Made by a program: the position numbers and the translations under genes. A model generated the notes under the pieces. It searched no databases and had not been told where the DNA came from. It saw nothing but the letters and a program-made list of their open reading frames with translations. Shown here one piece after another: positions 1 to 42,322 of a DNA stretch of 42,322 nucleotides. Numbering within the stretch: the first letter of the stretch is position 1; each line of letters starts with the position of its first letter. Source of the DNA: Myxococcales bacterium (lineage in GTDB: Bacteria > UBA10199 > 2-02-FULL-44-16 > JAAZCA01). The stretch spans positions 1-42,322 of the forward strand of contig JAAZCA010000020.1 of the NCBI GenBank assembly GCA_012513515.1, written 5' to 3'.

Positions 1-65
1 ACAGGACTCGAACCTGTGACCCCCTGCGTGTAAAGCAGGTGCTCTACCAGCTGAGCTAAGCGCCC
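1..65 (-). tRNA. tRNA-Val (UAC), 3' end cut by the window edge
   Basis: On the minus strand the 5' acceptor arm GGGCGCT is followed by TA, a D arm with GCTC/GAGC, an anticodon stem CCTGC/GCAGG enclosing the loop TTTACAC (anticodon UAC, valine), a five-base variable loop and a T arm ACAGG-TTCGAGT-CCTGT. The 3' acceptor strand lies before base 1, so whether CCA is encoded cannot be seen. It is downstream of, and on the same strand as, the surface-protein genes that end at 156. Confidence 0.93.
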
Positions 66-155
66 CCTTGAAGGGGCGCAATCTGCCAAGAACTCCGGTG
101 AATATCAAGGGAAAATGGGACCGTTCGGTCTATGATTTCATCACACCTTCAGCAG

Positions 156-443
156 TCAATCGCCCCTGTGAATGGAATTATCGATATCGTCGCCTGGAGG
201 CTCGCTGCCAAAGATGTCCTGCTCGTCGCGATTTTCCTTATTTTTCTCCTGGGATCCCCTCCTCAGCACCGATATTTCAACCACCGCAGGAGACTCATCA
301 TCGGCATCATATGCAGGGGCACGACTGAAGCCGCCGCGAGCCTGAAGGGGATCATCTCCTTTATCGGCGACCGAAGCATAAAGCGAAACGGAAGGAAAAA
401 TCACAAACGGAGCAACTGCCAAAAATAAAATTTTAAAGCGCAT
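156..443 (-). CDS. Small exported protein of unknown function
   Basis: A 95-residue protein with an N-terminal signal peptide (positively charged start, hydrophobic core about residues 4-21, likely cleavage after the YAS region). The rest is charged and acidic, with no cysteine and no domain I recognise. A strong ribosome binding site (AAGGAGG, about 6 bases before the ATG) supports a real gene despite its size. It is the last gene of the minus-strand run of exported proteins starting at 7,015. It could be a small periplasmic accessory factor, but nothing in the sequence shows its function. Confidence 0.6.
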   Translation of the reverse strand: MRFKILFLAVAPFVIFPSVSLYASVADKGDDPLQARGGFSRAPAYDADDESPAVVEISVLRRGSQEKNKENRDEQDIFGSEPPGDDIDNSIHRGD

Positions 444-498
444 TACAATCCTCCTTTATTCTAAAGTTTTTCATTTGGATAGAGAGCGGCCACCAACC

Positions 499-1764
499 TC
501 AATTTATCTTCATGCAGATGGCGTGGGCGTAAAGCCGTTGAACACTATCTATATTCTGAGCTGCGTGGGCATAACATGTCTCCGATAACAGGTCTACACC
601 CATATATTCGCAAAGAACGTCTCCCCAGCATACGTGGTTATAATACCCAGAACATCCGATCAGAATTTCATCTGACTGACAGGAGGATTCCGCCGTACAC
701 CACCATACCCCATTGTCGAGCCAACAATGATCATCACGGCCAGAATCTTCCTGATTTGAAAAAGTTACAAATTTCTTCCTTTTAAACACTGAAATCCCTC
801 CGTCTTCATTTATGTATCTGTAGTCGGCATATCTTTTCGAAACAGCGTCATCCAACGACAAAGCAGCTGCGAGATTCGTAATTCTGTTGTCATCCATATT
901 GAGAGTTCCGCTCATAGAATCCCCGCTTTTGATGAGCCTTTTTGAAACATCCTTTTTCCTCTGTGAAATCTCTTCTTTTAAGGAGAACTGAAAGGCCGAA
1001 TCCGCGGCCGACCTTGCAGCTACCTCAGATGAAAGCGCCGCGCCGAGAGCTGAAACCTCACCAGTGCGGACTGATTCCTCTCTCGAAATTCTCTCATCGC
1101 GCGCCTTTACGGCGAGATCGATATCCTCGAGAGCCCCCTGCAGATTGGAAGAGCTGGAATACGAAAGCCCGCGCTTCACACCTATATTCGAGGCCGCTTC
1201 TGGGAAAGCATATGCACTAACGAGCTCATCCTTAAAAAGTATCTCACGATTCCCAATCCTGCCCGTTTCCAGATCGGCTATGAGGGAATCGCTCAAGTCT
1301 TTCATCGTTATCGAGCCATCTGATATCTCGGCGCTCCCGATGCTTTCTGGCTCAACTGAATAAGCGGTACCTGCGACGCCGGCGAATGGAACCGTTGCGA
1401 TTTCCATACGCCCGAGCGGAGCATATCCGCCGACCTCAACATCAAGGTAGAGAGGTGAAGATCCCGACATCATCTCGAATGGAATCCCTCCGGCCCTCCC
1501 GCCATCTGGAGACTCGCCATTTCCAACAATAGCGCTAAGCAGCCCCCTAACTATATCCACCTGCTGTGTTTCTTCGTAGATGACATTTCCATCCACATCC
1601 ACGATCCTGAACGATGCCTCCGCAGGTCCGTCTTCCACGGGGTTGCCACCTTCATCGAAAATACGCGACTGGAAGGCCATTATATCCGGAATCTCACCGG
1701 CCTCGGCAGCAGCGCCAAAAAAAACGACCGCGGCAATCAGAACCAAAACCATCTTCATGTTCAT
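499..1764 (-). CDS. Exported trimeric coiled-coil, tail-fibre-like surface protein
   Basis: The start is placed at the ATG at 1,764, 4 bases after AGGAGG; an upstream in-frame ATG at 1,812 would bury the signal peptide. The 421-residue product has a signal peptide (about 1-22), then a beta-rich region (about 23-180) with GNGESP and VPFAG segments as seen in exported repeat proteins of deltaproteobacteria. A predicted coiled coil (about 200-275) is followed by a GDSMSGTLNMDDNRITNLA segment at about 278-296. That segment is the typical phage tail-fibre/trimeric-adhesin motif joining a coiled stalk to its head. The C-terminal 100 residues are rich in Cys and Trp and probably form a disulfide-bonded head. 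It follows the Pal-like gene with a 12-base gap. Role inferred: surface fibre or adhesin; the ligand is unknown. Confidence 0.7.
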   Translation of the reverse strand: MNMKMVLVLIAAVVFFGAAAEAGEIPDIMAFQSRIFDEGGNPVEDGPAEASFRIVDVDGNVIYEETQQVDIVRGLLSAIVGNGESPDGGRAGGIPFEMMSGSSPLYLDVEVGGYAPLGRMEIATVPFAGVAGTAYSVEPESIGSAEISDGSITMKDLSDSLIADLETGRIGNREILFKDELVSAYAFPEAASNIGVKRGLSYSSSSNLQGALEDIDLAVKARDERISREESVRTGEVSALGAALSSEVAARSAADSAFQFSLKEEISQRKKDVSKRLIKSGDSMSGTLNMDDNRITNLAAALSLDDAVSKRYADYRYINEDGGISVFKRKKFVTFSNQEDSGRDDHCWLDNGVWWCTAESSCQSDEILIGCSGYYNHVCWGDVLCEYMGVDLLSETCYAHAAQNIDSVQRLYAHAICMKIN

Positions 1765-1775
1765 GTATCCTCCTG

Positions 1776-2204
1776 TCATCTGGAAAACTCGACGCGCCTG
1801 TTTTTTCTCCATGCCATTTCGCCCGAACCGGCATCGAGCGGCACGCTCTCTCCATACGAAATTATTCCCATCCTATCAGGATCGATCCCCAGCTTTATAA
1901 TTGCGGCCTTCACCTGGCGCGCCCTAAGATCACCCAGATGTAGATTGAACGCTTCACTTCCCCTACGGTCGCAGTGCCCCTCGATCAAAACGGTGATCGA
2001 CGGGTTCGATTCGAGGATCGACGCATTTGATTTCACGACCTCCATCTCCGGAGGTGAAATCTCATAACTCCCAACGCTGAAGTGGATTTTTTTGAACTCG
2101 CCAGCTTCTTTAAAATCGGGAACCAAATTGGAATTTTTGCGCGGAACTTTTGCGCAGCCGGCAAAAATGACAAAAAAACATGCGGCAATCGCTAATTTGC
2201 GCAT
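1776..2204 (-). CDS. Pal-like OmpA-domain lipoprotein
   Basis: A 142-residue lipoprotein with lipobox FAGC (lipidated Cys17) and an OmpA/MotB-type peptidoglycan-binding domain at about 40-142. The domain carries the signature ITVLIEGHCDRRGSEAFN and the conserved RARQVKAAI helix, followed by a YGE and a final RRVEF. Length and order match Pal (peptidoglycan-associated lipoprotein), which links the outer membrane to the wall. No tolB or other tol genes are nearby, so this may be a paralogue dedicated to the neighbouring surface genes. Its ATG lies inside the 3' end of the preceding gene (13-base overlap), with GGAG seven bases upstream, so translation is probably coupled. Confidence 0.85.
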   Translation of the reverse strand: MRKLAIAACFFVIFAGCAKVPRKNSNLVPDFKEAGEFKKIHFSVGSYEISPPEMEVVKSNASILESNPSITVLIEGHCDRRGSEAFNLHLGDLRARQVKAAIIKLGIDPDRMGIISYGESVPLDAGSGEMAWRKNRRVEFSR

Positions 2205-2602
2205 TCCTCTTCTCCGATCTGATCATCCATTGTGTGTAAGGAGCTGTACCTCTCCAGGCTGCCGCTTATATCCTTGTAAGTCTTTATTAGTTGCTCGCAC
2301 ATGTTCGAGTTCACAAAGCGTGAATTCAGATCCCTGCAGTAAGAAAGTATTACCGCGACCTCCCTGCACATCTTGGCGGCAAAGACCAGAAGCTCGGGTT
2401 CGAGCTGATCGCGCGTATTTTTCTCTGGATAGGATGCGATCATGCAAGGAATCTTCTTGACCATGTTCATGAGCCTGAGCTTCGTTTCATCCTCGTCGGC
2501 CAAAAACGGGACTACGAACTTGAGCACCATTATCGAGGCCTCATAGCTATTTCCCATCATCTCGTTGACACAAAATTCAGGAAATTTTTCTTCGATTATC
2601 AT
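2192..2602 (-). CDS. Small helical protein, possibly of the 23S rRNA-IVS four-helix-bundle type
   Basis: A 136-residue protein with no signal peptide, predicted almost entirely alpha-helical. The pattern resembles the four-helix bundle (23S rRNA intervening-sequence protein) family: an early helix after a short lead, a PxxI-ASYPEKN turn near the middle, and two long C-terminal helices. The similarity is weak and by eye only. The ribosome binding site is strong (GGGAGG, 8 bases before the ATG). It lies between a lipoprotein gene and the Pal-like gene, overlapping the latter by 13 bases, yet it looks cytoplasmic. Four cysteines are scattered in it. Its function in the operon is unknown. Confidence 0.6.
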   Translation of the reverse strand: MIIEEKFPEFCVNEMMGNSYEASIMVLKFVVPFLADEDETKLRLMNMVKKIPCMIASYPEKNTRDQLEPELLVFAAKMCREVAVILSYCRDLNSRFVNSNMCEQLIKTYKDISGSLERYSSLHTMDDQIGEEECAN

Positions 2603-2619
2603 CTCAAAATCCTCCCTGT

Positions 2620-4980
2620 TTATTTTTCTATGGCGCCAGAGTCATATCCGGCCCCGGAAGGGCGTGGCGACGAGTGCATGTCGTCATTGATTGATGAAAG
2701 GCCAGTTTGAGCCAGGTCGATTCCAGAATCTATCGCACTGGAGAGGGGTGAAAAATCGGAAGCAACCAGCGAGGATTCCAATTCGCCGTCGAAAATCGTG
2801 TTGCCGAAGACATCCGCTCCGAAGAAGTCGAAATCCGAAACGGAGTAGAAAAGCCCATCGCAGCCGATTACCTCAGAAAATGAGGAAACGGAAAAATCGG
2901 CGATGATATTGCCGGCAACGGTTCCACCGCTGGGCGCGCCTGAGCATATGAGTGGATATCTATCGGGAGCAGAACCAGCTGTTATGATGTTATTTACAAT
3001 CAAGATATCTTCGCCTCTGGATACAAGGGCCTTGGCAAATCCGGAATCGGGATTCGAACCATGTGCCAAAATGGTATTATGAACTATGGATGATTTATCG
3101 GATGAGGAGTCTATCCCGCAGGCAAACCTCGCATTCCTCGATTGAATTACGTTGTTTTCAACGACAAGATTTTCGCCTTCAGATTTTATAGCACAACCAC
3201 CGGAGCCGGGTGCATCTATGCCTCCTGCGGCGATGATTGATTTTGAAATTCTCAAATCACCTCCTGATGAAAAAATCGTAAAATCGTCGGGAGAGGAAAG
3301 GTTTCCTGAGATGCTGGACCTGTCTATTGTAGCAGAGCCCCCGCTAACGAGTATCGTCGATGACGCTTTCGAAGGATCGACGACGCTCGAGGCATTTTCA
3401 AAATGAAATCCTCCGAGCCAGGCATCGCTGGCAGATATGGCTATTGTCACCGGCAGATCCTTACGGGAGATCACAGTCCTGTATTTTGATTCCAAGCTTC
3501 TGAAATCGCGCGATGAAAAAGCCTCCGCTTCATCGCTCAGAAACCCACCATGAAGCGAAACACCATCTGGAAAGATGAGACGCGATGCATCGTATATGCC
3601 GGCAGCTACATACACAGGCACCTCCTTGCCGGCAGCGGCTGCGAGGGCGCGACCTATGCTGGCAAAGGGCCTTCGCCTGTCTCCGGCGTTTGAATCGCTC
3701 CCGCGCGCAACATCGACGAATATGCCGCTATCATCCGAAAAGACTTTGGGATCGCCGTCATCTAGGTCGCACTCTATCGCCACGCCGTCGGCATCTGCAT
3801 CGGTATCAAGCTGCGCTGGATTTTTCTTGAAAGGACAATTGTCAATCGCGTTCGGAATGCCGTCGGCATCTATATCATCATCGCATTTATCGCCGATTCC
3901 ATCCCCATCGGTATCGTCCTGAAAAGTATTAGCAACGCGCGGACAATTGTCATGATCATTGAATATGGAATCTCCATCCATGTCAGAGTCACAAAGATCT
4001 CCAACGCCGTCGCCATCGGTATCCAACTGATCTTCATTTACTACGAGAGGACAATTGTCTCTTTTATCCCCTATTCCATCCCCATCGGTATCTGATTTTA
4101 AGGGATCACTCCCCATCTTGTGCTCGAGCCCGTCCCCAAGGCCATCGCCATCCGTGTCGGGATTCAAGTGATCGCTGCCGATTCTCTTTTCTACATCATC
4201 GGGCAACCCGTCTCCATCGGCATCATCATCGCACGCATCCCCTCTGCCATCGCCATCGGTATCCCTCTGATCGGCATTGCCAACGAGAGGACAGTTATCC
4301 TCTCCGTCTCCAACCCCATCACCATCGCTGTCGAAAAGATGTGGGTCGGTTCCAAAGACCAACTCATCATCATTTGAAATGCCGTCTCCATCAATGTCGC
4401 CATCTTCGTTGTCGCCGATTCCATCGCCATCGGTATCCATCCATTCAGTAGCGATCGACGGAAACATATCATCGCCATCGAGCCTGCCATCCCCATCGCT
4501 GTCGGAAAGCATCGGATCTACCCCGACGATGATCTCCATGATATTTGCCAGCCCATCGGCATCATCGTCCATCATGCAGTCGTACTCTTCTGGACGCGCA
4601 CCCAAAACATCCTTTGAAGAGAACCGAACCGAAACAGAACAAAGTACCAGTTCGTAATCATCTTCGCCGGAGTGCAAAAATTTTGAAGAGTGAAGCATGA
4701 AATCCACCCTGAAAAATGACTCCCTCCCTTCAGCTCCGGGCAGGGGATCCAAATCAAATTTCCACGTCTTTCCTTCGACAACCCCGCGCGAGGGAGCTGA
4801 AAGCACTGCCCTTTCCGAAGATTCCAGGTATCCCCTAGCTGTCAGTTTGTCGGCAAAAGCGGAGAGCTCCGCTGGATACTCTGCCATGAAAGAAACAGGA
4901 TTTTCACCCCCGCCGCCAGAGCATGAAAAAAGCACCAGCGTAGCAATTGCAATAAAAAGAACCGCAGCAAAACTCTTCAT
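2620..4980 (-). CDS. Large lipoprotein with thrombospondin type-3 repeats and a C-terminal beta-helix
   Basis: A 786-residue lipoprotein with lipobox LFSC (Cys20) followed by a Gly-rich linker. Residues about 135-405 hold a long series of DxDGDG calcium-binding motifs of the thrombospondin type-3/OmpA linker class, including the Cys-paired subtype with DNCP and GDxCD blocks. From about residue 410 a DUF1565-like start (VDVARGSDSNAGD, then RPFASIGRAL) opens a right-handed parallel beta-helix running to the C-terminus, with repeated Asn/Ile ladder motifs. It is probably exposed on the outer surface and stabilised by calcium. The ATG overlaps the previous stop as ATGA, with GGAGG seven bases before it, so it is translationally coupled. 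No catalytic residues are recognisable, so a structural or carbohydrate-binding role is as likely as an enzyme. Confidence 0.82.
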   Translation of the reverse strand: MKSFAAVLFIAIATLVLFSCSGGGGENPVSFMAEYPAELSAFADKLTARGYLESSERAVLSAPSRGVVEGKTWKFDLDPLPGAEGRESFFRVDFMLHSSKFLHSGEDDYELVLCSVSVRFSSKDVLGARPEEYDCMMDDDADGLANIMEIIVGVDPMLSDSDGDGRLDGDDMFPSIATEWMDTDGDGIGDNEDGDIDGDGISNDDELVFGTDPHLFDSDGDGVGDGEDNCPLVGNADQRDTDGDGRGDACDDDADGDGLPDDVEKRIGSDHLNPDTDGDGLGDGLEHKMGSDPLKSDTDGDGIGDKRDNCPLVVNEDQLDTDGDGVGDLCDSDMDGDSIFNDHDNCPRVANTFQDDTDGDGIGDKCDDDIDADGIPNAIDNCPFKKNPAQLDTDADADGVAIECDLDDGDPKVFSDDSGIFVDVARGSDSNAGDRRRPFASIGRALAAAAGKEVPVYVAAGIYDASRLIFPDGVSLHGGFLSDEAEAFSSRDFRSLESKYRTVISRKDLPVTIAISASDAWLGGFHFENASSVVDPSKASSTILVSGGSATIDRSSISGNLSSPDDFTIFSSGGDLRISKSIIAAGGIDAPGSGGCAIKSEGENLVVENNVIQSRNARFACGIDSSSDKSSIVHNTILAHGSNPDSGFAKALVSRGEDILIVNNIITAGSAPDRYPLICSGAPSGGTVAGNIIADFSVSSFSEVIGCDGLFYSVSDFDFFGADVFGNTIFDGELESSLVASDFSPLSSAIDSGIDLAQTGLSSINDDMHSSPRPSGAGYDSGAIEK

Positions 4981-5759
4981 CTAAAAACCTCCATTCTGGA
5001 ATTTCCATCGAAAGGTATTATCGAGGCCGACACATTGGGAGTTGAGGCCGTAAGCCCGACAAGAGGGGCGGGCATCAATCCTCGCCCATCCACGATCCTG
5101 ATTTCAACTGAGGAATCCAGGCCGGAGATGTCGTCAATGGCGGAAAACCGGTATCTTCCTGGCTCCATGACCGGAGGAGAAACTGCAAACCTCCAGCTGA
5201 CCTTATCAGCCTGAAAAAGATCATCGGCAGTGGGCTCATCGGATATCGAAAACTCGCCTGCGTTTTGATCATCGATCCGTTGCGCTACAACTCTGACAAA
5301 GCTGGAAGGGTCTGCGAGAAGCTTCATCATGAACCTGGTGTTTTCAACAGTACCGCCATCGGCGAGATTCACGAAGATCGGATGATATTTCATTTCAACT
5401 TCGACATCGGTTTGGCCATCTCCCACAACCACACCATGTGCAACACCGCTTTTTATTTTGATGCCTCTGGCATTTACAGCTTCAACGGCAACGGTGCGAT
5501 CGTCGCCTGTAGGAACTTCGTCGATACTCCCTTCCGAGGCATCCCCGTCGAACTTTGCAGTTATGCCACCCTCGATTCCATCACCGTTAATGGTCACGAC
5601 ATATTCATTGGGAAGATAGTCCACGAGCTCCACTTCCGATGGTTCGTGATCCACGATCTTGATCCCGACGGATCCTCCCCCAGAATAATCATTGCCCCCG
5701 CCAGCTCCACAGGAAGCAAAAAACATGACCATAAAAATATATGAGATGCCTCGTTTCAT
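4977..5759 (-). CDS. Lipoprotein with Ig-like beta domains
   Basis: A 260-residue lipoprotein with lipobox FASC (Cys17) followed by a Gly/Ser spacer. The body is beta-strand-rich with almost no further cysteine, resembling two tandem Ig-like modules (about 30-125 and 126-225); the similarity is of pattern only. The motif TVNGDGIEGG resembles bacterial surface Ig/IPT repeats. Both ends overlap neighbours as ATGA (upstream PEGA gene and downstream repeat lipoprotein), so the three are almost certainly one transcript. Probably an accessory surface or periplasmic protein; no function can be assigned. Confidence 0.65.
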   Translation of the reverse strand: MKRGISYIFMVMFFASCGAGGGNDYSGGGSVGIKIVDHEPSEVELVDYLPNEYVVTINGDGIEGGITAKFDGDASEGSIDEVPTGDDRTVAVEAVNARGIKIKSGVAHGVVVGDGQTDVEVEMKYHPIFVNLADGGTVENTRFMMKLLADPSSFVRVVAQRIDDQNAGEFSISDEPTADDLFQADKVSWRFAVSPPVMEPGRYRFSAIDDISGLDSSVEIRIVDGRGLMPAPLVGLTASTPNVSASIIPFDGNSRMEVFR

Positions 5760-7015
5760 CTAAACCTCACATTCACCCGTCCACTGCCGTCCCCGCTACT
5801 GCCCATGGATGCGGCAATTCCGCCAGCCACGGCACCAGCGATGACGAGCCCAGCGGCTCCCCAGAACCATGGGGTTAAATAAAATTTCTTCTTTCTATTG
5901 ATGAGTATCATCGGATCGCCACGTCCCTTGGGATCGGTTACCTTCGATGGATCGGCAAGAGGATCCTCGCGAAGCTGTGCAGATATTTCTTTGGCAAGTC
6001 TTGCGAGCGAATCGAATTTCGCGTCATCCTCACCCATGGACTTTAGCATTATAGGACGATGACTGCTTCCGAGCCTAGAATCGAACATTCTGGCATAAAG
6101 CGCACGGTTCTTTGCACCTCCCGAACCTCTGAGGATTATCACCTTGTCCGATTTGGACTCCCTTGCAAGGTCGCGCGCCAGTTCAAATTCATCAACCTCG
6201 CTCTGCGGCAACGGCCCGCCCCCCTTCGCCCACTTGAGTTTCGCTTTCACTTCGACACTTGCACCATTTATGAGATTTACTTCCTTTACCACCGGATCGT
6301 ATCTGGCCCCCCTTAGCTCCAGAAAATATTTTCCATCCGGAAGCGGAGATATTCTCATCGGAGTCTGGCCATGGAGCACGCCGTTTACATAAATATCGAC
6401 AGCTGGCGGTTTTGAATCCACCTCTATCGAACCGCTGCCTGAAACGAAACTTGTCCGAACATCTTCAAAGAGTGCTATCATGCTCGGAGGATACCCCTCC
6501 TCGGAAAGCTGAAGCAGCGGATTTATCCTCAAAGCATCTTCGATCGATTTTCGTGCCTCGGCCATCTTACCACGCGCCTTTTCTATGACCGCCTTCGATA
6601 TCTTCGCATCGAGAAGGATATCCCCAAAGCGCAAAATCCCATCATCCCTCTCATGTATGAATTTTTCGGCCTGCATAAGCCCAGCTATTGCATCCGCATA
6701 CCTGAATTCAAAATAGTCCTCTTTCGCACGCACCAGCATCCGGGTGGGTTCCGAAGATCGGCTCACCTTTCCCGCATCATGATATTTAGCGAGATCCAGG
6801 GCTTTGGCGGGCTCAACCACCTTGTACCCCCAAGACGAGAGAATCTCTGAAAAATCCTCTGCAACCTCCCCGATGAAGGGATCGGAATAGGCATCTTCGC
6901 CCGCATAGACAAGGACTCTGGATACGGAGGAAGCTGCATAAAGCACTCTGAAATCCACCGCTAAGATCAGCAGCATCACAATCGATATGATTTTTTGTCC
7001 GGCTGAAAAATTCAT
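5756..7015 (-). CDS. Exported TPR/PEGA-domain protein with a C-terminal membrane anchor
   Basis: The start is placed at the ATG at 7,015, seven bases after GGAG and directly before a good signal peptide (about 1-28); the open frame continues upstream to 7,150 without such support. The 419-residue product has an N-terminal region (about 30-85) and TPR-like helices (about 90-185). A PEGA domain follows (about 196-261, with the VDIYVNG and GKYFLELRG strands typical of the family), and one hydrophobic helix lies near the C-terminus (about 387-409, FWGAAGLVIAGAVAGGIAA). This layout is common among deltaproteobacterial envelope proteins, where PEGA modules are thought to bind cell-wall or surface components. 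It is the first gene of the run that ends at 156, so the operon promoter should lie in 7,016-7,244. Confidence 0.78.
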   Translation of the reverse strand: MNFSAGQKIISIVMLLILAVDFRVLYAASSVSRVLVYAGEDAYSDPFIGEVAEDFSEILSSWGYKVVEPAKALDLAKYHDAGKVSRSSEPTRMLVRAKEDYFEFRYADAIAGLMQAEKFIHERDDGILRFGDILLDAKISKAVIEKARGKMAEARKSIEDALRINPLLQLSEEGYPPSMIALFEDVRTSFVSGSGSIEVDSKPPAVDIYVNGVLHGQTPMRISPLPDGKYFLELRGARYDPVVKEVNLINGASVEVKAKLKWAKGGGPLPQSEVDEFELARDLARESKSDKVIILRGSGGAKNRALYARMFDSRLGSSHRPIMLKSMGEDDAKFDSLARLAKEISAQLREDPLADPSKVTDPKGRGDPMILINRKKKFYLTPWFWGAAGLVIAGAVAGGIAASMGSSGDGSGRVNVRFR

Positions 7016-7244
7016 GCCCGCGCTCCAAGCAATGGACGTACCAAAAAAGCCAGATCCTCCTAAAAAATCGTGAAGCCCATGAAATTCCGACTTAAAAATT
7101 TTCTGCACGACGTCGGGGGGGAGCGCATCTTGTGAAGGGAGATGGAACAAATGCCGAACAGTTGTGCATCTGTCCGAACGTCATTTCCGAAATCAACTAC
7201 CCCTGCATCTCCACACAAATTGCTTGAATTAATCGCTCCCATGA

Positions 7245-9545
7245 ATGAGAATCCCCCATCCAAAGGACTGGGAAATCGCCATGACAAAAAGAATCGACGC
7301 GGTGGAAAAGGTTACCGGAAAAGCTATCTACGCCGACGACCTGAAGTTCGACGGAATGTGTTACGCGGTTCCGCTACATTCAAAATATCCCAGCGCTGAA
7401 ATCGAAGATATAGATATATCGGCCGCGCTGACCTCTGACGGAGTCGTTGATATAATCACGGCCAACGATATTCCTGGAAGCCCCAGGGTCGGAGGGCTGA
7501 TCCCCGATCACTATGTCATCGCGAAAGACAGGGTGAGGTTTATGGGGGAGGTCGTGGCCGTGGTCGCGGCAGAAAGCCGCAGTCAGGCCTACTCCGCAGC
7601 CGACCTGATAAAGGTGAAATACAAGCCGCTCGATCCGGTTTTGGACCCACGAATCGCCGATTCCAAGGGTACCCCAAAAATGCACGATTTCAGGAAGAAT
7701 AACATTCTCTCCTCATTCAAGGTCAGGCGCGGCAACGTCGAAAGGGGATACAAAAATTCCGCTGACATAGTCGAAGAACACTTCGAAACCTCTTTCATCG
7801 AACACTCCTACATGGAGCCGGAATCGTGCGTCGCCATAGCCAACCCGGACGGAACGGTAACCGTGTACGGCGGAATGCAGCATCCATTTTCAACTAGAAG
7901 ATACGTTGCGCGAGCACTCGGTTTTGAGCTCGCCAGGGTGCAGATAATTCAAACGACCCTCGGAGGCGGATTCGGAGGAAGGGATGACACGATAGCGGTC
8001 ATCTGCGCCCGCGCTGCGATTCTTGCGCTGAGGGCAAAGAGACCTGTGAAGATCACCTACTCCCGTGAGGAATCGATCCGCGAAAGTTACAAGCGCCACC
8101 CGTTCATTATGGATTACAAGGCCGGCATCTCGAAGGATGGAAAATTGCAGTCGATGGACGTCGATATCCTCGCCGATGCCGGTCCCTACTGCGCGGTCAC
8201 ACCATTCGTAATCTGGCGACCAACCGTCCAGTGCACCGGTCCCTACATAGTCCCAAACGTCCGCTGCGACTCGAAGGGAGTTTACACAAACAACACTCCG
8301 ACCGGCGCAATGCGCGGTTTTGGAACTCCGCAGCAGGTATTCGCCTGCGAGTCCTTCATCGACATATGCGCTGAAAAAGTCGGGATGGATCCTCTGGAGT
8401 TCAGAAAAAGAAATTTTTTCCGGCAGAACATCACGACGCACACAGGACAAAAACTCGACAACCACGAGGTTTCAATCAGAGAGGTGACCGACAAGGCGCT
8501 CGCCGCGATAAAATGGAAAACCAAATTTCCGAAATGCTCGCGCGGCAAACCGGCAAAAGATGGCTTTCTCCACGGTATTGGCTTCGCCTGCAGTTATCGC
8601 GGTGTATCGCTCGGGGCCGAAGGAAACGACTTCTGTTCCGCCATCACCAACATCCAGCCGGATGGATCGATCCTGCTCGAAGTCGGGGTCTCCGAAAACG
8701 GACAGGGGCTAAAAACCGCGATGGCGAGCATCCTCGCCGGCGAACTTGGCATCAGGATCGAAAAAATACGATTCATCGACACCGACACAAGTTCAATTCC
8801 AGATGGCGGCCCGACGGTAGCATCCAGGGGAACGCTGGTAGGCGGAAACGCGGTTATCGACTCGGCGAACAAAATTAAGAAGATGATGACCCCTGTTTTG
8901 AAACACCTCATTGGCGCATCGAAAGGTGGTTATATCTTCGCAAAGGGGAAGATAAAAAACAGAGAAAGCGGCAAAACTATATCATTCGACGATGCAGTCG
9001 CCGCCTGCCACGCAAAAAAGATGTACCTTCACTCCCTAGGCCTCTTCTCCGGACCGAAAGTAAGCTGGGATGAGGATGTCGGAAAGGGGAACGCCTATTT
9101 CACCTACGTGTACGGATGTCAGGCGTGCGAGCTAACCGTCGATCCATCAAATGGGAAGGTGAGAGTGGAAAAGGCGGTTGCGGCACACGAGGTCGGCAAG
9201 GCGATAAACCCGCAGATGGCTGCGGGACAGATATTCGGCGGCATCATGATGGGGCTTGGCTTCGCATTGACGGAAAGCATCGTTCACAAAAATGGCGAGA
9301 TCCAGAACCTGAATTTCAACAGCTACCGGATACCCAGATCCATCGACGCACCCGAGATGACCGCGATACTCGTCGAAAATCCCGATCCTGCGGGACCATG
9401 GGGGGCAAAGTCTCTCGGAGAGCCTACCAACGAACTTATGGGAGCGGCGATTGCCAACGCGATCTATTACGCGACCGGCAAGAGATTCACGAAGACCCCG
9501 ATAACCGCACAGGAGATACTTCGCGCCATCGGAGGTAAGATATGA
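7245..9545 (+). CDS. Molybdenum hydroxylase large (molybdopterin-binding) subunit, xanthine dehydrogenase family
   Basis: A 766-residue protein covering the two molybdopterin-binding domains of the xanthine dehydrogenase/aldehyde oxidase family. It begins RIDAVEKVTGKA and has the GGGFGG loop at about 240-245, MRGFGTPQ at about 356-363, and the C-terminal GAKSLGEP with the catalytic base Glu726. At the place where xanthine oxidases have Glu after GGK (bovine Glu802) this protein has Asp247 (GGRD), so a purine substrate is not certain. The start could be the ATG at 7,245 or the one at 7,281; neither has a strong ribosome binding site. The residues between them align with the usual N-terminal extension, so the longer form is given. 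It overlaps the iron-sulfur subunit as ATGA. No FAD subunit gene is adjacent. Confidence 0.92.
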   Translation: MRIPHPKDWEIAMTKRIDAVEKVTGKAIYADDLKFDGMCYAVPLHSKYPSAEIEDIDISAALTSDGVVDIITANDIPGSPRVGGLIPDHYVIAKDRVRFMGEVVAVVAAESRSQAYSAADLIKVKYKPLDPVLDPRIADSKGTPKMHDFRKNNILSSFKVRRGNVERGYKNSADIVEEHFETSFIEHSYMEPESCVAIANPDGTVTVYGGMQHPFSTRRYVARALGFELARVQIIQTTLGGGFGGRDDTIAVICARAAILALRAKRPVKITYSREESIRESYKRHPFIMDYKAGISKDGKLQSMDVDILADAGPYCAVTPFVIWRPTVQCTGPYIVPNVRCDSKGVYTNNTPTGAMRGFGTPQQVFACESFIDICAEKVGMDPLEFRKRNFFRQNITTHTGQKLDNHEVSIREVTDKALAAIKWKTKFPKCSRGKPAKDGFLHGIGFACSYRGVSLGAEGNDFCSAITNIQPDGSILLEVGVSENGQGLKTAMASILAGELGIRIEKIRFIDTDTSSIPDGGPTVASRGTLVGGNAVIDSANKIKKMMTPVLKHLIGASKGGYIFAKGKIKNRESGKTISFDDAVAACHAKKMYLHSLGLFSGPKVSWDEDVGKGNAYFTYVYGCQACELTVDPSNGKVRVEKAVAAHEVGKAINPQMAAGQIFGGIMMGLGFALTESIVHKNGEIQNLNFNSYRIPRSIDAPEMTAILVENPDPAGPWGAKSLGEPTNELMGAAIANAIYYATGKRFTKTPITAQEILRAIGGKI

Positions 9546-10027
9546 AATTAAACGTGAACGGCAAAATCTATTCCATCGATTGCGATCCTGACAGCTCGCT
9601 CTTAGATGTTATCCGCGAAAAACTCCGCCTCACCGGAACCAAACGCGGCTGCGACATAGGGGTATGCGGAACTTGCACAGTCTTGATCGATGGCGAAACG
9701 AAGCGCGCATGTAAAGTAAAGGTCTCGGAGGTCGTGATCGGCAAATCTGCGACCTTCACAGATTCTCCGAAAATACTCACCATCGAAGGGCTCTCGGATG
9801 GAGATGACCTTCATCCTATACAAAGGGCCTTCATAGAATGCGGTGCGGTCCAGTGTGGATTTTGTACGCCCGGGATGATCCTCACGGCCAAGGCGCTTCT
9901 CGATAAAAACCCTAAACCGATAAGGGAGGAAATAAGAAAGTCATTTACGCCCAATCTTTGCCGCTGCACCGGATATCAACAGATATTTGAGGCGGTCGAA
10001 ATGGCCGCAAAGCTGATTTCAAAATAA
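9542..10027 (+). CDS. Molybdenum hydroxylase [2Fe-2S] small subunit
   Basis: A 161-residue protein with both [2Fe-2S] sites of the family. The plant-ferredoxin-type site is near the N-terminus (CDIGVCGTC, then a later Cys in KRACKV). The helical-domain site holds CGFCTPG and CRCTGY. Length is normal for CoxS/XdhC-type small subunits. It passes electrons from the molybdenum centre of the preceding gene product. Translation is probably coupled through the ATGA overlap. The next gene is convergent, so this operon contains only two genes and lacks the usual FAD subunit. The FAD protein encoded at 16,089 might serve both enzymes, or an external acceptor is used as in the FAD-less aldehyde oxidoreductases. 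Confidence 0.93.
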   Translation: MKLNVNGKIYSIDCDPDSSLLDVIREKLRLTGTKRGCDIGVCGTCTVLIDGETKRACKVKVSEVVIGKSATFTDSPKILTIEGLSDGDDLHPIQRAFIECGAVQCGFCTPGMILTAKALLDKNPKPIREEIRKSFTPNLCRCTGYQQIFEAVEMAAKLISK

Positions 10028-10047
10028 AGAGGCTTATATACCGGTCA

Positions 10048-10074
10048 AAGGCCGCATTCTTAAGCCGCGGCCTT
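10048..10074. terminator. Stem-loop between convergent operons
   Basis: AAGGCCGC (10,048-10,055) pairs with GCGGCCTT (10,067-10,074) around an 11-base loop, midway between the convergent ends of the iron-sulfur subunit and the CcdA-like gene. No clear U-tract follows on either strand, so it may be a weak bidirectional terminator or only an mRNA 3' stabiliser. Confidence 0.4.
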
Positions 10075-10120
10075 CAACGGGGCGAACAGGGAATCCCTGT
10101 CAACCTGTCACGGATCTTCT

Positions 10121-10975
10121 TCACTGAACCATTATCAACCCAGGATTTACAAGGAGGACGATCCCAAGTAGCAGCATGATCAGGCCACCGATGAATTTTA
10201 TTATCTGGACCTCGCGAACGCTGATGTTGCGCGATTTGAGAAGCACACCAGCAATAGCTATAACGACGATAAGCGGAAGCACGTAAATCAGATTATAATA
10301 AAGCAGATAAAGATAGTAGTTCACGCTTCCATCGACATAATTCCCGGTAAGGATTCCCGTATAGATTATAGGGAATCCTGCCGTACAGGGAAGCTCTACA
10401 AGCGACGAAAATATCGCGAGGGTGGCTGATGAAATAATCAAAACCGAAACTCCCCCCTCGACCATGATCTTATCCATCTTGCGCATCTTTCTGTAAAGCA
10501 CCCCCTTGTTGTGATCGTTGATGGTCAGCGAAACGCCCTTCTTGAAAAAGAAAAGTTCCTTGCAGTTGATAATCCCTGCGACTATTGCGATCACCGCCAC
10601 AGCTATCCTTAAAGGATCTATGAAACCCATGTATTTAAAAACGTTCAGCCATGCTGCCATGAAGAGAAAATAAAAAATGCCAACCACTATTACGAATGTA
10701 TAACCTACCAAATAAAGCCTGAATCTCGAACTCGACGCAGATACGAGAAAACCAAGGAGCATCGTAAGGACGAAAATATTGCACGGATTGAAGCCATCGA
10801 CGAGCCCTATGATGAAGGTAAAAAGCGGCAGTGGGAGTTCCATCCCCATTCTTTCCAGGGCATCCATCGGAATATATTTGGCGATGGCAAAAAATGCGGC
10901 TACGACCAGAAATGAGATCGCCGCGATCACCCAGTTAACCTTCGCATGATGCATCGTCTCCGACTTCTTGTTCAT
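10121..10975 (-). CDS. CcdA/DsbD-type thiol-disulfide membrane transporter
   Basis: A 284-residue inner-membrane protein with about seven hydrophobic helices. Two conserved Cys-Pro-region motifs, VDGFNPC (Cys65) and ELPCTAGFP (Cys197), match the paired cysteines that carry electrons across the membrane in CcdA/DsbD proteins. A further Cys138 lies in the third predicted loop. It would move reducing equivalents from cytoplasmic thioredoxin to a periplasmic partner, and that partner is very likely the lipoprotein encoded immediately upstream, whose stop overlaps this ATG. No cytochrome c maturation genes are nearby, so the role in this cluster may be redox support of exported thiol proteins rather than haem ligation. 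Confidence 0.85.
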   Translation of the reverse strand: MNKKSETMHHAKVNWVIAAISFLVVAAFFAIAKYIPMDALERMGMELPLPLFTFIIGLVDGFNPCNIFVLTMLLGFLVSASSSRFRLYLVGYTFVIVVGIFYFLFMAAWLNVFKYMGFIDPLRIAVAVIAIVAGIINCKELFFFKKGVSLTINDHNKGVLYRKMRKMDKIMVEGGVSVLIISSATLAIFSSLVELPCTAGFPIIYTGILTGNYVDGSVNYYLYLLYYNLIYVLPLIVVIAIAGVLLKSRNISVREVQIIKFIGGLIMLLLGIVLLVNPGLIMVQ

Positions 10976-11424
10976 TTCTTGACTCCTCCTGAAAGTATTT
11001 TATCGTATTTGGCTGCATCACCGCCGCCTACGTACGCCTTGCAATCGTAGATAAGCGCTGGAACGTATTGCACGGATATGCCGGCACCGGAAAGAATGTC
11101 CTGCCCCTCTTCGGTCGTGGTATCGACGTGCTCGTAGATATCCTGCAGTTTTTTGTCGGCTATTATTTTTTCAACGATAGGAAGGGCCCTTTTGCAATGC
11201 GGACAATATTTAGAGGTAATGAAGATCAGTCGCCCATCGAGCTGCCTGAGACTGCAATCGGCGATCTCGCCATCCGTGCCTATGACTATATCCTCAAAGT
11301 GATAAGGGTTCTCTTTTACTTCGAAGGACTTTACCTCTTTCGCCTCTCGTTTATCGGAACATGAAAAGACAAAGGAAAGCCCAAAAACGACCGCAATAAT
11401 TAAAGTAACAGGCATTTTTTTCAT
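10972..11424 (-). CDS. Thioredoxin-fold lipoprotein with CPHC active site
   Basis: A 150-residue protein with lipobox VFSC (Cys22) and a short thioredoxin/glutaredoxin-type domain at about 50-145. It has the active-site motif YCPHC at 73-77, preceded by the beta strand LIFITSK and followed by a long helix. A VQYVPALI segment carries the cis-Pro loop characteristic of the fold. Probably a membrane-tethered periplasmic thiol-disulfide oxidoreductase. The strong ribosome binding site AGGAG lies 6 bases before the ATG. The ATGA overlap with the downstream CcdA-like gene makes a two-gene redox relay. The only other Cys in the mature region is Cys57. Confidence 0.85.
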   Translation of the reverse strand: MKKMPVTLIIAVVFGLSFVFSCSDKREAKEVKSFEVKENPYHFEDIVIGTDGEIADCSLRQLDGRLIFITSKYCPHCKRALPIVEKIIADKKLQDIYEHVDTTTEEGQDILSGAGISVQYVPALIYDCKAYVGGGDAAKYDKILSGGVKK

Positions 11425-11482
11425 ATAAATCTCCTTTTTGCGGGCGCAGTCTTACAGATTTCATCAAAAAAATCATCAAAAA

Positions 11483-12739
11483 TCAGAAGGAATCCACATC
11501 TAAACGGCTGCCGGCGACGTAGACCCGCTCGATCGCCCTTCCGTCACCGCGGTACATGAGCAGGGATAAAAGCTCGTCAGTATCCATACCTGCAAGGCTG
11601 TAGTTGCGATCTATTCCGTTTATATCGAGGATTGAAAAATCGGCATACTTGCCAGGTTGAAAATTTCCAACGTCGGCCTCCATCGACATCACCTTCGCCC
11701 CTGCCAAGGTAGCCAGATAAAATGCCTTTTGTGGAGAAATGGAAGAATCGGGCTGAGTATAATCGGCATGCCTCATCTCGATAAAGAGTGACATCGCGGT
11801 TCCCGCCCCTACATCGGTCGCAAGCGAATAATCTATTCCAGCAGCCTCTATCCTTGATACGGACATCCTTCCGCTCTTCAAAAAGAAGTTCGAGGTGGGA
11901 CAATGCGCCACCTTCGTACCAGACTTGCCAAGCCTTCGCATCTCATCGTCGCTAAGATAAATCGCGTGGGCAAGAATGGTCTTTGCACCCAAGACATCCG
12001 CATCCTCCATAAATTCAACATAGTCGCGATAATTCGGATGCATCTCCCTCACCTTCGCATTCTCCTCCAGAGTCTCAGCGATGTGGCTCTGGATATAGGC
12101 CCCGCTTTGTCTTGCGAGGCGCCCCACTCCCCTCCACAGTTCCATCGAACAGGTCGGGACAAAGCGAGGCGTAAATGCGTACGCAAGACGACCACCAGCT
12201 GCACCATGCCACTTCGCACAGAGGCGCTCGCTCGCCGCCAGCGATTCCAAGGTCTTCTCAGCGAGGCCCTTCGGAGAATTGACATCCATCATAACCTTCC
12301 CGATGAAGCATCGCGTCCCAGCCGCTGCTGCGGTCTGAAAACAGATGTCGGTAGCCTCCTCATGGACAGTCGAATAAAGCCCCGAACAGGTAATGCCGTT
12401 CAATATCTGTTTTTTGAAGAATCTCCTCGAAACATCGCGGGCGATCTTCGGATCGGCAAAGGCAAGCTCCGCCGGAAAAATATATTTCTGAAGCCAATCG
12501 AGAAGCGTAGCACCGTGCTTTCCGCGCTCATCAAGCTGCGGGATATGGCTGTGGACATCGATCAACCCAGGGATTATGAGCCTTCCCCGGAGATCTTCCA
12601 CATTCTGCGCAGAAACGGAGTCAACGGCTCCGCAGTACGATATTCTTCCATCATCCTCCACAACGAGCAGGCCATCCCGGATATCCTCGACGCTATCCGG
12701 ACCGATGGAGTGCAGAATCCGCCCCCTATATTGCCTCAT
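11483..12739 (-). CDS. guaD: Guanine deaminase (amidohydrolase)
   Basis: The start is set at the ATG at 12,739, six bases after GGAGG. It lies inside the yacG 3' end; the open frame reaches further upstream but without support. The 418-residue protein has the amidohydrolase metal site PGLIDVHSH (His63, His65), the later ligands in QSHIAE (His219, Glu222) and AHAIYL (His258), and Asp309 in ATDVGAG. HCPTSNFFL and PQLDERG are close to guanine deaminase rather than to TrzA/SsnA relatives, although SsnA-type or other chlorohydrolase-like functions cannot be excluded. The enzyme converts guanine to xanthine plus ammonia. Its product is the substrate expected for the xanthine-dehydrogenase-type enzymes on both sides, so the cluster suggests purine catabolism. 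Confidence 0.85.
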   Translation of the reverse strand: MRQYRGRILHSIGPDSVEDIRDGLLVVEDDGRISYCGAVDSVSAQNVEDLRGRLIIPGLIDVHSHIPQLDERGKHGATLLDWLQKYIFPAELAFADPKIARDVSRRFFKKQILNGITCSGLYSTVHEEATDICFQTAAAAGTRCFIGKVMMDVNSPKGLAEKTLESLAASERLCAKWHGAAGGRLAYAFTPRFVPTCSMELWRGVGRLARQSGAYIQSHIAETLEENAKVREMHPNYRDYVEFMEDADVLGAKTILAHAIYLSDDEMRRLGKSGTKVAHCPTSNFFLKSGRMSVSRIEAAGIDYSLATDVGAGTAMSLFIEMRHADYTQPDSSISPQKAFYLATLAGAKVMSMEADVGNFQPGKYADFSILDINGIDRNYSLAGMDTDELLSLLMYRGDGRAIERVYVAGSRLDVDSF

Positions 12740-12935
12740 CGGCATCCTCCGCTGAATTTGAATCCCGTACATCGAATACATCATCGACCGGATCTCCGGC
12801 GATTTTGTACGAAGCGCTCGCCCAGTTACCGAGGTCGAGAAGTTTGCACCTGGAGGAACAAAAGGGCCAAAATGCATTCGCATCCTTGGCGATCTTTTTT
12901 CCGCAATTCCTGCAGAGATATCCTCTGGTTTCCAT
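12726..12935 (-). CDS. yacG: DNA gyrase inhibitor YacG (zinc-ribbon protein)
   Basis: A 69-residue protein with the YacG zinc site: CRNC (Cys8, Cys11), then FCSSRC (Cys26, Cys30) followed by KLLDLGNWAS, the family's signature. The acidic C-terminal tail is also typical. In Escherichia coli YacG binds GyrB and blocks gyrase; that is family knowledge, not shown here. It overlaps the guanine deaminase start by 14 bases. Beginning the deaminase inside this gene suggests the two are cotranscribed and translationally coupled, an unusual pairing. Confidence 0.88.
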   Translation of the reverse strand: METRGYLCRNCGKKIAKDANAFWPFCSSRCKLLDLGNWASASYKIAGDPVDDVFDVRDSNSAEDADEAI

Positions 12936-13063
12936 ATCTGATCTCTCTATCCAATTTGCGGCGTTATGACAAGGGGGAGCAGGTAATCTGCATAATGAAA
13001 AAGGGGCTCCCGGAATCCCTCACTAAGCTTCTTTTCCGTCATTCAGATGGGCAGTGTTTGATT

Positions 13064-13273
13064 GCTACGGTTTTGATGGGGTTCCCCTAAAGGAGACATT
13101 GGCGCGTTAACGAGACCGACCGTATTCGGAAGTCAAAAATCAGATCGCTTTCCTGATTTGGAGGCCGACAACGGAGGACATCCAAATCAGCTGAAAGCGA
13201 CTGATTTGTGACGACGGATAGGGAGGCGAAGTGCGCTTAGTCGACGAAGGGGGAACCCCATCAAAACCGTAGC
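13064..13273. repeat. Roughly 210-bp long imperfect hairpin (MITE-like or structured leader)
   Basis: A perfect 24-base inverted repeat bounds the element (13,064-13,087 with 13,250-13,273, beginning GCTACGGTTTTGATGG). Inside it, a second inverted pair continues the stem: 13,137-13,162 with 13,181-13,207. This pair includes the exact 10-base match CTGATTTGGA/TCCAAATCAG and TCGCTTT/AAAGCGA. Each inner arm also carries its own AAATCAG/CTGATTT pair, so each could fold separately as a cruciform arm. No open reading frame of note and no clear target-site duplication are seen. The element fills the gap between yacG and xdhC, which are divergent. The rest of the gap 12,936-13,396 shows no gene. Confidence 0.85.
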
Positions 13274-13396
13274 GAATGTAAGGCCTTATTAAAACTCGTT
13301 TGTAGAACTGCTTGATAAGATATTGATTTGTACAGTTTAACTATTGCCATTTCAAACAGCGCTGCTACCTTTCCAGCCGTTCAGGGAGGATTAAAC

Positions 13397-14188
13397 ATGG
13401 ATATCGACGCAAAGGCCATGGAATTAAAAAAAGCCGGAATAGCCTTTTGCATCGCCACCGTCGTCAGAGTCGAGGGCTCTGCCCCGAGGCACGCCGGATC
13501 AAAGATGATAGTAGCTGCCGATGGAAATATTTTCGGCACCGTAGGCGGAGGAGGGGTGGAACATCAGGCGATAGAAGATGCAAAATATCTCCTGAAAACG
13601 AAAACAGCCGAGTGCGTATCATACGATCTCACCGGGGATGGGATTCAACCCTGCGGGGGAAGGGTCGAGATATTCTTCGAATCGGTGGCACCGTTATCGC
13701 ACGTTGTAGTATTCGGCGCCGGCCACATAGCGGAAAAACTCTGTCCGATGCTGGTCGAAATGGACTTCGATCTCACTCTAGTCGATGAAAGAAGTGAAAG
13801 GCTCTCGCTTTCCACCTTCTCTTCGATAGAAAAGAAATCATCCCTGCTCCCCCTCGATTTTCTCTCATCCTTCCGGTTCGACGACGAAGTGTTCATGATA
13901 TGTCTGACGCACAAACACATCCATGATGAGGCAATAGTGGAATACTGCCTCGACAAGCCATTCAAATATTTCGGGTTGATCAGCTCTAGAAAAAAGTGGG
14001 CCCTTTTCTGCCAGCGCTACCGTGAAAAAGGATTTTCAGACGACCAGATGAGAAGGATCTCAACCCCCATAGGCCTCGATATAGGAGCAGAAACCCCATT
14101 TGAGATAGCGGTCGCCATCGCCGCCGAGATAATCCAGTTCAGGACAAAACCGGAGGACTTCAAGGCAAGGGTCGCGAGATTTAAATGA
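13397..14188 (+). CDS. XdhC/CoxF-family molybdenum hydroxylase maturation protein
   Basis: The start is placed at the ATG at 13,397, after GGGAGG with a 7-base spacer; the longer frame to 13,328 has no such site. The 263-residue protein has the XdhC N-terminal domain (GSAPRHAGSKM and the GTVGGGGVEHQAI glycine loop), then a Rossmann domain (VVFGAGHIAEKL at about 111-122) and the C-terminal LISSRKKW region. XdhC proteins bind the molybdenum cofactor, protect it, promote insertion of the terminal sulfido ligand and deliver it to the target hydroxylase. Here it probably serves one or both flanking enzymes. It overlaps the nucleotidyltransferase gene as ATGA. Confidence 0.9.
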   Translation: MDIDAKAMELKKAGIAFCIATVVRVEGSAPRHAGSKMIVAADGNIFGTVGGGGVEHQAIEDAKYLLKTKTAECVSYDLTGDGIQPCGGRVEIFFESVAPLSHVVVFGAGHIAEKLCPMLVEMDFDLTLVDERSERLSLSTFSSIEKKSSLLPLDFLSSFRFDDEVFMICLTHKHIHDEAIVEYCLDKPFKYFGLISSRKKWALFCQRYREKGFSDDQMRRISTPIGLDIGAETPFEIAVAIAAEIIQFRTKPEDFKARVARFK

Positions 14189-14808
14189 ATACCGCACGCA
14201 AAAAAATAGCCGGAGTGATCCTCTCCGCCGGAGAATCCAAAAGAATGGGCTTTCCGAAGGCTCTTCTGAAATTAGACGAATCGACGCTGCTCGCGCGCCA
14301 GCACGAACTCCTGAATCTCTCCGGATGCGATCCGGTAATAGCTGTCGTCGGATGCAAGGCGGAAGAGATAATGTCGGAGCATCCCCTACTTCCGGTAAAG
14401 TGGGTTCAAAATAAAATCTGGCCGAAGGGGCAATTTTCCTCCGCGGCGGCAGGAATATCGGAAGCGCTCTCCGATAATTCGTCCGGTGCTCTCCTCCTCC
14501 CCGTAGATGTCGTCGGCATAAACGTGAAAACAATCCGCTCCATTCTCGATGCCGCTTCGCAGATGCCGGCTATCGACGCGATAATTCCTACCTACAAAGG
14601 CAGGGGCGGCCACCCTGTGTACCTATCAAAAAAGTTTTGCGAAAACTTGATCGGCTTGGATTTAGATGATGAAGATTCAAGGCTCGATGTTCAGCTGTCA
14701 CGCTGCGAATCAAAATCCAGAATTGAAACAGAAGATGCTGCGATACTAAAAAACATAAATACACCGGAGGATTTCTCCTCTAGTAGAGATCTATCAACGC
14801 GGTCTTGA
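14185..14808 (+). CDS. MobA/MocA-like molybdenum-cofactor nucleotidyltransferase
   Basis: A 207-residue nucleotidyltransferase with the N-terminal NTP-binding motif LSAGESKRMGFPK (13-25), VVGCKAEEI, and the acidic motif LLPVDVVGI for metal and sugar-phosphate contacts. It also has GRGGHPVYL, typical of the MocA branch that makes molybdopterin cytosine dinucleotide for xanthine-dehydrogenase-family enzymes. Purine-specific GTP transfer (MobA) is the alternative. It follows XdhC with an ATGA overlap. Its 3' end overlaps the convergent M23 peptidase gene by 29 bases, so the two transcripts are antisense to each other at that point. Confidence 0.85.
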   Translation: MNTARKKIAGVILSAGESKRMGFPKALLKLDESTLLARQHELLNLSGCDPVIAVVGCKAEEIMSEHPLLPVKWVQNKIWPKGQFSSAAAGISEALSDNSSGALLLPVDVVGINVKTIRSILDAASQMPAIDAIIPTYKGRGGHPVYLSKKFCENLIGLDLDDEDSRLDVQLSRCESKSRIETEDAAILKNINTPEDFSSSRDLSTRS

Positions 14809-16066
14809 TCTGCTCCTCTCCCCTCAGCTGCGCGGCTACAACTGCCATCTCAGATTTGAATCTTTCAAGATCGGCGCCGGCAAGAGTTATCTCTTTTACC
14901 TTGCTTACCTTGAGCGGGTCTATATGTCTGCCGTTTTGCTTGATCGACAGATGAAGATGAGGTCCAGTCGAACGCCCTGTCGTTCCGACGTATCCTATCA
15001 CATCCTTCTGTCGCACTCGCACACCCGGCTTGACCTGAGGCGCGAATTTTGACAGGTGAAGATAATAGGTTTCGTATCCTTTCGCATGTTTTATCACCAC
15101 CATGTTGCCGCCGTACTTGTCGTATGTTTTTCTGGTAACAACCCCGCCAGACATCGCCCAGACTGGAGTTCCGGTCGGAGCAGCATAATCAGTGCCATAA
15201 TGGTGTTTCATCTTATGGGTTACAGGATGCTTTCGCATCCCAAACTTGGATGATATCCGCGTGAACTTCACCGGCGTCTTCAAGAAATTTCTGGCGAGCG
15301 AACGCCCCATCTCATCGAAATATCCGCAGTCCCCTGCCGCCGTCTCGAAATAAAATGCGGCCTGTTTCACCACAGCGCCGTCATAATCCATAGCGCTGAT
15401 CCTGCCATAATTGTAGAGCTCACCATCGACATAGTTCTTCTCGACGAGCATCGTAACAAGATCCCCCTGTCTCGGATCGGAAAAAAAGTCTATGTCCCAC
15501 GCCATGATATCGACTATCTTTTCCACAAGAGAGGGGAGTTCACCTATAGCGACGAGGTCGCCGTAGATGGAATTCTCAAGCCGAAATTGTATCCTGGAGA
15601 GTCTGCGCTCGACATTCACATCCAGCTTTTTTGCCAGGTACTCCCTCTCGATTCGCTTAACCTGAAAGACCTCAACAGGCGATGCGGCATAGACGAATTC
15701 AAGGAGCGACATATTATCGTCGAATCCGAATTCCATGAGATTTCCGGGACGGATTTTGGAAAGGTTCCAAATTTTCCCCAGGGAATTCGTTATCGCGTAA
15801 CCCTGCGACGAGTCTATTCCGAACCTGGCAAATATCGACTGCAACGTGTCGCCGCTCTCAACAGTGTAATCGATCCACTCCAGCTGCGACTTCCCCGTAG
15901 GTTCGATCTCGACCAGTTCGGGTCTTCCAAGATATATTATCACCTTCGATATTCCAGTTCCCAAAAAGGCCGCACCAGTAGCTACAAGCGCCAGAAAAAG
16001 TATCCTCCAGCCTATTTTTTTCTTCCGATGATGGCCGGTACCTCTCAGCTGTCTTGTGCTCATCAT
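14780..16066 (-). CDS. M23-family (LytM/DipM-like) cell-wall peptidase
   Basis: The start is placed at the ATG at 16,066, six bases after GGAGG. The 428-residue protein has a membrane-spanning segment (about 19-46), a LysM/OapA-like domain (about 65-115, VESGDTLQSIF) and a C-terminal M23 lysostaphin fold. That fold has the zinc ligands HYGTD (His289, Asp293) and HLH (His370, His372), with His337 in the YYLHLS strand. The full set suggests an active endopeptidase rather than an EnvC/NlpD-type activator. It starts 22 bases after the stop of the FAD subunit and could ride on the molybdenum hydroxylase transcript, an unexpected neighbour. The 3' end overlaps the convergent MocA-like gene. Confidence 0.88.
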   Translation of the reverse strand: MMSTRQLRGTGHHRKKKIGWRILFLALVATGAAFLGTGISKVIIYLGRPELVEIEPTGKSQLEWIDYTVESGDTLQSIFARFGIDSSQGYAITNSLGKIWNLSKIRPGNLMEFGFDDNMSLLEFVYAASPVEVFQVKRIEREYLAKKLDVNVERRLSRIQFRLENSIYGDLVAIGELPSLVEKIVDIMAWDIDFFSDPRQGDLVTMLVEKNYVDGELYNYGRISAMDYDGAVVKQAAFYFETAAGDCGYFDEMGRSLARNFLKTPVKFTRISSKFGMRKHPVTHKMKHHYGTDYAAPTGTPVWAMSGGVVTRKTYDKYGGNMVVIKHAKGYETYYLHLSKFAPQVKPGVRVRQKDVIGYVGTTGRSTGPHLHLSIKQNGRHIDPLKVSKVKEITLAGADLERFKSEMAVVAAQLRGEEQIKTALIDLY

Positions 16067-16088
16067 GAAAAACCTCCATTCCACGGAG

Positions 16089-16955
16089 TCAAACAGGTGT
16101 ATTTTTCTTGGTCAAGCCTGAAAGAAAATTAGCGAGCATGCTACCGCACACGAATCTGCGATAGTCTTCAGTGGATCTGACGTCATCTATCGGACTGAAC
16201 TCATCCGTTATCGAAGCCTTTGCGCTGTCTATCACAGGGACCGTCACCGCCCTGCCCCTGAGCAACGCCTCGGTACCGAAGGCCCGAACTGCTGTGGGCG
16301 CCACGCTTCCCACCGCTATCGCAATCTCGACTATAGCCCCCCGAGAAACTTCAGCTACGATGCACATCGCAGCCTTGGATATCGCCTGAGCCCTGCGAGT
16401 TCCTATCTTGTAAAATTCGCTTCTGAGATCTTTCGAATATCTTCTCGGAAATTTTATCCTTGTGAGAAGCTCATCGGAATTTTTAGCCGTCTTCCTGTAC
16501 CCCGTAAAAAAATCCACGGCCGAAACCCAGCGAGCACCCTTGACGCTCTCGAGTTTTAACTCCGCACCGTAGGCGAGTACCACAGGCAAGGTATCCCCGG
16601 CAGGAGATGCGTTCATTATATTTCCGCCTATCGTCCCGCGATTTTGTATCTGGGCCGCTCCGATAGAAAGGCATGCCTTCGCAAGGGCGGGCAAATGTAA
16701 ATTTACACCAGCATCAGCAGCAATCGCAGCATGGGTAGCACATGCACCTATCTCTATGAATGTATCATTCGCTGAGATGGTCCTTAGCTCGGCAACTGAA
16801 GAGATATCGACAAATCCAGGCGGCGATATGAGCCCCGAACGCCACTGCACGATCAGGTCAGTACCACCCGCAAGAACCGGCATATTCGGATTTGCCGCAC
16901 TCAGCGCTATCGCCTCAGGCAGGGTAGAAGCCTTGTTATACGCTATGGAACTCAC
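16089..16955 (-). CDS. Molybdenum hydroxylase FAD-binding subunit
   Basis: The start is taken as the GTG at 16,955, which overlaps the preceding stop as GTGA and follows GAGGGGAGAG; the longer open frame to 17,159 is only in the shadow of that gene. The 288-residue product has the FAD-binding signatures of the CoxM/XdhB family, VLAGGTDL (about 27-34) and IQNRGTIGGNIMNASPAGD (about 103-121), followed by the C-terminal helical domain. It receives electrons from the [2Fe-2S] subunit and passes them to NAD or another acceptor. Gene order is Mo subunit, FeS subunit, FAD subunit. Confidence 0.92.
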   Translation of the reverse strand: MSSIAYNKASTLPEAIALSAANPNMPVLAGGTDLIVQWRSGLISPPGFVDISSVAELRTISANDTFIEIGACATHAAIAADAGVNLHLPALAKACLSIGAAQIQNRGTIGGNIMNASPAGDTLPVVLAYGAELKLESVKGARWVSAVDFFTGYRKTAKNSDELLTRIKFPRRYSKDLRSEFYKIGTRRAQAISKAAMCIVAEVSRGAIVEIAIAVGSVAPTAVRAFGTEALLRGRAVTVPVIDSAKASITDEFSPIDDVRSTEDYRRFVCGSMLANFLSGLTKKNTPV

Positions 16956-17425
16956 TTCTCTCCCCTCAAAATTTCGGCCGCCTTCATGACCGAATCGATT
17001 ATCCTTTTGTAACCGGTGCACCTGCAAAGATTGCCCGCCATCGCAATCGCGACCTGATCCCTGTCCGGGTTTGGATTCTTCATCAAAAGGGCGTGGGCGG
17101 AAATGAGCATCCCCGGGGTACATATCCCGCACTGCGTGCCAACCTCGTCGATGAAGCATTGTTGTATCGGCGCAAGGTGTTCCGCATCACCGAGCCCTTC
17201 GACGGTTAGTATCTCATCCCCGTCCGCAATCTGTCCGAAAAGAACAAGACAGGAATTTACGACCTCTCCGTTGATTATGACGCTGCAGGCGCCGCATTCT
17301 CCCTCGCCGCATCCTTCTTTGGTGCCCATCAGTTCCAGATCGAACCTGAGAACATCGAGCAACCTGCGTTCTGGAGGAGCCAACACCTCGATATGGTTGC
17401 TATTTACAGAAATTTTTTTCGACAC
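16952..17425 (-). CDS. Molybdenum hydroxylase [2Fe-2S] subunit
   Basis: This subunit carries CGEGECGACSVIINGE plus a later Cys, and CGICTPG with CRCTGY, giving the two expected [2Fe-2S] clusters. The beginning is uncertain. Candidate starts are the GTG at 17,425 (given; GGAG three bases before), the GTG at 17,437 (GGAGG four bases before) and the ATG at 17,479 (no ribosome site). All overlap the end of the molybdenum subunit gene, which is in another frame. The protein bridges the molybdenum centre and the FAD subunit. The KEGCGEGECGAC lead is typical of genuine xanthine dehydrogenases. Confidence 0.88.
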   Translation of the reverse strand: MSKKISVNSNHIEVLAPPERRLLDVLRFDLELMGTKEGCGEGECGACSVIINGEVVNSCLVLFGQIADGDEILTVEGLGDAEHLAPIQQCFIDEVGTQCGICTPGMLISAHALLMKNPNPDRDQVAIAMAGNLCRCTGYKRIIDSVMKAAEILRGEK

Positions 17426-19721
17426 CTTCTCCGCCACAAAACCTCCAGTCACAAATCCCCTGTTTTCTATGCCAAGCATCGTAGAGCTTTTCCGGAGTAA
17501 CGGGAAGTTCGGTAATTCTTATACCCGTCGCATCCGCTATCGCGTTGACTATCGCCGGAGCCGCTCCGTCCATCGGCATCTCACCGATGCCTTTGGCCCC
17601 CACCGGGCCGTGCTCATAAGGCTTTTCCACTATAAACGTTTTGAACTCCGGAACATCCAAAGCAGTGGGTATAATGTAATTCTGAAACCTGTTGGTGACA
17701 AAGCGACCATCCTTCACGATATGATTTTCCAGAATAGCGTAGCCAAGAGCCTGAAGGGTCCCCCCCTCTATCTGCCCCTCCACCATCGCCGGATTTATAG
17801 CCTTGCCTACGTCATGAAACAGCCACATTCGATCGACCTTGATTTCGAAGGTGGACATATCGATCTCCACCTCCGCCACGTCGCAGGCCCATGAGTAAGT
17901 CGGATACGCATCACCTAAGTGTTCTTTTTCATTCCAGGATATCCCCGGAGGAAGATCGTACATCTCTACAAATTCACGTGGTCCAAACTCTTTATGATAA
18001 GCGGATACGGCATCTTTTATCCTCATCACATTCTCGTCGCCGAATACTATCTGATCGCCCGAAAATTCCAGATCCGAAGCTGCGACGCCCAGTTTTTTTG
18101 AGACGAATTCAATTATAGATGACTTAACCGATGCCGCGCATTTTTTCATGACCATCCCCATGATCATCGTCGTGCGCGAAGCGACGGTGGGACCGCTGTT
18201 TGGAACAAGCGAGGTATCGGGAGTCTCTATCGAAATCAAATCCAGATCGATGCCGAGAAAATCCGCAGCCATCTGGGGAATCACGGTGTGTGAACCCTGC
18301 CCCATCTCGGTGCAAGCGGTAAGAACCGCCAGCCTTCCATCGGCCTCAACACGGAGTCCGGCCTTCGCCTTTATCTTAGCCTCTCCGGAGCCGGTAAATG
18401 CCGCACCATGAAAAAAGAGAGAGATGCCTACGCCCTTTCTGATATTTCCGCTCTGTTTGGAATTTAGAGATATCTGTTTTTCAATGCCGGACTTTTCAAT
18501 CGCCTGCATAAGTACATCTTCGCAGGCAATGCTCGAATCGAGTTTCTGCCCTGTCGCGGTCAGGTCCCCCTCCTTTAGATAATTTTTCTTACGCAGTTCC
18601 ACCGGAGAGATGCCTAGTTTTTCAGCGACGAGATCCATGTGCGCCTCGCATGCAAAGCAGGTCTGCGGAACGCCGAACCCTCTGAAGGCGCCGTTCGGAG
18701 TCATGTTCGTGGCATACGCGGTTCCGACGACGCTGATATTATCGCATCTGTACGGACCGGCAGCATGGATGATTCCACGCGACAAGACGACAGGAGTGAG
18801 AGTTAGGTAGGCTCCGGCATCCATCTCGACGACGATATCCATCGCAGTGATCTTGCCGTTTTTCTTCACGCCAGTTTTATGCCTTATGCGGGCGGGGTGC
18901 CTCTTCGTCGTAACCTCAGTATCCTCCGCCCTATCATATATCATCTTGATCGGACAGCGGGCCTTTCGTGCCAAAAGCAGGCAATATCCAGCCAAAAGCG
19001 AGGGATAATCCTCTTTGCCACCAAACGCTCCTCCGACGGTGGCCTGCCGTATTGAAAATTTTTCCTCAGGCATCCCCATCATCACGGAAACGGATTTCGA
19101 AATATAGTAAGGGCACTGCATCGAACCGATAACATCGAAGCCGCCATCCTCTCGCGGGGATGCGATAATGCCATTTGGCTCGATGTACATGTGCTCCTGG
19201 TGGCCAACCGCGTACACTCCCTCCACGATCTGATCGGCCTGCGCAAAACCCTTATCGATATTCCCCTTGGAAATAGTAAAGTGTGACATCACGTTGTCAT
19301 CATTCCTGATCTTCGTCGCAGCGGACCTGGAATCCTCTATTGAAAGAACGCTGGGAAGGTCTTCGTAGGTAACGCGAACCATCTTTCTCGCCTCTTCGAC
19401 GAGCTCACGCGTCGGCGCAGCTACAAGGGCTATCCCCTCGCCAACGTATTTGGTAACGGAGTCGGCCAGAAGAGGCATGTCCTCCTCTATGATCGTAATG
19501 CAGTTCTTGCCGGGGATATCCGCTGCGGTGGCAACTACTACGCTGGGCCAGTCGAACGACTCGTCAAATTCTATTTTGGATATTTTAGCATGAGGGCGCT
19601 GCGATCTCACGACCGAGCCGAACCACATGCCGGGAAGCCTTATGTCATCAACGTACCGCGCGGAACCAGTGACCTTGCCTACTCCATCCCTGCGTGGCAC
19701 GTTTGCGCCGCTTTGAGCCAT
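17400..19721 (-). CDS. Xanthine-dehydrogenase-type molybdopterin-binding subunit
   Basis: A 773-residue protein with the xanthine dehydrogenase fold: RRDGVGKVTGSARY at the start, the GGAFGGKE loop at 230-237, FRGFGVPQ, and the C-terminal GAKGIGEMP carrying the catalytic Glu. Unlike the plus-strand enzyme (7,245-9,545), it keeps Glu237 where xanthine oxidases have the substrate-recognising Glu, and the Arg of the FRGFG loop. It is therefore the better candidate for the purine hydroxylase of this cluster. It heads an operon with its FeS and FAD subunits. The start ATG has only a weak ribosome site; the upstream neighbour is the decayed toxin-antitoxin locus. Substrate specificity is inferred from residues, not tested. 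Confidence 0.92.
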   Translation of the reverse strand: MAQSGANVPRRDGVGKVTGSARYVDDIRLPGMWFGSVVRSQRPHAKISKIEFDESFDWPSVVVATAADIPGKNCITIIEEDMPLLADSVTKYVGEGIALVAAPTRELVEEARKMVRVTYEDLPSVLSIEDSRSAATKIRNDDNVMSHFTISKGNIDKGFAQADQIVEGVYAVGHQEHMYIEPNGIIASPREDGGFDVIGSMQCPYYISKSVSVMMGMPEEKFSIRQATVGGAFGGKEDYPSLLAGYCLLLARKARCPIKMIYDRAEDTEVTTKRHPARIRHKTGVKKNGKITAMDIVVEMDAGAYLTLTPVVLSRGIIHAAGPYRCDNISVVGTAYATNMTPNGAFRGFGVPQTCFACEAHMDLVAEKLGISPVELRKKNYLKEGDLTATGQKLDSSIACEDVLMQAIEKSGIEKQISLNSKQSGNIRKGVGISLFFHGAAFTGSGEAKIKAKAGLRVEADGRLAVLTACTEMGQGSHTVIPQMAADFLGIDLDLISIETPDTSLVPNSGPTVASRTTMIMGMVMKKCAASVKSSIIEFVSKKLGVAASDLEFSGDQIVFGDENVMRIKDAVSAYHKEFGPREFVEMYDLPPGISWNEKEHLGDAYPTYSWACDVAEVEIDMSTFEIKVDRMWLFHDVGKAINPAMVEGQIEGGTLQALGYAILENHIVKDGRFVTNRFQNYIIPTALDVPEFKTFIVEKPYEHGPVGAKGIGEMPMDGAAPAIVNAIADATGIRITELPVTPEKLYDAWHRKQGICDWRFCGGEGVEKNFCK

Positions 19722-19755
19722 ATGGCATATCTAACATCACGATCGATAAAATCAA

Positions 19756-19860
19756 TCAATGAATGAAGGGGAAATGATGGATTGTGATGAGAAAACTGTC
19801 CTTGAAATGTTCAGACATCAAATGCATGACTTTCAAAAGAAGTTCTTCCCTATCTTTCAT
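19756..19860 (-). pseudogene. Remnant of an AbiEii-type nucleotidyltransferase toxin (N-terminus only)
   Basis: A 34-codon stub starting ATG-AAA-GAT-AGG, after AAAGGA, 20 bases downstream of the antitoxin remnant's stop. Its first residues (KDREELLLKVMHLM) resemble the N-terminal helix of AbiEii toxins. The frame ends at a TGA just where the glycine-rich nucleotidyltransferase core (GGT-type motif) would be expected. The following bases up to the molybdenum hydroxylase gene are too short to hold the rest. This is inference from a short segment; the pairing with the next pseudogene strengthens it. Confidence 0.5.
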
Positions 19861-19879
19861 AGAGTTCCTTTCACGAATT

Positions 19880-20422
19880 TTATGAACTTAGGGTTTTTAT
19901 ATTTTTGAGATAGCCAATTATTTTCTTCCTATCGAGGCGATCCACGTCCACGTCGTTCAAGGAATCGATGATAAAGCTCGCTACCTTCGTATGAAAATAT
20001 AAAAGGTCTATGTAGCATTTTCCGGGTCGGCGACATTGGCGCAATTGCCCCCTGAAAAAACCAAAGAAAAGCTTCTTAGATATCGAATACTACTTGATCT
20101 CTCCAAACGGAGTGGAAAAGCTCTTTTCCCTGCCAGTATGAACGACTGAGAGCGCCCTTACCGGAACCGCTCCTACCTTGCCGTAGAAGGCCGGGGCCAA
20201 ATTCATGGAAACATATGATCGCTCATCTATACGCATCGCAAGAACGAATAGATCGTAATCTTTTGTCACATAAATCCCCTTTTGAACGGACACTATTACA
20301 CCCGAATCGACGAGCCTTTTTATTACCCGTTGATTGAGAAGGGCTCTGCCACCTGAAATTATGCCCGCGAGCTCGGAGAAGGAGAATAACCTGGAAATCT
20401 TCCACCTTCCGTCATATTTCAC
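19880..20422 (-). pseudogene. Decayed AbiEi-type antitoxin/transcriptional regulator
   Basis: Begins with a GTG at 20,422 and reads as an AbiEi-like protein: a winged-helix start (RLFSFSELAGIISGG, then VSVQKGIYV) followed by SYVSMNLAPAFYG and VVHTGREKSFSTPFGEI. A TAG at 20,090-20,092 then interrupts it. The same frame continues YSISKKLFFGF. After a shift near 20,045-20,055 the next frame reads VADPEK, and after a second shift near 20,016-20,024 it reads CYIDLLYFHTKV and ends at a TAA at 19,880-19,882. The ADPEK-xxxDLLYF motif is characteristic of AbiEi antitoxins. Nonsense plus two offsetting frameshifts make this a pseudogene. The start also touches a terminator, so it probably has no promoter. 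Confidence 0.75.
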
Positions 20423-20449
20423 AAAAAAGCCCCTAAAGGGGGCTTTTTT
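20423..20449. terminator. Intrinsic terminator, symmetric, after tRNA-Gly
   Basis: AAAAAAGCCCC pairs with GGGGCTTTTTT around a 5-base loop, with an A/T tract on both sides, so it can act in either direction. On the minus strand it lies 4 bases after the tRNA-Gly 3' end and is its natural terminator. Confidence 0.9.
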
Positions 20450-20453
20450 CTTG

Positions 20454-20524
20454 AGCGGGTGATGGGAATCGAACCCACGTATGAAGCTTGGGAAGCTTCC
20501 ATTCTGCCACTGAATTACACCCGC
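20454..20524 (-). tRNA. tRNA-Gly (CCC)
   Basis: Acceptor stem GCGGGTG/CACCCGC, D arm TTCAGTGGCAGAA, anticodon stem GAAGC/GCTTC with loop TTCCCAA (anticodon CCC), and T arm GTGGG-TTCGATT-CCCAT. The discriminator base is T. CAA rather than CCA follows, so CCA must be added after transcription. It is intact in a 71-base form. Confidence 0.95.
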
Positions 20525-20600
20525 AAGAGGTGCCCGCGCCTATAACATCTGCATCCTTGCCATGCAAGCGCAAATAAGGCAGCCTACGGCAATAAACCAT

Positions 20601-21536
20601 ATGGCCCCCTACCCCATAAAATTCATGCCGCAATTAAAAGAGCTCCCGTGGGGAGGTGAAAAACTTGCAGGCTTCGGAAAGAGCCTTCCGGCAGGCAAAA
20701 AAATAGGGGAATCGTGGGAGCTCTCAGGAATTCCATCCTCCCCTTCCGTGGCGGCAAACGGTCATCTAGCGGGCATACCATTAGATGAAATCGTCTCAGG
20801 GAAAAGATCGTGGTTTGGTGGAAAAAAACGCCTGCCACTCCTGGTGAAACTCATAGATGCCAGCGAAAATCTTTCGGTTCAGCTCCATCCAGACGATCGC
20901 ATGGCCAAAAAACTCGGCCTACCCAGCGGAAAGACCGAATGCTGGTACGTTCTCCACGCCGAACCCGGGACGCGCATAATACGCGGATTCAAAGATGGCG
21001 TCGATGCGACAAGCCTCTCTCAAGCCATCGCATCGGGAAAAATAGAAGACTCTCTATTATCGGTTCCTGTCCGAACCGGAGACGTAATACCGGTGCCGGC
21101 TGGAACCGTCCACGCGCTAGGAAAGGGAATCGTAGCCTACGAACTTCAGCAGAGCTGCGATGTAACATACCGCCTCTTCGACTGGAACAGGAGCAACCCT
21201 AAAAGGGAACTCCACATAGAAGAGGGAATAAAATCCGTTAATTTTTCCTCCCTGCTTCCTGAAATAACGAATCGGGGTCAGGGCAGCTCATGCAAAGTCT
21301 ATTCCTGTGAACACTTCTCTCTCGAAAAGATATCTCTATCCGAAAAATCCGCAGGGTTTAAGGGGCATACCGGCTGGGCTGCAGCCACTGTGATTTCAGG
21401 ATCGGCCTCCATCGAATACGATTCCTGGCGGATGGAAATCGTCATGGGCGATACGATCCTGCTGCCGGAAGGGCTCAATTATAAAATAAAGCCATCACGG
21501 GGAGAATGTAAATTTCTTCTAGCCTACGCGAATTAA
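20601..21536 (+). CDS. manA: Mannose-6-phosphate isomerase, class I
   Basis: A 311-residue type I phosphomannose isomerase of the short bacterial form, starting at the ATG at 20,601; the frame runs 39 bases further upstream without a start preference. Zinc ligands are visible: VQLHPDD (Gln94, His96), KTECWYVL (Glu113) and PAGTVHALG (His171). It interconverts mannose 6-phosphate and fructose 6-phosphate. Its neighbour, 18 bases downstream, is a hexokinase, so the pair could feed hexoses into glycolysis or nucleotide-sugar synthesis. No strong ribosome site precedes it. Its left flank is the tRNA-Gly gene on the opposite strand. Confidence 0.88.
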   Translation: MAPYPIKFMPQLKELPWGGEKLAGFGKSLPAGKKIGESWELSGIPSSPSVAANGHLAGIPLDEIVSGKRSWFGGKKRLPLLVKLIDASENLSVQLHPDDRMAKKLGLPSGKTECWYVLHAEPGTRIIRGFKDGVDATSLSQAIASGKIEDSLLSVPVRTGDVIPVPAGTVHALGKGIVAYELQQSCDVTYRLFDWNRSNPKRELHIEEGIKSVNFSSLLPEITNRGQGSSCKVYSCEHFSLEKISLSEKSAGFKGHTGWAAATVISGSASIEYDSWRMEIVMGDTILLPEGLNYKIKPSRGECKFLLAYAN

Positions 21537-21554
21537 CGGGGTATATTCGCCGCC

Positions 21555-22880
21555 ATGAACTCTAAAATAAAATCCAGAAGCCGGGCGTTTCGCAAAATCG
21601 AAAGAGAGTTTCATCTATCTAACGACGACATCGCAAAAATAATATCATCCTTTCATGATGAAATGAAAGCCGGACTCGCCGGGGAAAAAAGCGACCTCAA
21701 GATGCTTCCAGCGTTCACCGACGCCCCGTCTGGCAAGGAAAATGGCACCTTCCTCGCGCTTGATATCGGCGGGACGAACCTTCGCGTCATAGAGGCAAGC
21801 CTATCGGGAGATGGATCGTTGAAGGTTCTACGCTCATCTAAAACCAGAATACCGCACACACTCATGAAGGGCAGCGGAATCGAATTGTTCGATTTCATAG
21901 CCTCACACATAGCAAAATTTCTGCACACGAAAAAATCCGGCAAATTTAAACTTGGATTCACCTTCTCCTTCCCTGTGGAACAAAAAAGTCTCACAAGCGG
22001 CCTCCTCATAACGTGGACCAAAGGGTTTACCGCATCCGGCGTCGTCGGCAAGGATGTAACTAAACTCCTTCAAATGGCGCTCAGGCGCGCAGGGCTCGGC
22101 TTCATTGAAATCGCTGCCCTGGCTAACGACACTGTAGGAACCCTTGCGGCCTGCGCCTACTCCTGCCGGACATGCGATATCGGCGCCATATTCGGAACGG
22201 GGACCAACGCATGTTACCTGGAAAAACTTTCTAAAATAAAAAAAGTCGGCGGCGCAAAAGGACGCGGCAGGATGATCATAAATATCGAGTGGGGAAATTT
22301 CTCCAAGCTTCCGCGAAACGAGTTCGATATTTTAATAGACGACAGGTCCAATAATCCGGGCAGGCAGGTGATGGAAAAGATGATCTCCGGAATGTATCTC
22401 GGAGAACTGGCGAGAATGGCCATCAGGAAACTCTACGACATTGGAGAGATCGAGCTGGGGAAATCCTCCCTCAGGCGCACCGGCGGGCTTCATACATCGC
22501 AGCTCTCCGCGTTGGAAACGGCAAAGGGTAAAAAATATTCCGAAATAATTGAAAAGACCGGCCTCTCTGGAATCAGTGAGGAGGACCTCACGGTGGTTGC
22601 AGCGATATCGCGAGCCGTTGTTATCAGAGCAGCGAAGATAAGCGCCGCATGCCTCGCGGCGGTCATCATGAAGATGGATCCAAGAATAGCGCGAAAGCAC
22701 ACGATAGCAGTTGATGGCGCACTCTATGAAAATCATCCCGGTTTTTCAAGGACGCTCAGAAATTCCATGAAAACCCTCCTTGGAAAAAATTCCGGCAACG
22801 TAAGAATACGCAAAACCGCCGATGGCTCCGGAATCGGCGTCGCAGTGATAGCGGCGGCTAGCCATAGATGGACACATTAG
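21555..22880 (+). CDS. Eukaryotic-type hexokinase
   Basis: A 441-residue protein with the full signature set of the eukaryotic hexokinase family, about 50 kDa like yeast hexokinase or glucokinase. It has LDIGGTNLR (phosphate 1, 69-77), LGFTFSFPVEQ (sugar-binding, 133-143) and WTKGF (154-158). ANDTVGT carries the catalytic Asp192, and GTGTNACY (phosphate 2, 214-221) and NIEWGNF (243-249) also match. It lacks the ROK-family zinc motif of ordinary bacterial glucokinases. It should phosphorylate glucose and perhaps other hexoses using ATP. Such genes are scattered among bacteria, so this could be an old or horizontally acquired gene. It follows manA on the same strand. Confidence 0.92.
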   Translation: MNSKIKSRSRAFRKIEREFHLSNDDIAKIISSFHDEMKAGLAGEKSDLKMLPAFTDAPSGKENGTFLALDIGGTNLRVIEASLSGDGSLKVLRSSKTRIPHTLMKGSGIELFDFIASHIAKFLHTKKSGKFKLGFTFSFPVEQKSLTSGLLITWTKGFTASGVVGKDVTKLLQMALRRAGLGFIEIAALANDTVGTLAACAYSCRTCDIGAIFGTGTNACYLEKLSKIKKVGGAKGRGRMIINIEWGNFSKLPRNEFDILIDDRSNNPGRQVMEKMISGMYLGELARMAIRKLYDIGEIELGKSSLRRTGGLHTSQLSALETAKGKKYSEIIEKTGLSGISEEDLTVVAAISRAVVIRAAKISAACLAAVIMKMDPRIARKHTIAVDGALYENHPGFSRTLRNSMKTLLGKNSGNVRIRKTADGSGIGVAVIAAASHRWTH

Positions 22881-23027
22881 AGGAGGAAAAAATCATCAGA
22901 GAAAAAATTTTTACAGAGTAAGAAATTATTGAAGAAGCACCCGACCTATGAGTCATATCATGAAGCAACCGACGAGCAGATCGCTTACAAAGAAGCCTTC
23001 GCGAAACGAGAATTGAAGAAGCCACGT

Positions 23028-23417
23028 TCAGATTTGTCGGCGACCGGGATCGGAAATTTTTAATGCCTCATCGACAGTATAGAGTATCTTTTCCTTACCC
23101 GCATCCTTGTTCAAATGGATCACCGCGCCTACCTTTTTGCTGAGCTCCATCATCTCGGGTGATTTGAGGGATGAAAAGACTATGATGGGGGTGTTCTCGA
23201 ATTTTCTATCCATACTTATAAGCTTGGCGGTCGTGTGGCCATCTATCCCGGGCATCTGTATGTCCATGAATATAAGATCCGGCTTTTCTTTTCTAAGCTC
23301 GGCTATCGCCTCGGCGCCATTGTACGCGGCCTTCACCTCATGCCCCGCCGAAGTGAGCACATCGGTGAGCATGGCGACTATCAGTTTGCTATCATCGACA
23401 ACCAGTATCTTGGCCAT
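23028..23417 (-). CDS. Single-domain response regulator (CheY-like)
   Basis: The start is at the ATG at 23,417, after GGGAGG with a 4-base gap. The 129-residue protein is a bare receiver domain with the acidic pair Asp8/Asp9, phospho-acceptor Asp52, Ser82 in place of Thr, and Lys104. All are the usual active residues, so phosphorylation should be possible. No output domain and no histidine kinase are nearby, so it acts either as a CheY-like diffusible signal or as a phosphorelay shuttle. The gene upstream on the same strand encodes an unknown membrane protein. Confidence 0.92.
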   Translation of the reverse strand: MAKILVVDDSKLIVAMLTDVLTSAGHEVKAAYNGAEAIAELRKEKPDLIFMDIQMPGIDGHTTAKLISMDRKFENTPIIVFSSLKSPEMMELSKKVGAVIHLNKDAGKEKILYTVDEALKISDPGRRQI

Positions 23418-23480
23418 ATAACCTCCCAGCAAGGTTACTCCAGCTAGCACGTTCACTCAACATTTTCAACAACTCGCTAC

Positions 23481-24251
23481 CTAGCGAAAATATCCGAAGG
23501 CCTTTGCAAGCCCCCTCCTCTGCGACCTGACATACATGTAATCCCCCAAAAGCTCGGTCATCGAAGCCTGATAATTTCTGGAAACGGCGAGGTCGAATGA
23601 AAACTCCTGAGATGTCTTGTAAATCATTCTCAACTCGTTGACTCCGAAACCGGCAGCTACGAGGGCACCGGCAGAGACTATCGCGAGGGGAGACCCGGAA
23701 AATATGGCGGCGGCAAGTGCGACAAAGGAGAGCTGGCTCACCTTGTAGATGGCGGATCTCTTCATCAAAGCCTTCTTGGAATGCCGCCTCCCTATCAAGT
23801 CTGAAAACATTGCACGAAGATCACTTTCCACCGCGGCAAGCCCATCGTCCGCGTCCATGAAGGTGAGAAGCCCGCATCTCACGATATCGCGGTAATCTAT
23901 GGATCGCGAAAGAAGATTGTGAGATTTGAAATGATCGTAGGGAATCGATTGTGATGCCATGGAAGCAAAACTGGCGCCGAAATAGCGGGAAGCCGCCTTG
24001 AGAAACACACCCCTCGATCTCAAAAATTTATCCGCCGAATCTTCCGAGACAATCCTAGCCTCGGAAAAGGTTCCCTGAAAGCCCCCTCTTTCGGCTATCT
24101 GATACATCGCCGAAGTACTCACTCCATACTGATCGGGGGAGACGGGCATGACCGCGCGCGATGCTAGCAAAAGCTGATTTCCTATCAGCGATGCGCCAAG
24201 GGCATCGGCACGAGGCCCAATGAACTTTGGGGCGATAGCTGACAGCATCAT
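23481..24251 (-). CDS. Uncharacterised protein with a hydrophobic helix pair
   Basis: A 256-residue protein that I do not recognise. It has a weakly hydrophobic N-terminal region and a pronounced hydrophobic segment at about 170-205 (FVALAAAIFSGSPLAIVSAGALVAAGFGV). That segment could form one or two membrane helices, flanked by a basic RRHSKKALMKR patch. The C-terminus is rich in Tyr and Arg. It overlaps endonuclease III as ATGA and precedes the response regulator, so it may be cotranscribed with both. Whether the first or second Met is used is unclear. Confidence 0.7.
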   Translation of the reverse strand: MMLSAIAPKFIGPRADALGASLIGNQLLLASRAVMPVSPDQYGVSTSAMYQIAERGGFQGTFSEARIVSEDSADKFLRSRGVFLKAASRYFGASFASMASQSIPYDHFKSHNLLSRSIDYRDIVRCGLLTFMDADDGLAAVESDLRAMFSDLIGRRHSKKALMKRSAIYKVSQLSFVALAAAIFSGSPLAIVSAGALVAAGFGVNELRMIYKTSQEFSFDLAVSRNYQASMTELLGDYMYVRSQRRGLAKAFGYFR

Positions 24252-24940
24252 CCCGCCCTTCCGCTTCTCGCATCAAGAGGCCGTTTTTTCGAACCGGCGC
24301 CTAAGCCTCTTACATTATAGTCGCAAAGATTTGATACCGGACATCTGCCGCACTCAGGATTTCGGGCGTGGCATATAACCCTGCCATGGGTGATCAGCCA
24401 GAAATGGGCCTCCGCCAGCTTTTTCTCCGGTATCGCCGAAATGAGTTTTTTCTCGACCTCTTCCGGGGTCTTGCCGACGCCGATGCCGATTCTGTTTGCC
24501 ACCCGAAAGACGTGGGTATCCACCGGCATCGCAGCCTTACCGAAGGATTTTATAAGCACGACATTGGCCGTTTTTCTTCCGACGCCGGGAAGAACGATGA
24601 GTTCGCAGAGGTCGGACGGAACTACTCCTCCGAAGCGCTCGATGAGAACCCTGGCGGCAGCTACTATATTCCTGGCCTTGGATTTATACAGGCCGACCGA
24701 TTTTATCACCTTCTCCACGTCTGAAATTTTCGCCCGGGCCAATTTTTCGGGGGTTGGATATCTGCGGAAAAGAGCGGGAGTCACCCTGTCGACCTGATCA
24801 TCGGTGGACTGCGCGGAAAGGGCCGTGGAGATGACGGTCTGAAAGGGATCGCTGCGTTTTTTCAAAATATCGCAGGAGCGGGCATAGGCTCTTCCCAAAA
24901 TGGCGACCGCTTTTTTAATGTCATCTTTGCGCATGGGCAT
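24248..24940 (-). CDS. nth: Endonuclease III
   Basis: A 230-residue DNA glycosylase/AP lyase with the HhH motif LPGVGRKTANV carrying catalytic Lys123, Asp141 in PVDTHVFRVANR, and a [4Fe-4S] cluster set of four cysteines (Cys190, Cys197, Cys200, Cys206). It removes oxidised pyrimidines in base excision repair. It begins 8 bases after the CPBP protease gene on the same strand. Another in-frame ATG lies 6 bases further in; neither has a strong ribosome site. Confidence 0.95.
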   Translation of the reverse strand: MPMRKDDIKKAVAILGRAYARSCDILKKRSDPFQTVISTALSAQSTDDQVDRVTPALFRRYPTPEKLARAKISDVEKVIKSVGLYKSKARNIVAAARVLIERFGGVVPSDLCELIVLPGVGRKTANVVLIKSFGKAAMPVDTHVFRVANRIGIGVGKTPEEVEKKLISAIPEKKLAEAHFWLITHGRVICHARNPECGRCPVSNLCDYNVRGLGAGSKKRPLDARSGRAG

Positions 24941-24948
24941 ATTTCAAT

Positions 24949-25677
24949 CTAGACGATGTAGCTTCTCGCAAACCAGTCCATCAACAAATTTGAGGCCGCG
25001 TGAAAAAGAACGGGAGCGGTTATCGCACCTGTCCTCTCCCTCAAGTATCCGAATACGAGGGCTGGAAAGAATATGGCGAAATGCCACCATCTATAATAGA
25101 CGACCGAATGCGCGAAGGCAAATACAAGCGCCGTGATAAGCCATCCCCAGCCCAGCCTTGTACCAAAGACATTCCATCTGCGCTGCGTGACGAGGTTGAT
25201 CGTGGACTGGAAATATCCCCTGAAATAAAATTCCTCAGGAAGCGCAACTATAAGTATTTGAAACATCGCCGCGCTCCAGAAGTCTGAAAATCCAGCCGCG
25301 CTGAAACTGGAGTATCCGCCCACCGTTAGCTGCCAGAAATGCGCCGCCATAAGATACGGAGGGAAGACGATTAGCGCCACTATTAAAAACGTGTGGATGG
25401 ACTTAAGGTAAGAAACAAATCCGTCGTCGAGAAAGTCTATCCTCCTTCGCCTGTTCCATATGACAGCCACAGGCCCGTAGAGAAACAGGACGGCGATGGC
25501 CACGGGCAAAATTTTGCCGATGAAATCCACCCCCTTGGCCATGAACAAAAGGCGCGACATGACGAGCAAGGCGATAGTGACAACGGAAAGCTCCGCCGCA
25601 CATCTGGCCCTGGTATAAGGCTTTGGAGCCTCTAGCCCCGAATCCGGAGATTTTGACGTTTGGAGAGGATTTTCCAC
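24949..25677 (-). CDS. CPBP-family intramembrane protease
   Basis: A 242-residue membrane protein starting at a GTG at 25,677, nine bases after GGAGG, inside the 3' end of the Lgt-like gene (46-base overlap). It carries the CPBP (CAAX protease and bacteriocin-processing) glutamyl protease motifs in order: PEEFYFRG (Glu148, Glu149, Arg153), FAFAHS (His190) and FHAASN (His226, Asn230). The RERTG stretch before the last motif is typical of deltaproteobacterial members, some of which act on C-terminal sorting signals. No candidate substrate with such a signal is seen in this window. It shares a run with lspA and lgt-like genes, suggesting a common theme of envelope-protein processing. Confidence 0.8.
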   Translation of the reverse strand: MENPLQTSKSPDSGLEAPKPYTRARCAAELSVVTIALLVMSRLLFMAKGVDFIGKILPVAIAVLFLYGPVAVIWNRRRRIDFLDDGFVSYLKSIHTFLIVALIVFPPYLMAAHFWQLTVGGYSSFSAAGFSDFWSAAMFQILIVALPEEFYFRGYFQSTINLVTQRRWNVFGTRLGWGWLITALVFAFAHSVVYYRWWHFAIFFPALVFGYLRERTGAITAPVLFHAASNLLMDWFARSYIV

Positions 25678-26426
25678 AGAATTACGCCTCCGATGAATGA
25701 TATTAGCATCGCTATCTGGCCCGTTGATACAGCACCATCAAACCACATGCCGCGATCAGCGTCGCCCCTTGTGAATTCTATGATGAATCTGGAGATTCCG
25801 TAATAGATGAAAAAGGCTGATATTATCTCTCCGTAGAATTTTCTCCTGTGATACAGGAAAAAGAAAACGCCCCACATTACTATCGCGTTGATCATGAAAT
25901 AAATCTGCGACGCATGAAGGTGGACCCCGGCATATCCAAAGGCCGCAGGAACGGATGCAGGGTTGTTAAACGTGAGATGAAAGAAAAAATCGGTTGGCTT
26001 TCCGTAGCAGCACCCTACGCATACGCATCCGACGCGCACAAAGAAGATGATGATCGGAACTCCCATCGCGGCGAGATCCATGTATCTCCACGTTGAAAGA
26101 TTGCGCTTCCAAAAATACACGAGCCACGCAGCTATGGTGAACATATATGCGCCGATCGAAACATACCCGCCCTGCCAGAAATAGAATACGCGAATCGGTT
26201 TTTCCAGATAGTACATCGGGCTTTCCACGACTATGTGAAAGACACGCGCGCCTATCACAGAGGCGATGATGGCTATTATGCCCATATCGAGAAGGGCCAC
26301 CTGATCGGATCCCTCGCGTTTGGCCCACCAGGACGAAAAAAATGTGGCCGCGAGAGCGCCGATCATCACCATGAAGAAAAAAGATGGAACGCGGATATCG
26401 CCAATAGTAAATAAGAAGGGTCTCAT
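25632..26426 (-). CDS. Divergent prolipoprotein diacylglyceryl transferase-like protein
   Basis: A 264-residue seven-helix membrane protein of the Lgt family. It keeps the core RVGCVCVGCCYGKP (with Arg131) but lacks the usual His and Gly at the start of the HxxGRxGC signature; Ile and Val stand there. It also lacks the early HxYG pair. The C-terminal FTRGDADRG segment matches the family's essential Arg region. It may be an active but divergent Lgt, or a paralogue with another lipid substrate. The canonical Lgt is encoded at 30,289-31,092. It overlaps lspA as ATGA. Confidence 0.8.
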   Translation of the reverse strand: MRPFLFTIGDIRVPSFFFMVMIGALAATFFSSWWAKREGSDQVALLDMGIIAIIASVIGARVFHIVVESPMYYLEKPIRVFYFWQGGYVSIGAYMFTIAAWLVYFWKRNLSTWRYMDLAAMGVPIIIFFVRVGCVCVGCCYGKPTDFFFHLTFNNPASVPAAFGYAGVHLHASQIYFMINAIVMWGVFFFLYHRRKFYGEIISAFFIYYGISRFIIEFTRGDADRGMWFDGAVSTGQIAMLISFIGGVILWKILSKRQNLRIRG

Positions 26427-26953
26427 GTCGGATTACCGCCCTTTCTAAAAATCATGATTATCAGCATGAACATCGCCACGGTTATCGCGCTGTCCGCAAC
26501 GTTGAAGGCAGGCCATTCCAGCGGGAAATCGAAACTTCTTCCGAACAGCGAAAAACTGGCGTGCGCGTCGCCCGCTCTGAATGAAAGAAAATCCACGACG
26601 GAGCCGCGTGCGGCGCGGTCTATTATGTTTCCTACCATCCCGCCGAAGATCAGCGACAAGGTGACCGTCATGTAAATATCGTCATCGCGCAGCGACCTCA
26701 GATAGAGAACCACTATCGCAGCAGCGGCCGCAGCTATCACAAAAAAGATGGGATTTCTGACGGCATCCGAAAGCCCTGAAAAGATGCCGAAGGCGGCCCC
26801 CGTATTTCGGAAATGCACGAGATCGAAAATTCCGCCGATCACGGGAATCCTTTCGCCGTAAAAGAGGGTCCCGGCGACCAGCCACTTAGTGATCTGGTCG
26901 AGCATCACGAGGATAGAAACGATGGCGGAAAATAATATATATTTTTTCTTCAT
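26423..26953 (-). CDS. lspA: Signal peptidase II (prolipoprotein signal peptidase)
   Basis: A 176-residue protein with four membrane helices and the two catalytic aspartates in VVDFL (Asp121) and NVADSA (Asp154), within the family's GNIIDR and FNxAD boxes. It cleaves lipoprotein signal peptides after Lgt has lipidated the cysteine. The many lipoproteins in this window are its likely substrates. It follows ileS on the same strand, as in many bacteria, and overlaps the Lgt-like gene. Confidence 0.95.
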   Translation of the reverse strand: MKKKYILFSAIVSILVMLDQITKWLVAGTLFYGERIPVIGGIFDLVHFRNTGAAFGIFSGLSDAVRNPIFFVIAAAAAAIVVLYLRSLRDDDIYMTVTLSLIFGGMVGNIIDRAARGSVVDFLSFRAGDAHASFSLFGRSFDFPLEWPAFNVADSAITVAMFMLIIMIFRKGGNPT

Positions 26954-26990
26954 CTGTGAAATGTCCAGTTTCTTACTTCAAGTTTTGACT

Positions 26991-29789
26991 TCAGGAGGAA
27001 AGGACCCCGGCGCATCTTGCGCATATCGTCGGATGCTCCGTGTTTTTGCCTACGCTCTCGGAATACTTCCAGCAACGCTCGCACTTTTCGCCGTCCGCCT
27101 TGGAAACCGAAACCGCGAAACCCTTGTTATCCTCGCTTTGCACGAGATACGCCCCTTCCGCCTTTCCGAACTTGGCGCCGGATACCAGAAACAGATCGGC
27201 GAGATCCCCACCGAAGCTTTCCAGAAAAGACCTGGCATCGGCATCGCACTCGATCGTTACGGATGCGGCAAGCGAGTTCCCTATGAATTTCTCCGCACGG
27301 GCCTTCTCGAGGGCCTTCATCACATCCTGTCGCAGCGACATGAATTTTGAAAAACGTTCGAGTATCTGGGAATCGAACTGCGGCTTCGCAGGCATCTCGG
27401 AAACGAAGACGCTGCCTGAAGAGCCGGCGAGCTTCGGCATGATTTCCCAGATCTCCTCGGCGGTAAATGAGAATATCGGAGCCATCAGCCTTACCATCGA
27501 ATCGAGTATTTTCCAGAGAACAGTCTGGGCCGATCTGCGAAGTTCTCCATCTTTTTTCTCGGCATACAGGCGATCCTTCAGGACGTCTAGGTAGAAAGAG
27601 GACATCTCGACGGTACAAAATCTGTTAAGGGTATGGAATATCGCATGAGACTCGAAGTTTTCGTAGGCCGCAAGCATCTTCGAGGTAAGCTTACCGAGTT
27701 CCGCGATCGCGTACCTGTCGATCTCTGGCATGCGATCCTCCGGGACCATATCGACGTTGGGATCAAAATCATTGATATTGCCAAGGATATAGCGGGCGGT
27801 ATTCCTGATTTTTCTGTACGCCTCGACGCAGCGGTTGAGAATCTCATTGGAAAATCTTATATCGTCCCTGTAATCCTCGGCGGAAACCCAGAGCCTTAGT
27901 ATCTCCGCCCCATGCTGATTGATCAGTTTTTCGGGTGGGACATAGTTCTTTGCAGATTTGGAATATTTCTTCCCATCGCCGTCTACCACGAATCCATGTG
28001 TGAGCACCCTTTTGTACGGCGCCCGTCCTCTCGTCCCTATCGAGGTAAGCAGCGAGGTGTGAAACCACCCTCTGTGCTGGTCGCTCCCCTCGAGATAAAG
28101 ATCGGCCTGCTGCTCTATCCCTTCGCGACTCTCGAGGACAGCCGAATAGGAAACCCCCGAGTCGAACCAGACGTCGAGGATATCCGGCTCTTTGCCAAAC
28201 TTTTCCTTCTCGCCGCAGACTGGACATTTGAAACCCTTCGGTTTGAAATCGGACGCGTCGTGTGAAAACCACGCATCGGCCCCCTCTTTTTCGAAAAACT
28301 TAACGGCGTTGTCCACGAGATCGGGAGTGGTGTGTGAAGCCCCGCAGGATTTGCAAACGAGGGCTATCACCGGCACACCCCAAAGCCTCTGTCTGGATAT
28401 ACACCAATCAGGCCTCGCCTCTATCATGCCTGTAATACGCTGTTCCCCCCAAGGAGGAATCCACTTAACCTGTTTGATAGCTTCAAGGGCCTTCTTGCGA
28501 AGCTCGGTTTTTTCCATCGATATAAACCACTGATCGGTTACCCTGAAGACTATCGGTTTTTTGCATCGCCAGCAGTGTGGATATGAATGGCTGATCGCAT
28601 GAGTATGAACGAGTGCGTTCACTTCGCGCAGCTTCTCTATGACAAGCTTGTTCGCATCCTCGACAAAGACCCCCTCGAGCCACGGAAGCCTCGACTCCTT
28701 GGTAAAGCGTCCGGCATCGTCTATAGGCGCTAAAATATCGAGGCCGTACTTCTGACCGATATCGAAATCTTCCTGCCCATGTCCTGGCGCAGTGTGAACC
28801 GCGCCGGTTCCGGCCTCGAGAGTGACATGTTCACCGAGTATGATGAGCGAATCGCGATCGATGAGCGGATGACGGCAGCTCTTGTGCTCAAGTTCCTGCG
28901 GTGAAGGTTTGCCCACTACTGTAGAATAGGAACGCCCTATCGATTCCATCACGGAATCCAGCAGCCCTTCGGCCATGATCCAGACCTCATCGTCGACCTT
29001 GACGGCTACATAAGGTAGCTCAGCGTTCAGAGCGATTGCGAGGTTCGCCGGGATAGTCCATGGCGTCGTCGTCCAGATGACGAGAGATATCTCCTCGTCT
29101 CCAAGCCCCCATTCCTTCCTTAACTTCTTGTCATCGTTGAGCTTGAACTTAACGTAGATTGAAGGAGAGGAATGATCAGCATATTCCACTTCCGCTTCAG
29201 CCAGCGCCGTCTTGCAGCACGCGCACCAGTAGATCGGCCTCTTTCCCTTATAGAGGGAACCGTTTTTCACAAACTTGCCGAACTCGCGCGCAATCGTGGC
29301 CTCGTAATCGTAGGACATCGTGAGGTAGGGGCGATCCCAGTCGGCAAAGACGCCGAGCCTCTGGAATTCGGAGCGCTGGATGCCGACGAATTCCTCGGCG
29401 TGCGCCCTGCATGCCTTCCTCACATCGACCGGGTCCATCGTGTGCTTCTTGGGGCCTAGCTTCTTCTCGACGCCCAGCTCGATAGGCAAACCGTGGCAAT
29501 CCCACCCCGGTATGAACGCGCATTGGGCACCGGTCATGTTCTTGTACTTGACCACTATATCCTTGAGGATCTTGTTCAGGATCGTGCCGAGATGCAGATG
29601 CCCGTTGGCGTACGGAGGGCCGTCGTGCATGACGTACGTCTCGCGCCCGCGATTTTTATCTATCATCCTCTGATAGATTTTCTGTTCATCCCATTTTTTG
29701 AGTTGAACCGGCTCGCGTTCGGCGAGATTGCCCTTCATCGGAAAATCTGTTTTAGGGAGATTTAAGGTATCCTTGTAATTCTTTTCCAT
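26991..29789 (-). CDS. ileS: Isoleucyl-tRNA synthetase
   Basis: A 932-residue class I synthetase with the ATP motif HLHLG (64-68), an editing domain, the signature KYSKS (about 608) where KMSKS is usual, and a C-terminal zinc ribbon with paired CERCWKY and CARC cysteines. Length and domain order match bacterial IleS. The Tyr for Met in the KMSKS loop is uncommon but conservative for loop function. Gene order ileS-lspA is a familiar arrangement. Confidence 0.96.
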   Translation of the reverse strand: MEKNYKDTLNLPKTDFPMKGNLAEREPVQLKKWDEQKIYQRMIDKNRGRETYVMHDGPPYANGHLHLGTILNKILKDIVVKYKNMTGAQCAFIPGWDCHGLPIELGVEKKLGPKKHTMDPVDVRKACRAHAEEFVGIQRSEFQRLGVFADWDRPYLTMSYDYEATIAREFGKFVKNGSLYKGKRPIYWCACCKTALAEAEVEYADHSSPSIYVKFKLNDDKKLRKEWGLGDEEISLVIWTTTPWTIPANLAIALNAELPYVAVKVDDEVWIMAEGLLDSVMESIGRSYSTVVGKPSPQELEHKSCRHPLIDRDSLIILGEHVTLEAGTGAVHTAPGHGQEDFDIGQKYGLDILAPIDDAGRFTKESRLPWLEGVFVEDANKLVIEKLREVNALVHTHAISHSYPHCWRCKKPIVFRVTDQWFISMEKTELRKKALEAIKQVKWIPPWGEQRITGMIEARPDWCISRQRLWGVPVIALVCKSCGASHTTPDLVDNAVKFFEKEGADAWFSHDASDFKPKGFKCPVCGEKEKFGKEPDILDVWFDSGVSYSAVLESREGIEQQADLYLEGSDQHRGWFHTSLLTSIGTRGRAPYKRVLTHGFVVDGDGKKYSKSAKNYVPPEKLINQHGAEILRLWVSAEDYRDDIRFSNEILNRCVEAYRKIRNTARYILGNINDFDPNVDMVPEDRMPEIDRYAIAELGKLTSKMLAAYENFESHAIFHTLNRFCTVEMSSFYLDVLKDRLYAEKKDGELRRSAQTVLWKILDSMVRLMAPIFSFTAEEIWEIMPKLAGSSGSVFVSEMPAKPQFDSQILERFSKFMSLRQDVMKALEKARAEKFIGNSLAASVTIECDADARSFLESFGGDLADLFLVSGAKFGKAEGAYLVQSEDNKGFAVSVSKADGEKCERCWKYSESVGKNTEHPTICARCAGVLSS

Positions 29790-29803
29790 TTAGATTTCCT
29801 ATT

Positions 29804-30289
29804 CTACTCGTTGACAAGGCCCAGGTTGGTAACGTCAGGAGGGCTTTTCCTCAGATAATTTCCAACCAAGTCCAAAAGTTTTTTCTCCTCGATGCCGGAA
29901 CTGTGCTGATTTGCGACTATTCCCTTCAACCTCGTGCCGGCCTTGACTTTGGTCCTGCCCCCTTCCGAAACGACCTGGACCTCCATCTGATAATAAGAAT
30001 TCGTAACGCCGTATTCCTTGCGATCGAAGAGGAGCATGTAATGTGAGTCGGAGGTCGTCGGCATCCAGGTCGATGTGATAACACCGGCCGAAAGGTTTTC
30101 CTCGTTGACCGTATAATCGAGATCCCTGAATGCGGCCCTCACGGCGTAGTAGATATCGTTGGGCACGGCCGCATAGTCGCGGCTTAAGTATTTTACATCG
30201 GGGTTTATTGTCGAAGAGACCATCGGCTTTGAACAGGCCGCGACCGATGAAAGGACAAGTATCAAAAAAACGGCTGCTATTTTACGCAT
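29804..30289 (-). CDS. Lipoprotein of unknown function
   Basis: The start is at the ATG at 30,289 (TTG at 30,292 is the alternative), five bases after GGGGG. The 161-residue product has the lipobox VAAC (Cys19) and a beta-rich body with a DYTVNEENL segment, suggesting a BamC-like or small periplasmic domain. I cannot assign a family. The start overlaps the stop of the upstream lgt gene, so the pair is cotranscribed. The lgt-to-lipoprotein-to-ileS order is all on the minus strand. Confidence 0.65.
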   Translation of the reverse strand: MRKIAAVFLILVLSSVAACSKPMVSSTINPDVKYLSRDYAAVPNDIYYAVRAAFRDLDYTVNEENLSAGVITSTWMPTTSDSHYMLLFDRKEYGVTNSYYQMEVQVVSEGGRTKVKAGTRLKGIVANQHSSGIEEKKLLDLVGNYLRKSPPDVTNLGLVNE

Positions 30290-31092
30290 CAAATCCCCCT
30301 ATTTATCGAGGCCGCCCTGCGCCACAGCTTCAAATACATTAAGACTCCGAGCATGAACAGGGCTATCGATATCGCCTGCGATGTCGATAGCCACGGATCT
30401 ATGAGAAATCCTCTCACTTGGTCTCCCCGGAAAAGTTCGTTCACATATCGCAGTATCGCATAGAGAATTATGTAAACCGATATCAGCTGCCCATCGAACT
30501 TTTTGAACTTCCTGACCAGCATAAGCAGACAGAATATGACGATCTCCCCAAAGCTTTCAAACAACTGGGTCGGGAAGAGCTCTATCCCAGGAGGGGCGAA
30601 GGAACCGACGCCATCCGGAAAGGTGATGCCATACCACGCAGCATGGGAAAGCTCTTTCCCATAGCAGCATCCAGCCATCAGGCACCCTATTCTGCCCACC
30701 GCATGACCGATGGCTATCGCCGGAGCAAAGATGTCGATGGTAAGAAGAACTGGAAGCTTATGTTTCCTTATAAAAAAGAAGGATACGATTACGCTGGAGA
30801 TCAACCCCCCATAGAAGACCAGGCCTCCGCGCCACATCTTGAGTATCACGAGCGGGTCTGCAAGAAATTCAGAGCGCTGACTTATCGCAACGTAAAATAC
30901 CCGCGACCCCACTATTCCAGCTATTATTACGTAGAAAATTAGGTCGAGCATCTTCGACGGCTCAACCCCCACCCGTTTGCTCTCACGCACGATCCATAAA
31001 ATTCCCAAAACGAAACCGAGCGCGACCATTACGCCGTAGGTATGGATGGTGAGCCCACCGAATATCGGAATCTTGATTAAAACCGGATGCAT
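30289..31092 (-). CDS. lgt: Prolipoprotein diacylglyceryl transferase
   Basis: A 267-residue membrane protein starting at ATG 31,092; an upstream TTG at 31,122 is possible but has no ribosome site. It has the classical Lgt signature HAVGRIGCLMAGCCYG (130-145), an early HTYG (His17, Tyr19), VFYGGL, and a C-terminal ELFRGD region. It transfers diacylglycerol from phosphatidylglycerol to lipobox cysteines and is the canonical enzyme of this window. A divergent paralogue is encoded at 25,632-26,426. Confidence 0.93.
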   Translation of the reverse strand: MHPVLIKIPIFGGLTIHTYGVMVALGFVLGILWIVRESKRVGVEPSKMLDLIFYVIIAGIVGSRVFYVAISQRSEFLADPLVILKMWRGGLVFYGGLISSVIVSFFFIRKHKLPVLLTIDIFAPAIAIGHAVGRIGCLMAGCCYGKELSHAAWYGITFPDGVGSFAPPGIELFPTQLFESFGEIVIFCLLMLVRKFKKFDGQLISVYIILYAILRYVNELFRGDQVRGFLIDPWLSTSQAISIALFMLGVLMYLKLWRRAASINRGI

Positions 31093-31162
31093 AGGGGGTT
31101 TTCTATAGGTAAGCGCCCCCAAAAAGTAAAGTTAAATTAGGGGTTTGCCCGGCATAAAATAG

Positions 31163-31189
31163 AGAGAGGCGGCACTATGCCGCCTCTCT
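31163..31189 (-). terminator. Stem-loop terminator of the metalloprotease gene
   Basis: AGAGAGGCGGC pairs with GCCGCCTCTCT (11 bp, 5-base loop), 23 bases beyond the stop of the minus-strand M30-like gene. A short U-rich run (TATTTTA) follows on that strand. Confidence 0.75.
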
Positions 31190-31211
31190 ACGGGCCTGGG
31201 AAAAGGAGCCC

Positions 31212-32870
31212 TTACTGGGTTCTTATCATAACTGCGAAGGTTCCATTGCTGTTTCCCTGTATCTGCAACTCTGAAGGGAAGTCGCTAAGTTCGTAGAACT
31301 TCATGGCAGAGGCATCCATCGTCACCGTGTGATATCCGAAGTACGGGTTGAGGTTTATTCCCTCGAGCATGGTCCCTCGGTTATCCTGGGCATCGCACAT
31401 CAGGCAAACCCCTTCGAAATTTCCAGTCCGTGAATTTCTAACGCGTTCCCTGTAGGTGTACCTGCTATCCCTGCTTATCCCTCTGTCTGTCATCCCAAGC
31501 GCGATAGTCCATCGCGCCATCATCTCTGAAAATGTGTCCATCTCGGCCGGGCCGTTGAAGGCGGTTTCCAGATTCGCCACGCCCCTGGAGCTCGTCTTTG
31601 TAAGTCTGCCCAGGAAGGCGTCCCCGTCTGAGGCCTGTTCATACAGGTAGCGAACGAAGAGGTATGCGGCGCCGCGCTCCATCAGGTTTGGCGATCCCTG
31701 CGTAACCACGCCGTATGACGAAGGGCTGCTGAGAAACATCGCATAGCGCGAGGGGTTCTCGACTCCGTAGCCGAAGTAGTCTTCCATGAAGTGGGACATC
31801 CCCTCATTCAGCCAGTTTTCCTCGGCCGTGCCGCCAGCGACCATGACATGCTGATTGTAGCTTATCGCATGCTGGAACTCGTGGGGAAGAACCGCCGGAA
31901 GAAGGTTGCTCATGGCGAATGACTTGGATATCGAAACTCCGTATTTGCCGCTCGGATCGGGCACCATCGTGTAGATTACCTCTCTCTCGTTGGAAACCTG
32001 ATTGGAGGAGCTGCGCGCGTAAAGGTCGCCGGCGAAGAAGTAACCGGTGATGATTCCGCCGCCGAGAGCCCCAAGCCTGTTGACCTGGGCGGTCATTAGA
32101 ACGTGAAGTTTTCCGTCTCCATCGACGTCGGAGGAATCTCCGAGGAGATCCTGTTCCTCCCCTGCTATCCTGTCGAAGTTTTCACAGAGCTCATCGATAT
32201 CCGCATCCGAGAGATCATCTTCGGAGACATCTTCGTCGACGAAGAAAATCACGTTTGAACCGACGCACCTAGCCTCCGCTACAACTTCAACATACGATCC
32301 GGTGGAGGTCAGGCTCGAAAGCACCCTGAAGCTCTCCTTGTCGCCGAACGAAGCCGTCTTGAATGAAAGTGACTTGGCGCCAATCGTCTCGTTTGGATCG
32401 GATATCTTTTCCTCAAAGCCGTCCAATGCCGATTCCGAAGCCCTGAGCCACGAACTGAAAATCTCATCCACTCCATAGACCTCGTCCATATCCGGTTCGG
32501 ATTCGGATTCCACCATCATCCCCTTGGCAAGCCCTCCCACTTCAGGAAGAACTTCGCTCGAGCTCGTCAATTGGACGCTGCTGCCATATCCGCCATAGTC
32601 ATAAGACCCGATGCTGAGTATGAACTGAGCCTCCTCATCGACGCCCTCGAAATCGAGCGAAAAGAGATCGCCGGATTCGATATTGACAGCTATTATGTCG
32701 CCGACTCCCATATCGGAGGGATCACTTCTTATCTCGCTTATCCCGGTTCCCCCGCCGTTCCCGCTGCTTAGCTCCGAGGAATAATCGGAACCAGACCCAC
32801 AACCGGTAAGAACCGCCAACCCCGCCGCCGCCACCACCGAAGCCACCTTCCATCTCAGCTTTTTTCCCAT
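31212..32870 (-). CDS. M30-like zinc metalloprotease lipoprotein
   Basis: The start is at the ATG at 32,870, after GGAG with a good spacer; an upstream frame start has no such support. The 552-residue lipoprotein (lipobox LTGC, Cys24) has a Gly/Ser-rich stalk and a catalytic domain with the zinc motif HEFQH (330-334), followed about 20 residues later by LNEGMSH, the third-ligand region of M30 (hyicolysin-type) peptidases. A DVDGDG calcium-like loop lies at about 255-260. It probably degrades or processes extracellular proteins at the cell surface. The terminator at 31,163-31,189 and the large upstream gap make it a single-gene unit. Confidence 0.82.
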   Translation of the reverse strand: MGKKLRWKVASVVAAAGLAVLTGCGSGSDYSSELSSGNGGGTGISEIRSDPSDMGVGDIIAVNIESGDLFSLDFEGVDEEAQFILSIGSYDYGGYGSSVQLTSSSEVLPEVGGLAKGMMVESESEPDMDEVYGVDEIFSSWLRASESALDGFEEKISDPNETIGAKSLSFKTASFGDKESFRVLSSLTSTGSYVEVVAEARCVGSNVIFFVDEDVSEDDLSDADIDELCENFDRIAGEEQDLLGDSSDVDGDGKLHVLMTAQVNRLGALGGGIITGYFFAGDLYARSSSNQVSNEREVIYTMVPDPSGKYGVSISKSFAMSNLLPAVLPHEFQHAISYNQHVMVAGGTAEENWLNEGMSHFMEDYFGYGVENPSRYAMFLSSPSSYGVVTQGSPNLMERGAAYLFVRYLYEQASDGDAFLGRLTKTSSRGVANLETAFNGPAEMDTFSEMMARWTIALGMTDRGISRDSRYTYRERVRNSRTGNFEGVCLMCDAQDNRGTMLEGINLNPYFGYHTVTMDASAMKFYELSDFPSELQIQGNSNGTFAVMIRTQ

Positions 32871-33224
32871 GGCGTGCTCCTTTTTTTCCCAACCCACAAC
32901 GGGAAAGAGCAAGGAGCGTGCCACTAAATTAAAAAACTAATTTTTTAAAAATACCCTTATATTACAATATATTAGAACTGAAGTACGGAATCGCAACCAC
33001 ATTACAGAAGGGTTATATTTAACCCATTTATCAAAAAGGCTGTCGATTGAACGGCAAAGATCAAATTATCTAATTGAAAAACAAAGGTAATATCGAATAG
33101 TCATTTTTTTGACCTATCTATCAATTTTACCCAATACTCATTTGAAAGCGCCTGTACTAGTGATAACAGCGAAATTAAGGGACCTTAAGGGCCGCCTTCT
33201 ATCTATTATCAGGGGTGCTGCAGA
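32871..33224. other. AT-rich divergent intergenic region, no gene
   Basis: 354 bases between the divergent metalloprotease and radical SAM genes. It is unusually AT-rich for the window and should hold both promoters. A small inverted repeat GGGTTA-TATT-TAACCC (33,010-33,025) could be an operator. TTGAAA with TAACAG 16 bases later, upstream of the radical SAM gene, is a weak promoter candidate. No coding or RNA signal was seen. Confidence 0.4.
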
Positions 33225-34151
33225 ATGGAACGCTACAACAGGCTAAACCCATGGCTGATGAAAAAATTCGGGTGCCGCGTCTACAAGGTCGCGCTCAAGA
33301 GCGGATTCGGATGCCCGAATAGGGACGGAAGCAAGGGAAATGACGGATGTATATTCTGCAATATGGAATCCTACAGGCCCGCGTCATCGATAGGAAAACC
33401 GGAGCTCCAATCCAGCATCTCTGAGCAGCTGGCTGAAGGGATCTCATATATGAGAAGGAGGCACGGAAACGCCAAAGGGATATCCTACTTCCAAAGCGCC
33501 TCCAACACCTACGGCGCGCCGGAGGATCTCCGCAGGATGCTTCGCGCCGCAATAGACCATCCGGATATCGTCGGGGCCGCAATATCGACTAGGCCGGACT
33601 GCATCTCCAAAGATCACCTCAAGGTCCTCAGGGAAATAAGCGAAAAAAAGTTTATCTGGGTTGAACTCGGATTGCAGTCCTCGCACGACTCCACGCTTGA
33701 AAAAATTCGCAGGGGCCACTCGGTCGCCGATTTTGCGTCCGCATGCGAGTCGCTCTCCGAAATCGGAATCCCGGTCTGCGCGCACGCGATACTCGGCCTA
33801 CCCGGCGAAGATATCGGCATGATGAAAAAAACAGCTGAGTTTCTCAATGGAAAGTGCTGGGGGGTGAAGATTCACAACCTTCACGTCTTAAGAGATACTG
33901 CGCTTGAAAAAATGCATCGGGATGGGGACGTTTATATCCCAAGCCTTCGCGAATACGCAGACTGGGTCGTAGACTTTCTGGAACTCATCGACCCGGAGAT
34001 GATAGTCCACAGGGTAAACGGACACAGCCCGAGGGAAATAACGGTGGCGCCTAGTTGGTCGGTGAACAAACTCGCCATCTTCAACGAAGTGGAAAAAAGG
34101 CTCTTAGAAAGGGATTCCTATCAAGGCAGGTTGTTCGGCACACGCAGATAG
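33225..34151 (+). CDS. YhcC-type radical SAM protein
   Basis: A 308-residue protein matching the TIGR01212/YhcC family. It begins RYNRLNPWLMKKFGCRV and has the radical SAM cysteines in an extended spacing (Cys30, Cys42, Cys45: CPNRDGSKGNDGCIFC). The family's substrate is not settled. HAILGLPGE and the C-terminal HRVNGHSP are family features. It sits alone on the plus strand; its stop almost touches that of the convergent TPR gene. Confidence 0.88.
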   Translation: MERYNRLNPWLMKKFGCRVYKVALKSGFGCPNRDGSKGNDGCIFCNMESYRPASSIGKPELQSSISEQLAEGISYMRRRHGNAKGISYFQSASNTYGAPEDLRRMLRAAIDHPDIVGAAISTRPDCISKDHLKVLREISEKKFIWVELGLQSSHDSTLEKIRRGHSVADFASACESLSEIGIPVCAHAILGLPGEDIGMMKKTAEFLNGKCWGVKIHNLHVLRDTALEKMHRDGDVYIPSLREYADWVVDFLELIDPEMIVHRVNGHSPREITVAPSWSVNKLAIFNEVEKRLLERDSYQGRLFGTRR

Positions 34152-34154
34152 AAC

Positions 34155-35258
34155 CTACATCCCGCCGCCGAGTCCGCGAGCCCTCTTCAAGGCATCTTCT
34201 ATCTTCGGGCTCAGCGCATGCGCGGCATTGTATTCGATAAGCGCCTTCTTTTTATCGTTTTTTCGTTCATACATGCGCCCCAGCCAGTAGTGGGCCGAGG
34301 CACGCCAGTATTTGCTCTTCTCCGCGGCGATGAAGTCGCGCAGCTCCCGTTCACCCTCAGCTGAGATCTTATCGTCGCCGGAAATTACCATCGTCGCACC
34401 CAGAAAATATTTATATTTTATGATGCGCGGATCTATCTTGCCCATCTCGGAAAACTGCGCAATCGCATCGTCATATTTTCTCATGGCTACGTAGACCTTG
34501 CCGAGGAATCTTCTCAGGACGATATTTTCCGGGTATCTTTCCACGAACGACTTAAATATCATCGAGGCATTCGAATAATCCTTCTCCTCCATGTACATCA
34601 TCCCGAGGTTTATCCCGGCCATCTCCTTTGTAAATCGGCCTCTTTCCGCGACCTCCTTGACGATGGCAATCCCCTCCGCCCTTCTATCCGGGAACATCTT
34701 TAAAAACCACAGGTCCTTGGTGAAAACGGAACGCCAGTACACGTACATCCCCAGACCGAAGTCGGCATCGATAAAAGATGGGTCGAGCTGTTTGGCATGC
34801 TTGAAAAGCTGCCTGGATTTATTTCCGGCGACGTATGCATCCCACCACCCCCCCTTGCGGGCCTTCAAAAAACCATCGAGCCCGAATAAAGCGCCCGATA
34901 TGAAGAGCTCCCACGGCGTCGGCTGATATTTCTGCAAAACGATCCCGGCCCTGCGACGCCCCTCTTCGCTCGCGCGCGAAAATTCCTTTTCCAGACTCAG
35001 GTCCTCGTTTTCCAGCATCCTGACCTCATACACGGCCATCTCGCCGAAAGACCCGGATGGGGAATCCGGAAAATCTTTTTTGACGGCCTTGAAGAGCTTC
35101 AAGGCCTCGTCATATCTTCTGTGGAGTATCAGATCCTGCCCCTCGATCAGACGCGACTGCTCATCCCCCTTGGCCGCCTCCTTACCGAATGAAAAGGAGT
35201 GCAAACCGACGATCAGCGATAAAACCAGAAGCAAGGCATAGGCATTTTTTTTCTTCAA
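34155..35258 (-). CDS. Exported TPR-repeat protein
   Basis: The start is a TTG at 35,258, six bases after GGAG and directly before a signal peptide (LKKKNAYALLLVLSLIVG); the frame reaches 35,411 without support. The 367-residue product has a run of TPR-like helical repeats from about residue 40 to the end, including EGAALGYY-like WA/Y patterns (for example AIAQFSEMGKIDPR, and KKALIEYNAAHALSP near the C-terminus). It probably acts as a periplasmic scaffold. Partners are unknown; the flanking genes are not functionally related. Confidence 0.78.
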   Translation of the reverse strand: MKKKNAYALLLVLSLIVGLHSFSFGKEAAKGDEQSRLIEGQDLILHRRYDEALKLFKAVKKDFPDSPSGSFGEMAVYEVRMLENEDLSLEKEFSRASEEGRRRAGIVLQKYQPTPWELFISGALFGLDGFLKARKGGWWDAYVAGNKSRQLFKHAKQLDPSFIDADFGLGMYVYWRSVFTKDLWFLKMFPDRRAEGIAIVKEVAERGRFTKEMAGINLGMMYMEEKDYSNASMIFKSFVERYPENIVLRRFLGKVYVAMRKYDDAIAQFSEMGKIDPRIIKYKYFLGATMVISGDDKISAEGERELRDFIAAEKSKYWRASAHYWLGRMYERKNDKKKALIEYNAAHALSPKIEDALKRARGLGGGM

Positions 35259-35458
35259 GCGGATCTCCTCGGAAAAGCAGGACGTACCGCTACTTTTTCC
35301 GCATGGATTTGTAAATAGACGGCAACATAGGGAAATAGGGGGTGAGCGGATCGTAAAATCCGATCGTAATCCTTTGACAGATCGTCGGACGCGGCGTATA
35401 ATCCCGCTCAAATAATCATTATTTCTAAATAGTTAGCCAACTTTTGGGATGCCTCCAG

Positions 35459-37903
35459 ATGAGAAGAAGCGCCGAAGCACAAAGCACGAATTTCAAGAGG
35501 GACATACTGGCCACAGTTTTTATCGCCTGCGGTGTATTTCTATCCATATGCCTGCTGTCATACAACCCGACCGATCCGGCCCTAAACGCCGCCTCCAACC
35601 TGGAAGGCGTGGGCAATCTGGGGGGAATCGTAGGGGCGTACCTATCGGACATACTCTTCACCGTGTTCGGAATAAGCGCTTACTTGGCTGCGGCGCTCTG
35701 CTTCCTGATGGCGGGACTTCAGATAACAGGGGTCTCCCCAAATCTGCGCATCAGAGGAATTCTCGCCTACCTAGGCGCGGTAGTTTTCGCGTCCACGTTG
35801 ATACACCTCCAGTTCAACACGGTGGAGATTCGAGGCCACAGCATCCCCGGCGGAGGGATAATTGGCGGGCTTATCGGCGGAATACTCGTCAAGTTCATGA
35901 ACCGCCCCGGGGCCTACATCATATCGATAGCCTCCTTCGTTCTATGTTTCATGATCGCGACCAAACTTTCTATATTCACGATAGCGAAGGGGGCGAGATA
36001 TCTCTTTACGGTGGGGATTGTAAAAGCGGTCAGATTCAGCATAGCTGCAGCGATTTCCATCGGAACGCTGTCAGGCAAAATCGCGACCAGGGCATGGATA
36101 TTTCTAAGAGCGCAGTTCAAATCCATTTTCTCCGGAGGCTCCAAAGAGAAAAGGAAAGATCCTGAGATACATATAAGCGAAATAGCCAAAAAGGAAGAGA
36201 AGCTCTCTTCGTCAAAAAAATCCGGCGATATCGTGACCCTCGCTCCTATTCGAGCTTCCGCATTATCATCCGTACAGGCAGATCCGGCCTCTCCTTCGAG
36301 TAAAGCAACGACGCCTGAGACAGCGCACCAGCAATCCCCAGCGACTGAACCCAGAATACTTCAGCGCGCAGACACAAAAATAAAGAGGGCTTCGGAGGAA
36401 CAGCTCAAGTTCCGCAAGATGGATTTTTCAGGATACGAGCCGCCGCCGGTTTCACTTCTCGACGCGGAGGAAAGAAAGAAGATCGATGTCGATGAGGAGA
36501 GCCTCAAAAAGAATTCTCTGCTGCTCGAAAGAAAACTCAAGGACTTCGATGTCGAGGGACGCGTCATCGCGATACATCCAGGGCCCGTCATCACGATGTA
36601 TGAATTCGAGCCGGCGGCTGGCACCAAGCTAAACAAGATAGTCAATTTGCAGGATGACCTCTCGCTCGCACTGTCCGGCAGGAGCGTGCGAATAATTCCA
36701 CACCTCCCCGGCAAGGCGGCCGTGGGAATAGAGGTGCCAAACGGCGAGAGAGAGATCGTCTGGCTGCGCGATATAATATCATCGAGCCAGTTCGCAAAAA
36801 TACAGACGAAGCTCCCGCTCGTTCTCGGCTCCAGCACAGCCGGGCACCCTACGATAGTCGATCTCACAAAGATGCCGCATCTGCTAATCGCCGGAGCGAC
36901 TGGCTCCGGAAAGAGCGTGGCGATAAACACTATCATCGTGAGCGTGCTTTATCGCTCTTCGCCGGACGATGTGAAGTTCATAATGGTCGATCCCAAAATG
37001 CTGGAGCTCTCCGTCTACGACGGAATTCCGCATCTCCTTTTGCCTGTCGTCACAAAGCCGAAGCCGGCCGTGCAGGCGATGCGCTGGGCGATCAGGGAGA
37101 TGGAGCGGCGCTACAGGCTGATGGCTGACACAGGAACGCGAAATATACTCGGCTACAACGAAAAGATCCTCAAGGGGCAGATCGACCTCGTCACACAGGA
37201 GAAAGCTGCGGAGATGATCGAAGCCGACAAAGAGGCCGTGGCTCACACAGGAAAGCTCCCCTACATAGTCATAGTCATCGACGAGCTGGCCGACCTCATG
37301 ATGACCTCCACGCAGGACATGGAAGACGCGATAACGAGGCTCGCACAGATGGCGCGAGCCGCCGGAATACATCTCATACTCGCCACGCAAAGACCCAGCG
37401 TCGACGTCATAACTGGGCTGATCAAGGCTAACTTCCCGGCTCGAATCGCGTTCAAGGTGACATCACGCCATGATTCGAGGACCATCCTCGACGGCATCGG
37501 AGCCGAGACCCTCCTCGGAATGGGAGATATGTTATTCATGACACCTCAGGGCGGCAACCTGATCCGCATCCACGGTTCCTACGTCACCGACTCCGACATC
37601 ACGCGCGTCGTCGGTCATGTAAAATCTCAGGGCGAACCCATCTATGACGAGACGATCCTGAAGGAGCCCGAACTCCCGCCGGATGCCGACGAATTCGCGG
37701 AGGATAACGACGAGCTCTACGACAAGGCGCTTAGCATCGTAAACGAAACGCGGCAGGCGTCGATATCCATGGTTCAGAGAAGGCTTCGCATAGGCTACAA
37801 TCGCGCCGCCCGCATGATCGAGAGAATGGAAGCCGAAGGGGTCGTCGGCCCCGCAGATGGTAGCAAACCGCGCCAGGTTCTCAGCGGAAACATCGAAGGT
37901 TAA
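35459..37903 (+). CDS. ftsK: FtsK/SpoIIIE DNA translocase
   Basis: The start is taken at ATG 35,459; a TTG at 35,444 is the alternative. The 814-residue protein has four N-terminal membrane helices (within about 20-200), a charged linker, and the RecA-like motor. The motor has Walker [10 protein letters not shown] (about 478-485) and Walker [13 protein letters not shown] (about 604). A C-terminal winged-helix gamma domain ([20 protein letters not shown]) reads polar KOPS-like sequences. It pumps chromosome DNA and helps division and dimer resolution. LolA follows after 3 bases, so the two are one unit. Confidence 0.95.
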
Positions 37904-37906
37904 AAT

Positions 37907-38566
37907 ATGAAAAAAATTTTTTTTGCATCGGTGGCCGCGGCGCTCGCCGCAGTTTGGGTTCAGACATCCGTGGCCGCCGACCTTAAATCGGAAATATCCA
38001 AAATCGAATCGGCCAACGGTTCATGGAACGATATCAGCGCCGACTTCGAACAGAAGACCTTCATAGCCCTGCTTGGGAAAAGCGTCGCTAAGAAGGGCTT
38101 GATGCATCTCAAAAAAGGCGGCAAGTTCAGAATCGAATACAAGGGGGACGATCCCAAGGTCTACCTCTGCGATGGGAGCACGATCTGGATATTCGTCCCG
38201 GGAGACGCTTCGAGCCTGCAGACCTATGCGGTAGGCGACAAGAGCATTCCTAAGGAAGCCCTGTCATTTCTCTCCGGCTTCGGGGCAATAAGCAAAGAAT
38301 TTAAAGTCGACGAAAGCGCGTCATTCCCAAAGAAAAAGAATGGAGAGATCGCGCTGGCGCTGGAACCAAAAAAGAAGAGCGCGCACTACAGGTCACTGGA
38401 GGCTCTATTTTCCAAGGATGGAATAATCCGTGAGATGATAGTACACAACGAGTCAGGGAACAGAAGCCACTACATACTCGCATCGATAAAGATGAATCTG
38501 AATCCCCCCGACGACGACTTTACGCTCTCATCCGGCAAGGCCACTCCTGACACGCTTCCGCAATAA
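37907..38566 (+). CDS. lolA: Outer membrane lipoprotein carrier LolA
   Basis: A 219-residue periplasmic protein with a signal peptide (about 1-23, ending VAA) and the LolA pattern: FEQKTFIALLGKSVAKKG, then GKFRIEY and CDGSTIWIFVP. It shuttles lipoproteins from the inner to the outer membrane. Cotranscribed with ftsK, a familiar pairing. It fits the large number of lipoproteins in this window. Confidence 0.9.
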   Translation: MKKIFFASVAAALAAVWVQTSVAADLKSEISKIESANGSWNDISADFEQKTFIALLGKSVAKKGLMHLKKGGKFRIEYKGDDPKVYLCDGSTIWIFVPGDASSLQTYAVGDKSIPKEALSFLSGFGAISKEFKVDESASFPKKKNGEIALALEPKKKSAHYRSLEALFSKDGIIREMIVHNESGNRSHYILASIKMNLNPPDDDFTLSSGKATPDTLPQ

Positions 38567-38642
38567 CACCCCACTCTCTGGAGCCCCACTCCGACAGTTG
38601 CCATTCACTAGTTACGAGTCACCAGTTACGGATTTTCCGACC

Positions 38643-38685
38643 ATCGAACTATCGAACTATTGAACTATCGCACCATTGAACTATT
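38643..38685. repeat. Short tandem repeat of GAACTAT units
   Basis: Repeated units of the type ATCGAACT or ATTGAACT, with one degenerate copy (ATCGCACC). Located between lolA and the RNase P terminator. The preceding bases also carry CACTAGTTACGAGTCACCAGTTAC, so the whole stretch 38,590-38,685 looks like simple-repeat debris. Confidence 0.7.
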
Positions 38686-38686
38686 C

Positions 38687-38724
38687 AAAAAAAAGGCCCC
38701 GCCATTCTTTCGAATAGCGGGGCC
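38687..38724 (-). terminator. Intrinsic terminator of the RNase P RNA gene
   Basis: GGCCCCGC pairs with GCGGGGCC, continued inside by ATTC/GAAT, and is followed on the minus strand by eight U residues. It lies 16 bases beyond the RNase P RNA 3' end. Confidence 0.95.
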
Positions 38725-38740
38725 ATATGGCAACGAAGAT

Positions 38741-39177
38741 GTGCAGGATCTGTAAGCCGAGTTCTGTCAGGCGTGCGGCGTGTGTATGGCCGCAAACCCA
38801 ACGATCATTCATCTGGGATCGCCGTTGCCGGCGACCTCTAGCAACCTACCCGCCGGGTTAGCTTTTAGGCACGGCGCGGAACACGCCGCCGCAGATCATC
38901 TTTCGATGAGCGGCACCCGACTTATTTGGTCTTGCTCCCCAAGGGGTTTTCCATGCCGCCGACGTCGCCGCCGACGCGGTGAGCTCTTACCTCGCCTTTT
39001 CACCCTTGCCACCGGTTGCAAGCAACCGAGGCGGTCTGTTTTCTGTGGCACTGTCCGTTCCCGTCATCCTCGTAAAATGGCCGGGACCTGGGCGTTACCC
39101 AGCTTGGCTTCCTGTGGAGCTCGGACTTTCCTCCCTCGGCACGCAAGGCGCCGAGAGCGATCGTTCGATCCTGCACC
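38741..39177 (-). ncRNA. rnpB: RNase P RNA, bacterial class A
   Basis: On the minus strand the ends form helix P1 (GTGCAGGATC with GATCCTGCAC). Core signatures follow in order: GAGGAAAGTCCGAGCTCC (P4/CR-I), GGGTAACGCCCAGG, the AGTGCCACAGAAA...CAGACCGCC block, GGTGAAAAGGCGAGGTAAGAGC, GAGCAAGACCAAATA, and the 3' GACAGAACTCGGCTTACAG (P4 partner). Length about 437 bases is typical. It cleaves tRNA 5' leaders. The terminator at 38,687-38,724 follows. Confidence 0.96.
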
Positions 39178-39252
39178 ATCATTTCAAAGAACGTAATTTA
39201 TGAAAAACATCTCATTAAAAAAACGCCAGTCACGATTCACGGCAGTTAATGG

Positions 39253-39277
39253 ATCCCCGCCAAAACCATGCGGGGAT
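39253..39277. repeat. REP-like hairpin
   Basis: ATCCCCGC pairs with GCGGGGAT around a 9-base loop, followed by GACAA. Similar CCCCGC/GCGGGG hairpins are common dispersed repeats in bacterial genomes. Confidence 0.7.
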
Positions 39278-39292
39278 GACAACCTCACTCGC

Positions 39293-39323
39293 CGTCATTG
39301 CGAGCGTCAAGCGAAGCAATCCC
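39293..39323. repeat. Dispersed repeat of the CGTCATTGCGAG type
   Basis: CGTCATTGCGAGCGTCAAGC followed by GAAGCAATCCC matches a repeat family found in many genomes; only one copy is in this window. It sits beside the hairpin at 39,253 and the tandem array at 39,340. Confidence 0.6.
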
Positions 39324-39339
39324 GTTCCTACAGTTCATC

Positions 39340-39374
39340 TTAATCCTTAATCCTTAATTCTTAATTCTTAATCC
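39340..39374. repeat. Five tandem 7-bp repeats TTAATYC
   Basis: Five exact-length copies: TTAATCC, TTAATCC, TTAATTC, TTAATTC, TTAATCC. They lie just after the rnhA stop, in the non-coding gap 39,178-39,384, which otherwise shows only the two repeats listed before. Confidence 0.9.
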
Positions 39375-39384
39375 TTATTTCGCC

Positions 39385-39792
39385 CTAAACTATCTGTCCA
39401 TCAATAGCCAGATTTGCGAGCTTGTCCGCAGCCTTATTCCTCTCGCGCATCACATGATTTATATTGAACGAGCCAAACTCCTTCGAAAGTTTAATCGCCT
39501 CCTGAAAAAGCGGGCGCAGCCCTTCATTTTTCACCTTGTACTCGCCAAGTATCTGCCGAACCATCAGTTCGGAATCGCAAAAGACTGAGACGCGTTCTAA
39601 TTTTAAACGCAAAGCCTCTTTGAGGGAGAGCAGTAGCGCGTGATACTCGGCCTGGTTGTTGGTCATCTCTCCCAAATAGCGACAGACGCTGCCAAGCTCT
39701 TTCCCATCGCCATCTAATATGACGCCTCCGGCTCCTGCAGGCCCAGGGTTTCCACGCGCAGCGCCATCGGTAAAAATTCTGGCTTCAGACAT
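39385..39792 (-). CDS. rnhA: Ribonuclease HI
   Basis: A 135-residue protein with the RNase H carboxylates Asp9, Glu49, Asp73 and Asp123 in the family motifs (TDGAARGNPGPAG, TNNQAEY, CDSELMVRQ, NKAADKLANLA). It degrades RNA in RNA-DNA hybrids. Compact type lacking the basic handle. Its neighbour upstream encodes a 101-residue unknown protein. Confidence 0.93.
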   Translation of the reverse strand: MSEARIFTDGAARGNPGPAGAGGVILDGDGKELGSVCRYLGEMTNNQAEYHALLLSLKEALRLKLERVSVFCDSELMVRQILGEYKVKNEGLRPLFQEAIKLSKEFGSFNINHVMRERNKAADKLANLAIDGQIV

Positions 39793-39825
39793 AACCCACC
39801 ATGATGAAAGTTGTTAAGATTGGAA

Positions 39826-40131
39826 TCAGCCGCGGATAAAACCGAAAGCGTCGAGCAAGGCGCGTTCTTCTCTGGAGGAAAGCGCGGAGACTATCTTTCT
39901 CGCCTTCGGGGTTAGGCCGGCTTCCTTCAGCATCGATGAAACCGAGGTGTCGCGCTCCCCTTGTTCTTCGCGCGCAAGCGCCATCGCCAGTTCGCGCACA
40001 GCCTGCTTGGCATCGTCGACGGAGATGGAGCCCTTGAGATCTCTTTCCACGCAGGGAAAGCTCTCATTTTCAGCCAGAAACAAAAGAAGCTCAACTAGCG
40101 TCTCTTTCGGCAATGCGGTTATCTTTATCAT
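39826..40131 (-). CDS. Small protein of unknown function
   Basis: A 101-residue, mostly helical, acidic protein with no signal peptide and no motif I recognise. A strong ribosome site (GAGGGGG) precedes the ATG, which overlaps the preceding stop as ATGA. It is therefore coupled to the zinc-ribbon protein and may act with it. Confidence 0.7.
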   Translation of the reverse strand: MIKITALPKETLVELLLFLAENESFPCVERDLKGSISVDDAKQAVRELAMALAREEQGERDTSVSSMLKEAGLTPKARKIVSALSSREERALLDAFGFIRG

Positions 40132-40895
40132 TCCCCCTCCGGGAGCTTCTGTTCATCCGAGGAAACTGCACCCTCGACGTTTTCTTTTTCCAAGTATACC
40201 AAACGCTGGCAATTAGGACAAATCTTTAACTCACTTCTTCTCAGCATCTCGTTTAACATCTGCGGCGGAATTTTCCTTAAACATCCGCGGCAGGCGCCAT
40301 CCTCTATTTTCACGACGACATCGACATAGCGCTTGCCTACGAATTCGTATTTGCGCCTGATGTCCCTGTCTAGCATGGCGATGAGTTCTGGGCGCCTCTT
40401 CTCGCCATCGGCCATCTGCGCCTTTATTTCAGCGGTCTGGCTTTCCACTTCCTGCCGGGCCTTGTTGAAGGCTGCTTCCTTATCGGTGAACGCAGTTTTT
40501 AGTTGCTCACTTTTTTGCTTTAGCTGCTCTATTTTTTCCATCGCCTGAAGCACTCGGTCTTCACGTTCGCGATTTATCTTTTTCCCCTCGGAGATTTCCT
40601 TGATCGCGGCCTGATATTCCTTGTTCGTCTTTATCGCATAGAGCCTGGCTTCGCGCTCGCGAAGTTTGTCGGTAGACTCCGCGACATTCTGCTCGTCCTG
40701 CCTTTTCTGCGATTCGATTGAGGTAAGCTCTGAATCGACGGCCTCAAATTCTGCCTTGGCCTGGTTGTAGGCCTCTTCGATCTCTTTTATCTGTTCCGGA
40801 AATTGTTCTATCACGCGGCGAAATTTATGCAGGGTTGAATCTATGGACTGTAGTTCGCAAAGGACGGCTAGCTGCTCTTGATAGTCGATGGGCAT
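40128..40895 (-). CDS. Coiled-coil zinc-ribbon protein (DUF164/C4-type)
   Basis: A 255-residue protein with a long coiled coil (about 10-170, rich in Glu, Lys and Gln) and a C-terminal zinc ribbon with four cysteines (Cys202, Cys205, Cys226, Cys229: CRGC and CPNC). This is the layout of the DUF164/C4-type zinc ribbon family, whose role is not settled. The ribosome site CCGGAG lies 6 bases before the ATG. Confidence 0.88.
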   Translation of the reverse strand: MPIDYQEQLAVLCELQSIDSTLHKFRRVIEQFPEQIKEIEEAYNQAKAEFEAVDSELTSIESQKRQDEQNVAESTDKLREREARLYAIKTNKEYQAAIKEISEGKKINREREDRVLQAMEKIEQLKQKSEQLKTAFTDKEAAFNKARQEVESQTAEIKAQMADGEKRRPELIAMLDRDIRRKYEFVGKRYVDVVVKIEDGACRGCLRKIPPQMLNEMLRRSELKICPNCQRLVYLEKENVEGAVSSDEQKLPEGE

Positions 40896-41002
40896 CGAAA
40901 TCTCCGGAATGTCAAATAGTTAGCAAAATTGACCCCGCTCTTTACGTCTTCTAAAGGGGGATGTCAATGGGATTGGGGGCCCTCTAGCCACCTACAGCCG
41001 AC

Positions 41003-42031
41003 CTACCCTACAGAACGCCGAATCATAAACTCCACATCCTCATTAGCCCCTTTCCAGCTGATATCGATATCCGGATGATTCTCGGCAAAAACCCTAAAAA
41101 CCTCATCCACAAAGCCCTGCCCGACGGTTCGCACCCCTGTGAAATCCAGCTCTATCCTGCGGAAGCTTTCCATGGAATGCAGGAGGCGCTTGGCCTGAGA
41201 CCTTGAAATATAGCTGTCGCCGGAATCAAAAAGCCTGACGCTGATACTGCTTTTGTCGAAGGTAAAATCCTCCCCGGTGTACTTTCTGAAGACATCGGCA
41301 AGCTTCCTCGACGATGGAAGATCCAGCTCGAAATAGACCGAAGTCCCCTTTTTCTTCCGCGCCCCCTCTACAAAGAGATCGTCAATACGACCATCCACTA
41401 TAAGGCGCTTGCCGTTGCTCGAAAGAACGAATCTGTCAACGGCCCTGGAGGTAAAAAATATTCCCTCTCCCGAATGTCTATCTGGCGCGGTGGTCTGCTT
41501 GCCTTTGAGCAGTTCCCCTACCGCATCCATAATTCCGGGGAGACCTTTCTTCGCACGGATATTCTCGAATGCGCCGATGCCTCTGTCATTGATCTCGACA
41601 CAGACCCCCAGCTCGCCAATTCGCATAACGACATCTATGAATTTGCTTCCGGAATGATCAATGGCGTTATTTAACATCTCGGTGAAGGCATAGCGAAGGA
41701 TGTCGAGCTCATCCTGCGCAAGATTTTTCAGGGGCGATTCTTTTAAGGCCTCCTCGAACGCGGAGTCTTCAAGCAGCCCCAACGCCTTGAATCTTTTCTT
41801 GAATTCAACCTGCTTCCCTGAAAACTCATCGATCCGCTTCGGATCATTTAGCAGGTAAAAGCTATTTTGCCTGCTCCCGCCGCGCCTTATTATTTTCCCC
41901 TCGCGCATTAAATCTTTCAGATGCCTGGCGATGGCCTGGCGGCTTATGCCGAGCTTAGAAACGAGATCGGAGTTTCGCAAAACCCCTTTTTTGGCGATCA
42001 TCTTCAATATGGCGTCTTTATTTTTGATCAT
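41003..42031 (-). CDS. HTH-GHKL ATPase-DUF4325 regulator
   Basis: A 342-residue single-chain regulator. Residues 1-60 are a winged HTH of the DeoR/MarR type (LVSKLGISRQAIARHLKDLM). Residues about 105-250 are a GHKL (histidine-kinase-like) ATPase with N-box EMLNNAIDHS (118-127), DRGIGAF (149-155) and SGEGIFFTSR (187-196). Residues about 260-342 are a DUF4325 (STAS-like) domain. No phospho-accepting His is seen, so it probably switches by ATP rather than by phosphotransfer. The start at 42,031 is chosen over 42,064. Neither has a ribosome site, and both sit in the repeat array, which suggests autoregulation. Confidence 0.88.
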   Translation of the reverse strand: MIKNKDAILKMIAKKGVLRNSDLVSKLGISRQAIARHLKDLMREGKIIRRGGSRQNSFYLLNDPKRIDEFSGKQVEFKKRFKALGLLEDSAFEEALKESPLKNLAQDELDILRYAFTEMLNNAIDHSGSKFIDVVMRIGELGVCVEINDRGIGAFENIRAKKGLPGIMDAVGELLKGKQTTAPDRHSGEGIFFTSRAVDRFVLSSNGKRLIVDGRIDDLFVEGARKKKGTSVYFELDLPSSRKLADVFRKYTGEDFTFDKSSISVRLFDSGDSYISRSQAKRLLHSMESFRRIELDFTGVRTVGQGFVDEVFRVFAENHPDIDISWKGANEDVEFMIRRSVG

Positions 42032-42104
42032 GACAACATAATGACAACACAATTTTTGAATCATGTCAACATATTGTCAACATAAAATTTGAATCATGTA
42101 AACA
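42030..42104 (-). promoter_or_regulatory. Operator array: five 9-bp boxes at 11/22/11/22-bp spacing
   Basis: Plus-strand boxes at 42,030 (ATGACAACA), 42,041 (ATGACAACA), 42,063 (ATGTCAACA), 42,074 (TTGTCAACA) and 42,096 (ATGTAAACA) follow one consensus, written TGTTGWCAT on the coding (minus) strand. Start-to-start distances are 11, 22, 11 and 22 bp, so all face the same side of the helix. TTGACA boxes within the array suggest overlap with a -35 element. The boxes cover the start of the regulator gene, which favours autoregulation. Confidence 0.8.
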
Positions 42105-42322
42105 TGCCTCTATGCAACCTGCTTGTAGCGCTCCACGGCGGCTGATTTCGCGTTAAATTTGAAATGGTTATAAAATTATTGATCTTTTTTTCCAAATTGT
42201 GTTAGAAGGCGCAACTTCTTGCGGGACGATCGATCTTTAAAATTTAGATTTTGCGTATCGGTTTTCCTCCATTTTCCATTTTCTCATGCCATTTTCTAAA
42301 TTTGCGGCACTGGAAAATAGAG
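42105..42322. other. Window-edge intergenic stretch, no gene seen
   Basis: 218 bases with no open reading frame of note, no tRNA and no clear terminator. AT-rich with a run of T residues near 42,185. It is upstream of the regulator and may hold further promoter sequence. Confidence 0.4.

Follow-up and report, generated by a model that had tools for sequence, protein, structure and literature searches.

The gene for a helix-turn-helix (HTH) protein with GHKL ATPase and DUF4325 domains is preceded, in the 42,322-nucleotide stretch of DNA analysed here (the window), by five short boxes that lie on one face of the helix and run into its start codon. Helically spaced boxes of this kind are conserved upstream of most of some 100 homologous genes from many bacterial phyla, and in the genomes searched box pairs lie almost exclusively at members of this protein family. 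The array is probably the operator of a narrow-range autorepressor, for which we infer binding, repression, cooperativity and control by ATP or another ligand.

Five phased boxes run into the start codon of a presumed regulator gene

Direct reading of the coding (minus) strand confirmed that the array is real, with boxes starting 11, 22, 11 and 22 bp apart, as a preliminary description of this DNA had stated, and with core hexamers at -71, -49, -38, -16 and -5 relative to the start codon. The features of the locus are as follows.

41003..42031, minus strand: presumed regulator gene, 342 aa (Pfam, alignment, AlphaFold model, Foldseek)
42020..42105, minus strand: whole array, 33-bp tandem period, 2.6 copies, TRF score 116
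42096..42104, minus strand: box 1, TGTTTACAT, one mismatch
42074..42082, minus strand: box 2, TGTTGACAA, one mismatch; holds the predicted -35 hexamer TTGACA
42063..42071, minus strand: box 3, TGTTGACAT
42041..42049, minus strand: box 4, TGTTGTCAT
42030..42038, minus strand: box 5, TGTTGTCAT; ends in the AT with which the start codon ATG (42031-42029) begins
42052..42080, minus strand: predicted sigma-70-type promoter within the array (consensus scan only; 10/12 matches)

Five copies of TGTTGWCAT had been described; all five boxes are present, but the motif is exact in three and carries one mismatch in each of the other two. The proposed 33-bp period was recovered both by TRF, with the top score in the window, and as two occurrences of TTTGAATCATGT (42055-42066 and 42088-42099) placed 33 bp apart. 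None of 5000 dinucleotide shuffles attained the counts of repeats observed at lags of 11 or 33. The contig extends only 218 bp beyond the upstream edge of the array. Two short tandem repeats, built of a 16-bp unit and of CTTAATC units, were also noted in the window at 38640-38684 and 39338-39381.

The regulator gene has two in-frame ATGs, at 42064 and 42031, and alignment of homologues supports 42031 as the likely start codon; in the nearest homologues, the same ATG is directly abutted by the last box. Because ATG 42031 is backed by the homologues, the array can be placed directly before the gene and running into its start codon, in agreement with its original assignment to the start of a gene for an HTH protein. 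Since the last box enters the start codon and leaves no space for the usual Shine-Dalgarno sequence, the mRNA leader is likely to be very short. By consensus scan, the predicted promoter consists of a -35 TTGACA (42080-42075) in box 2, a 17-bp spacer and a -10 AAAAAT (42057-42052) between boxes 3 and 4.

With box 1 upstream of this -35 and boxes 4 and 5 downstream of the -10, the protein might instead regulate its gene positively or act as a two-state switch, activating from the upstream boxes and repressing from the downstream ones, and SARP proteins do activate via 11-bp repeats. However, boxes in the window themselves make up the -35 and extend into the start codon, a position at which bound protein would block, although this promoter is a consensus match only; we regard this arrangement as unlikely.

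The protein combines DNA-binding, GHKL and STAS-like domains

Pfam matches to HTH_24, HATPase_c_2 and DUF4325 divide the regulator into a winged HTH (residues ~7-47), a GHKL ATPase (102-209) and a STAS-like domain (DUF4325, 279-333). An AlphaFold model (mean pLDDT 83.9) has SpoIIAB anti-sigma factors as its best structural neighbours in Foldseek, and the earlier designation as an ATPase-type regulator with an HTH is borne out by all three approaches. The nucleotide-binding motifs of the GHKL domain (E118, N121, N122, D149xGxG153 and G188xG190) are invariant in 37 aligned sequences. Among PDB sequences there was no full-length match, the HTH part weakly matching AspA and MarR-type proteins, and PADLOC matched the HTH only, again weakly. 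Serine or threonine is found in 0-4% of 82 sequences at the position equated, from predicted secondary structure, with the canonical phospho-serine at the start of the second STAS helix; residues 304-306 are G-Q-(A/G).

At least 568 relatives were confirmed in one scan of a genome collection, from which 80 were retained. Their hosts include Patescibacteria, Omnitrophota and deltaproteobacterial lineages, and a sample of 60 genomes related to that of the window gave a family match in 15. No neighbouring gene recurs across 82 family loci, and a search for carriage by phages or plasmids gave no match. In the literature covered, with most subscription papers outside it, DUF4325 and the family receive passing mentions only. 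A genome of the same class as the window's carries what appears, as a match only, to be a degraded gene copy with internal stops (L100, 1501-1788). One family member lies on a contig labelled Nanoarchaeota (L080) and groups with Patescibacteria sequences, possibly reflecting a binning error.

Helical spacing of boxes is conserved upstream of homologues

Conservation was assessed by a motif-free test, in which an 8-mer recurring with 7/8 identical positions was sought at each lag from 4 to 69 in 82 non-redundant upstream regions. A lag of 11 bp was found in 47 of the 82 (shuffle mean 4.7, z 20), with further peaks at 12 (25 regions), 21 and 22 (19 each), 32 (24), 33 (29), 44 (12) and 65 (9); no other lag between 4 and 69 gave a comparable peak. 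One or more of the lags 11, 12, 21, 22, 32 and 33 occurred in 69/82 family upstreams, as against 73/271 upstreams of neighbouring genes from the same loci (p 1e-20). The homologue upstreams yielded the box profile wGTTKACAAYTa, and the distances between boxes on the same strand cluster at 11/12, 20-22, 32-34 and 43-45, equivalent to one to four helical turns. Eight of the 82 homologues have no box by this profile.

The layout of the window is shared most closely by relatives that, together with it, represent one class, three families and five genera, with protein identities near 50%. Box positions are identical at L091 (-71, -49, -38, -16, -5) and nearly so at L090 (-69, -48, -37, -16, -5), L092 (-70, -49, -38, -16, -5) and L099 (-72, -49, -38, -16, -5), so that the five positions stay within 2 bp while the sequence between the boxes differs. 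At L093, a locus from a fourth family, four boxes with the same spacings are shifted by three bases. Among 15 further upstreams from the phylum of L034, spacings of 11, 22 and 33 bp were present in nine, seven and five, respectively. The comparison proposed with the preliminary description, a search for the same boxes and spacing before homologous genes, was therefore positive in the 82 upstreams, against the neighbouring-gene controls, in the closer relatives and in the 15 new upstreams.

The 33-bp period and the 79% identity of its copies would also be expected if a promoter segment had simply been duplicated in tandem and the repeats were neutral. Five positions kept at ~50% protein identity, though the inter-box sequence differs, and the same helical lags in distant relatives make this extremely improbable.

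Box pairs are nearly confined to genes of the family

A pattern search of the window's genome found zero-mismatch box pairs solely at this locus, while three 2-mismatch pair matches elsewhere are not array-like. Across 22 genomes with TTKACAAT boxes, contig positions place the 0-mismatch pairs at family genes; one extra 0-mismatch pair precedes a second paralogue, 36% identical, which lies beside a ribonucleotide-reductase-like gene at L138 (1551-2072). For 20 genomes of the group with GTTGACAAC boxes, the sites found marked either the promoter of the gene itself or, in several genomes, its 3´ end. A wider regulon was considered and rejected, the window's own genome and 42 homologue genomes having given family genes, their 3´ ends and a few unrelated 1-mismatch matches, in pattern searches that single or degenerate sites could escape.

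The restriction of perfect pairs to the gene's own locus in the window genome fits autoregulation, and the autoregulatory reading first suggested for this array is supported by it as well as by the conserved boxes before homologues. These patterns make it very probable that the protein regulates the gene that encodes it.

Box type follows the recognition helix

The type of box varies with the sequence of the recognition helix. GTTGACAAC boxes accompany an SRAY helix, TTKACAAT boxes an SRQY helix and CTTACAATT boxes an SRQT helix, and the window has GTTGWCAT or GTTGATA boxes with SRQA plus a residue inserted before the invariant tyrosine. In the GTTGACAAC clade the layout consists of direct pairs that face an inverted pair or a single box about three turns on, and the boxes surround a TTGACA and TATA-like promoter. 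A table of residue 32 against box position 10 gave p 1e-8, but there are only three supported independent pairs on the tree (not significant), and because of this the association cannot be separated from descent on the sequences at hand. A proof of coevolution by independent contrasts was accordingly dropped, the independent changes being too few. The association persists within CPR hosts alone (p 0.001), and therefore box type appears to track the protein rather than the host group.

These data also bear on whether the HTH protein is the binder at all, or whether the boxes serve another, unlinked regulator of the family. In favour of the latter, the covariation is phylogenetically confounded. 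An unlinked regulator would nevertheless have to be co-inherited over many phyla, perfect pairs lie at the family genes, and box type tracks protein clade across host phyla as well as within CPR hosts, all of which leaves this explanation quite unlikely.

Working model and comparison with known systems

In an autorepressor operator, the winged HTH of the HTH-GHKL-DUF4325 protein would bind the near-palindromic box core with its one-base centre, which reads GTTG-W-CAAC in many homologues and TTK-A-CAAT or GTTG-W-CAT in others. With boxes separated by one, two or three turns of the helix, several protomers would be aligned along the same side of the DNA, and cooperative binding would then be possible. 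As the boxes in the window supply the -35, lie on either side of the -10 and run as far as the start codon, their occupancy would exclude RNA polymerase. The GHKL and STAS-like domains presumably alter oligomerisation upon binding of ATP or a ligand, which would release the operator.

Regulation of itself alone is unusual for a protein unless its ATPase-STAS half has another job, and this counts against a narrow autorepressor. The tested genomes have hardly any other sites, and this raises the question of the role of that half, which could be tested through comparison with CapK/CapS. An uncharacterised protein family gains a concrete, testable candidate DNA target, and the family-wide helical phasing, with its match of box to helix, provides a natural series in which the cooperative recognition of DNA can be studied.

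CapK and CapS combine HTH, STAS and GHKL modules in an autoregulatory repressor circuit made of two proteins, an HTH-STAS-GHKL kinase and a STAS-wHTH repressor, beside immune operons (EMBO J 2026, PMC13373217). In systems of this type the two genes are adjacent and stand upstream of the immune operon, and single-stranded DNA is the activating signal. The family described here shares this set of modules, with the GHKL nucleotide-binding motifs intact. CapS binds the ´narrow palindrome´ TTAAaTTAA cooperatively, its 4-bp half-sites being one base apart (PMC13373217), and many family boxes, GTTG-W-CAAC, likewise have 4-bp half-sites about one base. Unlike CapK/CapS, however, the family has a single protein ordered wHTH-GHKL-DUF4325 with multi-box, helically phased arrays, is encoded by a single gene without recurrent neighbours (82 loci) rather than beside immune operons, and lacks serine or threonine at the phospho-acceptor position of the STAS substrate. 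We do not claim membership of CapK/CapS, because the protein is one chain and has G-Q-(A/G) at that position. A similar comparison holds for SpoIIAB/RsbW and SpoIIAA/RsbV: among solved structures SpoIIAB best matches the GHKL domain, and a STAS-like domain is present, but in contrast to SpoIIAB/RsbW the family protein is one chain fused to a DNA-binding domain with a dedicated DNA array, and in contrast to SpoIIAA/RsbV its STAS-like helix opens with G-Q-(A/G) instead of a phosphorylatable serine.

For the spacing itself, SARP operators such as that of PimR, in which direct repeats of 7 bp recur every 11 bp on one helix face, typically at the -35, provide a precedent (PMC3367932), and the statement that no operator of this layout had been described was therefore too strong. 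The likeness lies in short repeats at 11 bp or multiples on one helix face. The window array differs in having both 11- and 22-bp steps, in reaching the start codon and in sitting at the regulator's own gene; moreover, SARP sites serve SARP activators, whereas the window protein (HTH_24, HATPase_c_2, DUF4325) is not a SARP. An 11/22/11/22 array ending in a start codon, and the family that owns it, were not found in the literature searched.

Second arrays at the 3´ end and solo arrays

Among the 36 genes of the clade that lacks Gln32, seven have a further array no more than 70 bp from the stop codon; the corresponding figures are none of 45 for genes with Gln32 and 4 of 3591 for background windows of 100 bp. 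Extension of the scan past the 70-bp span revealed further 3´ arrays. In many members of the GTTGACAAC clade, a second array overlaps the stop codon or comes immediately after it; these are the genes at L011, L017, L022, L023, L028, L033 and L036 and, in addition, those at L016, L031, L051 and L076.

Some Syntrophaceae-type draft genomes in which no homologue was found retain a single array, with the gene missing at the locus; coordinates are given in the orientation of the unit:

L193, 4241-4293: solo array
L194, 4050-4102: solo array
L195, 4028-4082: solo array
L196, 402-454: solo array
L197, 4036-4089: solo array

One solo-array genome (G120) has a distant homologue elsewhere. Several solo arrays lie downstream of mnmG/gidA, like the full unit, and several are chimeric, with the outside flank or left portion of a 5´ array fused to sequence from inside a 3´ array. 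Because such chimeras match the expectation for deletion between direct repeats, loss of the gene by recombination is suggested, and the solo array would apparently be the scar. Since solo arrays persist in genomes without a found homologue, the presence of an array is not by itself proof that a genome contains the regulator.

An array-gene-array unit might also be a mobile element with the arrays as its ends. DNA homology among Syntrophaceae loci often covers just array-gene-array, the 3´ arrays resemble the 5´ arrays, and genomes without the gene hold solo arrays. Yet in many of these genomes the unit and several solo arrays are found downstream of mnmG/gidA, a pattern suggestive of vertical inheritance, and the solo arrays combine a 5´ flank with a 3´ interior, the product that deletion between direct repeats would yield. 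In addition, Pfam finds no recombinase domain in the regulator, and a 3´ array is missing from both the window gene and the Gln32 clade. Given the synteny with mnmG/gidA and the chimeric solo arrays, we judge a mobile element very unlikely.

Beyond the autorepressor operator, we tentatively raise a broader possibility, which we hold with rather low confidence, that the family is a widespread single-protein kinase-STAS-repressor switch. One chain would unite the sensor ATPase with its STAS partner and the DNA reader and have its own helically phased operator as sole genomic target, and the regulator-plus-operator cassette would have spread over many phyla, the duplicated arrays of one clade permitting loss by recombination.

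At L051 (2882-2964), the 3´ tail of the gene is found a second time in front of the 5´ array, a trace of an earlier tandem duplication.
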